The notes beneath the pieces were generated by a model. That model saw nothing but the letters and a program-made list of their open reading frames with translations. It was not told where the DNA came from and did not search any database. DNA of 64,000 bases, taken from contig NZ_CP050440.1 of NCBI RefSeq assembly GCF_011769525.1, forward strand, positions 7,364,001 through 7,428,000, in the 5' to 3' direction. This DNA comes from Tolypothrix sp. PCC 7910. Its GTDB lineage: Bacteria > Cyanobacteriota > Cyanobacteriia > Cyanobacteriales > Nostocaceae. Positions 1 through 64,000 of the stretch are shown here, in pieces. A program made the position numbers and the translations under genes. Position 1 is the first letter of the stretch. The number at the start of each line of letters is the position of its first letter.

Positions 1-3
1 CTT

Positions 4-927
4 TCATCTTGCCCATTGTTGCAAGATATAAGCATAAAAAGCTTCTTTATCTACTTGATCCATTGCATAAATCTTGCGACCACCAGGTACTACTTTAGTC
101 CGTCCTTGACTAGACCCAGTAGTAATAATTTCTGTTTCCCATTCCCGCAATTGATAAAATTCTGGATGTCCTAAATAAGCTGTCGCCAACACATCCCAAA
201 AATAATAATCTTGGGGAATAACTAAGGCATAACATTGTCCCGCTAAATCAGAAATAGGATAGTGGCGTTGCTTTCCCATCTTTTGCACTAAATCTGATGT
301 TACGGGTACATTATTAGTTAAATCCAAAGGACACATAATAATTTCAATTTGACTTTCCCATACCCGCGCTGCAGAAACTGCGTCCCAATAAACATTCCAT
401 TCTGCAGAACCATCTTGTCCTGGTTCCCAATTTTTTTCTACATTTCCAGGAACATTTAAAGCACCCCCCATCCAAACAATCTTTTGAATTTTCGCTTCAA
501 TATCTGGTGCTTGATCTAAAGCCGTTGCTACGGTAGTCAATGGCCCTGTTACCATCAGGGTTACTGGTGCAGTCGCTTCACGCAACACCTTCACCATAAA
601 ATCTTGCCCTGTCTCCGCAACCAAGCGTGTTTTCATAGTTTCGTTTTGATTGAGAATTGGGAGATGGTCAACTACAAAAGAATCACGGCGATAGAGATAA
701 GGAAAAGCATTAATACCCCGCACCGTGCTTTCCGCCACCGGGATATGCGAAAATCCCATCAAGTCTAAAATTTTACGCGTAGCACTAACAGCAGGTTGCA
801 CATAGCAATCAGCCGGAGTCACAACCACACCCAGTAATTCCACATGATCCATCGTCAACAACAGCATAGTTGCTAGATAATCATCTACACCGCCATCGTG
901 ATCCATTAATACCAGTTGTTTGGACAT
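4..927 (-). CDS. Inosine/uridine-preferring nucleoside hydrolase
   Basis: 307-aa enzyme expected to hydrolyse the N-glycosidic bond of ribonucleosides, giving free base and ribose. The N-terminus carries the family Asp cluster D9-H-D11-x3-D15-D16 (DHDGGVDD), which binds Ca2+ and ribose in known IUNH enzymes. The length is normal for the family. I chose the ATG at 927. The frame stays open 23 codons further upstream, but that part would run into the divergent deaminase and does not look like the family. The divergent cytosine deaminase starts 18 bp away, so the promoters must overlap. With the nearby ribokinase it forms a plausible salvage set: base to the deaminase, ribose to the kinase. Substrate preference cannot be read from the sequence. 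Confidence 0.9.
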   Translation of the reverse strand: MSKQLVLMDHDGGVDDYLATMLLLTMDHVELLGVVVTPADCYVQPAVSATRKILDLMGFSHIPVAESTVRGINAFPYLYRRDSFVVDHLPILNQNETMKTRLVAETGQDFMVKVLREATAPVTLMVTGPLTTVATALDQAPDIEAKIQKIVWMGGALNVPGNVEKNWEPGQDGSAEWNVYWDAVSAARVWESQIEIIMCPLDLTNNVPVTSDLVQKMGKQRHYPISDLAGQCYALVIPQDYYFWDVLATAYLGHPEFYQLREWETEIITTGSSQGRTKVVPGGRKIYAMDQVDKEAFYAYILQQWAR

Positions 928-945
928 ACAAGGAGCATTAAATAA

Positions 946-1377
946 ATGGATGAATTTATGCAAGCTGCAATTCAAGAAGCAAAACAAGGTAGACAAGAAG
1001 GGGGAATCCCCATTGGTTCAGTGCTTGTCAAAGATGGCAAAATTCTCGGCAGAGGACACAACAAGCGCGTACAAGATGGTGATCCTGTAACCCACGCCGA
1101 AATTGATTGTCTCCGCAACGCTGGGAGAGTAGGTAACTACAGAGGTACAACACTCTATTCAACCTTAATGCCATGCTACTTATGCGCTGGCGCAGTCGTG
1201 CAATTTGGCATTAAAAAAGTCATCGCCGGAGAATCGAGAACCTTTCCAGGTGCTAAAGAATTTATGATATCTCACGGCGTAGAAGTAATTGATCTGAGCC
1301 TAGATGAATGCGAACAAATGATGAGCGAATTTATAGAAACTAATCCCGAATTGTGGAATGAGGATATTGGGAAGTAG
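946..1377 (+). CDS. Cytosine deaminase, yeast Fcy1-like
   Basis: 143-aa zinc-dependent deaminase of the CMP/dCMP-deaminase fold. Zinc-site residues are visible: H50-A-E52 and PC77xxC80. The whole protein, including the C-terminal end NPELWNEDIGK, resembles fungal cytosine deaminase Fcy1 (which ends similarly, in ...DWFEDIG) more than TadA or guanine deaminase. The expected reaction is cytosine to uracil, perhaps also 5-methylcytosine or isoguanine. AGGAG at 931-935 lies 10 nt before the ATG. It is divergent from the nucleoside hydrolase with an 18-bp gap. Alternative: a TadA-like tRNA deaminase, less likely given the C-terminus. Confidence 0.82.
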   Translation: MDEFMQAAIQEAKQGRQEGGIPIGSVLVKDGKILGRGHNKRVQDGDPVTHAEIDCLRNAGRVGNYRGTTLYSTLMPCYLCAGAVVQFGIKKVIAGESRTFPGAKEFMISHGVEVIDLSLDECEQMMSEFIETNPELWNEDIGK

Positions 1378-1390
1378 TCATTTGGGGTTT

Positions 1391-1420
1391 GTCATTTGTC
1401 ATTTGTCATTTGTCATTTGC
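1391..1420. repeat. Tandem heptamer repeat (GTCATTT)n
   Basis: About four exact copies of the heptamer GTCATTT directly after the cytosine deaminase gene. It belongs to the short tandem repeats typical of Nostocales intergenic DNA, many of which recur in this window. Confidence 0.9.
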
Positions 1421-1486
1421 TGAGTTGTCCTTCTTCCGTCATCTCTCTTGCTTAGAAATATCAGCGTGCTATATTAATGCACCGGG

Positions 1487-1679
1487 ATGCAATGCCATTG
1501 TATTGCCTGACATTGTTAATGTATCCAGATGCAATGCCATTGTATTGCCTAACATTGTTAATGTATCCGGATGCAATGCCATTGTATCGGCTGACATTGT
1601 TAATGTATCCAGATGCAATGCCATTGTATAGGTTGACATTGTTAATGTATCGGGATGCAATGTAATTTTATTAGGCAAT
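1487..1679. repeat. 42-bp tandem repeat array, 4.6 units
   Basis: Units start at 1487, 1529, 1571, 1613 and 1655 (partial). Each 42-bp unit is made of two related 21-bp halves, one containing CAATGCCATTG and the other ACATTGTTAATGT, both near-palindromic. Copies differ at only a few bases (for example TATTGCC, TATCGGC, TATAGGT). The 340-bp stretch between the deaminase and the ribokinase holds nothing else. Because 42 is divisible by 3, open frames cross the array on both strands; I regard them as non-coding. A shorter array of the same family lies inverted at 17656-17739. Confidence 0.92.
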
Positions 1680-1717
1680 AGTCAATCTTTTGCTTCCTCA
1701 TCCCCCTCATCCCCAAA

Positions 1718-2641
1718 CTAAACTCCCCTCTCTTTCAGAAACGCATCAAACGTTAACCTATCAGGTAAAGAAGTTTGCGCTCCTGATTTTGTCGCAGCCA
1801 AAGCACCCGCAGCAGCACCCCAAACAACCGCCTGATGTAAAGGAAGGCCTTCATAAAGTGCAGCTGCTAAACCACCATTAAAAGCATCACCCGCCGCAAC
1901 CGTATCTACAACCTGGATGGGAAAGACTGGGACAAAGAAACTTTCTTCAGCAGTGGCGCAGAAAACACCCTTAGCGCCGAGTTTGACGATCGCACATTTC
2001 ACACCCCGTTGCAATAAAACCGCAGCGGCTTTTTTTGCTGATTCTTCGTTATTAACTGGAAACCCGACTAATTGCCCAGCTTCCACTTCGTTTGGTGTAA
2101 TGATATCTACTAGGGAGTAAAGTTCATCTGGTACATGAGATTGTGCGGGTGCAGGGTCGAGAATTACTTTTACCCCTGCTTGATGCGCTGCTTGAGCTGC
2201 AGCCACCACAGCAGCCAGCGGAATTTCAAATTGTAAAAGCAATGCAGTGCTAGTTGGTAATAAATCAGACAATCGCTCTACATCTTCTTGATTGACACGC
2301 CCATTCGCACCAGGAATCACAATAATCTGATTTTCACCTTTATCATCGACTGCGATCGCAGCTACTCCCGAACTGACATTTTGATCGATAGAAACATTTT
2401 CAGTCTCTACACCAGAGTTTTGCAAATTGTATAGTAATTCTGACCCAAAACTATCTGTACCTACACGCCCAACCATGTGAGTGGGAACTCCCAAACGTGC
2501 CAGTGCGACAGCTTGATTTGCACCTTTCCCTCCGGGAACTTGCACAAAGTTATGTCCTAATAATGTTTCTCCCGGATTTGGCAATCTGGGTACTGTGGCG
2601 ACTAAATCAATATTGATGCTGCCAAAAACAATAAGACTCAT
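1718..2641 (-). CDS. rbsK: Ribokinase (PfkB family)
   Basis: 307-aa sugar kinase that should phosphorylate ribose at O5 using ATP. The N-terminal PfkB signature PGGKGANQA (about residues 36-44) and the C-terminal signature DTVAAGDAFNGG (about residues 246-257, catalytic Asp in the AAGDAF segment) are both visible. The start MSLIVFGSINIDLVA matches family N-termini. It probably recycles ribose released by the nearby nucleoside hydrolase. The 42-bp repeat array lies just beyond its 3' end. Other PfkB substrates are possible, but GSINID and GGKGANQA favour ribokinase. Confidence 0.9.
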   Translation of the reverse strand: MSLIVFGSINIDLVATVPRLPNPGETLLGHNFVQVPGGKGANQAVALARLGVPTHMVGRVGTDSFGSELLYNLQNSGVETENVSIDQNVSSGVAAIAVDDKGENQIIVIPGANGRVNQEDVERLSDLLPTSTALLLQFEIPLAAVVAAAQAAHQAGVKVILDPAPAQSHVPDELYSLVDIITPNEVEAGQLVGFPVNNEESAKKAAAVLLQRGVKCAIVKLGAKGVFCATAEESFFVPVFPIQVVDTVAAGDAFNGGLAAALYEGLPLHQAVVWGAAAGALAATKSGAQTSLPDRLTFDAFLKERGV

Positions 2642-2713
2642 GATAGTTATTTTTAAAGCTATTTAGCCTCATCCTACACCTGCATCTCTCACAGCAGATA
2701 TAGCAGATGTAGG

Positions 2714-2989
2714 TTAGTTTAAGCGAAATTTTTGTGAAGCAACCCGGAATATTTTAAGTAATCGAATTAAATGTTCAATAAATATCCGATTAATAGACAA
2801 AGCTTTGTTTTCATCTTTTTGCTGTTGAGTTAATTTTCGTTTTGGTTTCTTTTTGTGAGGAGCAGTTATATTTTCGCCACCTTGGAAACCTTTATCATCT
2901 GAAAATGGTTGAGACTTATCAAACTTTTTCTGTGATTGACGAAACAATTTTATATAGGTTTTGTCATCACAAATAGTCGTAAATACCAC
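2714..2989 (-). pseudogene. Transposase remnant, DDE_Tnp_4-like (IS5-related)
   Basis: 91-aa open fragment matching only the C-terminal part of a DDE transposase. It has the GFQGG segment, the basic KKKPKRKLTQQQKDENK stretch and IEHLIRLLKIFRV, the region around the last catalytic Glu. The N-terminal DDE part is absent and no terminal inverted repeats were recognised, so this is a dead insertion. The residual sequence on either side of it up to 3065 shows no other gene. Confidence 0.75.
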
Positions 2990-3065
2990 AACTTCTTGAG
3001 TCCGAAAACCAACTTGAGAAATCTGAAAAAGGATTTTGAACTCATTTTATGGTGAAATGTACTGA

Positions 3066-3323
3066 TTATTTCTCACTATCCTGATTTGCGGGTGTTTTGA
3101 CTTGAAAATTATCACCCTGTTTTTTAACTGAAAAATCAGTCTCACTTTTGCCAGTCTGAGCAAGACCAGCAGCTCCAGCAATTGCTGTACTTGCAAGTCC
3201 AAGACCAGCAGATTTATCGTTAGTATTTGATGAAACTAAAACAGTTACACCAATCACAGCGCCAACAGTAGCCATAAATATAGGAGTTATAGCTCGAATT
3301 AATTCTGGGGTAACATCTTTCAT
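3066..3323 (-). CDS. Small hypothetical membrane protein
   Basis: 85 aa. One hydrophobic stretch (about residues 10-31) is followed by an Ala/Gly-rich, weakly hydrophobic segment (about 41-56) and a charged hydrophilic tail (KSETDFSVKKQGDNFQVK). No signal-peptidase site is obvious. I do not recognise a family. It lies between a transposase remnant and the SprT-like gene on the same strand, with about 115 bp to the latter, so shared transcription is possible but not shown. Confidence 0.6.
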   Translation of the reverse strand: MKDVTPELIRAITPIFMATVGAVIGVTVLVSSNTNDKSAGLGLASTAIAGAAGLAQTGKSETDFSVKKQGDNFQVKTPANQDSEK

Positions 3324-3439
3324 AGAAGTTTTATATAGGGTTAGTTGCTATCTAGATGTAGATACCCTCTATATAATTTCGATTCCAGAATTTATCTCAT
3401 ATTTTTTTAGCTAGCTAGATAACAACTACCTTACTAAAT

Positions 3440-4396
3440 TTAACCAGATGCTAACTTTTGCAACCAGCCTTGAGCTTCTGCATATAACTTGAACTTGCTT
3501 TCATCAGTGCGAAAATCTGAAGTATGAACCATTCTTCTGCCATTCACCCATTTTGTACCGTGGTGCTTGTGTAGTAGTTCGTGATATAACACAAACTCAA
3601 TGACAAACTCAGGTATATTGCCATTATCAAGGGTCAAACTCATCACTACCCTATCTCTAGCTGGCTCATAATGCCCAAACTTACGATAAGTATTAATTTT
3701 GCTCCATGCGAGACGTGGTTTAACAAGATTGGTGGCAAAATATTCTTGGTTGAGTTTATCAAACAAATTATTTAAGTTATAGAACTTACCTTGGGGATTT
3801 TCTGCAATTACTTCAGCGATTAAATCTAGTGAGAGGAGAACACTACTATATTCTTCTGAGCTAGCAAAAGACCGAATCAGTCGTTTAGTTTCTTGATTCC
3901 TGCCAAACATTACAGATTTTATTACTGCTTGTAAAACTTCATCTGGTGCATTGATAAATCCTTCACTAATAGTTATATGAGCAAATTCATGAGATTTTTT
4001 ACCTTTATATAATCCTGCTAAATTTGTTAACTCAATTTTTAAATCTACAGATTCTTGGTTATCTTTTTTTAATATTTCTTGAGCTATTTTTCGCAGACGA
4101 TAAGTACTATTTATGTGCAGTTGTAAGTTGTATTCGTCCGTTAAAAACTTGAGCCATGAGTAAATCTGACGCGATGAACTAGTGAGATTGGCTGGTGTTG
4201 CTTGTTGGTGAACACAGATTTGTTCAATTCTTGTAACTGTTCTGCTAAAAATTTGAGTTAGTTTTTTAATTTCAGCAGAGTTTGGGGTATCAGTTGCAGC
4301 TAAATTAAAAATATTCTGTAAAATACTATTTTGTTGTGCTTTAATATTTTTGAGGCTGATACTTGCAATTGGTGTTTGGTGTTTGGTGTTTGGCAT
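3440..4396 (-). CDS. SprT-like zinc metallopeptidase-domain protein
   Basis: 318 aa. The C-terminal half (about residues 205-318) is SprT/Wss1-like: FDKLNQEYF, then the zinc motif HELLH (about 271-275), followed by a basic segment with further histidines and SDFRTDESKF. In the family this fold hydrolyses DNA-protein crosslinks or acts as a zinc-binding scaffold. The N-terminal half is helical and unassigned. The ATG lies inside a tandem GGTGTTT repeat (4371-4394), so the first residues (MPNTKHQTP) are repeat-encoded. No other Met occurs before about residue 165, so the true start is uncertain and may be a rare codon nearby. Confidence 0.72.
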   Translation of the reverse strand: MPNTKHQTPIASISLKNIKAQQNSILQNIFNLAATDTPNSAEIKKLTQIFSRTVTRIEQICVHQQATPANLTSSSRQIYSWLKFLTDEYNLQLHINSTYRLRKIAQEILKKDNQESVDLKIELTNLAGLYKGKKSHEFAHITISEGFINAPDEVLQAVIKSVMFGRNQETKRLIRSFASSEEYSSVLLSLDLIAEVIAENPQGKFYNLNNLFDKLNQEYFATNLVKPRLAWSKINTYRKFGHYEPARDRVVMSLTLDNGNIPEFVIEFVLYHELLHKHHGTKWVNGRRMVHTSDFRTDESKFKLYAEAQGWLQKLASG

Positions 4397-4500
4397 TTGT
4401 TAATAATCTGGTTTCAAAAGTCAAAGTAATTATATAGTTTTCCCTTTTCCCCCTTGTCCTTGGTGGCTTTTCCTATTACCAATTAACCATTACCCAATCC

Positions 4501-7500
4501 CTAGTCCCTACCAAGTAGATCTGTAATTACACTGACTAGCTCATCTGGCTCAACGGGTTTAGAAATATGCTTTTGAAAGCCAGCCAAAAGTGCTTGTTGT
4601 TGGTTGAGTTCTCCAGCATAGGCTGTTAAAGCGATCGCCGGAATTTCTTTCTCTTTTTCTGTTTGCAATGCTTTTACTTGACGCATAAACATATAGCCAT
4701 CCATTTCTGGCATTCCAATGTCACTGAGTAAAATATCTGGCTTGAATTTTGTCAATGTTTGCAGTGCAGCCGCAGCAGATGCTACCGCAGTGACAATTGC
4801 ACCACTCTGTTGTAATACAAAGGTGTAGAATTCACGAGTATCTGTGTCATCATCTACAACTAAAATTTTAATTCCTGTCAATATTAGTGCATCAGCAGCA
4901 AGGTTAGCTGACTCATTTTCATCCTTTAGCCTTTTACCTTCATCCTTCAAAAGTGGTAGCCTAACTGTGAACGTAGCACCTTGCCCTTCACCTAAGCTTT
5001 CTGCACTTACTGTTCCGCCATGTAGTTCTACCAGATGACGCACAATAGCTAATCCCAACCCCAAGCCACCAAACTTGCGGGTTGTAGTACTGTCAGCTTG
5101 GCAGAAATATTCAAACACATAAGGAAGGAAGGTAGAACTGATACCTTTACCTGTGTCGCTGATGGTGATTTGAGCTTGAGTGTCAATCGCATCTAGGCGG
5201 ATGTTGACTTTCCCACCTTCAGGAGTGAATTTAACAGCATTAGATACAAGATTCCAAATTACTTGTTGTAAACGACTAGAATCACCTAAAACTTCGCCTA
5301 CAGATACATCCACAATTATATAAAATTGAATATTTTTAGCTTCGGCAGCTAGACGCACTGTTTCCATTGCTGCCTCAATTACCGAGACTAAGTTAACTTT
5401 AGCCATGTTGAGGTTGAGCTTACCGCGTAAGATGCGGGAGACATCTAGCAAATCGTCAATTAGTTGAACTTGTAATTGAGCATTACGCTCAATTGTCGCT
5501 AGAGCTTTTGTTCTACTTACTGGATCAAACTCACGGGTCTGCAAAAGTCTTGACCATCCGAGAATGGGATTGAGAGGCGATCGCAATTCATGGGACAACA
5601 CCGCCAGAAATTCATCTTTAATCCGGTTAGCGTTTTCGGCTTCGGCTCTAGCAGCTTGCTCAAGTTGCAACAGGCGATCGCGTTCCGTTTCTGCGGCTTT
5701 GCGTTCGGTAATATCAATTACTGAGCCAATGTAACCGAGAAACTCACTATCCCAGCTCAACCAAGGAGTAGCTGCATCAATCACCCAACGATATTCACCA
5801 TCCTTGCGTCGCAAGCGGTACTCTACACGAAATGTCTCATGAAGTTTATTAGCTGCTAAGAAAGCATTTTTGGCTGAATCGAAATCTTCTGGATGCACAG
5901 CATTTAACCACCCTAGCCCCAGACCTGTTTCCGCAGTCTGTCCGGTAAAATTGTACCAACTTTGGCTGAGGTAAGTGCAATAGCCTGTAGGGTCAGTCAC
6001 CCAAATCATCACTGGGGCGTTGTCAGCCATGTTACGGAATCGTTGTTCGCTCTCCCGCAATGCTGCTTGTGCTTGTTTTTGTTCACTAATATCTGTAACA
6101 AAGACACTGACACCATCAGCAAAGGGGTAGATACGATTTTCAAACCAGCGCCGCCTAGGGGAGTAAAAGTACTCAAACCGCATTACTTGCTGTTGAGCAA
6201 AAGCATGATGAACTTGGGTATAAAATTCACTGCCAATTAAATCGGGATAAAGTTCCCAAATCACTTTACCGAGCAGTTCTGCTTGTGACTTGCCCACAAA
6301 TGTAGTTACCTGTTCGTTAGCAAAGCTATAGCGCCACTCCCGATCTAGGACGTAAAACTGGTCTTTAATACCTGTTAAGACAGTTTCTAGGTGAGCTTTC
6401 GCCACCTCCGCTTCCAGCCGTAGCCCTTGCTCCCGTTGCATAGCTTCGTCTCGCAGACGAGCTAGTTTTAAAGCTGCTTCCACTCGCGCCAGTAACTCAC
6501 GGGCAGAGAACGGCTTAATTAGGTAATCATCAGCACCAGCTTCTAAACCTTCCACCTTTGCTTCTTCACCCGCCCGTGCTGACAGCAGGATAATTGGCAC
6601 ATTTTTTGTCTGTGGCTGGGCGCGTAGCGCTTGCAATAGTCCAAAGCCATCTAGCCCTGGCATCATTACATCTGTCAGTACCAAATCAGGCAAAGATCTA
6701 CGAGCAGCAGATAAAGCTGCTAAACCGTCCGCTACTGCTTCCACCTCATAGTCTTGACTCAACAACCGCTTGACATAATCGCGCATATCAGCGTTATCAT
6801 CAGCCAAGAGAATCCGGGCTGGGGAAGTACGGGAAACTGGAGAATTTATATATATGTCGCGCTTTTGAGCAATTTCTCCCCCTGCTCCCCTGCCCCCCTG
6901 CTCCCCTGCCTCTTCTGGTAGCCAACGCAGGGCTTCTTCTAGGTAAGAAGTGGCATTTAAGGCGGTTGAAGCTAGAGTGCGAGTAGCACTGATGCGCTCT
7001 GGCGGTAAGTGAGCTGCTCCTGTAGGAATGGATACGGTAAAACAGCTACCTTGTCCTAAAACACTGGTAACTTGGACATTTCCCCCATGCATTTGCACCA
7101 ATTCTTGTACCAGCGACAAGCCAATTCCTGAGCCTTCAAAGGTGCGACCTTGTGCTCCTTTAACGCGATGAAAGCGTTCAAATAGGTGAGGAATTTCTTC
7201 ACTGGGGATACCAATCCCTGTGTCTTTAACCTGCAACTCAACAAAATCGTTTACCCACTGTAAGCTAACGGTGATTTCTCCGGTAAACGTAAATTTGAAA
7301 GCATTCGAGAGCAAATTCAGCACAATTTTCTCCCACATCTCCCGATCCACATACACTGGTGCTGGTAAGGGAGGACAATTAACTGCTAAGTGCATATCTG
7401 CTCGTTCAATTGTGGAACGAAATACACTTGCTAACTCTGCGGTAAAACTAGCCAAATCGATGGGTTCATATGAGGCTTGCACTCTTCCGGCTTCAATGCG

Positions 7501-8790
7501 CGAAAAATCTAGCAAGGTGTTGACCAATTTCAACAGCCGCAGTCCATTACGTTGCACCATTTCTAACTGCTGGCGTTCGTTGACTGGAAGCAAAGTGGCA
7601 GAGTTATTCAGGATTTCTTCTAGTGGCCCTAACATTAGGGTAAGTGGAGTCCGAAACTCATGACTGACGTTGCTAAAGAAAACTGTTTTTGCGCGATCTA
7701 ATTCTGCTAAAGCCTCAGCCCGTTTGCGCTCTTCTTCGTAAGCTTGGGCGTTAGCAATACTAGCTGCAATCTGACCAGCTACCAGCTCGATGAATCCGCT
7801 GTAATTATTGCTAAATAAGCGAAAAGGGTTTAAACCGACAATTAATATCCCTGCTTTTCCGGTTTGTCCTGATGCTGCAATGGGTACGGCTACTGCTTGA
7901 TGTGGCGGTTGTGACCAAGCACCTGTGGGGAGGTTGGTAAAGTGCGATGGCTGCGCCAACGTCAACGAACGCAAATTATCAACTAAGCATGGCTTATGAC
8001 TTCTCAGCACTTGAGCAAACGGCCAAATCGTATCATCATTAATAGCGACCGTTTCCGGTACTGCTACATGATCTCGCCCGATACCAGAGGTTCCCGCTAG
8101 AAAAACACGCTCTTGTTCTGGATCTACCAGATAAATCATTGCAAAGGGCAGATCGTAAGGATTAGTTTCTAAACTACTTGCACTTAGGGAACAAGCTACA
8201 TCAAAGGTACGTGCATCTACAGTCCTTGCTGCTAAGTCCTGCAGTAGTGCTAACTGACGTTCACTGATGATGCGTTGTGTATCATCTGTGTTGGCGCAAA
8301 TAATCCCACCTGTACCACCTTGATCATTGGGAACAGGGCTATAAGAAAAGGTATAGTAAGTTTCCTCTGGGTAGCCGTTGCGCTCCATAATTAGCAGCAG
8401 CGCTTCATCGTAAGTCCCCTCATTATTGAGCATTGCTGATTCAGCTCTTGGGCCTACCTGCTGCCAAATCTCTCGCCACACATAGGAAGCTGGCTGTCCC
8501 AGCACTTCTGGGTGTTTACCACCAACAATTGCCTTGTAGGCATCATTATAAAGGTTAATTAATTCCTCGCCCCACCAAACAAACATCGCTTGACGGGAGG
8601 TGAGCATAATTCTAACGGCTGTTTTCAGGCTTTGGGGCCATTGTTCTGTAGGGCCTAGGGAAGTTTGCGACCAATCCTTTTCTCGCATCCGTGCACCCAT
8701 TTCACCCCCACCAAGCAAAAAGTTAACCTCAGCGTTGCTTACTGATGTTGACTCATTACCCACGTGTCCATTCTGATTAGCCATACTCAC
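4501..8790 (-). CDS. Double hybrid sensor histidine kinase/response regulator
   Basis: 1429 aa, apparently soluble. Domains in order: PAS-like N-terminal sensor (about 40-190), GAF (about 190-350), HisKA with SHEFRTPL near 377, HATPase_c, receiver 1 with LLADDNADM and DVMMPG near 663 and 708, two PAS/PAC (about 800-1050), second HisKA with SHELRSPL near 1067, second HATPase_c, and receiver 2 with VVDDDTDT and SDIGMPEMDG (Asp near 1355). Two complete kinase-receiver modules in one chain suggest internal phosphorelay. The stimulus is unknown. A GTG start at 8790 is favoured because GAGGAG (8804-8799) lies 8 nt upstream; the ATG at 8784 would be 14 nt away. The linker before receiver 1 includes a G/Q-rich stretch from an intergenic-type repeat (6880-6915). 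No output gene is adjacent. Confidence 0.93.
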   Translation of the reverse strand: MSMANQNGHVGNESTSVSNAEVNFLLGGGEMGARMREKDWSQTSLGPTEQWPQSLKTAVRIMLTSRQAMFVWWGEELINLYNDAYKAIVGGKHPEVLGQPASYVWREIWQQVGPRAESAMLNNEGTYDEALLLIMERNGYPEETYYTFSYSPVPNDQGGTGGIICANTDDTQRIISERQLALLQDLAARTVDARTFDVACSLSASSLETNPYDLPFAMIYLVDPEQERVFLAGTSGIGRDHVAVPETVAINDDTIWPFAQVLRSHKPCLVDNLRSLTLAQPSHFTNLPTGAWSQPPHQAVAVPIAASGQTGKAGILIVGLNPFRLFSNNYSGFIELVAGQIAASIANAQAYEEERKRAEALAELDRAKTVFFSNVSHEFRTPLTLMLGPLEEILNNSATLLPVNERQQLEMVQRNGLRLLKLVNTLLDFSRIEAGRVQASYEPIDLASFTAELASVFRSTIERADMHLAVNCPPLPAPVYVDREMWEKIVLNLLSNAFKFTFTGEITVSLQWVNDFVELQVKDTGIGIPSEEIPHLFERFHRVKGAQGRTFEGSGIGLSLVQELVQMHGGNVQVTSVLGQGSCFTVSIPTGAAHLPPERISATRTLASTALNATSYLEEALRWLPEEAGEQGGRGAGGEIAQKRDIYINSPVSRTSPARILLADDNADMRDYVKRLLSQDYEVEAVADGLAALSAARRSLPDLVLTDVMMPGLDGFGLLQALRAQPQTKNVPIILLSARAGEEAKVEGLEAGADDYLIKPFSARELLARVEAALKLARLRDEAMQREQGLRLEAEVAKAHLETVLTGIKDQFYVLDREWRYSFANEQVTTFVGKSQAELLGKVIWELYPDLIGSEFYTQVHHAFAQQQVMRFEYFYSPRRRWFENRIYPFADGVSVFVTDISEQKQAQAALRESEQRFRNMADNAPVMIWVTDPTGYCTYLSQSWYNFTGQTAETGLGLGWLNAVHPEDFDSAKNAFLAANKLHETFRVEYRLRRKDGEYRWVIDAATPWLSWDSEFLGYIGSVIDITERKAAETERDRLLQLEQAARAEAENANRIKDEFLAVLSHELRSPLNPILGWSRLLQTREFDPVSRTKALATIERNAQLQVQLIDDLLDVSRILRGKLNLNMAKVNLVSVIEAAMETVRLAAEAKNIQFYIIVDVSVGEVLGDSSRLQQVIWNLVSNAVKFTPEGGKVNIRLDAIDTQAQITISDTGKGISSTFLPYVFEYFCQADSTTTRKFGGLGLGLAIVRHLVELHGGTVSAESLGEGQGATFTVRLPLLKDEGKRLKDENESANLAADALILTGIKILVVDDDTDTREFYTFVLQQSGAIVTAVASAAAALQTLTKFKPDILLSDIGMPEMDGYMFMRQVKALQTEKEKEIPAIALTAYAGELNQQQALLAGFQKHISKPVEPDELVSVITDLLGRD

Positions 8791-9054
8791 AAAGCCTGCT
8801 CCTCTTTGGGAAAATTAAGTTATTCGCAGGATTTGACCACGTTCACCTAATTGATGGGGTAGGCTATCAATTCGCTGCATTGCTCACGGAGAAGGTGGGG
8901 CGTTGGGATTTCCCTTCATAAAGCAATATATACTAATTTTTTCTGTAGAGTATGTCTTTTGCGATCAGTCTAGAGATATAAATATTGAGTTTTGGTGTAA
9001 TGCTACTGCACATTGCACCAAGGGACTTACAGATAAAAAAGAAAAATACAGCAA

Positions 9055-10020
9055 ATGAAAATTTTCGTTACTCGCAATCTACCAACTGACTTAGTACAAC
9101 TTAATGCAATGGTATCTGTGGAGGTTTGGCCGGAACGTCAACCACCACCTTATGAGATTTTGCTGGCTAAGGCGAAAGCTGTAGATGGGTTGTTGTGTCT
9201 GTTAACAGATAGAATTGATCAACAATTAATTGCTAGTTCTTCACTGAAAGTCATTAGTCAAATGGCTGTGGGGTTCGATAACATCGATATTGCGGCGGCG
9301 ACAGCACAAAAAATTCCCGTGGGACATACCCCTGGTGTATTAACTGATGCTACGGCAGATTTAACTTGGGCTTTACTCATGGCGGCTGCGCGGCGAGTTG
9401 TGGAAGCTGATAGATTTACCCGTGCAGGTTTGTGGCGAACTTGGGAACCAGATTTATTATTAGGGCCGAATGTTGCAGGTGCTACCTTGGGAATTATTGG
9501 CTGGGGACGAATTGGACAAGCTGTAGCGCGTCGTGCCCAAGGTTTTGATATGAGAATACTGTATACCAGCAACCGCAAATGTCAGCCAGAGGTGGAAAAA
9601 TGTTACGGTGCTGAGTTTGTGACGTTAGACAGGTTATTGCAAACATCCGACTTTATCAGTATCCATACGCCAGGGAATCAAGAGACTTATCATTTATTAA
9701 GCGATCGCGAATTTGCTTTAATGAAGCCATCGGCTATCTTAATAAACACAGCACGGGGAACGATTATCGACCAAGAGGCATTGTATCGGGCACTCTGCCA
9801 AAAGCAAATCGCCGCCGCCGCTTTGGATGTCACCGATCCAGAACCGCTACCAATGGATAGCCCCTTGCTAACTCTAGAGAACTTGATTATCACACCCCAC
9901 ATCGGAAGCGCCAGCCGCCAAACAAGAGCAAAAATGGCAGACATTGCGATCGCAAACTTAATTGCAGGCTTAAAAGGCGATCGTCTTCCCTACTGCGTCA
10001 ACCCAGAAGTTTATCGTTAA
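9055..10020 (+). CDS. D-isomer-specific 2-hydroxyacid dehydrogenase
   Basis: 321 aa, full length. Visible features: the Rossmann NAD(P) motif GIIGWGRIGQA (about residues 145-155), NTARGTIID (about 231-239), the Asp/Glu segment ALDVTDPEPLP and the catalytic HIGSAS near the C-terminus. This is closest to glyoxylate/hydroxypyruvate reductase (GRHPR/GhrB type), which reduces glyoxylate or hydroxypyruvate, the latter in the photorespiratory glycerate pathway. Specificity among relatives (formate, lactate, phosphoglycerate DH) is inferred. It stands alone, facing away from the histidine kinase; 264 bp between them show no gene. Confidence 0.85.
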   Translation: MKIFVTRNLPTDLVQLNAMVSVEVWPERQPPPYEILLAKAKAVDGLLCLLTDRIDQQLIASSSLKVISQMAVGFDNIDIAAATAQKIPVGHTPGVLTDATADLTWALLMAAARRVVEADRFTRAGLWRTWEPDLLLGPNVAGATLGIIGWGRIGQAVARRAQGFDMRILYTSNRKCQPEVEKCYGAEFVTLDRLLQTSDFISIHTPGNQETYHLLSDREFALMKPSAILINTARGTIIDQEALYRALCQKQIAAAALDVTDPEPLPMDSPLLTLENLIITPHIGSASRQTRAKMADIAIANLIAGLKGDRLPYCVNPEVYR

Positions 10021-10047
10021 ATTAATGCGTACTCCATCAATTACGAA

Positions 10048-10656
10048 TTACGAATTATCAACTAATCTCGGATACTGCGGACGGCAAGGACTACCTAAAC
10101 AAACCTGTCCAGATGGCATGGAACTAAAAACACTACTACGTGCGCCAATCACAGCATTTGCGCCGATTTCCACACCTGGGGCGACAAAACAATCAGCTGC
10201 TACCCAAACGCCATTATTAATAGTAATCTTCGCTGTCTTCAAGCCAAAAGCCGGATCGCGCATATCATGGCTACCAGTACAGAGATAACTTTTATGGGAA
10301 ATTACGCAATGTTCCCCGATGTGAATCTCATCGAGACTATAGAAAACGACATCATCACCAATCCAGCTATAGTCACCGATAGTCACTTTCCAAGGATAGG
10401 TAAAGCGCGCAGTTGGGCGAATAAACACACCTTTACCAATCCGCGCCCCAAACAAACGCAGCAACATACAACGCACCTGATTTAACGGCTGTATAGTCAA
10501 AGGAAAAGCGATCGCCTGCACCAACCACCACAACAAAATATACCAACCCGGACGGCCTCTATCAAACCAGGATTGGTCATACTTGCGTAAATCGGCAAAA
10601 GGGGCATTGGGCATGGGGCATTGGGCATTGGGCATTGGGTATTTGTTATTTGTCAT
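10048..10656 (-). CDS. WcaF-like colanic-acid-type O-acetyltransferase (hexapeptide repeat)
   Basis: 202 aa. After a membrane-associated Trp-rich segment (WYILLWWLVQAIAFPLTI) come left-handed beta-helix hexapeptide repeats (IGKGVFIRP, VTIGDYSWIGD, HIGEHCVISH, TINNGVWVAADCFVAPGVEIGANAVIGA). The fold uses acetyl-CoA to O-acetylate sugars. Neighbouring GT2 genes on the same strand support a role in exopolysaccharide or LPS decoration. The first about 20 residues (MTNNKYPMPNAQCPMPNA) are encoded by the tandem heptamer repeat at 10601-10694, so either the repeat has become coding or translation starts further in. Catalytic His is probably in CTGSHDMRD. Confidence 0.85.
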   Translation of the reverse strand: MTNNKYPMPNAQCPMPNAPFADLRKYDQSWFDRGRPGWYILLWWLVQAIAFPLTIQPLNQVRCMLLRLFGARIGKGVFIRPTARFTYPWKVTIGDYSWIGDDVVFYSLDEIHIGEHCVISHKSYLCTGSHDMRDPAFGLKTAKITINNGVWVAADCFVAPGVEIGANAVIGARSSVFSSMPSGQVCLGSPCRPQYPRLVDNS

Positions 10657-10694
10657 TTGTCATTTGTCATTTGTCATTTGTCATTTGTCATTTG
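10601..10694. repeat. Compound tandem heptamer repeats
   Basis: (GGGCATT)n followed directly by (TCATTTG)n, about 13 units in all. It overlaps the 5' end of the acetyltransferase gene. A separate series of CCCCAGT/CCCTAAT heptamers runs at about 10760-10810, up to the neighbouring glycosyltransferase. Confidence 0.9.
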
Positions 10695-10813
10695 GTAATG
10701 GATAATTGGGATTTCTTCTTGTCCCCTTGTCTCCTTGTCTCCTTGTCTCCTCATCTCCCCAGTCCCCAGTCCCCAGTCCCTAATCCCTAATCCCTAATCC
10801 CCAATCCCCCTCA

Positions 10814-11704
10814 CTACGATTTCGCCGTATTCAGCGTTCCGCCACAGTCGCGTAATTCGTAAAGTTTGGCTCCGATTTGATATTCGTATTGGCTTAATAA
10901 ACAGGCATAAACATATCCAGCTTTGCCATCTAAAAAGCCGCGCTGAATAATGTAGAACAAAATAAACCGTAATAATGGTTTAAATGGTAGACGTACCCAG
11001 ACTTTTTTTAAGAAGCGTTTGCGTTGGACTGCATCACCAAATAAATGTCCACCAATTGTGCCACCTTCATCTCGATTGGTGAGCAGATTATAATAAACGC
11101 GGGCTTCCCAATTAGAATAACGATTGTGTCTTTCTAACCAGTGGTAAAGGTCGCGGAAATCTTCATGCAACATATCATTTTTGAGATAGCCGACTTTACC
11201 ATCTAAAACCACGTGTTCGTGAACTTCATTATCGCCAGTATTGGGAATATCTTCGGTATGCAGGTTTTCGTAACGCCCTTGTTTATGCTTAAATAATCGC
11301 AAATTCCAATCGGGATATTTACCACCGTGGCGAATCCATTTTCCTAAGAAAAATACTCGGCGATTGAGATAATAACCTGCATATTCATCGTCTTGAATTA
11401 CTTGAGCAATTTCTGCCCATAATTCTGGTGTAATTCGCTCATCACAATCGACAATTAACACCCATTCATTGCGAAATGGCAGATTATCTAAAGACCAATT
11501 TTTCTTCTTCGGCCAGCTACCATTAAATTTAAATTGGACGATATGAGCGCCAAAACTTTCTGCAATAGCGACACTGTTATCGGTACTTTGAGAATCAACT
11601 AGAAATACTTCATCAGCTATTTGCAAGCTAGTGAGGCAAGCTGGTAAATTAGCTTGCTCATTTTTGGCGGGAATAAGTACAGAAACAGGTATTTTAGATG
11701 ACAT
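10814..11704 (-). CDS. Glycosyltransferase family 2, WaaE/KdtX-like
   Basis: 296 aa. GT-A fold: N-terminal SVLIPAKNEQANLPACL, then VDSQSTDNSV and the metal-binding DxD-type segment VDCDERI (about residues 86-92). The C-terminal half (LNRRVFFLGKWIRHGGKYPDW, LHEDF, RHNRYSNWEA) resembles bacterial LPS-core beta-glucosyltransferases of the WaaE type. No clear membrane anchor. It sits with another GT2 gene (26 bp upstream) and an acetyltransferase, all on the minus strand, which suggests a small surface-polysaccharide operon. Acceptor unknown. Confidence 0.85.
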   Translation of the reverse strand: MSSKIPVSVLIPAKNEQANLPACLTSLQIADEVFLVDSQSTDNSVAIAESFGAHIVQFKFNGSWPKKKNWSLDNLPFRNEWVLIVDCDERITPELWAEIAQVIQDDEYAGYYLNRRVFFLGKWIRHGGKYPDWNLRLFKHKQGRYENLHTEDIPNTGDNEVHEHVVLDGKVGYLKNDMLHEDFRDLYHWLERHNRYSNWEARVYYNLLTNRDEGGTIGGHLFGDAVQRKRFLKKVWVRLPFKPLLRFILFYIIQRGFLDGKAGYVYACLLSQYEYQIGAKLYELRDCGGTLNTAKS

Positions 11705-11730
11705 ATAAGATTTAAAATATATTTCAGATA

Positions 11731-12669
11731 TTATTTTTTATTTGCTGTTGATAGTAGCCCTTGAATGGCAGCATTTAAATAACCAATCTGACCATAGGCA
11801 TAAACAAGCTTGTCAAAGCGTTCTGCTGGATCGGAAAAGTATTGCAATGCTTTATATAAACCGCGAATAAAGCGTTCGCCACCTCGTTGTAATTGGCTAA
11901 TTCCAGCTTTTCCTGCAAGTTGTTCGCGGTAACATTCACTAATACCTTGCCACCAGCCGCGGTTTAAAAACCAAGAACGTTTTAAGCGTTCTGGTGCAAC
12001 ATTGTGAGCTACTAACGCTGCGGGAAGATAAGCAACTTGCCAACCTTTTTGCAGGGCAAATTCTGTCATTTGCAGTTCTTCATTGGATAATAAATTTTTG
12101 CCGACTCGACCAAGATGGGGATCAAAGCCGCCAATCTCTTCCAAGAAGGAACGGCGTATACAGTAATTTAAGCCTCTGGGGGTGAAACTCGGTTTATCAA
12201 TATAAATTGTGCTGTCACCCAAGTCGTATGCACCCAAATTCGCAGCTAAACCAGGGGATAGCCAGCGTGGTTGTTGTACGTCTTGGGGCCATAAAAGCGT
12301 AACTTTACCACCAGCGATCGCTAGTTGCGAGTTATTTTTATAGGCATCATAAAATACTGAAAGCCAGCGATCGCTTGCGACTGCATCATCATCTAAATAA
12401 GCGAGAATCTCTCCACTCGCTAGTTTTGCACCCGTATTCCGCGCTACAGATAAACCAGTAGTTGGTTCAAAGACATACTTCAACCGAGGATTGCTGGCTC
12501 TTTGCGCTACAACTTCCTTAGTGCGATCGCTGGAGTTATTATCAACTACCACAACTTCAAACTCAGCCGCAAAATCCTGTGCCAAAAGACTATCAATCGC
12601 CGCACCTAAATAGGTGTCTCGATTGTGAGTACAAATAATGGCAGAGATTTGGATATCTGGCATAGGCAT
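11731..12669 (-). CDS. Glycosyltransferase family 2
   Basis: 312 aa. N-terminal GT-A nucleotide-sugar domain: SAIICTHNRDTYLGAAIDSL, VVVDNNSSDRTKEVV and DxD-like LDDDAVA (about 92-98). NYCIRRSFLEEIGGFDPHLG and NEELQMTEFA follow, typical of exopolysaccharide GT2 enzymes. The C-terminal part (about 230-312) is helical and may sit on the membrane. Two in-frame ATGs exist (12669 and 12663); neither has a good Shine-Dalgarno. It precedes the WaaE-like gene by 26 bp, so co-transcription is likely. I considered HpsE but do not see enough to name it. Confidence 0.85.
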   Translation of the reverse strand: MPMPDIQISAIICTHNRDTYLGAAIDSLLAQDFAAEFEVVVVDNNSSDRTKEVVAQRASNPRLKYVFEPTTGLSVARNTGAKLASGEILAYLDDDAVASDRWLSVFYDAYKNNSQLAIAGGKVTLLWPQDVQQPRWLSPGLAANLGAYDLGDSTIYIDKPSFTPRGLNYCIRRSFLEEIGGFDPHLGRVGKNLLSNEELQMTEFALQKGWQVAYLPAALVAHNVAPERLKRSWFLNRGWWQGISECYREQLAGKAGISQLQRGGERFIRGLYKALQYFSDPAERFDKLVYAYGQIGYLNAAIQGLLSTANKK

Positions 12670-12880
12670 TGGTTATGGTTTTTGCTGTTACCAGTTGTCA
12701 GTGGTCAAAAGTCTCCAGCCAACAGTCGCAAGTTATACAAAGTCTATAAAGCTTTGACTAATAACTAATGACCAATGACCAATGACTCATGACAACATCC
12801 AACCGTAACCTAATGCCGCTAATCTATACCAAAAATCTAGTCCTACCAACCGAGTTTCTTCGGAAATAATCGTCAGAACT

Positions 12881-13699
12881 TTAAGCTTGCTGAACGTGAC
12901 TGTGTAATATTACCAGTGTTTCAGCTAATTGACTGAGGCGAGTTTCCAGGTATTGTTTGCGTCCTAAAAGTTGGCGTAATTTTTGATAACGTGCGATCGC
13001 CATACTTACCGATGGAACCTGATCTGGGGGACAGGGACGTGTCCAAACTTGACCAGAAGCATCAACACCGCATAGACGGTAGCCTGTACGGGAAGATTGA
13101 TAAGAAACTTTGGCACCCGCAGCACAAATTTCTTCTACATAATCCATTAGGCGATCGACTTCTGCATGGCGTAATGTCGCTTTTCCTCCTTGGTCTGGTT
13201 CTTTGGTATTGGATTCTAACCAGCCATTGACTATCGGCCCTTCTAAATAAACATCTTGAATTTGCTTGAGGATTGTATGTAGTTCTTTCTCCCAACCTAC
13301 AACAGTTTCCTCAATATCCTTTAACAAATTCATTGCCAATCCTGGATTTGCACCGTGGCGATGGTTGCTGAAGCTGGGTGTTTTAAATTTCGGTAGGCTA
13401 GGTGTTTTACCACTGCTATCTTGTGTAGAAAAAGCCTGTACACCATGATGGTGAGCAAATAATTCCTCTGAGTCAGAAAAGCTACCTTCAGCATCGGGAC
13501 TGAGGTCAATTGTCTTTCCCTCGTTTTCTAGTTCCTCTGGTGAAGGATTCAGCACACTATCTGTAGATTCAGTTGTCCCAACGCTGATTCTAAAAGAGAA
13601 AGGCCGCTTTTGCGAATCACCTGTTTCTGGAGTATCGGCGGTACCTTTATTCCCTAAATCGTGTAGAGTTGCCTCAATGCGTTTCCAGCCTGTTTTCAT
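12881..13699 (-). CDS. Conserved-type hypothetical protein
   Basis: 272 aa, soluble. The N-terminal about 110 residues are acidic and Ser/Thr-rich and look disordered. The C-terminal half (about 118-272) is helical and charged (IEETVVGWEKELHTILKQIQDVY, RLMDYVEEICAAGAKVSYQSS, IARYQKLRQLLGRKQYLETRLSQLAETL) and probably coiled-coil. AGGA lies about 8 nt before the ATG. It is divergent from cobU across 211 bp. I recognise no family and assign no function. Confidence 0.7.
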   Translation of the reverse strand: MKTGWKRIEATLHDLGNKGTADTPETGDSQKRPFSFRISVGTTESTDSVLNPSPEELENEGKTIDLSPDAEGSFSDSEELFAHHHGVQAFSTQDSSGKTPSLPKFKTPSFSNHRHGANPGLAMNLLKDIEETVVGWEKELHTILKQIQDVYLEGPIVNGWLESNTKEPDQGGKATLRHAEVDRLMDYVEEICAAGAKVSYQSSRTGYRLCGVDASGQVWTRPCPPDQVPSVSMAIARYQKLRQLLGRKQYLETRLSQLAETLVILHSHVQQA

Positions 13700-13910
13700 A
13701 AAGATATCCTGAAATTTGCTGTCCCCAGTAGTGTTGAATAATTCACAATGGGGTTGTTGGGATTTTTGGCTTATGCCATTTGTGCATCAATGATGCTGGT
13801 GCTAATTTTATCTCTTTAGAGATATTTAAAACCAACAATCTCAGCCCTAACGGTAAAATTCAGTTCAGACATTCTAACCTGAATCAATTAAATATATTAA
13901 GGAAAAGGCT

Positions 13911-14459
13911 TTGGGTAAAGTTATCTTAATCACAGGTGCAGCGAGATCTGGTAAAAGTGAATGGTCAGAAACTCTAGCGATGCAGTCAGGAAAGACTGTT
14001 GTTTACGTAGCAACAGCTGTGTCAGACCCGGCTGATGAAGAATGGCAAAAACGCATTCAAAAACATCAGAAACGCCGTCCTCAAGATTGGTTAACTTTAT
14101 CAGTACCTATAGAACTTACTGCTACTTTAGCCGATGCAAAACCAAACACCTGCCTTTTAGTTGACTCGTTAGGAACTTGGGTAGCTAATTTGCTTGAGCA
14201 AGACGAAATCAGCTGGGAGAATACAATAACAGAATTTTTAGAGACTGTACAACTGGTTGCAGCCGATATGTTATTTGTTGCTGAAGAAGTGGGTTGGGGA
14301 GTAGTACCGGCTTATCCTAGTGGTCGTCAATTCCGCGATCGCTTGGGTACCTTAGTTCGCCAGTTAGGAGTTATTTGCGATAGCGTTTATTTAGTGACTG
14401 GGGGTCATGTATTAAATCTCAGCATTCTGGGTGTGCCATTACCGCCCCCAAAAGCGTAA
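13911..14459 (+). CDS. cobU: Adenosylcobinamide kinase / adenosylcobinamide-phosphate guanylyltransferase
   Basis: 182 aa, bifunctional CobU/CobP of late cobalamin assembly. It phosphorylates adenosylcobinamide and then transfers GMP to make adenosyl-GDP-cobinamide. P-loop GAARSGKS spans residues 9-16; the KHQKRRPQDW segment (51-60) contains His52, the likely guanylylated residue; VDSLGTWVANLL and VAEEVGWGVVPAYPSGRQFRD are family-typical. The start is TTG at 13911, supported by AAGG at 13899-13902 with 8-nt spacing and by the P-loop sitting at the N-terminus; there is no nearby ATG. No other cob genes or cobalamin riboswitch were seen nearby. Confidence 0.92.
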   Translation: MGKVILITGAARSGKSEWSETLAMQSGKTVVYVATAVSDPADEEWQKRIQKHQKRRPQDWLTLSVPIELTATLADAKPNTCLLVDSLGTWVANLLEQDEISWENTITEFLETVQLVAADMLFVAEEVGWGVVPAYPSGRQFRDRLGTLVRQLGVICDSVYLVTGGHVLNLSILGVPLPPPKA

Positions 14460-14503
14460 TCAATTTACAATTAAGAAATATACTTAAGTATTCATTGTTG
14501 AGT

Positions 14504-14547
14504 ACAGACGCGATGAATCTTAGACGCGATGAATCGCGTCTCTACAA
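14504..14547. repeat. Dispersed palindrome of the GACGCGATGAATCGCGTC type
   Basis: Palindromic core AGACGCGATGAATCGCGTCT at 14522-14541, preceded by a truncated second copy (from 14506) and followed by CTACAA. Related copies are at 37545-37564, 41513-41532 (inside a coding gene) and 42965-42984. Confidence 0.9.
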
Positions 14548-14624
14548 GTGTTGACTAAATCTCTTAATTGTTTATTCAGCATTGAATAATCAAAGTGTCA
14601 AATTTACAATCTAGAATTAGTTAT

Positions 14625-15062
14625 ATGGCAAACAAACAAGACGTTAAAAGATATCTTGCCTACTGGTTTCAGTTAGGCAGAAAGGTTATTGTTAGCAATG
14701 GCAAGGCAGAGTTATTGCCTCAACAGGTGCTGCAAGGCGATCGCTATAGTGAAGAATTTGAAGACATCTGGCAACAAATTCATCATCAAGCTAGCGAGTG
14801 TCACCTAGAAGGAACTGATGAAACAATAGCGGAACTGCTAACACCAGCATGGGAAATGCTACCTTGTAGTCGTTGCGAAATGCCAGTACCAATGCGAAAT
14901 GTTGGTATGCCAGCTTTGTCTTGTCCCTGCAATACTTTACCAAACTGGCCTAATAGCGAACTACCGCAACCACGCAACCCTGTCAGCACCCAAGAACAAC
15001 TTCAGATAATTCGCGATCGCCTTTGGAAGAAGGTGCATTCATCCAGCACTGTTGCTGATTAA
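14625..15062 (+). CDS. Hypothetical protein with CxxC/CxC motif
   Basis: 145 aa from the ATG at 14625 (MANKQDVKRYLAYWFQLGRKV). An in-frame GTG at 14595 would add ten residues of poor quality. The middle carries CSRCEMPVPM and then SCPCNT about 20 residues later, a possible small metal site. The C-terminus is helical and charged (TQEQLQIIRDRLWKKVH). Likely conserved among cyanobacteria, but I cannot name a family. It follows cobU at 165 bp with a repeat between, so it is probably a separate transcript. A weak hairpin (CACAC..GTGTG) followed by a T-tract lies at 15167-15208. Confidence 0.65.
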   Translation: MANKQDVKRYLAYWFQLGRKVIVSNGKAELLPQQVLQGDRYSEEFEDIWQQIHHQASECHLEGTDETIAELLTPAWEMLPCSRCEMPVPMRNVGMPALSCPCNTLPNWPNSELPQPRNPVSTQEQLQIIRDRLWKKVHSSSTVAD

Positions 15063-15166
15063 GTTAAAAGTCACCAAATTTCTATATTGAGGCTTGGCTA
15101 TTGAAATATTGGCTCTATAACGCTGTAGTTTAAGAATAGTGTTAGTTGTATAAATAATTTTTGTCT

Positions 15167-15208
15167 CACACAAGGCGTAAAGCCGCTAAGAAGTGTGGGT
15201 TTTTTTAT
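15167..15208 (+). terminator. Possible Rho-independent terminator
   Basis: CACAC and GTGTG arms enclose a smaller GGC/GCC pair, followed by GGG and a long T-rich tract. It lies about 105 bp downstream of the hypothetical gene at 14625. The stem is short, so this is moderate evidence only. Confidence 0.45.
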
Positions 15209-15327
15209 TTTTTATTGTAGATGTCGTCACAGAGATTGCGATCGCAGCCCATAACATCTTTTATTACTGGTAGCATTTTGTTTAATCAGACATGATATGA
15301 AAGGATGCTTGTGTCATAGAGGTTAGT

Positions 15328-16014
15328 GTGGTGTCTTTCCTTGAAAATGCAAATTCTGCTGCCAAAGAAGTCATGGATCAGATCGATCCAACGTTATCTG
15401 CTAAGTATGCAACCGTCATTGAATTTCTCTGTGATAACCCAAATATGGCTGCTGCTGGACGTAGTAAAGACAGTTCAGAAATTGGAACCCTTAATTATAT
15501 AAAGGTGCAAGCTTTAAATTTTAAAAAAGGTCGAGAACCGAAAACTCCCGAACCTCCAAAGACTATTCCTGATGAAATGGTGGGAATTATATTAAATCAG
15601 TATTTTAATGTTCCTGTGGATGAAATTCAAAAAGCAAAAGAATGGCATCTCCTTTCTATGGGTGCAGAAAATTTAGTTGGTGACCTTCTGGAAAGATACA
15701 TAGCACATACTCTAGAAGATAAAGGTTGGGTATGGTGTTCAGGTTCGGTAGTTAGATCTGTAGATTTCATCTATCGTGATGAACAAAGACAATGGCAGTC
15801 GTTACAAGTTAAAAACAGAGATAATTCTGAAAACTCCTCATCATCAGCAATTAGAAACGGAACACCTATCAAGAAATGGCATAGAACGTTTTCTAAAAAG
15901 CAAGGGGACAATTGGAAAAATTTTCCCTTAAAAACCCCACATAATTTATCGGAAGAAAATTTCAAAAAGTTTGTCGAAAATTATTTGCAAAATCTGAAAA
16001 ACATCATGTCTTAA
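15328..16014 (+). CDS. Type II restriction endonuclease, SinI-like
   Basis: 228 aa. I recognise the SinI-type pattern: IPDEMVGIILNQYFNVPV, LLSMGAENLVGDLLERYIAH, WVWCSGSVVRSVDFI. The acidic Asp in SVDFI and the later QVKNR (about residues 158-162) fit a PD-(D/E)xK catalytic core (D...QxK). SinI cuts GGWCC; the same target is probable here but not proven. Tandem GTG starts at 15328 and 15331; AGAGG at 15318-15322 gives 5- and 8-nt spacing, so 15331 may be the true start. It lies tail-to-tail with the methyltransferase, 20 bp apart, which supports an R-M pair. Confidence 0.78.
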   Translation: MVSFLENANSAAKEVMDQIDPTLSAKYATVIEFLCDNPNMAAAGRSKDSSEIGTLNYIKVQALNFKKGREPKTPEPPKTIPDEMVGIILNQYFNVPVDEIQKAKEWHLLSMGAENLVGDLLERYIAHTLEDKGWVWCSGSVVRSVDFIYRDEQRQWQSLQVKNRDNSENSSSSAIRNGTPIKKWHRTFSKKQGDNWKNFPLKTPHNLSEENFKKFVENYLQNLKNIMS

Positions 16015-16034
16015 GATTGCAAGAGTTATTTAAC

Positions 16035-17468
16035 TTATACAAAACACTCGATGCCTGACAACGGTTTATCCTGTAAATCATTTGTACTGATGGCGGCAGA
16101 GGCTTTTCTCTCCCAGGAAACATCATCATTATTTTTATATCTTGAAAATGGAAAATCTTGTGGGGGATGGTGGAATTGTCCACTCATGTGAGTAAGAATT
16201 GTTCTACCTATTGCTTCTCCTAAACCCACAGGAACGGCGTTACCAATTTGCCGATATTGGTCGATGATTGAGCCACATACCATCCAGTTATCAGGAAATT
16301 GTTGAATACGCTTATATTCTTGGATGCTTAAAGGTCGATTGAGTACTGGATGGCAAATATCTGTTGCAGGCATAGCCGGATGGGTGACTAGGGTACAACT
16401 TGGCTTGTCCCAGGAAAGCCTTCTCAAAAACCCAGTTTTACCTCCTCCAGCATAGTAAGATTTTCCCAGTGCTTTTTTCTGCATCTCAAGAGGAAGGTGT
16501 TTCCAGTACTGTCCTTCCTGAAGCATTCGGTAATATACGAGCCTATTCTCTGGAAAATTCACGTACAATGCTTCTTCTTCTGGAAGATTGCTTATTGCAT
16601 CACGTAAAGTTTGCCAGTGTGGTAGTCCAAAACTACCATTTTCTGAATGAGTTGGGTAAAGGTAAGGAACCTTACCGCCATCGCGATGGCAAATCATCAC
16701 AACCCTTTCTCTGACTTGGGGAACTCCATAATTGGCTGTGTTGTATAGATTAAAGCTGATATCATATCCTCCCTTACGAAGAAGATTGATGATATGAAGC
16801 AAAGCGCCCCCTGGTAACTCATCTATGCTTAAGGGCGGGTTATTTTCTCCTCGTGCTGCATGAGGTCGATGTTTCAGTGGTGCAGAAAGAAGACCACGAA
16901 CATTTTCTATAACGGCGTATTTAGGCTTAATATCAAGAATTATTTCTATAAATTTTAAGAATACATTACCGCGTTTATCATTAAATCCACGGCGCGCACC
17001 TGCAGTTGAAAATGCTTGACATGGCGGGCCTCCGACAATAATATCAACTTCGTTTTTTGATATTCCTGCATATTCAAGAATTTCATCTGTTGTATAAGAT
17101 GAAATATCTCCAATCAGAGCGATCTCCGGTCGGTTAGATATTATTGTTTTGCGACAATATTTGTCCACTTCGCACCCAAGAACAATTTCTATCCCTGATT
17201 TTTCTAAACCGAGATCAAGTCCCATTGCACCCGAAAAGAAAGATAGTGCTTTAATGCCTTTCCCGTGTTTTTTCTTGCTTTTGCGATCAGATGGGTAATT
17301 AGATTCTAATTTCGCCTGATAAGATTCTATGGAATCTGACATGATCACCCAGGTTTTACCAACTTGCTGACCGACGAGTATACCTTCTCGAAGCAAAGAG
17401 CGAATTCTTTGCTCAGAAAAGCCAAGTTTACAAGCGGCTTCTTTTGTGGATAGATATGGAACTTCCAT
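16035..17468 (-). CDS. DNA (cytosine-5) methyltransferase with N-terminal HTH domain
   Basis: 477 aa. After an excisionase/MerR-like helix-turn-helix domain (about residues 4-50: STKEAACKLGFSEQRIRSLL) comes a full C5 methylase: motif I FSGAMGLDLGL (78-88), motif IV GGPPCQAFS with catalytic Cys150, motif VI ENVRGL, and motifs IX-X QRIQQFPDNW-type and QIGNAVPV near the C-terminus. It should protect the site cut by the neighbouring nuclease, presumably GGWCC as for SinI/AvaII. The fused HTH may let the enzyme control its own or the nuclease promoter, as known for some C5 methylases with N-terminal extensions. This is inference. Confidence 0.9.
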   Translation of the reverse strand: MEVPYLSTKEAACKLGFSEQRIRSLLREGILVGQQVGKTWVIMSDSIESYQAKLESNYPSDRKSKKKHGKGIKALSFFSGAMGLDLGLEKSGIEIVLGCEVDKYCRKTIISNRPEIALIGDISSYTTDEILEYAGISKNEVDIIVGGPPCQAFSTAGARRGFNDKRGNVFLKFIEIILDIKPKYAVIENVRGLLSAPLKHRPHAARGENNPPLSIDELPGGALLHIINLLRKGGYDISFNLYNTANYGVPQVRERVVMICHRDGGKVPYLYPTHSENGSFGLPHWQTLRDAISNLPEEEALYVNFPENRLVYYRMLQEGQYWKHLPLEMQKKALGKSYYAGGGKTGFLRRLSWDKPSCTLVTHPAMPATDICHPVLNRPLSIQEYKRIQQFPDNWMVCGSIIDQYRQIGNAVPVGLGEAIGRTILTHMSGQFHHPPQDFPFSRYKNNDDVSWERKASAAISTNDLQDKPLSGIECFV

Positions 17469-17655
17469 ACTTTCTCAGTCGAAACTTTTTTCATACCATC
17501 AGTAATACTATCTCAAAGATCATGTCAAACCGCTACTTAAGAGATGAAGTGTTGATAGCTGGCGGTTGACTGTCAAGAGAGATTCAACCCCATTGTGTGA
17601 TTTATCCCTTGATGACTTAGCTTAAAAGGCAGGTTAAATTTTTGCACGGCGATAC

Positions 17656-17739
17656 ATTAACAATGTAAACCAATACATTGGCAATGTAGGGCAATACATT
17701 AACAATGTAACCCGATGCATTAACATTGCATCAGCTTGC
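17656..17739. repeat. Inverted copy of the 42-bp tandem repeat family
   Basis: Two 42-bp units, starting at about 17656 and 17698, with ACATTAACAATGT and CATTGGCAATG/CATTAACATTG cores. Read on the other strand they match the units at 1487-1679. The 458-bp gap between the methyltransferase and the CnfR-like gene shows nothing else. Confidence 0.85.
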
Positions 17740-17926
17740 GTTGAGATAGCACGGTCATATTTCACCAAAATGCCTGCTGATACTAAATCCCATACTACTC
17801 AGTTAAGTGTTTTGAACTCAAAATAGCTTTTGGGAAAAATCTCAAAGGCTAAGGGTAAAAGGTTGCTTCTTTCCCTTTTCCCATTCCCCTTTCCCCCTTC
17901 ACCGAAAATGATTGGTACTAAATCCA

Positions 17927-19519
17927 TCAAGCCATATTCAGTACTTTCCGCAATAGCGCTTGGTCTTCTAACTTGGCTTTTAAACGCCCATTTTCGATAT
18001 CGCGAATCCAGCTTTGGCTTTTACCTGTCAACTTTGCCAATTCTCGCTGGGAGAGGTTGAGATTTTTTCGCGCTTCTAAAATCTGTTCGCCAAGTAAGTC
18101 GCTTGTGGTTTTGGGTTTTCTTTTGCTTCTATTAACGTTACGCCGTGGTTTTTTGTCGCCGTCTGTGGTTTGTTGCTCCCATTCTGTAGGTAATTCAAAG
18201 GATAAAATCCGCGCATTCATCAGCAGATTCCATTTACCACGGGGGCCTGTGTCTGTTAGCCGGGTGTCGCCGTTACCATCGTTTGTCCAAAATTCTAAAG
18301 CCGCTTCTGGATCTTCGGGGACATCAATTAATTTTGCCCATAATGGTTGAATTTCTATCGGGTAGGTAACTGGATCAAAAATAGGTTTAATGCCATAGTG
18401 ATTAAGCATTTCCAAGTCGCTTTCAAAGGTTCGCAGCAGACGTTTGCGTTCTTCTCTTTGTCTGGATGCTGAGGTGACTTTGGCTTCACCGTAAGCGACA
18501 CGTAGTAAGGTAGGAACGGTAATGCGTTGTTCTCGCCCCATTTTGGTTTTAAACAGCAACCACAGCATCAATCTGGCTGCGCCTTCATGTTGTTGCCAAA
18601 TGCTCATAATAGTTGTGAGCAGAGTTTTTGGCAAAATTCCATATTGATAGAAGGCGGTGCGTTCTTTACATCCTTGTTTATTTAAGAAATGCTGTGCCCA
18701 AATTCCGGCTTTAACTTTAAAAGTCAACCCCACTAAGTATTTGCATCCTTGCTTATCTTCTTGAAAGTGGTGTTCAATATTTACTAACTGCCACAAGCGG
18801 GTTCCGGCGATGGAAAAGCCATTAACTCTACCTTGTTGGGGCCAGTCTATGGAAATTATCAGTGAGCAAGCTTGCTGCACTATGTTTTTCATTAAAGCTA
18901 GTTTGGCATTTTTGTTCAGGTCTTTGCGTTTTTCTAGTCCTAAATATTTCTCTAGTTGGCGTTCATCAATGGAAAACTCTTGCTCCCAAGGTTGTTCTAC
19001 TGCTGTCGCATGAGCTGCAAAAATCAGATGGATGCAAGTGGCTCTAATATCTAAAGCCTCAATTGCAGCAATGTCTGTAGTGCGAGTACTGTTATTGAAT
19101 GCATCTTGGATGTGAAATGCGATCGCACCTCTACCTTGATTAACTTGTCTACTATAGGATAAATACCCAGCTTCATCGATTTCCCAATGTAAGGAAGTAC
19201 GCTGTGCTAGGACGTTACAAGCTTCCCAAATCACAATCGCTGACGCAAAGGCGTTATTTTTACCATTAGAAAATAAATCTGGGCTGGTAGCATCTCTTGG
19301 TTCTACTTTACATCTCCCCTTTTTTGCTTGCCACGGAATTGGTGATTTTATCGGACAGGCGGCTACACATTGCGGTTCGGGATAATAACCCTCGCAATCG
19401 TTACAAAGACAAGGGTCGATCCAATACTCATTGTTTTCGATTTTGATTGCACCCGTCGGACATTGGGGTCGGCAATTGTCACATCCAACGCAACTGTTGT
19501 TAGGAATTGTATACGGCAT
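17927..19519 (-). CDS. cnfR: PatB/CnfR-type nitrogen-fixation transcriptional activator
   Basis: 530 aa, matching the length of PatB of Anabaena. The N-terminus is a bacterial ferredoxin-like domain with two 4Fe-4S cysteine sets: C10,C13,C16,C20 and C37,C39,C42,C51,C55. The C-terminus has an HTH_3/XRE domain (about residues 478-528: NLNLSQRELAKLTGKSQSWIRDIENG). The middle is family-specific. CnfR/PatB activates nif genes under low oxygen, and PatB is expressed in heterocysts; the O2-labile clusters are thought to gate activity. Divergent fdxB lies 1.17 kb away and coxBAC follows, matching my memory of the Anabaena patB-fdxB-cox2 region. Confidence 0.92.
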   Translation of the reverse strand: MPYTIPNNSCVGCDNCRPQCPTGAIKIENNEYWIDPCLCNDCEGYYPEPQCVAACPIKSPIPWQAKKGRCKVEPRDATSPDLFSNGKNNAFASAIVIWEACNVLAQRTSLHWEIDEAGYLSYSRQVNQGRGAIAFHIQDAFNNSTRTTDIAAIEALDIRATCIHLIFAAHATAVEQPWEQEFSIDERQLEKYLGLEKRKDLNKNAKLALMKNIVQQACSLIISIDWPQQGRVNGFSIAGTRLWQLVNIEHHFQEDKQGCKYLVGLTFKVKAGIWAQHFLNKQGCKERTAFYQYGILPKTLLTTIMSIWQQHEGAARLMLWLLFKTKMGREQRITVPTLLRVAYGEAKVTSASRQREERKRLLRTFESDLEMLNHYGIKPIFDPVTYPIEIQPLWAKLIDVPEDPEAALEFWTNDGNGDTRLTDTGPRGKWNLLMNARILSFELPTEWEQQTTDGDKKPRRNVNRSKRKPKTTSDLLGEQILEARKNLNLSQRELAKLTGKSQSWIRDIENGRLKAKLEDQALLRKVLNMA

Positions 19520-20688
19520 AATGCACTTCCAACTATACTCGTTGAGATGTTTGGCTCAAGTCTCCCCAGGATGTGTCCTCTCTTTGAATGAGATTCACGA
19601 CTCGCTACCAAATTATTTTGCTAACAAGAAAGGATTTTCTTGTTTGAGAAATTGCATCCACTTGGAGTTATTTAAGGCTTTTCACCTGAGCCTCTTATTA
19701 GTTCTTTATTAACTATAAATTTCATAATCATATTGAGAAATTTGTTCACAATGAGCTTAGAACTGGTTTTTAGTAACTTTAGGTTTGGAGACTTAGAAAA
19801 TAGCTATTCTTTGACCTTAAAATCTTACCCAAACTGTTTTGCGCGAACATCAGACCTTACTGTTAATAGTATTCAACTTATTTATTAATAATTTTAATAT
19901 TTTACATTACTTTATGGTCTGCAATTATGATTACACTTCTTTTCATAAATCAAGTTTGCAAGATAATTTAGTTTAATGTGCAATAATCACATTCATTTTA
20001 TTTAAATTTGTATCAACTGCTAATTTCAGATTATGGTAAAAAGATTGGAATAATAAATATTGTAGTTATACAGGCGATCGCTTTCAATATTCAAGGCATC
20101 TGTATATCTCAACACTGTTATCTAAAGGTTTTCGGAATCAGCAGAAAAATCTTAATTTTGCAAGGGCATGAATTGTATAAATACCATGCTTGTATACCCA
20201 TAAAAGATTCAGTTAGTTGATTTTGTATTTTATTAATAACCATTCATTGAAAGCGGCGGGAAACTCCATCCCCTTGTGGGTGGAGAGGGATAGCCGCCCC
20301 GCCGCTTGGGGCATAGGGCATTGGTATTTCTTTCCTATGCCCTATGCCCAATTCCCAATGCCCAAAAACTCCATCCCCTTGTGGGTGGAGTTTTTCATTG
20401 ATCATGTATTTTCAGCAGTAAAACCACATCATGCGGCGCTAAATCATTTCTAATTGCCGTTTATTTATCAAAGCAGAAGACTAGAGATGATAGTATTTGA
20501 AAATAATAGTTGCTATATTTTGGCAATTAAAAAAGTCAATAAAGAAACAAGTAATACTTGATATAAGTCATAAAACTTTGATGAGACAAAAAACATTGTT
20601 TATTACCAAAAATAGACTATTAAGATTAAGTTAGGATGATGATTAAAGCACAAACATATTTGTAGGCAAAATTGCCGAGGATTTATTC
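19520..20688. other. Long cnfR-fdxB intergenic region
   Basis: 1.17 kb, AT-rich, expected to hold the divergent promoters of cnfR and fdxB. Apart from the 150-bp repeat at 20241-20390 I see no gene I can support; the short open frames show no family features. No convincing NtcA box (GTA-N8-TAC) was found by eye upstream of fdxB. Confidence 0.5.
20241..20390. repeat. 150-bp dispersed element with GTGGGTGGAG hairpins
   Basis: It starts CATTCATTGAAAGCGGCGGG, carries ACTCCATCCCCTTGTGGGTG twice (near 20263 and 20369), a GCCGCCCCGCCGC segment, and GCCC/GGGCAT heptamer-like DNA in the middle. A diverged copy in the opposite orientation lies inside the glycosyltransferase gene at 41655-41811. Confidence 0.85.
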
Positions 20689-20982
20689 ATGGCACAACTA
20701 ACAGGATTGACCTTTGGAGGTAAAACTTGGACTCCCAAATTCGCCCAATCAATCGATAAGGATAAATGTATCGGCTGTGGCAGATGCATGAAAGCCTGCG
20801 GGTATAATGTGCTTGATTTGAAAGCGCTCAACGAAGAAGGCGAATTTGTTGAAGATGAAGATGATGAAGAAATTGAACGCAAAGTAATGGTTGTTGCAAC
20901 CCCTGAAAATTGTATTGGTTGCGAAGCTTGCTCACGTATTTGTCCTAAAAATTGCTACACCCACGCTCCATTGAATAATTAA
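20689..20982 (+). CDS. fdxB: 2[4Fe-4S] ferredoxin III, nif-associated
   Basis: 97 aa. Two CxxCxxCxxxC sets: C27, C30, C33, C37 and C75, C78, C81, C85, separated by an acidic insert ([17 protein letters not shown]) typical of FdxB. It probably carries electrons in nitrogenase metabolism or cofactor assembly. GAGG at 20677-20680 precedes the ATG. A short GGCAA/TTGCC inverted repeat lies just before the ribosome binding site. The adjacent cnfR gene on the opposite strand fits control by CnfR. Confidence 0.92.
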
Positions 20983-21119
20983 TTACGAATTTGTAATTAA
21001 TAAGTGGTGTATTATCAGACCTTTAAAGGTCATTTAGTTATGGATGGAGTACAAATCTCTGTCCATAACTCTTATTTAATTTACCAGAGGTGCGTTACGC
21101 TATCGCTAACGCAAGCTAC

Positions 21120-21223
21120 TAGCGTGGCAAGGCTAAAATAGTGCGTTAGATGAGAAAAAATTACCTGCAGATGAAAGCGGATAAAACTAATTTCTATTGC
21201 AACATTTAAGGCTTGCCACGCTA
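21120..21223. repeat. Inverted-repeat element (possible small MITE)
   Basis: TAGCGTGGCAAGGCT at 21120-21134 and its near-perfect inverse AGGCTTGCCACGCTA at 21209-21223 (one mismatch) flank about 74 bp of AT-rich DNA. The GTGCGTTA and TACGCAC sequences beside them extend the symmetry. No coding potential. Confidence 0.65.
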
Positions 21224-21253
21224 CTACGCACTGTTAACTACGGGTGATTGAAT

Positions 21254-21391
21254 AAGTAAGTGGGTGGAAATAAAGCAAACTATGTTAAAAAACGTAAATA
21301 GACTTAAAATCCTTACCAATGACCAATGACCAATGACCAATGACCAATGACAGCCTCAGTCAGTTATCTTTAATTTCGCCAACCTACTTAC
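21254..21391. repeat. MITE-like element, copy 1
   Basis: It begins AAGTAAGTGGGTGGAAATAA and ends AATTTCGCCAACCTACTTA, giving imperfect terminal inverted repeats of about 20 bp. Five CCAATGA heptamers fill the middle. A second copy, inverted and about 80-90% alike in the outer parts by eye, is at 51167-51346. Confidence 0.8.
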
Positions 21392-21841
21392 TATGTAGTT
21401 ATTTATGCTGTGCCACAATAGATTTTGAATCGAAATTGATAAAAAGTTCGTAGTAAACAATATTGTAAATAGCAAACTGTTATCTATTAACAAATCCATA
21501 ATTAAGGCTCAGACAGTTAAATTAATATTAGAGCCAAAAGCGTTGTATATGAATAGCTTTTGGTACACATCATAGTCTTTTTTGTCATCAAAACAAAGAT
21601 ATAGTTTTAAATTTTTGGGGGAAAGGATGTGAAGACATTTGGAAAATTCCCCCAATTTTTATAGGGGTAAGTTACAAACATAATGAGAGACAAAATGGGG
21701 ACTGGGGACTAGGGACTGGGGCTAGGGACTAGGGACTGGGGAAAATGAGAATTTAATTTCTAATCTCTAGTACTTAATACTCAATACTCAATCCCCAGTA
21801 CCCAATCCCCAATCCCAGCATTTACAGAGCAGGTAGTATGT

Positions 21842-22876
21842 ATGGAACAAATTCCTGTTTCACTATGGACTCTGGTTGCTGGCATTATTGTGACAGCAAT
21901 CAGCATTTGGATTGGTCATAACCATTCTCTACTGCCAGTAGAAGCATCGCTGCAAGCGCCTTTGGTAGATGGTTTTTTCAATATCATGTTTACCATTGCG
22001 ATCGCTCTTTTTTTGGTAGTAGAAGGAACGATTGTGATTTTCTTGATTAAGTACCGCCGCCGTCGGGGAGATAATACCGATGGTGTGCCGGTTGAAGGTA
22101 ACGTTCCCCTAGAAATTTTTTGGACTGCAATCCCAACGCTGATTGTAGTTGGTTTGGGCATCTACAGTGTAGATGTGTTTAACCGGATGGGAGGTTTAGA
22201 TCCAGCGGGACATCCTCATGGTGCGGCTCATGTGGCTGAGATGAAAGGGAGTGCCATTGCCGCAACTCTGGATAATTCATTAGCATCTACAGCAGCACCT
22301 ACCATCGGTATAGGTGCAACATCCACAACTCAAGATAAAGCTGCCGATTTAGTTGTGAATGTAACTGGGATGCAGTTTGCTTGGTTGTTTGATTATCCCC
22401 AGCAAGGAATTTCCGCCGGGGAATTACACGTACCTATTGGTGCGGATGTACAACTCAACCTGTCAGCACAGGATGTAATTCACTCATTTTGGGTGCCACA
22501 ATTCCGGGTGAAACAAGATGCAATTCCGGGAATACCAACACAATTGCGTTTCGTGGCTACCAAAACAGGTACATATCCCATCGTTTGTACAGAACTGTGT
22601 GGCGGTTATCACGGCTCAATGCGATCGCAAGTCATTGTCCACACACCGGAAGAGTATGACAGCTGGCTAACAGAAAACCAAATTGCTCAAAAGCAAGACT
22701 TGCATCAAGCAATTGCAGTGAGCGAGTCCCCGTCTTGGCGGTCTCCGGCGATGGGGAACTCGCGAACCCAAAGGGTTAACCCAGCCGATTTATCCCCATC
22801 AGAGTTTCTCGCCCCCCACGTCAAAGATTTGGGAGTGAATGCAGCAACTCTAGAGTCAATGGTTAATGGTCATTAG
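21842..22876 (+). CDS. coxB: Cytochrome c oxidase subunit II
   Basis: 344 aa. Two N-terminal transmembrane helices (about 8-26 and 44-70), then the periplasmic/lumenal cupredoxin domain with the CuA ligands in CTELCGGYHGSM and the conserved aromatic-rich GMQFAWLFDYP. It accepts electrons from cytochrome c or plastocyanin. The C-terminal about 50 residues are unusual: 22715-22775 (SESPSWRSPAMGNSRTQRV) looks like an intergenic-type repeat taken into the frame. First gene of coxB-coxA-coxC next to cnfR/fdxB, as in the heterocyst-specific cox2 cluster, where respiration keeps oxygen low for nitrogenase. That role is inferred from context. Confidence 0.93.
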   Translation: MEQIPVSLWTLVAGIIVTAISIWIGHNHSLLPVEASLQAPLVDGFFNIMFTIAIALFLVVEGTIVIFLIKYRRRRGDNTDGVPVEGNVPLEIFWTAIPTLIVVGLGIYSVDVFNRMGGLDPAGHPHGAAHVAEMKGSAIAATLDNSLASTAAPTIGIGATSTTQDKAADLVVNVTGMQFAWLFDYPQQGISAGELHVPIGADVQLNLSAQDVIHSFWVPQFRVKQDAIPGIPTQLRFVATKTGTYPIVCTELCGGYHGSMRSQVIVHTPEEYDSWLTENQIAQKQDLHQAIAVSESPSWRSPAMGNSRTQRVNPADLSPSEFLAPHVKDLGVNAATLESMVNGH

Positions 22877-22978
22877 TCATTGGTCATTGGTCATTAGTCA
22901 TTAGTCATTGGTTATTGGATCAACGACAAAGGACAAATCACAAATGACAAAGGACAAAAGACACAGGACAAATCACAA
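22868..22978. repeat. Heptamer repeats between coxB and coxA
   Basis: Runs of (GGTCATT/AGTCATT)n followed by GACAAAT/GACAAAG-type units fill the whole coxB-coxA gap up to the coxA start codon. Confidence 0.85.
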
Positions 22979-24661
22979 ATGACAAAAGTAAAATCTTCTC
23001 GGAATACGCCACCAGATAAGAATCAGTCGCAAACTCTGGTGGTTGCTCACACTTCCCATCAGCAGGCGTGGAAATGGCAGGACTATTTCACGTTTAATGT
23101 CGATCACAAGGTGATTGGGATTCAATACCTAGTGACGGCGTTTGTGTTCTATCTCATCGGTGGCTTGATGGCGATGGCTATCCGTGTGGAGTTAGCAACA
23201 CCAGAAGCAGATTTGCTCGACCCCAACCTGTACAACGCTTTCATGACCAATCATGGAACGATCATGATTTTCTTGTGGATCGTTCCTAGTGCCATTGGGG
23301 GATTTGGTAACTTCCTCGTACCGTTGATGATTGGTGCTAGAGATATGGCTTTCCCCAAACTGAATGCGATCGCTTTTTGGTTAAACCCACCAGCAGGTTT
23401 ATTACTGCTAGCTAGTTTTATCTTTGGTGGTTCGCAATCAGGTTGGACAGCTTACCCACCCTTAAGTTTAGTCACAGCACCCATCGCTCAAAGTCTGTGG
23501 ATTTTGGCGATTGTGTTGGTGGGAACTTCCTCAATTTTGGGTTCGCTGAACTTTGTCATTACCATTTTGATGATGAAGGTTCCCAGCATGAAATGGGATC
23601 AACTACCTTTATTCTGCTGGGCAATTTTAGCCACTTCCGTACTAGCACTTGTATCTACACCTGTGTTAGCTGCTGGTTTAGTGCTGTTATTGTTTGACCT
23701 CAACTTTGGTACTTCCTTCTTTAAACCAGATGCAGGTGGTAATGTTGTCCTTTATCAACATCTGTTCTGGTTCTATTCTCACCCTGCAGTATATTTAATG
23801 ATTCTGCCTATCTTCGGCATCATGTCCGAAGTGATTCCCGTTCACGCCCGCAAACCAATTTTCGGATATAAAGCGATCGCTTATTCCAGCTTGGCTATCT
23901 GCGTTGTCGGTTTGTTCGTCTGGGTACACCATATGTTTACCAGTGGTACACCCGGCTGGATGCGGATGTTCTTCACCATCTCCACCTTAATCGTCGCCGT
24001 TCCTACAGGCGTAAAGATTTTCGGTTGGGTCGCCACATTATGGGGTGGTAAGATTCGCTTTACCAGTGCCATGCTGTTTGCGATCGGCTTATTGTCCATG
24101 TTTGTTATGGGCGGTTTAAGCGGCGTAACAATGGGAACAGCCCCCTTTGATGTTCACGTTCACGACACATATTATGTAGTGGCACACTTCCACTACGTCC
24201 TATTTGGCGGTTCTGTATTTGGGATTTACGCCGGGATTTATCACTGGTTCCCCAAAATGACCGGACGGAAACTCAATGAAGTTTGGGGACGCATTCACTT
24301 TGGCCTTACCTTCATCGGTACTAACCTCACATTCTTACCGATGCACGAGTTAGGTTTACAAGGAATGCCTCGTAGAGTTGCAATGTACGATCCCCAGTTT
24401 ATTGATCTTAATCAGATTTGTACCTTTGGTTCAATCATCTTGGGACTTTCCGTTATTCCCTTCACCATCAACATCATCCAAAGCTGGATGAAAGGGCCTT
24501 TGGCAGGTGATAACCCTTGGGAAGCTTTGACCTTAGAATGGACAACCAGCTCACCACCAGCCATTGAAAACTGGGAAGTATTGCCCGTTGTCACCCACGG
24601 CCCTTACGACTACGGTCATAGCGATAGTGTGCCAGTCGCTACCTCAGAAGTTAGTGCTTAG
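22979..24661 (+). CDS. coxA: Cytochrome c oxidase subunit I
   Basis: 560 aa with about 12 transmembrane helices. Haem-copper signatures are visible: MTNHGTIMIFLW (low-spin haem His), HLFWFYSHPAVYLMILP (CuB His and the Tyr of the His-Tyr crosslink), HHMFTSG, and HDTYYVVAHFHYVL (haem a3/CuB and low-spin haem ligands). This is the catalytic, proton-pumping aa3-type core. It follows coxB by about 100 bp of repeats and precedes coxC by 468 bp that carry a hairpin element. Confidence 0.96.
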   Translation: MTKVKSSRNTPPDKNQSQTLVVAHTSHQQAWKWQDYFTFNVDHKVIGIQYLVTAFVFYLIGGLMAMAIRVELATPEADLLDPNLYNAFMTNHGTIMIFLWIVPSAIGGFGNFLVPLMIGARDMAFPKLNAIAFWLNPPAGLLLLASFIFGGSQSGWTAYPPLSLVTAPIAQSLWILAIVLVGTSSILGSLNFVITILMMKVPSMKWDQLPLFCWAILATSVLALVSTPVLAAGLVLLLFDLNFGTSFFKPDAGGNVVLYQHLFWFYSHPAVYLMILPIFGIMSEVIPVHARKPIFGYKAIAYSSLAICVVGLFVWVHHMFTSGTPGWMRMFFTISTLIVAVPTGVKIFGWVATLWGGKIRFTSAMLFAIGLLSMFVMGGLSGVTMGTAPFDVHVHDTYYVVAHFHYVLFGGSVFGIYAGIYHWFPKMTGRKLNEVWGRIHFGLTFIGTNLTFLPMHELGLQGMPRRVAMYDPQFIDLNQICTFGSIILGLSVIPFTINIIQSWMKGPLAGDNPWEALTLEWTTSSPPAIENWEVLPVVTHGPYDYGHSDSVPVATSEVSA

Positions 24662-25129
24662 GGATTAGGGGCTAGGGACTAGGGACTAGGGACTAGGGAC
24701 TAGGGATTAGGAGGAGAAATTTTGATGTTTATAGCATCTTTCTGTAAATAGACCATGCACGCTGTAGGGGCATAGCAATGCTCATATCAAAATAAGCTAT
24801 CTGTGGCTTATTTGCTGACTTTCATACCCGCCTTGGAATTAATTCCAAGGCTAACAGCTCAAGTCTACTGAAGTAGACTAGGGATTTGTGAGAATTTTTA
24901 GTCATCTTGAGATGACTTTGGCTATGAGACTAGGAATTCATTCCTAGTCGGGCTATGGGTTTAGCTGCAAGTTGACACAGTTGAGCAATGCTGTGCCCTG
25001 AATGTGGTTTAAATGCGTGAAAACTACCTCAACGCAACCCTTACGCCTGATTCCTGCTGAAATTTTGAATTACGCGTAACGTTACTAGCCCCTTCTTTGT
25101 ACGTATTTGATGACCAATACATAAATAAT
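24662..25129. other. coxA-coxC gap with four-hairpin element
   Basis: It begins with GGGACTA heptamers (24661-24712). The hairpin element spans 24831-24949. The rest is AT-rich without a gene. A promoter for coxC could lie here, since coxC is unusually far from coxA for an operon. Confidence 0.6.
24831..24949. repeat. Multi-hairpin element, copy A
   Basis: Four palindromes in order: CCTTGGAATTAATTCCAAGG (24831-24850), AGTCTACTGAAGTAGACT (24862-24879), AGTCATCTTGAGATGACT (24900-24917) and GACTAGGAAT-TC-ATTCCTAGTC (24928-24949). TTGGCTATGAG links the last two. Copies B to E have the same order and linker but different arm sequences that keep pairing. Confidence 0.9.
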
Positions 25130-25717
25130 ATGACCATCGCAACCACCAGCGAACATCACCAAGAACATCATCCAGATTTACGAGTCTGGGGATTGTTGAC
25201 TTTTCTAGTTTCGGAATCCCTAATGTTTGGGGGATTTTTTGCTACTTACTTGTACTTGAGAGGTGGCGCAGCCGTTTGGCCTCCCGAAGGAACAGAAGTA
25301 GAGTTATTTGTACCCGCAATTAACACCATCATTCTGGTGTCTAGCAGTTTCGTCATTCACTTCGGTGATAAGGCGATTAAAAAGAATAACGTCAATGGTA
25401 TGCGGTTTTGGTATATCTTCACTGCAATCATGGGCGCAGTTTTCTTAGGTGGACAGGTTTATGAGTATGCCACATTAGGATACGGCCTAACTACCAATAT
25501 CTTCGCCAACTGCTTTTATTTAATGACAGGGTTCCACGGTTTACACGTATTTGTGGGACTGTTATTAATCTTAGGTGTGTTGTGGCGATCGCGCCGCGAA
25601 GGCCATTATTCTGCTACCAAACATACTGGCATTGAAATGGCAGAAATTTATTGGCACTTCGTAGACATCATTTGGATTATTCTCTTCACCCTAGTGTATA
25701 TTCTCACTTTATTTTAA
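25130..25717 (+). CDS. coxC: Cytochrome c oxidase subunit III
   Basis: 195 aa from the ATG at 25130 (MTIATTSEHHQEHHPD). A TTG 33 bp upstream is possible but extends beyond the family start. Five transmembrane helices; LTFLVSESLMFGGFFATYLYLR and TGFHGLHVFVGLLLI and the closing EIYWHFVDIIWIILFTLVYI are typical subunit III segments. It completes the coxBAC oxidase. Confidence 0.94.
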   Translation: MTIATTSEHHQEHHPDLRVWGLLTFLVSESLMFGGFFATYLYLRGGAAVWPPEGTEVELFVPAINTIILVSSSFVIHFGDKAIKKNNVNGMRFWYIFTAIMGAVFLGGQVYEYATLGYGLTTNIFANCFYLMTGFHGLHVFVGLLLILGVLWRSRREGHYSATKHTGIEMAEIYWHFVDIIWIILFTLVYILTLF

Positions 25718-25850
25718 GGGACTGGGGATTAGGGACTGGGGACTGGGTATTAGGAAGACAGGGAAGATTAGGAGAAAATAGCAATTAATAACTAATCCCC
25801 AATGCCCGATGCCCAATGCCCCATTCCCAATGCCCAATTTGGAGAAAATC

Positions 25851-26336
25851 ATGCAAGTTGATACTAATAAATTCTCATGGTTCCAAGTTCCAGAAGATGT
25901 CAAAGAGCTACTAATATTAGCTGCACAGACTTGGGAAAATACAGCAGAATCCGAGAAATATATGCAACAAGCTGTTGCTAAAACTGGCGAAAATACAGAT
26001 GTTTTAGTAGCAGCATATAGGTACTTTTATTACAAAAATAATTATTCTTTAGCGCTGCAAACAACAAGGCAATTATTAGATAAAATTAAAGAAGCAGAAA
26101 AATTTCCTGATGATTGGGAACAACTCCAACCGATTTTAATTAGTCGGAAAGAAAACCCAAATATCAGGCTATATTTGAATGCTTATTCTGCCTCCGGATT
26201 AGTATTAGCCAAGCTCGGAGATATCGAGCAAGCTAAAATAATCAGTACCAGAGTTAAGGAGATAGACAACAAAAACGATTTTGGCGCAGGAATTCTCCTA
26301 GATATTCTTACCCGTCCACCTGAAGAAGACGATTGA
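25851..26336 (+). CDS. Hypothetical helical-repeat protein
   Basis: 161 aa from the ATG at 25851, chosen because GGAG at 25841-25844 sits 6 nt upstream; the frame before it is heptamer repeat. The sequence looks TPR-like: DVLVAAYRYFYYKNNYSLALQTTRQLL and AYSASGLVLAKLGDIEQAKII. No catalytic motif. It follows coxC by 133 bp on the same strand and precedes two genes linked to diazotrophy, so a scaffold role in that programme is possible. Function unknown. Confidence 0.7.
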   Translation: MQVDTNKFSWFQVPEDVKELLILAAQTWENTAESEKYMQQAVAKTGENTDVLVAAYRYFYYKNNYSLALQTTRQLLDKIKEAEKFPDDWEQLQPILISRKENPNIRLYLNAYSASGLVLAKLGDIEQAKIISTRVKEIDNKNDFGAGILLDILTRPPEEDD

Positions 26337-26536
26337 AATTTGGAATTAGTAATTATCAGCTCAACCACTATGAATGATTATTTATCTAATAACTTCACTT
26401 CTTTATCTTCCATTCGTAGTCCTAGCTTGATTTCTCCTCCTCTACTTTCTAATCCGTCTCTACCAACTCTTACTCCTATTAATCTTCCTGCTCCCGTACT
26501 CCCGCAAAATTCATTTCGATTTACGGTTTAAAATTT

Positions 26537-27148
26537 ATGCAAGGTAGGGATTTTCTTGTAACTGGGGATGGCAAGTTACAACTGTGTAAATCTACGAGAG
26601 CATGGGATTTATTACGTGAGAATTATCGCCTTTATCGGTTTTTAACTGAGGTAGAAGATGTTCTTGATAATGTAGATTATGAATCAAGCCGGCTACCACA
26701 ATTAAGAATGCTGGTTAGAAGGTTGATTGTTAATTCCTACTGGGTACGTAGCCAATATTTAGAACCTGATGCTAAAACAGGAACCTCTGTTTTACTCATG
26801 TATGATGAATTGGGTTTTCCCTTAACAGTGCAAACAGTCACATTTGCACCTGGGACATTATCGACAATTCATAATCATGGAACCTGGGGAATTGTTGCTA
26901 TCTTAAAAGGTGAAGAAAAAAATACAATCTGGCGGCGAAATCCTAGCCTTGATGCTGAACATAAAATAGAAGCAACAGCAGAAGTTAATCTATTACCAGG
27001 AGATATTATTAGTTTTACTCCTGATGCAATTCATTGTGTGGAAGCAGTAGGTGATAAACCAACTGTGACTTTTAACGTCTATGGCGAAACCGATCCCAAA
27101 GAAAGATTTGAGTTTGATCCAGTGACTAATATCGCTAAAAAGTTTTAG
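26537..27148 (+). CDS. Cupin protein, cysteine-dioxygenase-like
   Basis: 203 aa. The cupin barrel occupies the C-terminal two thirds: metal-site histidines in STIHNHGTWGIVAILKGEE and the second motif in LLPGDIISFTPDAIHCVEA. The N-terminal about 80 residues are helical (FLTEVEDVLDNVDYESSRLPQLRMLVRRLI). It resembles type I cysteine dioxygenase-like cupins, which oxidise thiols with Fe(II) and O2, but lacks proof of substrate. It lies in the cox/nitrogenase-associated row, 92 bp before the ArsC-like gene. Confidence 0.8.
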   Translation: MQGRDFLVTGDGKLQLCKSTRAWDLLRENYRLYRFLTEVEDVLDNVDYESSRLPQLRMLVRRLIVNSYWVRSQYLEPDAKTGTSVLLMYDELGFPLTVQTVTFAPGTLSTIHNHGTWGIVAILKGEEKNTIWRRNPSLDAEHKIEATAEVNLLPGDIISFTPDAIHCVEAVGDKPTVTFNVYGETDPKERFEFDPVTNIAKKF

Positions 27149-27239
27149 AATTTCCTCCGCAATTGCACTCACAAAACTCTGCGTAACTCTGAGTTTAAAA
27201 CGGCTAATCTCATCACAGATATAACCAGGAGATGATTCA

Positions 27240-27731
27240 ATGGCTAAAGTAATTTTTTATGAAAAACCAGGTTGTAAAGGTGGTACTCGGCAAAAAGTTT
27301 TGCTAACAGCCGCAGGTCATGAAGTTGTACCCCAAAGCTTACTGTCAGAACCTTGGACAGCTGATAGATTGCGTTCATTTTTTGGCGATCGCCCCGTAGC
27401 CGAATGGTTTAATCGCAGTTCGCCCAGGGTAAAATCTGGAGAGGTGATTCCCGAAAAGCTAGATGCAGACACCGCTTTATCGTTGATGTTGCAAGATCCG
27501 CTATTAATTCGCCGTCCGTTACTAGAAGTAGGCGATCGCCGCGAGGTAGGATTTGAAGTAGATAAAATTGACGCTTGGATTGGTTTACAGCCAGTCGATG
27601 AATCCTTCCGCGAAATGGCAGAAAACCTCATGGGTAAAGATTTACAAGCCTGTGCAGGTGGAAATCATGACCACCATCACGAAGGCGGTTGTAAAGGACA
27701 CGAGCAAAAGAAAACTAGCTGTAGCCATTAA
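27240..27731 (+). CDS. Nitrogenase-associated ArsC/Spx-family protein
   Basis: 163 aa. Thioredoxin-fold ArsC family: FYEKPGCKGGTRQKVLL at the N-terminus (single Cys12), then RSFFGDRPVAEWFNRSSPRVK and LLIRRPLLEVGDRREVGF. It matches my memory of the nitrogenase-associated ArsC-like family found beside nif genes. The C-terminal tail is His/Cys-rich (NHDHHHEGGCKGHEQKKTSCSH, about 142-163), a probable metal-binding extension. AGGAG at 27226-27230 precedes the ATG. Molecular function unknown; context ties it to nitrogen fixation. Confidence 0.8.
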   Translation: MAKVIFYEKPGCKGGTRQKVLLTAAGHEVVPQSLLSEPWTADRLRSFFGDRPVAEWFNRSSPRVKSGEVIPEKLDADTALSLMLQDPLLIRRPLLEVGDRREVGFEVDKIDAWIGLQPVDESFREMAENLMGKDLQACAGGNHDHHHEGGCKGHEQKKTSCSH

Positions 27732-27913
27732 ATCAGTTAACTGACTTCCAAATCAAAAAACATCCCACAAAATAGATAATTTATTTCTTGGAAGTCCCTA
27801 TACCAAAAAATTCGGCTTGATATTTGGGCGATCGCATTATCTCAACAAAGCGATCGCCTTTTCAACTTCGCATTACCAGAAAACAACAAGTATCTACGAC
27901 TCCTAAACAAACT

Positions 27914-28123
27914 GAAGCGGTCTCCCTTGCAACCGAAGCGGTCTCCCTTGCAACCGAAGCGGTCTTCCCTGCAACGAAAACGGTCTTCCTTACAACCGAA
28001 GCAGTCTCCCTTGCAACGGAAACAGTTTTCCTTACAACAAAAGCTGTCTTCCTTGCAACAGAAGCAGTCTACCTTACAACAGAAGCGGTCTCCCTTGCAA
28101 TAGAAGCGGTCTCCATTTTGGCA
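27914..28123. repeat. 21-bp minisatellite, 10 units
   Basis: Ten tandem 21-bp units of consensus GAAGCGGTCTCCCTTGCAAC(C/A), starting every 21 bp from 27914 to 28103, with 0-6 changes each. Open frames cross it in both directions (heptads TEAVSLA on plus, CKGDRFG on minus), but neither has a good start. The rest of 27732-28292 shows no gene. Confidence 0.93.
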
Positions 28124-28292
28124 GGTGATGTGAGCAACGAAATCCAAGAGTATTAATTGTTTATTGCCATTAAATATCGAGGAATTACTGGTATTACTTG
28201 AAATTCTCCTAAAAAAATTGTAATTTACACTGAACCAGAAGGATATTTAATTATGGCAAGCTAGCTTTGTTAGCAGCTAAAAAAATAAACTT

Positions 28293-28688
28293 ATGGCGTT
28301 TAGAAAAAGAACATCTCGCGTATTAGAAAAAGCTCAATTAAGATTTTCTGGACTGAAATCAATTGTTCCTGATATCAACTTTGATGAGGAGCATAATCTG
28401 GAAAAACTGATGGCGACAATTGAGTATTTACGTACAAAAATTGACGTTTATAATACTGCTTTGTCTGTAGTTGATTCTTCTAGAAGTGAAATTGAAGAAC
28501 TAGAAAAACACTTAAATCAGCTTTGCGAGAAAATGCTGATGATAGTTGCTATTAAGCATGGCAAAGACAGCCGTGAATATGAAATGGCGGGTGGCGTTCG
28601 TAATAGCGATCGCATCCGCAAAATTAGAGCCACTCGCTTAAAATCTGTTGCCGAAAAAGCATCAGATGAAAATGTTAAAACTGACTAG
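28293..28688 (+). CDS. Hypothetical helical protein
   Basis: 131 aa, highly charged and helical, with a probable coiled coil (YLRTKIDVYNTALSVVDSSRSEIEELEKHLNQLCEKML). The second half (KHGKDSREYEMAGGVRNSDRIRKIRATRLK) is basic. No known motif. Isolated between the minisatellite and the FGE locus. The start ATG is preceded by AT-rich DNA without a clear ribosome site. Confidence 0.65.
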   Translation: MAFRKRTSRVLEKAQLRFSGLKSIVPDINFDEEHNLEKLMATIEYLRTKIDVYNTALSVVDSSRSEIEELEKHLNQLCEKMLMIVAIKHGKDSREYEMAGGVRNSDRIRKIRATRLKSVAEKASDENVKTD

Positions 28689-28828
28689 AACTGTAGAAAC
28701 GTAGGGTGTGTTATGCCGTAGGCTAACGCACCGTCAACTCTACATCTCTGTTTTTTCAAAAAATTTGATCGCTCCATTTAAGAAGGGAAAAGGAAACAAT
28801 AGTCAAGGGGAAAAAGGTTAGAAAAGGG

Positions 28829-28976
28829 CTACGGAAGAATCTTCCCCAACCCGCACACAACACGAAAACCAACAATCTTGTAGTGGCTACCTCGCACCTC
28901 CTTATTGAGGTTGAAGCGAGACGCAGAACGGCAATATGAAGGAAAGTGGTACCAGGAACCGCCCCGCAGTATGGCA
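28829..28976 (-). other. Putative DGR variable region (VR) 1
   Basis: The C-terminus between RGGSW and GFRVV of the FGE-domain protein differs from its paralogue (32760-32905) mainly at first and second codon positions of codons ending C/T/G, while P, YCRSA, R and GFRVV stay fixed. This is the pattern made by adenine mutagenesis from a template with AAY codons in diversity-generating retroelements. Downstream of the stop both genes share TAGCCCTTT. No reverse transcriptase or template repeat is in the window. Confidence 0.55.
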
Positions 28977-29914
28977 GAAATATCATTCTTGTTCAACCAA
29001 GCGCTACCATCTGTTGGCGCTCTTATATAGTTGCTAAGCCAATTATCTTGACACCACTCCCCAACATTCCCGTGCATATCGTAGAGTCCAAAGCCGTTGG
29101 GTGGAAAAATTCCTACATCTGTTGTTTGGTTACGTTCTTTGCCCTTTGGCTCAGAAGCGTAAGTCTTATTGCCAGCGTAATTAGCTAACTCCGTTGTAAT
29201 TGTCTCGCCAAAGTGAAACGGTGTTGTAGTTCCTGCACGACAGGCATATTCCCATTCTGCTTCACTTGGGAGGCGATATTCCCTGTTTGTATATTTAGAA
29301 AGGCGTGAGCAAAACTCAACTGCATCGTACCAAGATACTGTTTCTACTGGACGGTTGTCTCCTTTAAATCTAGATGGGTTTGCTTTCAGGTCACGCTTAA
29401 CTTTGGGTAATGCTGCTACTCTTCTCCATTGCCCTTGAGTAATTGGATATTTACCCATGAAGAATGATTTAACCGTTACTTCATGCTGAGGGTGTTCATC
29501 TTCTTTTCCTTCCCTTCCTGGCGAACCCATCATAAAATTACCACTGGGAATTGCAACCATTTCTAATGTGACATTATTGCCTAAGTCTTCTTTAAATAAC
29601 TTAGCTTGGTTATTAGAATTTCGTTTAATTACCGTTCCATTTTCATTGACTGTTACTGTTTCAAACTCAACCATCCATAAAGGTAATCCCAATACCTTAT
29701 CTTTTGAAAGTATGTATTTGGGTTTTGCTACAGAGATTGATGTTTGTTTTTTAAAAATATCACAACCTACTAGTGCTGTTACTAAACCTAAGCTTCCCAA
29801 ACCACTCCACTGTAAAAACTGTTTTCGGGTAATTAGCTTTGCGGTGGTAATAGTTGTAAATAGTTGTCGCCATTTTTCTAATTGCTGTTTTTGTTTCATT
29901 GCCATGACCCGCAA
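28829..29914 (-). CDS. Formylglycine-generating-enzyme (SUMF1/FGE) domain protein
   Basis: Up to 361 aa; the frame opens with TTG at 29914 and the more likely ATG starts are at 29902 or 29896. N-terminal TRKQFLQWSGLGSLGLVTA-LVGC resembles a Tat-like/lipobox export segment. The FGE/C-type-lectin-fold domain runs from about residue 115 (LEMVAIPSGNFMMGSP) to the end (GLYDMHGNVGEWCQD, RGGSW, GFRVVCGLGKILP). The active-site Cys pair of true FGE is not evident, so a binding role is likely. It appears to be the surviving C-terminal part of a caspase-FGE gene (remnant at 29915-30194). The last 50 codons form the putative variable region. Confidence 0.85.
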   Translation of the reverse strand: MRVMAMKQKQQLEKWRQLFTTITTAKLITRKQFLQWSGLGSLGLVTALVGCDIFKKQTSISVAKPKYILSKDKVLGLPLWMVEFETVTVNENGTVIKRNSNNQAKLFKEDLGNNVTLEMVAIPSGNFMMGSPGREGKEDEHPQHEVTVKSFFMGKYPITQGQWRRVAALPKVKRDLKANPSRFKGDNRPVETVSWYDAVEFCSRLSKYTNREYRLPSEAEWEYACRAGTTTPFHFGETITTELANYAGNKTYASEPKGKERNQTTDVGIFPPNGFGLYDMHGNVGEWCQDNWLSNYIRAPTDGSAWLNKNDISAILRGGSWYHFPSYCRSASRFNLNKEVRGSHYKIVGFRVVCGLGKILP

Positions 29915-30194
29915 AGCAAAACCATAAATTATCTTTTGGATTTAATAAAGGAGTTTCAATATTCTCAAACTGTGCCTATAAAAATTGCCGCAAATGACCA
30001 AAAGTAGGTTGAGCAGGAATTGGCGGATTGGTCGCAATAGGGGGAGAATCATCAGTAAATAAAAAAACCTGCTCAAATCTGGCTTCTTGTTGAAACCAAG
30101 TAGCCATGACAGATGCATCTCGCTTTGCAAAGTTTAGCGATCGCAAATTTTCATAATGATTAATCCCCACAACAATCGCCCAATTCCTACCCAT
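29915..30194 (-). pseudogene. Decayed caspase (peptidase C14) domain
   Basis: MGRNWAIVVGINHYENLRSL through TFGHLRQFL (30194 down to 29979) aligns with residues 1-72 of the intact caspase at 31028. A TAG then interrupts, but the same frame continues with NPKDNLWFCFAGHG, the catalytic-His motif, before it breaks off. The catalytic Cys part is missing. Directly downstream the FGE gene begins in another frame. So a caspase-FGE fusion lost its middle and acquired a stop. The Trypco1/Pepco-like gene ends 13 bp upstream. Confidence 0.8.
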
Positions 30195-30207
30195 ATACCA
30201 GCACCAA

Positions 30208-30717
30208 TTATTTCCGCTTAAATTTAAATGTCATTGCGCCTTTTCCGCCGGCTTTACCACCACCAAGTCCAAACAGGCTGACTTGTCCTTCGCCATTGAT
30301 TTCTACGGAAAGTTCAACTTCATCTAGCTGCATTTTGGAATTAGGTTCTTCCGCCTCATCAAGCATTTCTCGCATTGCTTGCAGAAATCCCTTCATTTCT
30401 TGCTTAAGTTGAGATACTTCTACCTTGCGTCTAGTAATTACTAATTCGCCTTTTTTTTGGCTGACAACTATTTCCTCAGTGCTTTGAAATCTACCGAGTA
30501 CACCTCCTGTATCACTGCTGCTTCTGGCTCCACTGCTTGCGGTACTATCTGTATTTTTAAATTCACTGATAATTCCTCTTGTCTCTTGACTAGTGCTTCT
30601 GCTACCAATACTTCTTGTGACATTATCTGTATATGTTTCAGTCGTTGTATTTGAGGTTTCGGCAACTTCTTCGGTAATAATCCAAATGGCTTTAGGGGTA
30701 GAATCTTCTGCTGACAT
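30208..30717 (-). CDS. Small conflict-system-associated protein (Trypco1/Pepco-like)
   Basis: 169 aa. The Ser/Thr-rich N-terminal half looks disordered (TSNTTTETYTDN, SRSTSQETRG). The middle is helical (VEVSQLKQEMKGFLQAMREMLDEAEE). The C-terminus LDEVELSVEINGEGQVSLFG plus a Gly/Lys-rich strand KGAMTFKFKRK resembles the small beta modules that accompany trypsins or caspases in predicted conflict systems (Trypco1/Pepco-type). This resemblance is from memory and needs a profile search. It lies upstream of the decayed caspase and shares the locus with the intact caspase-FGE gene. Confidence 0.6.
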   Translation of the reverse strand: MSAEDSTPKAIWIITEEVAETSNTTTETYTDNVTRSIGSRSTSQETRGIISEFKNTDSTASSGARSSSDTGGVLGRFQSTEEIVVSQKKGELVITRRKVEVSQLKQEMKGFLQAMREMLDEAEEPNSKMQLDEVELSVEINGEGQVSLFGLGGGKAGGKGAMTFKFKRK

Positions 30718-30793
30718 AACTTTAATGATTTAAATTATTCTTGATTTAACTAGCTTTTACCAAGCAATACACCATAGAACAAAGACACACCTG

Positions 30794-30914
30794 CCTAGAA
30801 ATAAATGAATTTCTAGGGACAAAGGCAAAGTTTACTCAAGTAAACTGGGGATAAATGATGATTTTTAGTAATCTTTAGATTACTTTTGCTATTAGACTCA
30901 GAATTCATTCTGAG
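30794..30914. repeat. Multi-hairpin element, copy B
   Basis: Order as in copy A: CCTAGAAAT..ATTTCTAGG (30794-30817), AGTTTACTCAAGTAAACT (30829-30846), AGTAATCTTTAGATTACT (30867-30884), CTCAGAATTCATTCTGAG (30897-30914), with linker TTTGCTATTAGA. It fills most of the 310-bp gap between the Trypco1/Pepco-like gene and the divergent caspase gene. Confidence 0.9.
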
Positions 30915-31027
30915 GCGGGACATGGGTTTTACGTTAAGTTGACATTGATTTCCGCACAGTAGTAGTGCATTACTATTATTCAGTAATAACACTTAAACTG
31001 GCAAACAGACGAGCATAACAAGGTAGA

Positions 31028-32902
31028 ATGGCTAAAAATTGGGCATTAGCGATCGGCATTAATCAATACAACAATCTTCAGCACCTAAATTACGCCAAAC
31101 TAGATGCCGAAGCTATGCGCGATTGGTTTGGGAAGGAAGCCAGATTTGATCAAGTTTTCCTCTTCACTGAAGATTCTCCCGCAATTCCCACCAATCCACC
31201 GATACCCACGCAGCCAACATACGGTAACTTGCGGCGGTTCTTACGGGCAAACTTTGAAAAGCCACTACTGGAACCAGGGGATAATCTCTGGTTTTTCTTT
31301 GCTGGTCATGGTTGTCGGGAAGCTGACCGAGATTATCTCATGCTGATAGATAGCGACCCAGGCGATGTAGAACATACAGCAATCCCCGTTGATTATGTTA
31401 TCCAAAGATTGCGTCGCAGTGGTGCTGATAATGTAGTGTTATTTTTAGACGCTTGCCGCGATGATGGCAGTAGGCGAGGAGTGGGTATTGGTGAAGAACA
31501 TCAGGGAGTAGTCACCTTTTACTCTTGCAGTCCCAGTCAAAAATCTTATGAAATTGAGCAGTTGCAACATGGCTCATTCACCCAAGCTTTGTTAGAAGGG
31601 TTGAGGATAGCAGGTGAAGGAAACTGCGCCACAGTAGAAAGATTGGACAGATATTTACAAGCAAGAGTACCTGCAATTAATCAAATACATCGGAAAACTC
31701 AGCAATATCCCTACGTTGCAGCCGAACCTGCGACAAAATTACACCTAATTTTGTTACCCGACTACGCGACGCTAAATGATATTAACCAATTGAAACTAGA
31801 TGCTTATCAAGCTGAAGTTATAGGAGATTGGGAATTAGCTAGACAATTATGGCTGCGGGTGAATGTGGCTGCTAGGGGGTCAGATATGCAGGTAATTGAA
31901 GCATTTATCAGAATTGCCCAACGCCAGGGGCAGTCTTCTGCACTCCTAAAAAATCCTGAACCTTCACTAGGGGGAGAAAGGTCAGAAGTTTCTCAACCAC
32001 TACTTACAGCAAATCAAACTGGACTACAGATTTTTCAGTTTGATGTGGTGACGGTAAATGCAAGTGGTCAAGAGGTGAGAAGAGACAGAAGTAAAGCTCA
32101 ATATTTCAGCGAAGACTTAGGTAATGATATCACTGTGGAAATGGTATATATCGCTGGTGGCAAATTCATGATGGGGACAGAAGATGAAGAAATAGAAAGG
32201 CTTATGCAAAAATTCAAATGGGATGGGTTTAAAAGAGAAAAACCGCAACATCAAGTAACACTTAAATCATTCTTTATGGGTAAAAATCCAGTCACCCAAG
32301 CGCAATGGAGAAGAGTAGCGACACTACCCAAAGTTAAACATGACCTGAAAACTGACCCATCAAGCTTTAAAGGAGACAACCGACCAGTAGAGCAAGTTTC
32401 TTGGAATGATGCAGTGGAGTTTTGCGATCGCATCTCCAAATATACAAACAAACAATATCGCTTGCCAAGTGAAGCAGAGTGGGAATATGCCTGTCGAGCA
32501 GGAACTACGACACCATTTCACTTCGGGCAGACCATGACAACTGAGTTAGCTAACTACGATGGGACTGACACCTACGGTTCTGAGCTATTGGGCAAAAAAC
32601 TTGGAGAAACAACGGGAGTAGAGACTTTTCCACCCAACGGCTTTGGTTTATACGATATGCACGGGAACGTTGAGGAATGGTGTCAAGATACTTACCATGA
32701 AAGCTATAAAAAAGCGCCAACAGATGGTAGTGCTTGGCTTAATGATAATCAGTCTCGTATACGGCGTGGCGGTTCTTGGGGCAGTAGTCCTCGTTACTGC
32801 CGTTCTGCGTTCCGTAGCTTCCACTATTGGGCGGAGCGCGACAGCCTCTACAGCAACATTGGTTTTCGTGTGGTCTGTGCCGTTGGGAGGATTCTTCAGT
32901 AG
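31028..32902 (+). CDS. Caspase-FGE fusion protein
   Basis: 624 aa. N-terminal peptidase C14 (caspase-like) domain, about 1-240: WALAIGINQY, catalytic His94 in FFFAGHG and catalytic Cys143 in LFLDACRDD. A helical linker (about 245-325) follows. The C-terminal SUMF1/FGE-like domain (about 370-624) has EMVYIAGGKFMMG, RLPSEAEWEYACRAG, GLYDMHGNVEEWCQD and GFRVVC. Caspase plus a C-type-lectin-fold sensor is known from cyanobacterial conflict or programmed-death systems: the lectin fold would sense and the protease would act. Cytoplasmic, no signal peptide. The last 45 codons form the putative variable region. Its decayed paralogue is divergent and upstream. Confidence 0.9.
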   Translation: MAKNWALAIGINQYNNLQHLNYAKLDAEAMRDWFGKEARFDQVFLFTEDSPAIPTNPPIPTQPTYGNLRRFLRANFEKPLLEPGDNLWFFFAGHGCREADRDYLMLIDSDPGDVEHTAIPVDYVIQRLRRSGADNVVLFLDACRDDGSRRGVGIGEEHQGVVTFYSCSPSQKSYEIEQLQHGSFTQALLEGLRIAGEGNCATVERLDRYLQARVPAINQIHRKTQQYPYVAAEPATKLHLILLPDYATLNDINQLKLDAYQAEVIGDWELARQLWLRVNVAARGSDMQVIEAFIRIAQRQGQSSALLKNPEPSLGGERSEVSQPLLTANQTGLQIFQFDVVTVNASGQEVRRDRSKAQYFSEDLGNDITVEMVYIAGGKFMMGTEDEEIERLMQKFKWDGFKREKPQHQVTLKSFFMGKNPVTQAQWRRVATLPKVKHDLKTDPSSFKGDNRPVEQVSWNDAVEFCDRISKYTNKQYRLPSEAEWEYACRAGTTTPFHFGQTMTTELANYDGTDTYGSELLGKKLGETTGVETFPPNGFGLYDMHGNVEEWCQDTYHESYKKAPTDGSAWLNDNQSRIRRGGSWGSSPRYCRSAFRSFHYWAERDSLYSNIGFRVVCAVGRILQ

Positions 32903-32905
32903 CCC
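32760..32905 (+). other. Putative DGR variable region (VR) 2
   Basis: Codons between RGGSW and IGFRVV of the caspase-FGE protein include many ending in C/T with changing first two bases (GGC, AGT, AGT, TAC, TTC, AGC, TTC, CAC, TAT, GAC, AGC, CTC, TAC, AGC, AAC), as expected if a template holds AAC/AAT. Compared with VR 1, about 25 differences fall at codon positions 1-2 and about 9 at position 3. A GC-rich end (GTTGGGAGGATTCTTCAG) then TAGCCCTTT could be the homing-initiation end. Confidence 0.55.
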
Positions 32906-33097
32906 TTTATGCTTTAGTTCTTTTTCCCTTTACGCTTGTTATTTTTTCCTTTTAGAGTATTGCGAAGCGGAACGATCGCATTTTTTTACGTGATATGAGT
33001 TCGACAGCGAATGGAAGCCAGAAAGCTTACAGATAGAATGAGACAGCATAGCAATGCTTTTATAAGGGTGAAGCCAAAACGTAAAATCCCAGAGAAC

Positions 33098-33188
33098 GCC
33101 TCAGAATTCATTCTGAGGCTAATAGCAAAAGTCATCTCAAGATGACTAAAATCACAAGAATAAATTATTGAGTAAACTTTAGTTTACT
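33098..33188. repeat. Multi-hairpin element, copy C (inverted)
   Basis: GCCTCAGAAT-TC-ATTCTGAGGC (33098-33119), AGTCATCTCAAGATGACT (33130-33147), AGTAAACTTTAGTTTACT (33171-33188). The linker GCTAATAGCAAA is the reverse complement of the linker in copies A and B, so this copy is inverted. GGTTATGAGCC directly after 33188 suggests a second, degraded element in the forward orientation. Confidence 0.9.
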
Positions 33189-33274
33189 TTGGTTATGAGC
33201 CTGAAAATTGATAACGACTGTTGGCAAATCAGGCGGAAGGGTTGACCCATCAATTTAATCCCTCCAATATTTTC

Positions 33275-33328
33275 AGTGCGTTTTAACGCAGTTTCGCTAT
33301 TAGCCCGCAATTTATTGCAGGGCGGGAT
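33275..33328. repeat. Multi-hairpin element, copy E
   Basis: AGTGCGTT-TT-AACGCAGT (33275-33292, one mismatch), linker TTCGCTATTAG, then GCCCGCAAT-TT-ATTGCAGGGC with a bulge (33303-33322) and GGGA. Arms are unlike the other copies, but the layout and linker are the same. Confidence 0.75.
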
Positions 33329-33541
33329 AACAAAGCAAAGCGAAGGTTTTTGTGGTGGCGGGGGTTATATCCCTCAATTAATTGACCAACAGTATCACTC
33401 ATTTCCGGGCAGTTACAGAAGCCAACAGTTCAGGCATTTATAGCTGAATTTGACCCTAACGACTCAACCACACCAAAATTTTTTGGTCATTATGGGAATA
33501 CTAAATAACAAAACATTAAGAATCACAAATAGACTGAATTT

Positions 33542-33934
33542 ATGGCTTTATGGCGACTTTATTATCATTTGGTTTGGGCGACAAAAGAACGTCAGCCACT
33601 AATTACCAGCGAAATTGAAGCAAGGCTTTACAATTATATTATTAGCAAATCCGATGAAATTAATACTATTATTCATGCTATTAACGGCGTAGAAAATCAT
33701 ATTCATTTAGTAGCTTCTATTCCTCCCAAAATTTCTATTTCCGATTTTGTTCAAAAAATTAAAGGCAGCAGTACTCATTACATTAATCATTTATATCCAG
33801 CAAAAGATATATTTGCTTGGCAAAGAGGATATGGCGTTTTCTCACTGGGTAGAAAACAACTGGAACAAGCTGTTATTTATGTAAAAAATCAGAAAGAGCA
33901 TCATTTAAATGGAGCAATAATTGCATCTTTATAA
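33542..33934 (+). CDS. Y1 (HUH) transposase, RAYT/IS200-like
   Basis: 130 aa. HUH metal motif H53-I-H55 in NGVENHIHLV and the catalytic Tyr113 in YVKNQKEHH are intact; HLVWATKERQPLI at the N-terminus is typical. Such enzymes cut and rejoin single-stranded DNA next to hairpins. No TnpB partner and no IS200-type ends were recognised; instead several multi-hairpin repeats flank it at 33098-33328 and 33978-34158, which suggests a REP-associated (RAYT) enzyme. No clear ribosome site before the ATG. Confidence 0.88.
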   Translation: MALWRLYYHLVWATKERQPLITSEIEARLYNYIISKSDEINTIIHAINGVENHIHLVASIPPKISISDFVQKIKGSSTHYINHLYPAKDIFAWQRGYGVFSLGRKQLEQAVIYVKNQKEHHLNGAIIASL

Positions 33935-33977
33935 CAAGATAACCAAGATGATGATGCTCCCCAAAAATTTTATCTTT

Positions 33978-34158
33978 AGTCAGCTTTAGCTGACTTCTCC
34001 TATGAGCCTCAGAATGAATTCTGAGGCGGACATTTACCGCCATCCCGCCCAGAACTGAAGTTCCGGGCTAATAGTCAAAGTCCACTCAAGTGGACTGAAA
34101 TATACAGCTTAGTCTACTTCAGTAAACTTGAGCTATTAGCATTGGAATTCATTCCAAT
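33978..34158. repeat. Multi-hairpin element, copy D (two tandem elements)
   Basis: AGTCAGCTTTAGCTGACT (33978-33995), linker TCTCCTATGAG, GCCTCAGAATGAATTCTGAG (from 34006), GCCCAGAACT-GA-AGTTCCGGGC (34047-34068), AGTCCACTCAAGTGGACT (34079-34096), AGTCTACTTCAGTAAACT (34111-34128, one mismatch), linker TGAGCTATTAG, ATTGGAATTCATTCCAAT (34141-34158). It fills most of the gap between the transposase and cysK. Confidence 0.9.
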
Positions 34159-34291
34159 CCGAGATGCAACGGAGCAGAAGCAGTTCCAAGATTCCTGCGT
34201 TTAATAGGGCTTTTGTGTACACCCTAGCCTTAAAAAGGGGGATTTAGGGGGATATCCAATTTTTGCTACACAGCTACCTGTACACCGTAGC

Positions 34292-35251
34292 CTAACGCGC
34301 AGCCGTAGATTCCAAAGTCAAATCTTGGAACATCAAGGTGCTGAGATAACGTTCGCCGAAGGAAGGCTGAATCATCACAATCAGCTTTCCAGCATTTTCA
34401 GGACGCTTCGCAACTTGCAGTGCAGCACACAAAGCCGCACCAGAAGATATCCCTGATAACAAACCTTCTTCTTTTGCTAAACGCCGTCCGTAAGACATCG
34501 CCTGTTCATCGCTGACGCGAATTACTTCGTCAACCAATTCCAACTTCAGAACATCAGGGACAAAGCCAGCGCCAATCCCTTGAATTTTATGCGGCCCGGC
34601 TTCCCCACCAGATAATACAGGACTATTGCTCGGTTCAACTGCGATCGCCTGAAAAGTTGGCTTACGTTGTTTTAGTACTTCTGCAATCCCGGTAATCGTC
34701 CCGCCAGTACCTACACCAGCAATCACAATATCTACTTCACCATCAGTATCCGCCCAAATTTCTTCGGCGGTGGTTTCACGGTGAACCTTGGGATTAGCTA
34801 AGTTGCGGAACTGTTGCAGCATATATGCGTTGGGAGTGTTAGCTACAATTTCTTCCGCTTTGCGAATTGCTCCCCGCATCCCTTCTGGGCCTGGTGTTAA
34901 CTCTAACTTTGCACCATAAGCACGTAACATCGCCCGTCTTTCGTTGCTCATGGTTTCAGGCATTGTCAAAATCAAATTGTAGCCCCGTGCGGCTGCTACC
35001 ATTGCTAAGGCAATCCCTGTATTACCAGAAGTAGGCTCTACTAAAATAGTTTTTCCCGGCTCAATTAAACCATCTGCTTCAGCCGAAAGTACCATATTTA
35101 ACCCAATCCGGTCTTTAACCGAAGCTGCTGGGTTCATACTTTCGAGTTTAGCAACTATCCGTGCTACTGCTCCCTCTGCTTGCGGAATCTTATTCAGTTC
35201 AACTAAAGGAGTTCTTCCAATAAGTTCTGTTACATCTTTAGCAATTCGCAT
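34292..35251 (-). CDS. cysK: Cysteine synthase A (O-acetylserine sulfhydrylase)
   Basis: 319 aa, PLP-dependent fold type II. It makes cysteine from O-acetylserine and sulfide. PLP Lys46 lies in [24 protein letters not shown] is the substrate loop; [10 protein letters not shown] binds the PLP phosphate; GISSGAA is near the C-terminus. Full length with a clear ATG. Monocistronic by position: hairpin repeats at its 3' side and 1.2 kb of empty DNA beyond its start. Confidence 0.95.
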
Positions 35252-36428
35252 TCGTTAACTCCTAAAATCCTAAATTCATTAACAACGCCAGGTATTTTTT
35301 ACTTATAACGGTAATCTTGTATTTTAATCTAGATTCAAGTGTCACTGAGTACATAATTTTTGTACTCTAACTCAACCACAAAATTGCAATGATTCAGATA
35401 GCAATTCTGGCAAATAATCCTATTGACTTTTGAACCACTTTGTCTTTTTGTCCCAGTAATTGTGATAGCAAACTAGTAATTGCTTATTTATGCCTATCTT
35501 TAATTAAAAATTTTCAAGTCAGCCATTCATACCAGGCTTTGACACAAGCAAGCATGAAAATCTATCTTTCTCATGCTTAATGCCCAATGCCCAATGCCCA
35601 TTTTCAAGTAAAATCTTGACTTTTGACAATCTCTTAAGATACCTATATATCTCCCAGAGTTTATATTTAAGTTGGATATTTTTTAGTTTATCTAGAACAA
35701 AATAGCTATTTGCTGAAATTTAATCGATTTTTATATTAATGTAAGATATTATCAGGCAAGAATATTTGTTGAGTACAAATTTTAGCAGCTAAATCACTCG
35801 CTTAAAATATTCTGCAATTAGCTATTTCACAGTATTTCAGATTGAGTACAAACCCACCCGAACCCAACTTCAAAAACACTAGAACGCTACTCAAAAAATA
35901 CTAGTCCCTATACCCCAAATATTTTTTATTATCCTGCTCAGTTAAAATTTTCAGCCTTTGAGTACAAATTTAATAACTTTAATAATTCTGATCCGGCTCC
36001 GATAAACTGCTATTGAGCAACCCTGCTGATATAAAACCTATAGGATTTACGCAGAGATTCCCCTCTACCCCCCAACATTCCCAGGCAACTGTCTGGAGAT
36101 GAAGGGGGGACTTCTTAACCCCCTATTCTTAACTGCATTAAACTCAGTTTTAGGGTGTGAGAGCGTCAGTTCTAGTCCCAAGAATAAATTATTTCAGTAT
36201 GACTGAATACTAATTTGCCATTGCGGATAAATTTAATCATATATTTGAAATGTTAGTTTAAGGGTTGCATCAAATCATCCCCTTTTTTAGTAATTAGTTC
36301 ATGATAAACAATGGAAAAAAAGCTAATTGTTAACTGATAACTTTTTGATTATCAGCAATATTTGTGTAGGTAAATAACAGAAATTATTGTCTTACTGGGT
36401 GCATACTGCCTGGGAAGGGAGAACCAAG
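35252..36428. other. Long intergenic region with recurring TTGAGTACAAA motif
   Basis: 1.18 kb, AT-rich, no gene supported. TTGAGTACAAA-like motifs occur at 35769, 35842 and 35958, with a related GAGTACA..TGTACTC inverted pair at 35347-35367. This could be a repeat family or a regulator's site. The segment 36055-36125 is C-rich and may be a repeat. Confidence 0.5.
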
Positions 36429-36857
36429 ATGAAAGTCAAGCTTTTAAATGTTCTCACAGTCTGTGTAGTTCTTTTAGCTGTGCTATCTCCAGCTTTCTTA
36501 GTATTTAGTATGGTTTGGGGAAAGCATTTAGAGTTAGTAAAGGTACAGAATTCCACCTGTGAAGTAAACAATAATATGAGAGCCGATAGCTTCTTGGTTC
36601 CTCAGTCGGGGGGTGTATACTCCTCTCAATCTCAGCCAAGCATAAACCTCTCTAAGCAAAACCTCCAATCCCATAATTTAACTGTTGTAGAGCAATATCA
36701 ACTAGCAACAATCATGCAATGGTTTTTCTTGCTAACACCTATTTGTGTCGGGTTAGGGATTATTGCTTACGACAGATATCTTGTTTATCGTAATGCTGTT
36801 TTTCAAGAACAAGTTGAAATGCTAGAACGGCTGTGGCAGCAAAGTATCGAACAGTAA
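36429..36857 (+). CDS. Hypothetical two-helix membrane protein
   Basis: 142 aa from the ATG at 36429, chosen because AAGGGAG lies about 6 nt upstream. N-terminal transmembrane helix LLNVLTVCVVLLAVLSPAF (about 5-26), a polar loop of about 65 residues, a second helix MQWFFLLTPICVGLGIIAYD (about 97-116) and a charged cytoplasmic tail with FQEQVEMLERLW. No family recognised. It precedes two small genes on the same strand (45 bp to the next), so a three-gene unit ending at the terminator at 37602 is likely. Confidence 0.65.
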   Translation: MKVKLLNVLTVCVVLLAVLSPAFLVFSMVWGKHLELVKVQNSTCEVNNNMRADSFLVPQSGGVYSSQSQPSINLSKQNLQSHNLTVVEQYQLATIMQWFFLLTPICVGLGIIAYDRYLVYRNAVFQEQVEMLERLWQQSIEQ

Positions 36858-36902
36858 GCAAATTCCAATTTAATTTATTCATTCCCCATCCAAACAAGCA
36901 CC

Positions 36903-37181
36903 ATGACAGAAGAACGCCAACTCCTGTATTTTGATTTAATCGATCAGCTACTCAGATGCCCTAATGGCCAAGAACCAGAAGTATTAGAAGCAAATCCAGA
37001 ATTAATTGATTCGGATTTTGTATATGCAGTGCTAAAAGTGGCAACTGTGTTTGCACATGAAGGTAATCAAGATGGTGCCCAATTCTTATTTTTTCTAGGT
37101 CGTCAATTAGCAAAACAATTGGGTTTGTATCCTGAAACTGAAGCTGCCAATTCTGAAACCGAAGTTTCAACTGAGGAGTAG
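36903..37181 (+). CDS. Hypothetical protein, N-cap of CHAT/TPR proteins
   Basis: 92 aa. The sequence LLYFDLIDQLLRCPNGQEPEVLEANPELID..VYAVLKVATVFAHEGNQDGAQFLFFLGRQLAKQLG resembles the short helical N-terminal region seen on large cyanobacterial TPR-CHAT proteins, here free-standing. That similarity is from memory. The acidic tail is probably disordered. It ends 2 bp before the next gene, so the two are translationally linked. Confidence 0.65.
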   Translation: MTEERQLLYFDLIDQLLRCPNGQEPEVLEANPELIDSDFVYAVLKVATVFAHEGNQDGAQFLFFLGRQLAKQLGLYPETEAANSETEVSTEE

Positions 37182-37183
37182 CA

Positions 37184-37495
37184 ATGCTATTGACTGAAAC
37201 TGACGCTGGACAAATAGCTTTTGAGTTTCTCATGGCTGATTGGAACATCTCAGAACAGGACAGAGAGTGGTTTACAATTAATAATTCTCGTCTGGTTGGT
37301 GAGAGTTGGTATGTTGTAGAACTGGGTCTAGCAGGATTTCCCGATCGCTGGTTTATTCAAGTTTACGATACAGGAGCTTGCGACCCCAATTATACATTTA
37401 TGTCACCAATCCGCGGTTCAGATGGATATGTTGACCTTGTAGATTTACCAGAACTTGTTGCTGAGGTTCTAGTGTCAGAACGCAATGCAAGATGA
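37184..37495 (+). CDS. Hypothetical protein
   Basis: 103 aa, small alpha+beta protein (ESWYVVELGLAGFPDRWFIQVYDTGACDPNYTFMSP). It looks like a SUKH- or Imm-style single-domain protein in length and aromatic content, but I cannot place it in a family. Its ATG lies 2 bp after the stop of the 92-aa gene, which implies co-translation. Followed by a repeat (37545) and a strong terminator (37602-37635). Confidence 0.65.
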   Translation: MLLTETDAGQIAFEFLMADWNISEQDREWFTINNSRLVGESWYVVELGLAGFPDRWFIQVYDTGACDPNYTFMSPIRGSDGYVDLVDLPELVAEVLVSERNAR

Positions 37496-37544
37496 AGGAT
37501 GAAATTATCCTTTGAATTTTGAGTAGAGACGCGGCAGACATGGC

Positions 37545-37569
37545 AGACGCGATTCATCGCGTCTCTACA
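37545..37569. repeat. Dispersed palindrome AGACGCGATTCATCGCGTCT
   Basis: 20-bp palindrome at 37545-37564 followed by CTACA. A degenerate half-copy with GTAGAGACGC lies just before it (37523-37532). Same family as 14522 and 41513. Confidence 0.88.
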
Positions 37570-37601
37570 ATTTTTGACAAAAAAATTAAAAATCAATCTG
37601 G

Positions 37602-37635
37602 AGAGGTGAAAATATTATTTTTCACCTCTTTTTTA
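37602..37635 (+). terminator. Rho-independent terminator
   Basis: AGAGGTGAAAA (37602-37612) pairs with TTTTCACCTCT (37619-37629) across a 6-nt loop; a T-rich tract follows. An 11-bp perfect stem, ending the 36429-37495 gene group. Confidence 0.85.
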
Positions 37636-37701
37636 TTTTGTTTGATGTTCTTAATAATTAACATTTACTTCTAAAGAAGTAATAATAAATGTCATATTTG
37701 A

Positions 37702-38097
37702 ATGACAAATGTATGTTATATTAATAGCGTGATGAACGCTACAGAAATATCAATTGCTATGATTGCCGAAGATATCCTAGCCAAAGAATTTACTAGAGTA
37801 GTAAATCACTATTACCCTAGCGTTGGAGAATTACTTCAAAATTGTCATGTGAAGGTGATTACCTGTTTTTGGGGAAGACCTGCTAGACGTTTGCAATATA
37901 TAGGGATTTATTGTGCTGATGAAATGCTTCCCCAAGTGCAATCTCAAAAAGATGTACTCAGAGAAATAGCAGATAATATGGGATTAGTTCAGGTAGTTTG
38001 TATGAATGCTGATAGATTGCTCCGCGATCCATTGTCAACGTTAAAGCAAAATAACCCCCGCCTGTGGTTGGAATTAAATTGGGTTGCTGCATCTTAA
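37702..38097 (+). CDS. Hypothetical protein
   Basis: Up to 131 aa. Possible starts are ATG 37702, 37732 (MNATEIS) or 37759 (MIAEDIL); no ribosome site decides. The core (about 20-125) is alpha+beta: FTRVVNHYYPSVGELLQNCHVKVITCFWGRPARRLQYIGIYC, with a hydrophobic end. No membrane helix and no recognised family. Isolated on its own between a terminator and the flavin oxidoreductase. Confidence 0.6.
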   Translation: MTNVCYINSVMNATEISIAMIAEDILAKEFTRVVNHYYPSVGELLQNCHVKVITCFWGRPARRLQYIGIYCADEMLPQVQSQKDVLREIADNMGLVQVVCMNADRLLRDPLSTLKQNNPRLWLELNWVAAS

Positions 38098-38153
38098 AAA
38101 ATTACGAGAACGAGTATCTAAGGTAGGCACAAACTGCCCATACCAGCAAATAA

Positions 38154-39155
38154 ATGAAAACAGGACTTTTCTGCAATTACGATAATCATCATCAGGATGC
38201 CCACCGTGCCATCTTAGAACAAGTTGCATTGGTGAAACAGGCGGAAAGCTTAGGTTTTGAAGAAGCCTGGGTAAGTGAGCATCATTTTAGTGAATCCAAT
38301 CTTAGCCCTTCAATGTTGGTGTTAATGGGCCATTTAGCGGCGTTAACTTCAACAATTAAACTAGGCACAGCGGCGGTATTGTTACCGTTTTATAACCCAA
38401 TTAGGGTAGCTGAAGATATTGCCACGCTAGATAATTTATGCAATGGCAGATTGTTATTTGGGATTGCCAAAGGCGGGCCATTTCCCGAACAAAATAAGCA
38501 TTTTGCCACACCAATGGGAGAATCTCGTGCCCAGATGCTAGAGGCAATGGCATTGATTCAAAAGCTTTTATATGAAACAGAAGTATCATTTAATGGGCAA
38601 TATTATCAATGCGATCGCCTGACAATTTACCCCAAACCTTTGCAAGCAGAAATTCCCGTATATGTAGCCACTGGCGATGATGACGGTGTAGGGTTTGCCG
38701 CCAAACATTCCTTTGGCTTAATGGGGGGGCCGCCTTTTTCTCTGCACAGATTGCGGAATACTGTTGCTAAATACCGTGCCTTAAATTCTACTGGTTGTGA
38801 AAACCTAGTACTGACTCGTTTCTTTTATGTTGCCAGGACATACGACGAAGCAGTAACAGAGGCGTTGCCTTTCATCCGCAAATTCAGCAAAAAAATGACA
38901 GCAAATGCAGCTGTTGTCATGCAGAAAAGTTCTACTGGTCATAAGGCATTTGATCGCACCAATATTTGTTTTGATGAAGACTTTTTGATTGAAAATTCAA
39001 TTATTGGTGACGTGCAAACCTGCCGAGACAGAATCAAGAAATTTCAGGATGAATTAAATCTAGGCACGCTGGCAATCAAACCCTCAGCTTGCGATTTGCA
39101 AAAAAACCTGGAGAGTTTGACGCGCTATAACCAAGAGGTGCGGAATTATGTCTAA
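38154..39155 (+). CDS. LLM-class flavin-dependent oxidoreductase
   Basis: 333 aa, luciferase-like monooxygenase (TIM barrel, FMN or F420). The N-terminal FEEAWVSEHHFSESNLSPSMLVLMGHLAA, TSTIKLGTAAVLLPFYNPIRVAEDIATLDNLCNGR and the YPKPLQAEIPVYVA segment are characteristic. Substrate unknown. The next gene starts inside its last codons (8-bp overlap), so the two are co-translated and may act together. Confidence 0.88.
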   Translation: MKTGLFCNYDNHHQDAHRAILEQVALVKQAESLGFEEAWVSEHHFSESNLSPSMLVLMGHLAALTSTIKLGTAAVLLPFYNPIRVAEDIATLDNLCNGRLLFGIAKGGPFPEQNKHFATPMGESRAQMLEAMALIQKLLYETEVSFNGQYYQCDRLTIYPKPLQAEIPVYVATGDDDGVGFAAKHSFGLMGGPPFSLHRLRNTVAKYRALNSTGCENLVLTRFFYVARTYDEAVTEALPFIRKFSKKMTANAAVVMQKSSTGHKAFDRTNICFDEDFLIENSIIGDVQTCRDRIKKFQDELNLGTLAIKPSACDLQKNLESLTRYNQEVRNYV

Positions 39156-39519
39156 GTTACCTTTGTTGCCTCCAGATGATTTACCTCCCAAGGAAATCAG
39201 CAAAATGGATGGTATGTTACATCTGGAGCTAGAACAATCGATTGGCAGATGCTTTTATCAAGCCTGCGATCGCATTACGCAAACATTGTTAGCAAACTGC
39301 CAATGGTATCTCACCAGCAACGCTACTACCTTAATGCTAGTCATTGACTGCCCTGACATCGTTTCCTACTGGCATATAGTCAGCAACGTTCCCCAACTAG
39401 GAAACAGATTAGAAAGGTTTACCACTAACGCCAAAATCCGCGTTTACCCCCCATTTGGCAAAGGCGGGCCATTTGAAATCAGCGTCGGTGAAATCTCTGC
39501 CTATCGAGATTGGTTATAA
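39148..39519 (+). CDS. Hypothetical protein coupled to the LLM oxidoreductase
   Basis: 123 aa. Pro-rich start (LPLLPPDDLPPKE), then an alpha+beta core (HLELEQSIGRCFYQACDRITQTLLANCQWYLTSNATTLMLVIDCPD..YWHIVSNVPQLGNRLERF). The ATG overlaps the end of the oxidoreductase gene by 8 bp. No known family. Possibly an accessory subunit or small partner of the oxidoreductase; that is inference from overlap only. Confidence 0.7.
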   Translation: MSKLPLLPPDDLPPKEISKMDGMLHLELEQSIGRCFYQACDRITQTLLANCQWYLTSNATTLMLVIDCPDIVSYWHIVSNVPQLGNRLERFTTNAKIRVYPPFGKGGPFEISVGEISAYRDWL

Positions 39520-39659
39520 AGGGGCATGGGGCATGGGGCATTGGGCATGGGGTGTTTGGTAATGGGTAATGGGTAATTGGTAATTGCTTTTTCCCTTTAT
39601 CCCCCTCATCTTCCTCATCCTCCTCATCTCCCTTATCCCCAGTCCCCAGTCCCCAGTCC
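39520..39659. repeat. Tandem heptamer repeats
   Basis: GGGGCAT, GGGTAAT and CCCCAGT heptamers in sequence between the convergent genes ending at 39519 and 39660. Confidence 0.85.
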
Positions 39660-40307
39660 CTACCCCTTATAAGCTACCACAGCATAAAACGGATCGCCCC
39701 CTGGTACTCCTAGCCACTGAAGCACAGGCGGGGTGGTTGATTTATGCACAATTACCTCTGGGGTGGAAAATCCTGGGACTGAGGCAAAATAGTTTTTGAC
39801 TAACTCTACTCTCGCTTCTTCGGAAGCATCCCGCCAAGCTTGAATGGCTTTTTGAAAGAACATTCGGTTAGAAAAACTGAGAATTGCTACACCACCGGGT
39901 TTAAGAATGCGGTGGATTTCTGTAAAGACAGCTTCTGGATATTGGATGTATTGTACAGAAACACAGTTGAGCACCGCATCAAATTCTGCATCCTGTAAGG
40001 GTAGCTGGGGATTGGCATTGATGTCTTGCACAAAGTAATGATTTAAACGGGGATTACGTGCTAATTCTTCTGCATTGAGTCCGTGTCCCTCTACATGGGC
40101 AAATTGCATTTCTTCGGGCAGATGAGATACCCAACTGCTCATCATATCCAAGATGCGTGTGTTAGATTTAAGACGATCGCGGTATACATCTGTTAACTGT
40201 TTAATGAACGCTTCATCAACATGGGTGACAAAGCGTGGATAGTTATAAAACAGTTTGTCATTTGTGTCATCTAGCTTTAGGCGTTGATCTGGTTTGAGAA
40301 TCATCAT
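39660..40307 (-). CDS. Class I SAM-dependent methyltransferase
   Basis: 215 aa, Methyltransf_11-like. Motif I region RILDMMSSWVSHLP, the acidic EGHGLNAEELARNPRLNHYFVQD, motif II/III DAEFDAVLNCVSVQYI and HRILKPGGVAILSFSNRMF. The glycine-rich motif I is weak (DMMSSWVS), which is unusual, but the later motifs are clear. The start is ATG 40307 or 40304. Convergent with the upstream hypothetical gene. Substrate unknown. Confidence 0.82.
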   Translation of the reverse strand: MMILKPDQRLKLDDTNDKLFYNYPRFVTHVDEAFIKQLTDVYRDRLKSNTRILDMMSSWVSHLPEEMQFAHVEGHGLNAEELARNPRLNHYFVQDINANPQLPLQDAEFDAVLNCVSVQYIQYPEAVFTEIHRILKPGGVAILSFSNRMFFQKAIQAWRDASEEARVELVKNYFASVPGFSTPEVIVHKSTTPPVLQWLGVPGGDPFYAVVAYKG

Positions 40308-40457
40308 CTTAAATGTCTATTGAGAAGGATTTTTTCCACAACTGAATTTATTTCAGCTAGGATTTGGATCAAATATTTTGTATGCTGCTTTACATATTTT
40401 AAAGTCAGATCACAAATATATGAAATCTCCGACGCTGCATTAAATTCGTACTAATTA

Positions 40458-42386
40458 ATGTCTTACAAAATCCGATTATTCCCGAGTATTTGGCGGCAAA
40501 TCTATCTTTTGACTAGATTGCCTTATATAAGTTTGTTAATTTGGCTACTGCCTTTGTTAATATGTAATTCTGGGCAGAGTAGCTTAATGGCTCATGATGA
40601 AGGCTATTATGCAGGGCGAGCGCGCCAGATGTTTGACTCTGGTGATTGGATAGCTCCTTGGGGAACTGCTCATCATAAAACCCCTGGCCCTTATTGGTTA
40701 ATTGCTACTGCTTATAATTTGTTTGGTGTAAGTGAATTTAGTGCCCGATTTCCGAGTGCGATCGCTAGTATTTTAGCTCTGTTTATTTTATATGAAATTG
40801 GCAAAATTATTGTCGGGAAAAAGGTAGCTTGGCTAGCAGCGACAATTTTGAGCGTGGAATTTCTCTGGCTGCAGTCTAGCCGTTTAGCTGCTCCTGATAT
40901 CCCGATGATTTTATTGGTACTTTTAGCGATTTTATCTTTACTAAAGGCGGAATTAAATCCTAAATATAGCGATTTTTTGCTATTTATTGCTGGCTTGTGT
41001 TTTGGTTTGGGCTTTTTGACGCGCAGCTTTATGATTTTGTTGCCGATGGTGGCTTTATTACCTTATTTAATTAAGGAACATCACCGTCATCATCATCTTG
41101 CTAACCTAAGGTTGTATTTGGGGTTAGCAGTGGGTTTAATTCCGGTATTAGCTTGGCTATGGTTAAGCTGGTTGCGCTATGGTGCTGAGAGTTTTGGGCA
41201 GTTATTAGGGTTTGTGGTAGAACTTGGTTCTGAAGACCGCAACCATAATGGTATATTATTTTATTTCTGGAATATTCCTTTAAAATCTTTCCCCTGGTTC
41301 TTTTTCGCAATTTTAGGCTTGATTGTAGTGCTGCGTCGTCCGATTGCGAATTATCAGTTAATCTTAGTCGGATTTCCCCTGGTTTTATTTACTGAATTGA
41401 GTATTTTCTCTACTCGTCTGTCTCACTATGCGCTTGGCCTTTATCCGTTTATGGCGTTGCTGGCGGCTGTAGGTTTAGATTGGTTGGGCAAAATTTATCA
41501 ATGTAGGCAAATAGACGCGATGAATCGCGTCTCTACAAGCGAAAAATTATTGATACAAAATAACAATTTCTTAGAGGATGGTGAGGGAATCACCACAATT
41601 CAGCCTAGAGGGGTGAGGCTGCTAGCAGATAAGCGCGCCTCTACCCACAATCGACTTCACCCCCAAAGGCATGGAGTTTTTGGGCATAAAGAATGGGGTA
41701 TGGGAGATGGGGAAGAAATTACCAATGCCCAATGCCCAATGCCCAATGCGGCGGGGTGGTTGTCTCTCTTCACCCAGAAGAGGATGAAGTTTCCCGCCGC
41801 TTTCAATAAATTACTTTCATGGATGAGGAAGGCTGAGAAAAATCTGCCGCGTAATCTGAGTTATGGCATTGGCATATTGGGAATTTTACTAATAGCAGTC
41901 AGTATATTTGCGTTAGTTTCTCAAGATGCTTATATTCGCGATCGCACAAATCTTGGCTTCATTTTAGGTTTAGGTTGGCTGATTGTGCCTGTGGTGTGGA
42001 TTGCGCGTCACCGCTTTGGGCAAAAGTTTTTGACTGAAAATTATTGGTTTGCTAGTTGGTTAATTCCCTGCTGGCTAACTTTGGCTACGGCTGGTAGTTT
42101 AGGGCTGTTAAGCGACTATAACCCAACTTTAAAAGCTTTTTTCCAAGACCCTGCGATCGCATCTATTCTGCAAACTCATCCAGTGTCTTTTGTGCAAGTT
42201 TACGATAAAAACTCTGTCTTACTCCATTTCTACACGCCGATTCCAGGGCAAGAAGTAGATTCAATTAGCCAATTACCGACTTCTAGCTATGCTTGGATTT
42301 ACAAACAACAAAATCCTCAATTATCCACGTCTTATCGTATTCTTGCTACACTACAAGAGTATCAGCTGATTCAAGTCCTTCCTTAA
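40458..42386 (+). CDS. ArnT/PMT-type GT-C glycosyltransferase with repeat insertions
   Basis: 642-aa polytopic membrane protein using lipid-linked sugars. The catalytic loop MAHDEGYYAGRARQMFDSGDWIAPW and HHKTPGPYWLIATAYNLFG are typical of GT83/GT39. About eight helices before residue 350 and two or three after 460. Residues about 352-361 are encoded by the AGACGCGATGAATCGCGTCT palindrome (41513-41532) and about 400-451 by a copy of the 150-bp element (41655-41811). The frame is kept through both. Typical relatives lack this hydrophilic stretch of about 110 residues. Confidence 0.85.
   Translation: MSYKIRLFPSIWRQIYLLTRLPYISLLIWLLPLLICNSGQSSLMAHDEGYYAGRARQMFDSGDWIAPWGTAHHKTPGPYWLIATAYNLFGVSEFSARFPSAIASILALFILYEIGKIIVGKKVAWLAATILSVEFLWLQSSRLAAPDIPMILLVLLAILSLLKAELNPKYSDFLLFIAGLCFGLGFLTRSFMILLPMVALLPYLIKEHHRHHHLANLRLYLGLAVGLIPVLAWLWLSWLRYGAESFGQLLGFVVELGSEDRNHNGILFYFWNIPLKSFPWFFFAILGLIVVLRRPIANYQLILVGFPLVLFTELSIFSTRLSHYALGLYPFMALLAAVGLDWLGKIYQCRQIDAMNRVSTSEKLLIQNNNFLEDGEGITTIQPRGVRLLADKRASTHNRLHPQRHGVFGHKEWGMGDGEEITNAQCPMPNAAGWLSLFTQKRMKFPAAFNKLLSWMRKAEKNLPRNLSYGIGILGILLIAVSIFALVSQDAYIRDRTNLGFILGLGWLIVPVVWIARHRFGQKFLTENYWFASWLIPCWLTLATAGSLGLLSDYNPTLKAFFQDPAIASILQTHPVSFVQVYDKNSVLLHFYTPIPGQEVDSISQLPTSSYAWIYKQQNPQLSTSYRILATLQEYQLIQVLP
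41513..41532. repeat. Palindrome AGACGCGATGAATCGCGTCT inside a coding gene
   Basis: Exact match to the intergenic copy at 14522-14541, including CTACAAG after it. It encodes part of the insertion in the glycosyltransferase. Confidence 0.92.
41655..41811. repeat. 150-bp dispersed element inside a coding gene
   Basis: Inverse copy of 20241-20390: CTTCACCCCCAAAGGCATGG, then GAGTTTTTGGGCAT, AATGCCC heptamers, GCGGCGGGGTGG, and finally GTTTCCCGCCGCTTTCAATA. It is translated in frame in the glycosyltransferase. Confidence 0.85.
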
Positions 42387-42434
42387 GATAGATGGCAATC
42401 TACTGTTGCACGCAAATACTAAGTTAGTTAGAAT

Positions 42435-42454
42435 AATATTACGCACACTAAATA
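42435..42454. promoter_or_regulatory. Putative MarR operator 1
   Basis: AATATTACGCACACTAAATA, 10 bp upstream of the marR-type start codon. It matches 17 of 20 bases of the site at 43135-43154. Position over the start suggests autorepression. Confidence 0.55.
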
Positions 42455-42464
42455 ATATAGTGAA

Positions 42465-42932
42465 ATGGTGTCTACATCTAATGAGTTTGAAGTTTTGGAG
42501 TCCTGGCAGCAAGTTCTGGCACCCAACAGTATTGGCTATAGAATTAAGTTGCTCTCACAACTGCTAACTCGCAAGTTTACAGAAAGGCTAGAGCCTTTCG
42601 GATTGACACCATTTCATTGGTTAGTTTTGTGCTGTTTGTGGGAAGAAGATGGTTTACCTACTTCCAGCATTGGCGACAGGCTCAAACAGGTAGGCGGGAC
42701 TTTAACCGGCGTTTTAGATCGGATGGAAGAACGCGGTTTAGTCCGTCGCGAACGCGATGCACACGATCGCCGGATCTGGAGAATTTGGCTAACTGATGCT
42801 GGTAAAGAGCTAGAAACGATATTACCGCCACTAGCCGCAGAATTACGCGATCAAGCCATGTCTGGTATTTCCTACCAAGAGCGCGAATTATTTTCCCAGT
42901 TATTAAATCGGGCGATCGCGAATTTGTCTTGA
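42465..42932 (+). CDS. MarR-family transcriptional regulator
   Basis: 155 aa, winged-helix regulator: SYGI-like N-terminal dimer helices (YRIKLLSQLLTRKFTERLEPFGLTPFHWLVLCCLWEEDGL), recognition helix SIGDRLKQVGGTLTGVLDRMEERGLVRRERDAHDRR, wing and C-terminal dimerisation helix. It probably represses the downstream efflux genes and itself; the repeated operator-like sequence upstream of it and of the HlyD gene supports this. Ligand unknown. Confidence 0.92.
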   Translation: MVSTSNEFEVLESWQQVLAPNSIGYRIKLLSQLLTRKFTERLEPFGLTPFHWLVLCCLWEEDGLPTSSIGDRLKQVGGTLTGVLDRMEERGLVRRERDAHDRRIWRIWLTDAGKELETILPPLAAELRDQAMSGISYQERELFSQLLNRAIANLS

Positions 42933-42964
42933 GGGATTAAATTATGTCTTTCCATCTCTTGTAC

Positions 42965-42984
42965 AGACGCGATTAATCGCGTCT
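42965..42984. repeat. Dispersed palindrome AGACGCGATTAATCGCGTCT
   Basis: Fourth copy of the palindrome family, between the marR-type and HlyD genes, followed by CTCCAA. Confidence 0.88.
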
Positions 42985-43134
42985 CTCCAAAGCTTGCTAT
43001 TCGCGCCACACTTCCAAAATTTCTATCTTTAGTTAAAGCTACCATCACCCACTTGGGTGAAGTACTGTGAAGTTTTGTTTTGGCATAATAATACTACGCA
43101 CACGAAGGGAACGCTAGATGAAGGCAAGTAATTG

Positions 43135-43154
43135 AATATTACGTGTACTAAATA
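43135..43154. promoter_or_regulatory. Putative MarR operator 2
   Basis: AATATTACGTGTACTAAATA, 41 bp upstream of the HlyD gene. Near-copy of the site before the marR-type gene. A weaker third match (AATAATACTACGCACACGAA) lies at 43086-43105. Confidence 0.55.
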
Positions 43155-43195
43155 AAAAACTAAATTTTATTGATGAGTTAGGGGAATCAACAATC

Positions 43196-44710
43196 ATGGG
43201 CGCTAATACTGGAAACGGACACAAAAAAGGCAATATCTCTGTTATAGATAAACGACTAATTACTGATGTAGAGAGTTTAGAGGCTGTTACAAGAGAGCCT
43301 TCCGTCAGTGCACAAGCACCAGTTGTAACTCCCGAAGCTCCTCCAGTACCGGAAACTGAGGTTCATCCTCAGCCAGAAGCACAGACAGAGAAAAAGGCTG
43401 AGAAGAAGCGGAAAAAACCACTGGGTTTGATTTTAGCTGGCGTGGGTGTTGGTGCGATCGCAGCTGGTGGTTTTGGTTATCACTATTGGCAATATGCTTC
43501 TACCCACGAATCAACAGATAACGCTACGGTAGTGGGAAACATTCACCAAGTTGCTAGCCGGATTCCCGGAACTGTTAGTCAGGTGCTAGTGAATGATAAC
43601 CAACTGGTACAACCTGGACAATTATTAGCAACACTCGATCCACGAGATTACCAAAGTAAAGTACTGCAAGCGCAAGCAGCATTAGAAAATGCGCGTGGAC
43701 AAGCACAAGCAGCGCAAGCAAACATCGCTTTAACTTCTCAAACTTCTAGCGGTAAAACTGCTCAAGCGCAAGGAGATGTAAGCAGTGCTGTTGCAGCCAT
43801 CTCCACAGCGCAAGCCGCAGTTAAAGAAGCGCAAGCTGGAATACCCGCGGCTCAAGCGGAAGTGCAATTAGCCCAAGCCGGGATACCAGCAGCGCAAGCT
43901 CAAGTAGCGCAAGCTAATGCGAACTTGGCAAAAGCTCAAGCAGACTACAACCGTTACAACAGCTTGTTTAAAGAAGGTGCAATTGCTCGCCAGCAGTTAG
44001 ATACAGCCAGAGCCGCTTATGATGTGGCTGTAGCCCAAAAGAATGCTGCGGTTCAGGGCGTAGAACAAGCACAAGCTAGGTTATCCTCTGCGAGAGTAGG
44101 TGTAGCGAGAGCGCAATCGCAACTTGCACAAGCACAAGAAGGTGTTACCAGCGCCCAAGCGAAACTTGCAGCATCAAGGGGTGGATTGCAACAAGCCACC
44201 GCCACCGGACAAGATACGGCTGTGAAACAAAGTCAATATGAAGCCGCAAAAGCTGCGATCGCCCAAGCGGAAGCATCGCTCAAAGATGCACAATTGCAGC
44301 TTTCTTACACCAACATTACCGCTCCTAGTGCCGGACGAGTAGGTAGAAAAAACGTGGAAGTTGGTAACCGAGTGCAAGTTGGTACACCATTAATGGCGAT
44401 CGTCGATAACGGCTATTGGGTAGTAGCGAACTTTAAAGAAACCCAATTGAATAAAATGCGACCTGGAGAAACAGTTGAAATCAAGCTAGATGCTTTTCCC
44501 AACCACCCCTTTAGAGGTCGTGTGGATAGCATATCACCAGCCTCCGGCGCTCAATTTGCTCTATTACCACCAGATAACGCTACTGGTAACTTCACCAAAA
44601 TTGTCCAACGGATTCCAGTCAAAGTAACTTTAGACCAAAACAGTATCCAAGGATATGAGTCACGAATTACACCTGGGATGTCTGCGGAAGTTGATGTAGA
44701 GGTGAAATAA
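43196..44710 (+). CDS. HlyD/EmrA-family membrane fusion protein
   Basis: 504 aa. Cytoplasmic N-terminus rich in Pro, Glu and Lys (about 1-75), one transmembrane helix LGLILAGVGVGAIAAGGFGY (about 76-95), first half of the biotinyl-lipoyl domain (VASRIPGTVSQVLVNDNQLVQPGQ), a very long Ala/Gln-rich coiled-coil hairpin (about 155-365), then the second lipoyl half and beta-barrel (YTNITAPSAGRVGRKNVEVGNRVQ, GYWVVANFKETQLNKM). It should couple an inner-membrane MFS pump to an outer-membrane channel. Terminator at 44730-44773. Confidence 0.92.
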   Translation: MGANTGNGHKKGNISVIDKRLITDVESLEAVTREPSVSAQAPVVTPEAPPVPETEVHPQPEAQTEKKAEKKRKKPLGLILAGVGVGAIAAGGFGYHYWQYASTHESTDNATVVGNIHQVASRIPGTVSQVLVNDNQLVQPGQLLATLDPRDYQSKVLQAQAALENARGQAQAAQANIALTSQTSSGKTAQAQGDVSSAVAAISTAQAAVKEAQAGIPAAQAEVQLAQAGIPAAQAQVAQANANLAKAQADYNRYNSLFKEGAIARQQLDTARAAYDVAVAQKNAAVQGVEQAQARLSSARVGVARAQSQLAQAQEGVTSAQAKLAASRGGLQQATATGQDTAVKQSQYEAAKAAIAQAEASLKDAQLQLSYTNITAPSAGRVGRKNVEVGNRVQVGTPLMAIVDNGYWVVANFKETQLNKMRPGETVEIKLDAFPNHPFRGRVDSISPASGAQFALLPPDNATGNFTKIVQRIPVKVTLDQNSIQGYESRITPGMSAEVDVEVK

Positions 44711-44729
44711 GCTTTTGTAATTTCAATCA

Positions 44730-44773
44730 GGAACAGGGAACATTCTTCTGAATATTTCTCTGTTCCTTTTTTT
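44730..44773 (+). terminator. Rho-independent terminator after the HlyD gene
   Basis: GGAACAG (44730-44736) pairs with CTGTTCC (44760-44766) and a run of seven T follows. The loop is long (23 nt) with partial pairing inside. Confidence 0.7.
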
Positions 44774-44999
44774 ATTATCTATCGTTATTTAGCTATAACT
44801 AATGACCGATGACTAAGAAATGAAAAAACTTTATTATATGCGTTAAATTACCCTTATTTTATTATTTTGGCAAGATAAAAAGCTCTAATTTATCTTTGAT
44901 TTAAGCAAACACAAATACCATGCATTTGGGTAATTTAATAATCAAAAAATCCGAGAATAATTTTATTTCTCGGGGCTATTTAGCTATTACAAATGGCAA

Positions 45000-46271
45000 A
45001 TGAGTAAAACAAAGTTCATTCTACCTGCATTAAAATCCAGAAACTATCGCCTATTCTTTGCCGGACAAGGGATATCTTTAATTGGAACCTGGATGACACA
45101 ACTAGCTACAGTTTGGCTAGTTTATAGCTTAACCAACTCCCCATTAATGTTAGGGGTTGTGGGCTTTACCAGTCAAATTCCGAGCTTTTTTCTCGCTCCA
45201 TTTGGAGGTGTTTTTGTAGACCGATTTTCGCGCTATCGTACATTAATTGGTACGCAAATCATGGCGATGATTCAGTCGCTAGCATTGGCGGTACTGGCGC
45301 TCACTGGTGTAATTCAGGTATGGCACATCATTGCTTTAAGCTTATTTCAAGGATTTATTAACGCCTTGGATGCACCAGCTAGACAAGCTTTCGTACCAGA
45401 ACTGGTGGAAAAAAGAGAAGATTTAGCCAATGCGATCGCTATTAATTCAACCATGATTAATGGAGCGCGATTAATTGGCCCAGCAGTTGGCGGTTTAATT
45501 ATTGCGAGAATTGGTACTGCTTATTGTTTTCTCATTGATGGTTTAAGCTATATTGCTGTGATTGCTGCTTTATTAGCCATGACAATTAAACCTTGGAAAG
45601 TTACAGTCAGTCACGGAAATGCCTTACAAAAAGTTAAAGAAGGATTTGTCTATGCTTTTAGCTTTCCACCAATCAGAGCTATTTTATTACTATCAACTTT
45701 AGTTAGCTTAATGGGATTACAAAATACTATTCTTGTACCCATATTTGCTGAAGAAATTCTTAAAGGTGGCGCAGAAGCATTAGGCTTTTTAATGGCAGCT
45801 TCGGGAGTAGGAGCTTTATCAGGTGGTATTTATTTAGCGACGCGGCGCACAATATTAGGAATTGGTAAATTAATTGCCATCGCTCCGGCAATTTTAGGAG
45901 TAGGTTTAATAGCTTTTGCTTTCTCTCGCTATTTACCACTTTCTTTATTCACAATGTTATTTGTAGGCTTAGGAACAATTCTCCAGATTGCAGCCAGTAA
46001 CACCTTTTTACAAACAATTGTGGAAGAAGACAAACGTGGTAGATTAATGAGCTTGTATACCATGTCATTTTTAGGAATGATACCTGTAGGTAATTTATTA
46101 GGAGGTTTCTTAGCAAGTAGAATTGGTGCTCCTAACACCTTAATTCTTGATGGTATAGTTTGTATTATCGGCTCTATATTTTTCTACAAACAATTACCAG
46201 CCTTGAAAAAACTTGTTATACCCATTTATGAAGAAAAAGGCATTGTGAAACCTGTAGTGGCTGCTAGGTAA
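45000..46271 (+). CDS. MFS transporter, EntS/MFS_3-like exporter
   Basis: 423 aa with about 11-12 transmembrane helices. N-terminal FALKSRNYRLFFAGQGISLIGTWMTQLATVWLVYSLT-type segment and loop FVDRFSRYRTLIGTQ are typical of the enterobactin-exporter-like MFS group. It follows the HlyD gene by 289 bp with a terminator between, so it probably has its own promoter. It may export an antibiotic or siderophore-like compound; substrate unknown. Confidence 0.88.
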   Translation: MSKTKFILPALKSRNYRLFFAGQGISLIGTWMTQLATVWLVYSLTNSPLMLGVVGFTSQIPSFFLAPFGGVFVDRFSRYRTLIGTQIMAMIQSLALAVLALTGVIQVWHIIALSLFQGFINALDAPARQAFVPELVEKREDLANAIAINSTMINGARLIGPAVGGLIIARIGTAYCFLIDGLSYIAVIAALLAMTIKPWKVTVSHGNALQKVKEGFVYAFSFPPIRAILLLSTLVSLMGLQNTILVPIFAEEILKGGAEALGFLMAASGVGALSGGIYLATRRTILGIGKLIAIAPAILGVGLIAFAFSRYLPLSLFTMLFVGLGTILQIAASNTFLQTIVEEDKRGRLMSLYTMSFLGMIPVGNLLGGFLASRIGAPNTLILDGIVCIIGSIFFYKQLPALKKLVIPIYEEKGIVKPVVAAR

Positions 46272-46450
46272 ATTAATATGCCTTAGTTAGATATAAAACA
46301 TAAAATTTCTAGGTTGGGTGAAGGTAAAACTGTAAATTAATAAAAACTAACAGATTCACAAAAATGTTGGTTTACGTTCCTCAAACCAACCTAGAATCTA
46401 CAATTTCTTTAATTACGAATTACGAATTTTTTGAACACTGGAGCAATTCT

Positions 46451-48037
46451 ATGGCTCAGACAGGTGCTATCCAACAACAGCCTACCTTACCGCCAGATCA
46501 TATACCGCTAAGAACTTGGATTGGTGTATTAGCCAGTATGCTAGGTGCATTCATGGCGGTTTTAGATATTCAAATTACTAACGCATCATTACAAGAAATT
46601 CAAGCAAGTTTAGGCGCAACCTTAGAAGAAGGTTCCTGGATTTCTACTGCTTATTTAGTAGCAGAAATTGTAGTAATTCCCTTAACAGGATGGCTATCGC
46701 GGGTGTTTTCCCTGCGGCGTTATTTATTAGTAAACACTGTACTATTTATTTTCTTTTCTATCTGCTGTGCTTGGTCATGGAATCTCAATTCTATGATTGT
46801 CTTCCGTGCTTTACAAGGCTTCAGTGGTGGGATATTAATTCCTTCTGCAATGACCGTTGTATTGACGACTTTACCACCATCTAAGCAATCAGTAGGATTA
46901 GCAGCCTTTGCAATTACCGCAGTGTTTGCACCCTCCATTGGCCCTACATTAGGAGGTTGGTTAACAGAAAATTTTAGTTGGCAATATAACTTTTATATAA
47001 ATATATTTCCTGGGGTGTTAATGCTTGCCGGAGTATGGTATGGCATTAAACAAGATAAACTGCAATTGGATTTGCTAAAGCAAGGTGACTGGTGGGGAAT
47101 TCTTTCTATGGCTATTGGCTTAGGTTCCCTACAAGTTGTATTAGAAGAAGGTAGCCGTAAAGATTGGTTTGGTTCGGCTTTAATCGTCCGCTTAACTTTG
47201 TTAGCAGTAATTTTTATAGCGTTATTTTTGATAATAGAATTAACTCGTAAGCAACCATTTATTAATTTAAGATTGGTGCTGCGGCGGAATTTTGGTTTAG
47301 CCAGTATAGTCAATGTTTCTTTGGGTGTAGGGTTATATGGTTCAATTTATGTTTTGCCGTTATATCTTGCCCAAATTCAAAAATATAATGCATTACAAAT
47401 TGGTGAAGTATTAATTTGGGCAGGTATTCCGCAATTGTTTATTATTCCCTTTATCCCTAAATTAATGCAACGCATTGATGTGAGGTTGATGGTGGGTGTA
47501 GGGGTTTCTTTGTTTGCTATAAGTGCGTTTATGAACGCTGGAATGACTTATCAAACAGGTTTAGATCAATTAAGATGGTCGCAACTTGTCCGTGCAATGG
47601 GACAACCATTAATTATGGTTCCACTGAGTAGTATCGCCACTGCGGGATTGAGTCCTAAAGAAGCAGGTTCGGCAAGTGGTTTATTTAATATGATGCGAAA
47701 TCTGGGTGGTTCTTTAGGAATTGCAGCTTTAGCAACTTTATTAACGAATAGAGAGCAATTTCACTCTAATAGATTAGGTGATAGTGTATCACTATATAAT
47801 CCCGAAACTCAACAGCGAATCGACCAAATGACGCAATATTTTATTAGTCGAGGAGCCGATTTAAGTAGTGCCCAGAATCAGGCGATCGCATCTATATCTA
47901 ATATTGTGCGTCGTGAAGCTTTTGTGATGGCATTTAATGATTGTTTTTACTTTATTGGCATTGCGTTACTATTAAGCGGATTGGCGATTGTCTTCATTAA
48001 AAAAGTCAAGGCAACTGGTGGGGCTGTGGGGCACTAA
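46451..48037 (+). CDS. DHA2-family MFS drug transporter (EmrB-like)
   Basis: 528 aa from the ATG at 46451, chosen because GGAG (46440-46443) lies 7 nt upstream; the 29 codons before it are partly repeat (AATTACGAATTACGAATTT). About 14 helices. Motifs: LASMLGAFMAVLDIQITNASLQEIQ (motif D1-like), EEGSWISTAYLVAEIVVIPLTGWLS, FQGFSGGILIPSAM and GPTLGGWL (motif C). It likely works with the HlyD protein as an EmrAB-type pump under the MarR regulator. Confidence 0.92.
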   Translation: MAQTGAIQQQPTLPPDHIPLRTWIGVLASMLGAFMAVLDIQITNASLQEIQASLGATLEEGSWISTAYLVAEIVVIPLTGWLSRVFSLRRYLLVNTVLFIFFSICCAWSWNLNSMIVFRALQGFSGGILIPSAMTVVLTTLPPSKQSVGLAAFAITAVFAPSIGPTLGGWLTENFSWQYNFYINIFPGVLMLAGVWYGIKQDKLQLDLLKQGDWWGILSMAIGLGSLQVVLEEGSRKDWFGSALIVRLTLLAVIFIALFLIIELTRKQPFINLRLVLRRNFGLASIVNVSLGVGLYGSIYVLPLYLAQIQKYNALQIGEVLIWAGIPQLFIIPFIPKLMQRIDVRLMVGVGVSLFAISAFMNAGMTYQTGLDQLRWSQLVRAMGQPLIMVPLSSIATAGLSPKEAGSASGLFNMMRNLGGSLGIAALATLLTNREQFHSNRLGDSVSLYNPETQQRIDQMTQYFISRGADLSSAQNQAIASISNIVRREAFVMAFNDCFYFIGIALLLSGLAIVFIKKVKATGGAVGH

Positions 48038-48101
48038 AATAATTCGTAGTTCGTAATACCCTACGGGAAGGCTAACGCCTACGTAGTTCGTAATTAAAAC
48101 C

Positions 48102-48142
48102 AGATTCCCGAATTTTCAAATAACTCGGGAATCTATTTTTTC
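48102..48142 (+). terminator. Rho-independent terminator after the DHA2 gene
   Basis: AGATTCCCGA (48102-48111) pairs with TCGGGAATCT (48125-48134), followed by ATTTTTT. The rest of 48038-48407 contains only dispersed repeats (for example GCGTTAGCGATAGCGT near 48198) and AT-rich DNA. Confidence 0.82.
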
Positions 48143-48407
48143 GTGGATGCTTGAAGTTGCTATCCAATTACCATGAGGATTGAGTTCACGTAGGATGCGT
48201 TAGCGATAGCGTCACGCATCAGCAGTAAAGGTAAATTCTCACCCTCCCCCTTCATCCAATCCCATAAAAGAGCCTGTAATTTGTCATCATATAAATATTA
48301 GTTAATTGATTGGTGATGGAAAATTTCTCAATCACAGAGATAAACTAATAATTTATAAAGTCTGCGATTTGAGAATCCATCCCAAATTTCAAATTTAAAT
48401 TCCTGTA

Positions 48408-50900
48408 ATGTCAGACGTTAATAATATTGATACTGTGACCCAAGAATTATCTGATAAATCTCCTGTTTCTACTCTACGGGCAGAAGCGATCGCACGCATC
48501 CGGAATAGCCTACGCCCAGGACAACAGCAAATGGCTGATTGGAACTCTGGCCCTTTGGCTGTATCAGCTGTACCTGGTGCAGGTAAATCTACAGGGATGG
48601 CGGCGGCGGCGGCGATTGCAATTGCGCGTCAGTATGAACTTGCAGCCCAGTCGCGTCCTGCTTCTCGCCGTCAGTTGGTAGTTGTAACTTTTACCCGTTC
48701 TGCGGCTGCTAATATTAAAGCTAAAATCCGCAAATATTTACGCGATGATTTATCTTTGCCCCAGACAGGTTTTGTAGTTTACACCTTGCATGGTTTGGCG
48801 TTAAATATCGCCAGTCGCCATCCTGAATTATCGGGGTTGCAGTTAGAAAACGTCACATTAATTACACCAAATCAAAGCCACCGCTTCATCCGTACTGCTG
48901 TAGAACAGTGGATTGCGAATAATCCCAACCTTTATTTACGCTTACTCGAAGGTAGCCAATTTGACGGTGAGGAAACAGAAAGATTACGTCGTCAATCAGT
49001 GCTGCGAACTGAAGTTTTACCAGACTTAGCAACAACAGTTATTCACGAAGCCAAAAGTTCTGGTTTATCCCCCGAAGATTTACGCCAGTGGAGTAAACAA
49101 ACCTCAGACCCCTACGCAATTTTAAATATAGCCGCAGGTTTGTACGAGCAATATCAGAAGTTAATGCGATCGCGTGACTTCATTGATTACGACGATATGA
49201 TTTTAGCCGCCCTGCGTGTCCTTGAAAACGAAAGCGCCCGTCGTATTGAGCAAAACCAAGTTTTCGCCGTTTTTGAAGACGAAGCCCAGGATTCCAGCCC
49301 ATTGCAAACGAAGTTGCTGGAAATTTTGGCGAGTAATGCGGAGGGGGACAAGGGAATTAATCCCATTACCAATTACCAATTACCAATTACCAATTACCCA
49401 GTCCCCAGTCCCCATTACCCCTTATCCCCAGAGGGGGCCCCGAGTTCCCCAGTCCCCAGTCCCCAATCCCCAATCAACCTAGTCCGCGTAGGCGACCCCA
49501 ACCAAGCAATTAACTCAACTTTTACCCCAGCCGATCCAATTTATTTTCGAGAATTTTGTGCCGAGTGCGATCGCATGAACCGATTGGCGACAATGGATCA
49601 AGCTGGACGGAGTACAAGAATTATCCTTGAAGCGGCTAACTTTGCGCTGGAATGGATTAATAGTTTTTACGGAGTAAAGATGCAACAATCATCTCATGAC
49701 TCCGTTATCTCCCTTCCTTTCCGTCCCCAAAGAATTCGGGCTGTGGATACTGGTGACCCGCAAGCAGATGCGAACCCAGCAGCAGTAGGAAGAGGCTTAG
49801 AACTGTATACACCGCGTGATATTCATCACACTGTCGAATTACTTTCCCAACGAGTCATTGAATTATTTGCTGATGACCCCAGCAAAATTAGTGCGGCGGT
49901 GTTAGTGCGGGAAAATCGCCAAGGAAGATGGCTAGCTGAAGCCCTAGAACCGATATGTAAAGAACATAAAATTACACTTTATGATGTCGGAGAACGCGAT
50001 CGCCGTTCCCAAATTCCCCAAGAAATTTTAGCCTTACTCCAATTTTGCGATCGCCCCCATTCCCCAGATTACTTAAAAGCGGCTTTGGAAGTATTAGTGG
50101 AACGCCAGTTAATACCCACCCAAGACCTAAACGCACTAGCGAGTTTACCAGAAGATTTTTTATATCCTGGCCCCTTAGCCGCACCGCAATCAGAAACAGT
50201 ACAAAAAGCTTCACACTTATGTCGAAGTTTACTCCGCGCCCGCTTAGAACTGCCAATATATCAGCTAATTTCCTTTTTAGCGTTGGCTTTGAATTACGAC
50301 CAAGGCGAACTAGCAACTGCTGACAAACTCGCAGAACGGGTAAATCAGCAAATCTCTGGTAATAGTTCTATGGGCGCGATGCTATCAGCTTTAAGTGAAA
50401 TTGTCAGTTCTGAACGCTTTGAAGCTGTAGAAACAGAAGATTTGGAAGCACGTTACACCCGTAACGGTCAACTGACAATTATTACCATGCATAAAGCCAA
50501 AGGGCTAGATTGGGACTATGTTTTTATTCCCTTTCTCCACGAAAACTTAATTCCTGGTCGCTTTTGGGTTCCACCTCAAAGCCAGTTTCTAGGTGATTTT
50601 ACCTTATCAGAAGTCGCCCGTGCCCAAGTACGCGCTGCTTTACATAATGAGTCACAAATACCCGATGTTTCCCAAGCTTGGGAGGTAGCAAAACACCTCA
50701 AAACAGCTGAAGAGTATCGCTTACTTTATGTTGCCATGACCAGAGCCAAGCGTTTATTATGGATGTCTGCGGCACAGAAAGCCCCATTTACTTGGAGCAA
50801 ACCAGAGAATTTGCAAGAACAATCGCCTTGTCCTGTTTTCCCAGCTTTAAAACGCCAATTTCCCGAAAATGTGCTTTCTTTAGCCACGATGGTTTATTGA
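48408..50900 (+). CDS. UvrD/Rep-type superfamily 1 helicase with repeat insertion
   Basis: 830 aa. Motif I AVPGAGKST (about 54-62), Ia VVVTFTRSAAANIKAKI, II FEDEAQDSSPLQ (Walker B, about 289-300), III LVRVGDPNQAIN, IV-region VLVRENRQGRWLAEAL, V TIITMHKAKGLDWDYV, VI EEYRLLYVAMTRAKRLL. It is a 3'-5' DNA helicase of the UvrD/PcrA type, probably in repair. Between motifs II and III, about 45 residues (313-356) are encoded by AATTACC and CCCCAGT heptamer repeats (49341-49476), kept in frame. A hairpin follows the stop (50906-50933). Confidence 0.9.
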   Translation: MSDVNNIDTVTQELSDKSPVSTLRAEAIARIRNSLRPGQQQMADWNSGPLAVSAVPGAGKSTGMAAAAAIAIARQYELAAQSRPASRRQLVVVTFTRSAAANIKAKIRKYLRDDLSLPQTGFVVYTLHGLALNIASRHPELSGLQLENVTLITPNQSHRFIRTAVEQWIANNPNLYLRLLEGSQFDGEETERLRRQSVLRTEVLPDLATTVIHEAKSSGLSPEDLRQWSKQTSDPYAILNIAAGLYEQYQKLMRSRDFIDYDDMILAALRVLENESARRIEQNQVFAVFEDEAQDSSPLQTKLLEILASNAEGDKGINPITNYQLPITNYPVPSPHYPLSPEGAPSSPVPSPQSPINLVRVGDPNQAINSTFTPADPIYFREFCAECDRMNRLATMDQAGRSTRIILEAANFALEWINSFYGVKMQQSSHDSVISLPFRPQRIRAVDTGDPQADANPAAVGRGLELYTPRDIHHTVELLSQRVIELFADDPSKISAAVLVRENRQGRWLAEALEPICKEHKITLYDVGERDRRSQIPQEILALLQFCDRPHSPDYLKAALEVLVERQLIPTQDLNALASLPEDFLYPGPLAAPQSETVQKASHLCRSLLRARLELPIYQLISFLALALNYDQGELATADKLAERVNQQISGNSSMGAMLSALSEIVSSERFEAVETEDLEARYTRNGQLTIITMHKAKGLDWDYVFIPFLHENLIPGRFWVPPQSQFLGDFTLSEVARAQVRAALHNESQIPDVSQAWEVAKHLKTAEEYRLLYVAMTRAKRLLWMSAAQKAPFTWSKPENLQEQSPCPVFPALKRQFPENVLSLATMVY
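49341..49476. repeat. Heptamer repeats inside the helicase gene
   Basis: ATTACCA heptamers (from 49363), then CCCCAGT and CCCCAAT units, and a short GGGGGCCCC palindrome. Identical repeat types fill intergenic gaps elsewhere in this window. Encoded protein: ITNYQLPITNYPVPSPHYPL and so on. Confidence 0.9.
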
Positions 50901-50905
50901 TATCC

Positions 50906-50933
50906 TTCCGCCAAAGCTTTCAGCTTGGCGGAA
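50906..50933. terminator. Hairpin after the helicase gene
   Basis: TTCCGCCAA (50906-50914) pairs with TTGGCGGAA (50925-50933); AGCT/AGCT extends the stem. No T-run follows, so it may be a repeat rather than a classic terminator. Confidence 0.55.
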
Positions 50934-51811
50934 TAATCCTGCTATTCTCAAGTTTGTTTCGCCACTTAGTAGAAATACGGAATACTTATCTCTATTTATG
51001 GAGAGTATCAGCAATGATTTTAAATAGAATTAAGTTAGTTTAATAAAATTAAATTTCATTTTTATAATTTCTGATAATGCATCTCTATTTATTAAGTGAC
51101 TGTAAATTATTTTAGTTATATATATCACGTAAATATATTAATCTTTGCCCATAAGTGCAAATAAAACTAAGTAGGTCGGCGAAATTAAAGATAACTGGCT
51201 GAGGCTGTCATTCTTACAAAGTTCTGAGCGGAGGAAACCTCCGCTCAGACTTTGCGCTTTGTCCTTAGTCATTGGTCATTGGTAAGGATTTCAAGCCTAT
51301 TTACGTTCCTTAACATAGTTTGGTTTATTTCCACTGACTTACTTAGTCCTAGCCATGAAATCCTGATAATTAAGCATCAAACCAACTCAGTTCCAGCTTA
51401 TGGATAAATTAAAAAAATAATTACATAAGTGTGTTTTGGGTGTATACTCTCCATGATGATGTGTTACAAAAAAGCTCTCGCAGTGCCTAACACACAATAT
51501 TATGTGGTAGTACGCGACAGATTCTGCCATATAGAAACTACACTTAAGCTTTACTTTATAAATATTTTTTTATGAAATATGCTATTTCAATATTAAGTAT
51601 TGTCACGGTTTATATTTAATATCAACTTAGGGCATTCTATTACTTTAACGACTTGTTATATAGCTTGAAGAACGACACATTTTCTATAGGTGCTTTGAAT
51701 GTGCAGCACACCTAGATGATAGGTTATGTATAATTTTTGGGAAATTTTATATTTCCAAGGTAATTGATTTTAATTAATTGATATCCCTTGATAAAAGGTG
51801 GGTATGTACTA
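50934..51811. other. Long AT-rich intergenic region
   Basis: Apart from the MITE-like element I see no gene. The part 51380-51811 is AT-rich and probably carries the promoter of the GAF-domain gene. Confidence 0.5.
51167..51346. repeat. MITE-like element, copy 2 (inverted)
   Basis: Inverse copy of 21254-21391. The outer parts match closely; the middle holds an 11-bp perfect hairpin CTGAGCGGAGG/CCTCCGCTCAG (51224-51248) where copy 1 has extra heptamers, plus two GTCATTG-type units. Confidence 0.8.
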
Positions 51812-52600
51812 ATGGCAGACTTGAATGCTGAATTTTCTAGCAATATCTCTTATATAAAAGATTTAAGCTTATATGATGCTAGCAATTACGAATATTTACT
51901 GCGCCAGAAGCTGCGTCAAGAAAAGTTACTCAGCAGAATATCTCTGAAGATTCGTGAAACATTAAAATTAGAAGAAGTTCTGCAAACAGCTGTAGAAGAA
52001 GTTAGGCAATTACTAGCAACAGATAGAGTTGTTCTCTACCAATTTGCAAATGATTGGAGTGGTTCTGTTGTAGTTGAATCTGTTAGCCCTGATTATATGT
52101 CTATTCTAGACATCGATATTAATGATACTTGCTTCTCAAAAGACTATGCAATTCTTTACCATGATGGTCGAATTAGAGCGATTAACGACATTTATTTAGC
52201 AGGATTAGCTAGTTGTCACGTTAAATTACTAGCTCAATTACAAGTAAGAGCAAATTTAGTTATTCCGGTTATCCGCCAAGATTTTTTGTGGGGTCTTTTA
52301 ATTGCTCATCATTGCCAAAACTCCAGAAAATGGGAAGATTGGGAGACTGAACTACTTAAGCAATTGAGCGTTCAATTAGCGATCGCTATTCAACAAGCAC
52401 ATCTTTATGAACAGCTAGAAGCTCAAGTCCAACATTATAATATTCATGCTAATCCACAAGAGAATGCAGCCATATATGCTTTACAAAAACTAAGACTTCT
52501 GTTGCAACGTGAAGATATTTGTTGGGACAATTTACCAGCAATAGTAGAAGAAAGCTTAGATAAAGCCTATCAAGGAATTATTACTTGGGATAAAAAGTAG
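51812..52600 (+). CDS. Stand-alone DXCF-type cyanobacteriochrome-like GAF protein
   Basis: 262 aa from the ATG at 51812; a TTG 24 bp upstream is possible. One GAF domain (about 55-205) with both cysteines of DXCF cyanobacteriochromes: D105-T-C107-F and the canonical C135-H136 that holds the bilin. GRIRAINDIYLAGL and VRANLVIPVI and WGLLIAHHC are typical. Such domains usually sense blue/green light. Here no kinase, GGDEF or methyl-acceptor output is attached; the C-terminal about 55 residues are helical. It may signal by binding a partner. Bilin binding is inferred from residues only. Confidence 0.8.
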   Translation: MADLNAEFSSNISYIKDLSLYDASNYEYLLRQKLRQEKLLSRISLKIRETLKLEEVLQTAVEEVRQLLATDRVVLYQFANDWSGSVVVESVSPDYMSILDIDINDTCFSKDYAILYHDGRIRAINDIYLAGLASCHVKLLAQLQVRANLVIPVIRQDFLWGLLIAHHCQNSRKWEDWETELLKQLSVQLAIAIQQAHLYEQLEAQVQHYNIHANPQENAAIYALQKLRLLLQREDICWDNLPAIVEESLDKAYQGIITWDKK

Positions 52601-52667
52601 ATATCTTAATCTAATCATCAAAATTGATTCCGAAAATATTGACTCTTGACTTTTGTATAAATTCACT

Positions 52668-53075
52668 TTACCCAATTCCACTATGGCGATATTTCCAAAT
52701 TCCCACTGCGAGTAAAATTCCTAGTAATGCACCAATTAGCAAACCAGTTGGTGCTAAAGTGACAAAACTTAAATCAGCTTGAGTTCTATTAGGATAACCG
52801 CCATACAAAATTACAGCTTTAAAGCCAATGATTGCACCCACAATAGAGCCAAATATTACCCATAGCATCACATTGATGGATCGCATCTGTGAAGCGATCG
52901 CTAGCCCAACCAAGCTAACGATTAACCCAACAACAGATCCCATCACAGCACCATACCCGACAACATTCAGCACCCAGGTATAGCTGACAATCCAAGCCCC
53001 TACGCCGCCGATTATTGCTCCAAAGCTAAGCCAGAGTACAATTCCTAGGATGAACCAGAACAGTTTTGTCTGCAT
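52668..53075 (-). CDS. Hypothetical membrane protein
   Basis: 135 aa from the ATG at 53075 (an in-frame TTG at 53087 is less likely). Four Gly/Ala-rich transmembrane helices (about 5-30, 38-60, 68-87, 108-128) with little outside the membrane. No recognised family. Alone on the minus strand. Confidence 0.7.
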   Translation of the reverse strand: MQTKLFWFILGIVLWLSFGAIIGGVGAWIVSYTWVLNVVGYGAVMGSVVGLIVSLVGLAIASQMRSINVMLWVIFGSIVGAIIGFKAVILYGGYPNRTQADLSFVTLAPTGLLIGALLGILLAVGIWKYRHSGIG

Positions 53076-53172
53076 AATCTTTGACAATTCAGAATTTCAA
53101 AATTGACACCAATTTTCTCAAATTCAGCAACATATTCAAACTAAGAAACATAGATTATATCTAATTCTCGCC

Positions 53173-53272
53173 ATTACCAATTACCCATTACCAATTACCC
53201 ATTACCCATTACCCATTACCCATTACCCATTACCCCTTACCAATTACTCATTACCAATTACCCATTACTTAC
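53173..53272. repeat. Tandem heptamer repeat (CCATTAC/CAATTAC)n
   Basis: About 14 heptamers of ATTACCC and ATTACCA type, running to the stop codon of the 2OG-oxygenase gene. Confidence 0.92.
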
Positions 53273-53876
53273 GCTTTTTCGTCGTAGATTTAGCTACTCT
53301 CGACTCAATAGTAAATTCTGGTATTTCTGCGAGTTCTACTTCATCTAAACTATACTGTTCGCAAACTAAACTCAGACGATTTCCAGGAGTTTTGACTGCA
53401 TTAACAGAATGAGTTAAATCGCCTTGAAAGTGAACTAAAGTATTCATTTGTGGCTTAATTTGCCCAAGTTGGCGTTTGTGCGATCGCAGTACCAATTCTC
53501 CCCCCTGCATATCGGGAGGTACGCGCACATAAAGAACGCTAACAACTAAAGGCGGTTCTATAGTTTTACAGTATGAACGCAAAGAGCGATCTATATGCGG
53601 ATCGACACGAGAACCTTCTTTGAGTAATAAAGGATTGAGGTAAAAAGCGTTACAGTTAGGTAAAAGAGCTAAATCTAAGTAAGGCTTGAAATAGGGAAAC
53701 TGCTGCTCTACTTGTGCTATACATGATTTTTGAAATACCACAGAAAATCCCTTCGTACCAACAAAATCGCGGTTAAGGTTATTGACAGAAAAGTAAGGAC
53801 AAGCATGAATTTCTCCCCATAATTTATTGAGATAATCGCTGGGGAAAGCATTTGATTGTTGTTGATAGTTTTTCAC
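53265..53876 (-). CDS. 2-oxoglutarate/Fe(II) oxygenase (P4H-like)
   Basis: 203 aa. Jelly-roll oxygenase: Fe ligands H94-x-D96 in VDPHIDRS and H156 in LTHSVNAV; R167 in PGNRLSLV should bind 2-oxoglutarate. MQGGELVL between them is typical of prolyl-4-hydroxylase-like enzymes. The basic C-terminal tail ends SRVAKSTTKKRK, encoded at the edge of the heptamer array. Substrate unknown (protein or small molecule). Confidence 0.85.
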   Translation of the reverse strand: MKNYQQQSNAFPSDYLNKLWGEIHACPYFSVNNLNRDFVGTKGFSVVFQKSCIAQVEQQFPYFKPYLDLALLPNCNAFYLNPLLLKEGSRVDPHIDRSLRSYCKTIEPPLVVSVLYVRVPPDMQGGELVLRSHKRQLGQIKPQMNTLVHFQGDLTHSVNAVKTPGNRLSLVCEQYSLDEVELAEIPEFTIESRVAKSTTKKRK

Positions 53877-54066
53877 AGTACGGTGAGGGGATTTACCAAA
53901 TTTTTAGCTGTAGGGTTAGTTACAATACTTCCCGGTTTGATGAGATTCCTGCTTTATTTTTCTCAATCTATGCATCTCTACATTTTTTCTTTCCTGTTCC
54001 CTCTGTCTACAACTAATTTCATAAATGACTGCTTATATCTTTAAAGGAGTAAATTGTCAAGATAAA

Positions 54067-54375
54067 TCATAAGATCCATTCTGAAGAACGTTCCCCCAAA
54101 TCGAGGGGAATACTCACAGCTTTGCCCAGGCGAGGGCGATCGCGTGTTTGAGTGATAAAGGTTTGGACTTGAGTCGTTCCACCTAAGGCATTAAGATAAT
54201 TGGCAATGCTATCAAGATGGGCTTGATATTCCTCTTCGCTTAAGGGAAAAGAAGCTTGCTCAACATACTTCCACATGACTTGCAAAAAAATTTTTCCCTG
54301 GGATCGCCGCAGCTGCACATCGTAAGAGCGTCCCCACTTTTCAAGCAACAGTTGACGTAATTGCTGTCCTGTCAT
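54067..54375 (-). CDS. DUF3067 family protein
   Basis: 102 aa from the ATG at 54375 (MTGQQLRQLLLEKWGRSYDVQLRR). QGKIFLQVMWKYVEQASFPLSEEEY is the conserved DUF3067 core. It is found in cyanobacteria and plants, typically next to petC as here (divergent, 229 bp apart). Function unknown; the location hints at photosynthetic electron transport. Confidence 0.88.
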   Translation of the reverse strand: MTGQQLRQLLLEKWGRSYDVQLRRSQGKIFLQVMWKYVEQASFPLSEEEYQAHLDSIANYLNALGGTTQVQTFITQTRDRPRLGKAVSIPLDLGERSSEWIL

Positions 54376-54604
54376 AGGTTGTCTCAATTAGATTTTACAT
54401 TTAGTTATGATGTTAAGTTCCGTAACTCAAGTATGATAAGGATATAAAGAAATGTAATGCTAACAGAAAAGATGCTAGATATATCTTGGAACAAAGAAGT
54501 ATGGCATTTTTGTGGGCGTTAGCATTTCGACTTAGATAAGAGTTGCTCAACTACTAGTACTCTTATCAAAATGCTTAACAAAATACACAAAGAGCGCGTA
54601 GATT

Positions 54605-55144
54605 ATGGCTCAATTTTCTGAATCAGCAGACGTGCCCGATATGGGGCGTCGTCAATTCATGAATCTGCTCACTTTTGGAACCGTCACTGGAGTGGCTCTG
54701 GGTGCATTGTATCCCGTTGTCAATTATTTTATTCCACCTGCTGCAGGTGGCGCTGGTGGCGGTGCAACGGCAAAAGACGAGCTGGGCAACGATGTTAGCG
54801 TCAGCAAGTTTCTAGCAAGCCATAATGTAGGCGATCGCTCCCTCGTTCAGGGACTCAAGGGCGACCCAACTTATCTTGTAGTAGAAAGCAAAGAAGCGAT
54901 TGGCGATTACGGCATTAATGCCATCTGCACCCACCTGGGTTGTGTTGTGCCCTGGAACGTGGCTGAGAACAAGTTTAAATGTCCTTGTCATGGTTCCCAA
55001 TACGATGCAACGGGTAAGGTTGTTCGTGGCCCCGCGCCGCTTTCTTTGGCTTTGGCGCATACCAAAGTAGAAGACGACAAAGTCGTAGTTACTCCTTGGA
55101 CTGAAACCGATTTCCGTACCGGCGAAGAACCTTGGTGGGCTTAA
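54605..55144 (+). CDS. petC: Cytochrome b6f Rieske iron-sulfur protein
   Basis: 179 aa. N-terminal [20 protein letters not shown] with a Tat-type twin Arg and one transmembrane anchor (about 18-43), a flexible Gly-rich hinge (AAGGAGGGAT), and the 2Fe-2S ligands C108-T-H110 and C126-P-C128-H129 plus disulfide C113. It transfers electrons from plastoquinol to cytochrome f. petA follows on the same strand, 106 bp away with a short repeat between. Confidence 0.97.
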
Positions 55145-55250
55145 CTATCTTTGTCAGCAGTCAGTGATCAGTGGTCAGTTGTTTACTTTCCACTGACAGA
55201 TGACAAATGACCAATGACCAATTCACGAGACAATCGTTGCCCTTATAGAG

Positions 55251-56252
55251 ATGAGAAATGCTTCGATAACAGCGAGGTTCACTCGCAGTACTAGAGCAAT
55301 AGTCAAAACATTGCTCATAGCGATCGCCACGGTGACATTCTACTTCACCAGCGATTTAGCTCTGCCACAATCGGCTGCTGCCTACCCTTTTTGGGCACAG
55401 CAAACCTATCCAGAAACCCCCCGCGAACCAACAGGCCGGATTGTTTGCGCCAACTGTCACTTAGCTGCAAAGCCGACAGAAGTGGAAGTTCCGCAATCAG
55501 TGCTACCTGACACCGTATTTAAAGCCGTGGTGAAAATCCCCTACGATACTAGCGTGCAGCAAGTAGGTGCTGATGGCTCTAAAGTCGGTTTGAATGTTGG
55601 CGCTGTATTGATGCTACCCGAAGGCTTCAAGATTGCTCCTGAAGACCGCATTTCTGAAGAACTCAAAGAAGAAGTCGGCGATACTTATTTCCAAACTTAC
55701 AGCGAAGATAAGGAAAACGTCGTCATCGTTGGCCCTCTCCCTGGTGAACAGTATCAGGAAATCGTCTTCCCAGTTCTGTCTCCCAACCCCGCAACTGATA
55801 AAAACATCCACTTTGGTAAATATTCAGTTCACGTAGGTGGTAACAGGGGACGCGGACAAGTTTACCCAACTGGTGAAAAGAGCAACAACTCTGTTTACAG
55901 TGCTGCTGCTGCTGGTACAATCACCAAGATTGCCAAAGAAGAAGATGGAGATGGCAACGTCAAATACGTAGTGAGCATTAAAACCGACGCTGGTGAAGTT
56001 GTCTCTGATACGATTCCTTTAGGCCCCGAACTAATTGTTTCTGAAGGGCAAGCTGTAAAAGCTGGTGATGCTTTAACCAATAATCCCAACGTTGGTGGAT
56101 TTGGTCAAAAAGATACAGAAATCGTATTGCAAGACGCTAATCGAGTTAAATGGTTGATTGCATTCATCGCGCTTGTGATGTTAGCTCAAGTCATGCTGGT
56201 GCTGAAGAAGAAGCAGGTTGAGAAAGTCCAAGCCGCAGAAATGAATTTCTAA
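55251..56252 (+). CDS. petA: Cytochrome f
   Basis: 333 aa precursor. Signal peptide with hydrophobic core [15 protein letters not shown] and AAA cleavage; mature protein begins Y45-PFWAQ, whose N-terminal Tyr is the axial haem ligand. Haem-binding C66-x-x-C69-H70. Large lumenal beta domain, C-terminal transmembrane helix [20 protein letters not shown]. Partner of petC; the pair ends at the terminator 56277-56304. Confidence 0.97.
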
Positions 56253-56276
56253 ATTCTTTGCTAACTCATTTGTTTT

Positions 56277-56304
56277 AAGACAGGCAAATTGCCTGTCTTT
56301 TTTA
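56277..56304 (+). terminator. Rho-independent terminator of petC-petA
   Basis: AAGACAGGC (56277-56285) pairs with GCCTGTCTT (56291-56299), loop AAATT, followed by T-rich sequence. A strong classical terminator 25 bp after petA. Confidence 0.92.
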
Positions 56305-56439
56305 TTTATATAAAACTCATATTTGATTTTTGAAATTATACCAATTTAAAAAAAGAATGCGACAGATGGTAGGGGCAGGCATTGCCATGCCCTCTAGAGT
56401 ATATTGATGTACCGCAAACACTATTTAAATTAGTATTAC

Positions 56440-57561
56440 TTAGTTTAAAAAACTTTCCCAATTGGGGACATCTACCCAGCTTCCTGTTTTATGGGATTGA
56501 TGGGATAAATCCATCAATAATTGCGAATAAACTCCTTCTCGCAGCGATGGAATTAATTGTTGCTGGCGGTCAATTCCTTGTACCCATTGGTCTACAACAC
56601 GGATAAATGCGGAAATGCGCCCATCGGCGTGGTTGTGGGGAAATAGTAAGTTTTGTGGAATTTCGATTTCAGTTAAAGCTGTACCCTGTTGGGAACCCCA
56701 AACCTGAAAACCGTGGATATAGTCTTTTTGATTTTCGCTGCCTAAAACTAAAGTACCGCGATCGCCATACACTTCTAACCAATGTGTTCTCGGTGCGTGA
56801 ACAACTGCACTAATCGTAAGTTGGCAAGGTGTACCATCAGCTAATTCCAACGCCAATACACAAGTATCATCTGTCTCCACTGGCTTGCTTTCACCGCTAG
56901 CTGGGTCGATACGTGTGGGAATGGCGGTACTTAAATGGGCGCTTAATCGGCGTACTGGGCCAAATAGCCAGTAAATATAATCAAAGGCGTGAGAACCTAA
57001 AGAACCTAATGCACCGCCTCCCTTATCTTGAGAAGAATACCAATTCCAAGGGCGGGAAGCATCTGCACGTGAGGAACCTAGCCAATCAATTCTAATCAGG
57101 CGTTTGTTGCCTACATAACCTGCTGATAATAGCTGTGAAAATTTCTGCCATCCTGGGACAAAGCGAAATTCAAAATCTACAGTTGCAATTACGCCTTTTT
57201 CCTGGGCTAATTGATAAAGTTCTTGGGCTTCAGCTACGTTTATAGTTGTTGGTTTTTCTAGTAATAAATGCTTGCCTGCGTGCAGTACTGCTTTAGCCAT
57301 TTCATAATGCAAAAATGGTGGGGTAGCAATGCTAACTGCTTGGACTTCTGGCAACTTGACAATGTCTGTAATGTTATCACAAGCATGGGGAATATCATGA
57401 GCTTGGGCGATCGCTTTGGCTGTATTGATATCGCGATGGTAAACAGCTACTACCTCAGTGCGATGATGTGCTTTGAATCCAGGAATGTGGACTTTCTGTC
57501 CAAATCCTGTACCTACAATCGCCACGCCAATCTTTTTTTGAGTATGTAATGTACAAACCAT
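56440..57561 (-). CDS. Gfo/Idh/MocA-family oxidoreductase
   Basis: 373 aa. N-terminal NAD(P)-binding Rossmann fold GVAIVGTGFGQKVHIPGF, then HAGKHLLLEKPTTIN (EKP motif, catalytic Lys) and DYIYWLFGPVRRLSAHL in the C-terminal alpha/beta domain. These enzymes oxidise sugars, inositols or biliverdin-like compounds. No specific match to a known substrate class is evident. It lies downstream of petA on the opposite strand, apparently unrelated. Confidence 0.85.
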   Translation of the reverse strand: MVCTLHTQKKIGVAIVGTGFGQKVHIPGFKAHHRTEVVAVYHRDINTAKAIAQAHDIPHACDNITDIVKLPEVQAVSIATPPFLHYEMAKAVLHAGKHLLLEKPTTINVAEAQELYQLAQEKGVIATVDFEFRFVPGWQKFSQLLSAGYVGNKRLIRIDWLGSSRADASRPWNWYSSQDKGGGALGSLGSHAFDYIYWLFGPVRRLSAHLSTAIPTRIDPASGESKPVETDDTCVLALELADGTPCQLTISAVVHAPRTHWLEVYGDRGTLVLGSENQKDYIHGFQVWGSQQGTALTEIEIPQNLLFPHNHADGRISAFIRVVDQWVQGIDRQQQLIPSLREGVYSQLLMDLSHQSHKTGSWVDVPNWESFLN

Positions 57562-57898
57562 ATATATTAATAATTCACCAAATTTTATTTTTAACTAAAT
57601 TACGGGACAAGATAAAAACTCAAATCAAAAAAGCCCTAGCATCATCACAGCTAAGGCTTCAAGTTGGTAAGTTTGGGGTAATATTTTGGACATTTTTTAC
57701 TTTAACTTGCGGTTTTAGTACACAACAACTAACTGTACTACAGAAAGCCTTGGCATTGTTGATGATGAGGATCAATGTCTCACGCTGCGGCGGAAAGCAT
57801 TCTGATTTATTACAGTAGAGGTGGCGTTAAAGCTATGCAATAACGCCACCTCTACAAATTCAACTTCGGTTAACTAAGCTTTAGCAGTGAAAGCCTAT
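57562..57898. other. Gap between the oxidoreductase and vWA genes
   Basis: 337 bp; no gene supported. Contains a perfect hairpin (57815-57855) close to the 3' end of the vWA gene. Confidence 0.6.
57815..57855 (-). terminator. Long perfect hairpin, possible terminator
   Basis: GTAGAGGTGGCGTTA (57815-57829) and TAACGCCACCTCTAC (57841-57855) form a 15-bp perfect stem with an 11-nt loop, 44 bp beyond the 3' end of the vWA gene. No strong T-run on the minus strand, so it may equally be a dispersed repeat. Confidence 0.5.
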
Positions 57899-60800
57899 TT
57901 ATCTGTTTGCTGGTAACTGTTGAGGAATGGAAAGAGGTTTGAACGGCTTGAATGTGTTGATATCTACGCAGTTGGTATTATCCAGCTTGACTCTCAGTTC
58001 AGTACTGAAAGTGACTAACTGCTCGACTAAAGCTTGACGGTCTGTTAAGCAGCCTTTAATCGCCATCAATTCACCCAAAGTCCATTCATAGAGATGTCTG
58101 TCGGCGTTGTGAATAATCACAGTCAATTCGTTTCTAATTCTCAAGATTTGGTTGAGAAGTTCGTCCACCTTGACGTTAATAACATTCGCCACCCGGAGAT
58201 TGAATGTATCGTTGTCGCCAATAATGTTGATCAGTTCATTAACGTACTGTCTAACCAGAGTGATAAATGACTGATTCCACTCGTTGCGAACATTCTCAAT
58301 CTTGATGTCAACATCTTTGTAGATATTGTTAATCTTGTTATTAATTTCATTGCTGTTAACAACGAAATTCAGAATTCTGTTGTTAATTTCATTGCTATTG
58401 ATCACAACATTTTCAATTTTTTGGTGAATTTGAGAATTATCAACCAAGATATTCTGAATCTTCTGGGTTATTTGGTCATTATCAAAAATTTGATTAATGA
58501 CAACTTTATTGTTGGTGACATTGTGCTGTAACCTCAGATCGACGTACTGGTTTAATACGTCATTATTATTGACAATGTTTTGAGTAATTAGCTTAACGTA
58601 ATTTTGGACTTTTTGCTCGTAAGTAATGTCAATTTGCTGGCTGACATACTGATTAATCTCAGCATTATTATGCACAATGTTCTGAGTAATCAATTTGATG
58701 AATGCTTCTCTACCACCAATGATGTTAATCAGTTCATCAACTCGCTGTGTCACTAAACTGATAAATGTTTCGTTCCATTCGTTGCGGATATTCTCAATTT
58801 TGTTGTTGATTTCAGTACTGTTAGCAACGATATTCACAATATTGTGATTAATTTCAGTGTTATGGTTAACCGTTTGCTGTAGACGCTGGTCAACGTAATG
58901 GTTGAGCACATCATTATCATTAATAATGTTCTGGGTAATCACTTGAATGTGATTTTGGATTTTTTGCTCAAAGCTATTATCGATTACTTGGGTAAAGTAT
59001 TGGCTTAGCTCACTATTATCAGTGATGAGATTCTGAGTAATTAGTTGGATGTTGTTACGTATTTTTTGTTCAAAGCTTTGGTCTAAGTGCTGCTCGATAT
59101 GTTGGTCAAGGTGGTGGTTAAGTTCTTGCTTGTTGATGATGTTGCTGATAATTAGTTCAATGTTGTTACGTACCTTTTCTTCAAAGCCTTGGTCTATTTG
59201 CTGATTGACGTAATTATTGATTTCGGTATTGTTCGCAACAATATTTTTGGTAATTACGTTGATGTTGTTTTGGATCTTCTGCTCGAAGGTTTGGTCAACT
59301 TGCTGATTGACATGGTTGTCAATGTACTGATTGAGTTCCTGCTTATTGATGATGCTGTTGATGATTAAGTCAACGTTATTGTTGATTTTTTGCTCGAAAT
59401 TTTGGTCAACTTGCTGATTAACATGCTGGTCAATATACTGGTTGAGTTCTTGCTTATTGACCAGATTATTGATGATTAAGGAAACGTTGTTACGTACTTT
59501 TTGCTCGAAGGTTTGGTCAACTTGCTGATTGACGTGCTGGTCAATATATTGGTTGAGTTCTTGCTTGTTGACCAGATTGTTGATAATTAAACCAACATTG
59601 TTACGTATTCTTTGCTCAAATGTTTGGTCAATTTGTTGATTGACATGGCGGTCAATATACTGATTAAGTTCCTGCTTATTGACCAGATTGTTGATAATTA
59701 AACCAACATTGTTACGTATTCTTTGCTCAAATGTTTGGTCAACGTATTGGTTGATTTGCTGGTTAATTTTATTTGATATCTCGATGCTAATTTTATCTTC
59801 TAGAAGCTTGTCCAAGTAGCTAGACCAGCCTTGTAAATGCTGGTTGAGACTAAACTCCATCTGTTGTAGATAAGCATCCATCGAAAATCTGACTTTGGCG
59901 ATTTCTACAGAGAGGCTCTTAAAGTGCTTCTCGTAGTTCTTTAAAAGCCACTGTTCTAGCTGATCCCAATACTTAGCTTCTAAAGTGACATCAGTTTCAT
60001 CTATAACTTTGATAGATGAAGTAATCTGTTGTAACTGCTGCTCCCACTTCTTCTTAAATTCTTCTTCATTAATACGGAAAGTGAACTCTCTGCCAGAACC
60101 CACACCTACTGCTTCACGACTTCCAGAGCCACCACCATTACCATTAATAGTAGTGACAGTCTCGGTCGTTACAGTTGTCACAGATCCATTAGTAACGATT
60201 TTTTCCTGTTTTTGATATCTTTCAGCTAGTTCAGTAGCATTAATTGGCTCTATAGCGAGAATAATTTGTCCTTCGTTATCTTCCTTGTATGTGTCAAAAA
60301 ATAACCCTGTTAATGTAGTTTTTTCTTTGATTTCTAAAACTACTTCATCTTTGAGACCATTCAATGAAAGCCAAGTTTCGCTAACTTCAATGCCAGCCAG
60401 TTTAGTAATAGTTTTTCCACCTTTCAGCCACATTAAAGCCCAAGGCTCTATATTGAACTTCTTATTATCTGACCAATAGCTGGCATTGCCTTCACGAATT
60501 TTGATGCGGTAATTGCCTGGAGCTAACTCAACAAAATTAGCACCGTATTGTTTTAGAGTAGACAGATGCTTCTCATCCAAAACATAACAATTGCGTTTGC
60601 TGTCAACTGTTAAAGTCTGGGGATTGAAATATGGCTTATTACTGTTAATAGTAAGATTAATCGCACCACTATTATCAGCATTATTCAAATCAAAGAATAA
60701 GGCATTAAGAACTGCTTTTTCCTTGACTTCTAACTTCAGGCGATCGTTATAGCCATTGAGAGTTGTCCAGGTTGCACCTACCTCAAACCCTGTATTTTGG

Positions 60801-62530
60801 TTAATAAATGTACTACCCTCGACACCATATATCCAAAGTAGAATGAAAGGTTCGCCTTCTGTTTTTGTCGTCGCATAACTATAGCTACCACTAGTAATTC
60901 TGATGTCATAACTGCCTTTCTCAAAAACATACGAAGTTGCAACATTTTGTTGCAGGTGGTTCATTTGATTGGCATCGATAACGTAGCAATTATTTTTGGT
61001 GTCGATGGTTAAAATAGTCATACTTTCTTCCTTGACATTTTTAATTTCTTGCGAAACCTTTGCCTTTTCAGATTCTTCTTTCGAGTTTACTTTTGGGGTA
61101 GTTGTTGTAGTTACTGCTGTAACTGGTTGATAAATACTGATACCTGCCCAACGTCCCACAGGGTCGGTGATCGCAACTAATGTTCCTTTACCTGTTTTAG
61201 TATCTATACGGATTAATTGACCGTCTTTACCTAAGTTAAAGAAGTTGCCAGTTACACCATATAAAACATCACCAACAAATTCCAAACTGGCAACATCGGC
61301 AAAACCAATATCGCCAATATGTTTAACTTCGCCAGTATCAAGGTTTGTACTAGCTAATAACTTTTTCTTGTCGTAACCAATCAAGGTAATGTAAGCTTTG
61401 CCATCAGCATCAAAGGCTACTTCCCCACAGTTGTGGTCTTTATCTGCTACTGTGGCTGCGAGTGTACCTTTACCTGTTTGGAGATTAATCGCAATTAGTT
61501 GTTTAGCTGTTGTAGCGTAGAGGGTTTGGCGTTGGCGATTATATGCTAAGCCAGCTGCAGCAAAACCAATATCGCCAATTGCGATCGCATCACCTGAATT
61601 AAGATCAATTTTAACTAGTCGAGTTTTGTCGCCTTCTCGATCCAAGCCATAGAGTTCGGAACCAACGAAAGCAATGTCAGAAACTTCTGTAACTATCTCA
61701 CCAATAAAAGTAGCTTTACCTGTGGCTAAATCCAGAGTGTAGAGTTTGCTTAATTCATTGGAGACACAATCTTGAATATAAACTGCCCCTGGTTGGAGTT
61801 TGATAGTTGTAGCTGTATTTGCATTTTTAACTGTAGTTACAGTTGTAGCTGTACGACTACCACAAATAACTTTCTCTAAGACGGTACTAAAACCATTAAT
61901 TGTGTCTTTATCTGTAAAATATTGCCCTCCTGTTGAGGTTGCAACCCTGGCATATTCGCTTTTGATCCCTCCTTGATGCTTGCTATTAGAAGTTCCAAAA
62001 TAGGTATGAACAGTAACTTTTGCTTTTTGGGCTGTTTGGATGGAATTATCAGCGGCTTTAATATCTTTTTGCTCTGTTTTATCTCCACCGCCTTCGAGTG
62101 CTTCATCACCCAGATAAAAAATTGCTCGTAGTGCATCTTTGCGCCAATCAAAGTAGTCGCATATATCTTCAATTGCTCGTGCCGCATCTTCCTGCGCTCC
62201 TGCAGATTTGAGTTCGCCTCTTTTTCTACCCCGCAGCTTAGATTCTGATACCTTTACTTTTTGAGTTAGATAATTTCTGATAGTTTGGTCGAAGTTTGTC
62301 CCTTTCCAAACACCTTCTATACCTAACCAAACTACTCTTAAATCGGAAGGACAACTAGATTTAGCTTTAGCGATCGCACTAGCAGCAGCATCACTTAAAG
62401 CTTGGGCTTCATCTCTCATCGAAGGGCTAGTATCGATGACAATTACTAAATCAACAGCAGGTGTAGAATTTGCTTGTTTATTCATTCTGATTTCCCTTTT
62501 TTTCTTCTTGAGGAAACTGAATAATTTCAT
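57899..62530 (-). CDS. Giant vWA / beta-propeller / helical-repeat protein
   Basis: 1543 aa, Asn/Gln-rich, no signal peptide. vWFA domain about 25-225 with MIDAS D33-T-S35-P-S37; propeller-like repeats about 245-470 (LYTLDLATGKATFIGEI-type units); two tandem about 130-aa domains of unknown family (about 503-634 and 636-772), each starting with TID/TVDxxxNCYV(I/L)D and ending in a (L)FFD strand; a linker with GSGSREAVGVGSG; a helical region, then about nine copies of a 37-aa (111-bp) repeat with (T)FEQK(I/V)RNN(V/I)xLI (about 925-1310), followed by diverged Asn-rich helices. Adjacent repeats are nearly identical at DNA level, so they amplified recently. The start could also be M16. Role unknown; perhaps a calcium- or metal-regulated scaffold. 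Confidence 0.85.
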   Translation of the reverse strand: MKLFSFLKKKKREIRMNKQANSTPAVDLVIVIDTSPSMRDEAQALSDAAASAIAKAKSSCPSDLRVVWLGIEGVWKGTNFDQTIRNYLTQKVKVSESKLRGRKRGELKSAGAQEDAARAIEDICDYFDWRKDALRAIFYLGDEALEGGGDKTEQKDIKAADNSIQTAQKAKVTVHTYFGTSNSKHQGGIKSEYARVATSTGGQYFTDKDTINGFSTVLEKVICGSRTATTVTTVKNANTATTIKLQPGAVYIQDCVSNELSKLYTLDLATGKATFIGEIVTEVSDIAFVGSELYGLDREGDKTRLVKIDLNSGDAIAIGDIGFAAAGLAYNRQRQTLYATTAKQLIAINLQTGKGTLAATVADKDHNCGEVAFDADGKAYITLIGYDKKKLLASTNLDTGEVKHIGDIGFADVASLEFVGDVLYGVTGNFFNLGKDGQLIRIDTKTGKGTLVAITDPVGRWAGISIYQPVTAVTTTTTPKVNSKEESEKAKVSQEIKNVKEESMTILTIDTKNNCYVIDANQMNHLQQNVATSYVFEKGSYDIRITSGSYSYATTKTEGEPFILLWIYGVEGSTFINQNTGFEVGATWTTLNGYNDRLKLEVKEKAVLNALFFDLNNADNSGAINLTINSNKPYFNPQTLTVDSKRNCYVLDEKHLSTLKQYGANFVELAPGNYRIKIREGNASYWSDNKKFNIEPWALMWLKGGKTITKLAGIEVSETWLSLNGLKDEVVLEIKEKTTLTGLFFDTYKEDNEGQIILAIEPINATELAERYQKQEKIVTNGSVTTVTTETVTTINGNGGGSGSREAVGVGSGREFTFRINEEEFKKKWEQQLQQITSSIKVIDETDVTLEAKYWDQLEQWLLKNYEKHFKSLSVEIAKVRFSMDAYLQQMEFSLNQHLQGWSSYLDKLLEDKISIEISNKINQQINQYVDQTFEQRIRNNVGLIINNLVNKQELNQYIDRHVNQQIDQTFEQRIRNNVGLIINNLVNKQELNQYIDQHVNQQVDQTFEQKVRNNVSLIINNLVNKQELNQYIDQHVNQQVDQNFEQKINNNVDLIINSIINKQELNQYIDNHVNQQVDQTFEQKIQNNINVITKNIVANNTEINNYVNQQIDQGFEEKVRNNIELIISNIINKQELNHHLDQHIEQHLDQSFEQKIRNNIQLITQNLITDNSELSQYFTQVIDNSFEQKIQNHIQVITQNIINDNDVLNHYVDQRLQQTVNHNTEINHNIVNIVANSTEINNKIENIRNEWNETFISLVTQRVDELINIIGGREAFIKLITQNIVHNNAEINQYVSQQIDITYEQKVQNYVKLITQNIVNNNDVLNQYVDLRLQHNVTNNKVVINQIFDNDQITQKIQNILVDNSQIHQKIENVVINSNEINNRILNFVVNSNEINNKINNIYKDVDIKIENVRNEWNQSFITLVRQYVNELINIIGDNDTFNLRVANVINVKVDELLNQILRIRNELTVIIHNADRHLYEWTLGELMAIKGCLTDRQALVEQLVTFSTELRVKLDNTNCVDINTFKPFKPLSIPQQLPANR
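58610..59760. repeat. 111-bp tandem coding repeat
   Basis: Period 111 bp (37 codons), seen best at 59571 and 59682, where more than 55 bases are identical. Copies towards 58600 are more diverged. It encodes the helical repeats of the vWA protein. Confidence 0.85.
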
Positions 62531-62955
62531 ATTTGCAGAGGTTTACGACTTCAACATAAAGGAATTGAAACCCAAGCAGTAGACAGAAATCTTGTAGATG
62601 AGTTTGATGGGAACACTTAGTGCTTGTGTCTAGTCAAACACACCTAATTAGATAATTACAAGGTTATAAATGTCATAAATTTATCTTTAATGTTAAATAT
62701 TTTGACATGAATGCATATAATTTTGTTTTTGTAAATACCCATTAATAAGTAATTTTTTTGTTTTTATGTCATAAAATTTACCGCGCTACATAGAAATGTT
62801 GCTATGTCAAGGACTAAAAATCATATTTAGTTGAAGAATAAAATTAATTAGTATTAAAAAATCAAATCTAAATCATTTGTGAAAACTAACCATAATAGTA
62901 GACAATTCATTGTGTGTAGTAGTTTATTTATTATTAGTGAAACTTGCTCAACAGA
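62531..62955. other. AT-rich intergenic region
   Basis: 425 bp between divergent genes, very AT-rich, expected to hold both promoters. No repeat or gene seen. Confidence 0.5.
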
Positions 62956-63885
62956 ATGATTGACCAAGACATTATCAAACGATATGCAGAGCGAGAAAGA
63001 AATTTTCAACACCTTAATTTAAGCCAAATTTTTTTGCAAGGTGTTGATTTTAGTAATGTTGATTTTAGTTATGCTAACCTTAGTAGTGCCAATCTTAGTG
63101 ATGCTAATTTAAGTTTTGCCAAGCTAATTTGGACAGATTTGAATCGAGCCGACTTTCAAAAAAGTAATTTAACTCAAGCAAATCTGTCGAATGTGAGTTT
63201 ATTGTGGGCAAACTTGAGCTATGCTATTTTAGCTAAAGCGAACTTAACAGGCGCTCACTTAAGTTACGCCCAGCTAGATCATGTATGTTTACAAGATGCA
63301 AATTTAACGGAAATCAATTTAGAAAAAGCTTGTTTAATTAAAGCAGATTTAACAGGAGCTAATTTATTTAGAGCTAGCCTCAAAGCAGCAGATTTTACTA
63401 ACGCTATTTTGGAGCGTGCCAATCTTTGCCAATGTAATGGTGAAGGGGCTATTTTATATGGTGCTTGTTTACGAAAAGTTGATTTAGAAGGAGCGCAATT
63501 ACAGGATGCTATTTTAAAAGGTGCAGATTTAACTGGGTCAGATTTAATTAATATAGATTTGAGTAATGCAGATTTGAGTGATGCGATTTTACGTCAAGTT
63601 GCCTTAGAGTTAGCTTCTTTATTGAATGCAGATTTGAGTGATGCTGACTTAGGATTAGCTTCTTTATTTAAAGCTAACTTAGAGGAGGCAGTTTTGAATG
63701 GTGCGAATTTGAGTGATAGTGATTTAAGACATACAAATTTTACAAATACTAAATTAGAAGGGGTAAATTTTTCCGGTTCTCGTGTTAAGGGAGCACAGTT
63801 TACTGATGCAATTGGATTAACTCCTCAACAAAAGCAATGGCTGAAAGAAAATGGAGCATTGAATATTCCTGATTTAGAATCATAA
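62956..63885 (+). CDS. Pentapeptide-repeat protein
   Basis: 309 aa from the ATG at 62956 (an in-frame TTG at 62944 is possible). About 45 consecutive A(D/N)LxX units (ANLSSANLSDANLSFAKL) should form a right-handed quadrilateral beta-helix. The C-terminal TPQQKQWLKENGAL is typical of cyanobacterial members. No catalytic or membrane domain; function unknown. The 115 bp after it to the window end show no gene. Confidence 0.9.
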   Translation: MIDQDIIKRYAERERNFQHLNLSQIFLQGVDFSNVDFSYANLSSANLSDANLSFAKLIWTDLNRADFQKSNLTQANLSNVSLLWANLSYAILAKANLTGAHLSYAQLDHVCLQDANLTEINLEKACLIKADLTGANLFRASLKAADFTNAILERANLCQCNGEGAILYGACLRKVDLEGAQLQDAILKGADLTGSDLINIDLSNADLSDAILRQVALELASLLNADLSDADLGLASLFKANLEEAVLNGANLSDSDLRHTNFTNTKLEGVNFSGSRVKGAQFTDAIGLTPQQKQWLKENGALNIPDLES

Positions 63886-64000
63886 TTTTAAGTTGGGATT
63901 TTCATAGCTGTTGTTTTAATAAACTTCTGTCTTATGTACCGATATTTTGGCTTAAATAGTCAAAAAATATGAGCTTGAAATGTTTCTGGCTTTAAAAACA

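Follow-up and report, generated by a model that had tools for sequence, protein, structure and literature searches.

Two lectin-ended genes on opposite strands

We analyzed a 64,000-nucleotide stretch of DNA from Tolypothrix sp. PCC 7910 (the window), in which two genes ending in FGE/C-type lectin (CLec) domains lie on opposite strands (Table 1). Pfam PF03781 matches the FGE-sulfatase domains of both genes (E = 1.7e-54 and 1.3e-58). A Pfam match to Peptidase_C14 (E = 2e-22), together with AGHG and DACR motifs, assigns the plus-strand gene to caspase family C14 and fits the proposal, made in an earlier note on this DNA, that one target of a diversity-generating retroelement (DGR) is fused to an intact caspase. 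We take the two motifs to carry the caspase His/Cys dyad. The caspase part of the minus-strand gene is kept only N-terminally, up to FAGHG; relative to the 795-residue frame of genome G007, approximately 330 residues are missing. A caspase remnant with an in-frame stop lies directly upstream: the minus-strand gene was once of the caspase-CLec type, and its FGE/CLec frame is best read as the surviving lectin part of this second, degraded gene. A literature search on Pepco, the domain encoded between the two targets, returned no bacterial Pepco protein among the matches listed.

Table 1. Features of the locus, with positions in the window. VR, variable region.
Feature	Position	Strand	Details
FGE/CLec-only frame	28829..29914	-	361 aa, TTG start; lectin end left from second caspase-CLec gene
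VR 2 variable codons	28871..28951	-	27 codons; tip of FGE/CLec-only frame
Caspase N-terminal remnant of second gene	29889..30230	-	In-frame stop; frame other than that of lectin end; tblastn 86% over 114 columns
Pepco-domain gene	30208..30717	-	PF24393, E = 1e-27; between both targets
Caspase-CLec gene	31028..32902	+	Intact 624-aa frame; Peptidase_C14 residues 4-233, C-terminal FGE/CLec residues 371-616
VR 1 variable codons	32780..32860	+	27 codons; tip of caspase-CLec gene
VR 1 3' flank	32861..32925	+	GFRVV, GGGAGG, then ATTCTTCAGTAGCCCTTTAT...; candidate homing-initiation side
IS200-like transposase (Y1_Tnp)	33542..33934	+	E = 5.1e-30; downstream of caspase target

Codon patterns in the gene tips

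We counted codon and base differences between the two VRs by hand on a printed codon alignment. Between TGG and GGT-TTT-CGT, 20 of the 27 aligned codons differ and 17 of these change the amino acid; 24 base differences fall at codon positions 1 and 2 and nine at position 3, close to the earlier estimates of about 19 codons and about 25 versus 9 bases. When the same gene pair is divided upstream of the VRs into 12 blocks of 20 codons, 10 blocks have their highest count of changes at position 3, alone or tied with another position.

Every caspase-CLec orthologue has its own tip sequence. In the orthologue alignment, variable columns of the form NNC or NNT are embedded among fixed codons. C or T is the last base in 14 to 16 of the 17 variable codons of five length-matched orthologues, as the earlier note had said of most variable codons, and the pattern exceeds what chance would give. 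Across seven orthologues (21 pairs, with the L158 and L161 tips not counted twice, being those of G005 and G006), differences amount to 46, 40, and 23% at codon positions 1, 2, and 3 of the VR, the last figure being inflated by gap placement in G006 and G007, compared to 13, 10, and 24% upstream. The orthologue codon counts leave out L156, L160, L163, L166, and L168; the L156 and L160 tips, read separately, also vary. A kinase-CLec paralogue, in contrast to the caspase-CLec tips, is invariant in its residues between GGSW and GFRV across all six aligned species.

In 9 of 10 orthologue pairs, dN exceeded dS in the VR, and in none of the 10 did it do so in the caspase or pre-VR FGE regions; VR dN was below dS in the pair formed by the window gene and L159. 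A third-base test gave p < 0.05 in 4 of the 10 pairs (p = 0.10 for the window gene and G004, p = 0.41 for the window gene and L159). Diversifying selection of the ordinary kind, acting on a binding surface with no retroelement involved, might be invoked here, since CLec folds present the VR as their ligand-binding face. Against this, the third bases remain C or T while positions 1 and 2 are randomized, and in all 10 pairs VR dS does not exceed pre-VR FGE dS while VR dN is several-fold higher.

Comparison with template repeats of other genomes

The best match for each window VR is a foreign template repeat (TR). VR 1, in the caspase gene, differs from the TR of a Fischerella NIES-4106 plasmid at 18 of 32 adenines and 7 of 73 other bases (p = 8.5e-7), and VR 2, in the minus-strand gene, differs from the TR of sister species G003 at 15 of 31 adenines and 4 of 65 other bases, or 5 of 65 with codon-level gap placement (p = 3.9e-6); both p values describe the best-fitting of as many as 42 templates and are uncorrected for that choice. 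Both are thus 3'-terminal VRs in a CLec fold changed at template adenines, imperfectly and with respect to foreign TRs only. Because the two tips are best matched by different foreign templates, one common template is not established. Every TR compared has non-adenine mismatches to both window VRs (4/65 and 7/73 at best), which leaves a true template that has been lost, has diverged, or went unsampled. The DGR of G002 was ruled out as the writer, its TR having 18/69 and 20/69 non-adenine mismatches to the window VRs. The G006 orthologue differs from the G003 TR at 14 of 31 adenines and only 2 of 65 other bases, and the G006 genome has no DGR reverse transcriptase (RT) match at E = 1e-10.

Adenine excess by itself was discarded as a test for DGR activity because two non-DGR control paralogues also show it: L025 (21/31 adenines versus 23/65 others) and L026 (18/31 versus 19/65). 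What sets the VRs apart from these controls is low non-adenine mismatch, although L026 reaches 10/51 with 2/8 third-base changes, near the weaker VRs. Selection on the binding surface would likewise yield some adenine excess, as in the controls, since template adenines by design coincide with variable residues; it leaves unexplained the near-identity to foreign TRs at non-adenines, as well as a common 3' flank past the stop codon, and we consider it very improbable. The earlier note had read both C-termini as DGR-type VRs, a claim supported by the finding that their differences fall on adenines of other genomes' templates, and to judge by these alignments both FGE/C-type lectin tips look like true DGR variable regions.

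The 3' flank through TAGCCCTTTAT is common to the window VRs and to plasmid DGR targets, and extends beyond the stop codon. In two plasmid DGRs, TR/VR identity ends at GGGAGG, and the target-side sequence past GGGAGG nearly matches the window flank. The window VRs carry this target-side form of the 3' flank, which differs from the template side as in homing initiation. The 3' stretch that the earlier note had reported as common to both ends was confirmed, with TAGCCCTTT present. We found no post-VR hairpin at either window VR, and none in common.

Search for the writing machinery

The assembly consists of seven contigs and is 100% complete. Four RVT_1 matches were found in it, none DGR-like: two group II intron-like (equal score), one RT-Cas1, and one 532-aa RT. 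A DGR RT query gave only 31% and 27% matches. These RTs were rejected as the writer; the 532-aa RT (C1:7191683-7192588) is 31% identical to a DGR RT and has QGGVLS where the RTs of G002 and G003 have IGNLTSQ, which we take to be the motif marking DGR RTs. PADLOC ranks UG17 second for this RT and likewise for true DGR RTs, so it does not separate them. The search for a TR in this genome returned only VRs, coding paralogues, or short chance matches. No intact Avd was found: the matches were a 36-residue stump (E = 2.8e-6) and two still weaker ones, none of which reached the cut-off; the stump has a tblastn E of 3.8e-12 over 36 aa and an NCBIfam E of 4e-8 covering profile positions 1 to 36 of 104. 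The earlier placement of an RT and template elsewhere in the genome was therefore not borne out. Absence of a DGR RT and of an A-rich near-copy is the outcome that the earlier note had named as refuting its proposal, yet the differences do fall on adenines of foreign templates: a VR origin survives, and present-day machinery in this genome does not.

No DGR component adjoins either window target; writing would thus have been in trans. The Avd stump adjoins a second orphan target pair, approximately 0.18 Mb from the window targets, with the order trypsin-like, AAA, vWA-like, CLec, CLec, Avd stump. This pair has 10/67 and 9/67 non-adenine mismatches to its best TR.

Among eight genomes of the genus, a near-full-length DGR RT and an above-cut-off Avd occur in the same two, G002 and G003. 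The writer is absent from all five congeners carrying the caspase-CLec gene, that is, this genome and four others without a DGR RT match. Relatives of the G003 RT at 92.9% and 90.0% lie on two plasmids, AP018301.1 and NZ_CP117770.1, of Fischerella and Nostoc.

Proposed origin of the tips

We propose, with a probability of roughly three in four, that the tips are orphaned, RT-less remote VRs written in trans by a lost or itinerant DGR of a plasmid lineage and since frozen. A plasmid-associated Nostocales DGR (RT, Avd, and TR) that lay elsewhere and is now missing from the assembled genome would have copied an adenine-mutagenized template in trans into the 3' ends of both genes, choosing its targets through the conserved 3' flank. 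Loss of the DGR would then have frozen the tips, with the intact caspase-CLec protein persisting as a sensor of fixed specificity while the second copy decays.

Alternatively, the DGR might still be active in trans, as in the earlier note, with its RT and TR on a replicon of the living strain that the assembly does not include. The plasmid-borne lineage does exist in Nostoc and Fischerella, the target-side 3' flanks appear intact, and adenine mutation is reported in a study of Nostoc punctiforme cultures (PMC12691664). Against an active DGR stand the complete assembly without a DGR RT, TR, or intact Avd, and the calibration of non-adenine mismatches: nine VRs in loci retaining RT and TR have 0 or 1 to their own TR, compared with 4 to 10 between the window VRs and the two closest TRs. 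We regard current activity as unlikely. A point against our own reading comes from G003, which has RT and TR: its two CLec targets on contig C37 mismatch that TR at 5/65 and 7/65 of the non-adenines, so recent writing is not established even there.

It is also quite unlikely that the tips were written by a DGR elsewhere and then moved by gene conversion among CLec paralogues or by horizontal transfer, so that these genes were never DGR targets here. The FGE part has 82% DNA identity to G004, compared to 93% for the caspase part and 95 to 98% for the flanks, as if the CLec end had been swapped, and these species have many CLec paralogues; yet the genome holds no donor (the best other VR DNA matches are 71, 67, and 66%), and each orthologue has a different tip.

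Under the orphaned-VR reading, we infer that a mobile element wrote the tips in trans, that the tip binds a ligand, and that this binding activates the caspase; the protein would then be a diversified sensor that triggers a protease. Caspase activation would probably serve defense or cell death.

Relation to known systems and implications

The remote variable proteins of cyanobacterial DGRs described by Vallota-Eastman et al. (2020, PMC7517822) have a C-terminal CLec with a VR near the 3' end and are dispersed far from the RT; some variable proteins and paralogues carry orthocaspase domains, and IS200/IS605 elements lie nearby. The window targets share the C-terminal CLec with its VR near the 3' end, the distance from an RT, the caspase link, and the IS200 neighbor. 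Remote variable proteins there are defined by a VR at least 50% identical to that of a DGR variable protein of the same genome; the window targets have no such partner, the genome being without a DGR. The remote targets described there lie in genomes with DGR components, whereas in this genome RT, TR, and intact Avd are all missing, and the templates that fit its VRs best come from a sister species and from a plasmid belonging to another family.

Dore et al. (2024, PMC10907252) describe conflict systems of multicellular bacteria in which CLec/FGE targets, diversified by DGRs in trans, are linked to caspase/CHAT and MoxR-vWA ternary systems and proposed as antigen sensors, with at least one non-diversifying target matching another locus's TR except at adenines. 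The genome described there retains several DGRs; none is left in ours. The gene order of our second orphan pair resembles the VMAP/MoxR-vWA ternary conflict systems with an FGS domain in Kaur et al. (2020, PMC7159879), unlike the window locus, which combines Pepco and caspase-CLec without MoxR-vWA. A literature search for RT-less DGR targets, covering part of the literature, found nothing relevant. Earlier papers already describe caspase-bearing targets, remote targets, and RT-less remnants; genus-wide orphaning together with a plasmid-associated writer lineage seems new.

With these data, a literature hint of one RT-less remnant paralogue becomes a testable pattern: a caspase-linked, retroelement-written receptor with a species-specific tip and an absent writer. 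More tentatively, and with less than even confidence, we suggest that an itinerant plasmid-borne DGR enters cells of Nostocales, alters caspase-linked sensor genes on the chromosome in trans, and departs, leaving frozen receptor alleles that differ per species; the writer would be a transferable common mutator rather than a fixed part of the locus. If so, surveys that take the RT as their starting point for finding DGRs would overlook many targets, and horizontal visits by a mobile writer that changes resident death-linked sensors and then leaves could shape bacterial receptor repertoires.

Divergence of the C-type lectin tips

We compared the two C-type lectin (CLec) tips of the window, treated here as variable regions (VRs), with each other and with their orthologues. 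By hand count, the tips disagree at 20 of 27 codons, 17 of these with a changed amino acid, with 24 base differences at codon positions 1-2 and nine at position 3, which bears out the codon-position pattern described in the earlier note. A genus search of eight genomes detected full-length caspase-CLec relatives (78 to 80%) in G004, G005, G006 (with one in-frame TGA), and G007, and the tips of the orthologues are all different. Codon columns of the VR (e.g., GGC/TAC/ATC/ATC/GAC) combine a constant third base with random first two bases. Across seven orthologues (21 pairs), codon positions 1, 2, and 3 differ at 46, 40, and 23% in the VR and at 13, 10, and 24% upstream of it. When five length-matched orthologues are compared in pairs, dN is higher than dS within the VR in 9/10 pairs, the exception being our genome paired with locus L159, and outside it in 0/10. 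The third base was kept in 139/163 amino-acid-changing VR codons versus 647/1082 upstream, pooled over these 10 non-independent pairs; pair by pair, Fisher p was <0.05 in 4/10. For contrast, the GGSW-to-GFRV residues of a kinase-CLec paralogue are identical in 6/6 aligned species. At the DNA level, window positions 30966-32749 match G004 at 82% in the FGE part, 93% in the caspase part, and 95 to 98% in the flanks, as if the CLec end had been exchanged or were evolving faster, even outside the VR.

The genome (8.76 Mb, seven contigs, cyanobacterial) is rated 100% complete; the window covers C1:7364001-7428000. Its plus-strand caspase-CLec gene encodes 624 amino acids. The minus-strand CLec frame is the leftover of a second caspase-CLec gene, an open frame of 795 residues in the congener G007; the window version has an in-frame stop and lacks ~330 of those residues, including the stretch that carries the second catalytic motif in G007.

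Features of the tip loci and related sequences (G000, this genome; G003, a congener; L252, a locus of this genome)
Feature	Position	Strand	Remarks
Tip locus	28.8-33.0 kb		In order: FGE/CLec-only frame (-), caspase N-terminal remnant, Pepco gene (-), caspase-CLec gene (+), IS200-like transposase
FGE/CLec-only frame	28829-29914	-	VR codons 28871-28951
Caspase-CLec gene	31028-32902	+	VR codons 32780-32860
Tandem repeat	27910-28114		Period 21, 9.8 copies, upstream of minus-strand target
Second orphan CLec pair	C1:7207682-7210266 (L252 9683-12267)
TniB/TniQ/Mu-type (Tn7-like) transposition genes	L252 1552-5389	-	Upstream of second orphan operon
Repeats	L252 about 12450-12735		Beyond Avd stump
RT L004	G000:C1:7191683-7192588		532 aa, not DGR-like; adjoins frame with macro-domain-like start
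Group II intron-type RT L001	G000:C1:2847565-2848251		Chromosome; same score as L002
Group II intron-type RT L002	G000:C3:50139-50825		61-kb contig
Other caspase gene of G003	G003:C2:9572-12801		921-residue frame, 53% to caspase part; replaces caspase-CLec gene and adjoins cysteine-synthase-like flank common to window

Templates in other genomes

A motif search found sites resembling template repeats (TRs) in 40/98 relatives, some of them coding copies; within the genus, a TR adjoining a reverse transcriptase (RT) with IGNLTSQ occurs in G002 and G003. Mismatches of the minus-strand tip to the G003 TR fall on 15/31 adenines and 4/65 other bases; the corresponding counts are 14/31 and 2/65 for the G006 orthologue, 17/31 and 4/65 for G007, and 18/31 and 10/65 for the window caspase tip. 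For the caspase tip, a better fit is given by the Fischerella sp. NIES-4106 plasmid3 TR, which is equal in length (18/32 adenines, 7/73 others, uncorrected p 8.5e-7) and is the best among 42 template-like sequences, some of them duplicates. Because nine VRs whose loci retain RT and TR show 0 to 1 non-adenine mismatches, the window VRs are not fresh copies of any template that we saw. Two G003 CLec targets on contig C37 mismatch the G003 TR at 5/65 and 7/65 non-adenine positions and therefore were likewise not freshly written from it. For four control paralogues from our genome, each compared with its best TR, the non-adenine mismatches are 18/70, 19/66, 10/51, and 15/51; adenine excess on its own is also present in two of the four.

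In two plasmid diversity-generating retroelements (DGRs), from Fischerella NIES-4106 and Nostoc UHCC 0926, TR and VR are alike up to and including GGGAGG and diverge beyond it; on the VR side, ATTCTTCAGTAGCCCTTTATACTTTAG follows, in slightly varying form, and runs beyond the stop codon. At the matching position, the window caspase gene reads GGGAGGATTCTTCAGTAGCCCTTTATGCTTTAG. The GC-rich stretch and TAGCCCTTT that had been noticed at the tips are indeed present and form the flank that plasmid DGR targets carry on the VR side. This flank is an obvious candidate for the side at which homing initiates. We looked for a hairpin at the window VR flank and detected none.

Distribution and possible mobility of the writer

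The earlier note placed the RT and template elsewhere in the same genome. Our search there returned four RVT_1 matches, none DGR-like, and a DGR RT query gave only 31% and 27% matches. The query has near-full-length relatives in 24/98 relatives (our own tally of rows at ≥63% identity) and only fragments in G012, G035, G036, G039, and G043. Of the eight genus genomes, G002 and G003 alone exceed the cutoff for the accessory protein (Avd) family. Among 10 searched genomes with closer or more distant caspase-CLec relatives (drawn from 11 handles, L159 left out), two have a DGR RT.

The G003 RT has plasmid relatives in Fischerella NIES-4106 (92.9%) and in Nostoc UHCC 0926 (90.0%, adjoining ParA/ParB), both in DGRs with two CLec targets and an Avd each. 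In G003 itself, the RT contig (C4, 27.5 kb) carries a resolvase and an integrase, and no CLec gene was seen on it; C37, with the two CLec targets, has its start and one further reading frame in common with C4. A 2.7-kb stretch of the RT contig matches our genome in two pieces of ~180 bases each. The kinase-CLec genes of G003 and our genome differ at only 50/1956 bases; therefore, writer presence changes over short evolutionary distances.

Our genome holds a second orphan CLec pair, preceded by trypsin-like, AAA, and vWA-like genes. Because a 36-residue Avd stump (64%) follows directly, the genome formerly held a DGR at this locus. The pair matches its best TRs weakly (10/67 and 9/67 non-adenine mismatches). 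The repeats beyond the stump presumably resemble the ends of CRISPR-associated Tn7-like elements, and the operon may be transposon cargo.

Proposed origin and role of the tips

We propose that a DGR wrote both tips in trans and that the tips were later orphaned, a reading to which we assign a probability of about 0.77, eased slightly from 0.8 to take account of the C37 mismatches in G003 and of control L026. Earlier work already describes DGR targets with caspase domains, remote targets, and a single RT-less remnant (PMC7517822), and adenine mutation is reported for Nostoc punctiforme targets (PMC12691664); within a partial coverage of the literature, we found no paper on genus-wide, whole-genome orphaning with a plasmid-associated writer. 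Published support for a binding tip coupled to a caspase is itself predictive (PMC7517822, PMC10907252, PMC7159879, PMC8195603). Judging from the protein families present, we would expect the CLec tip to bind something and the fused caspase, probably with Pepco as its partner, to act upon binding.
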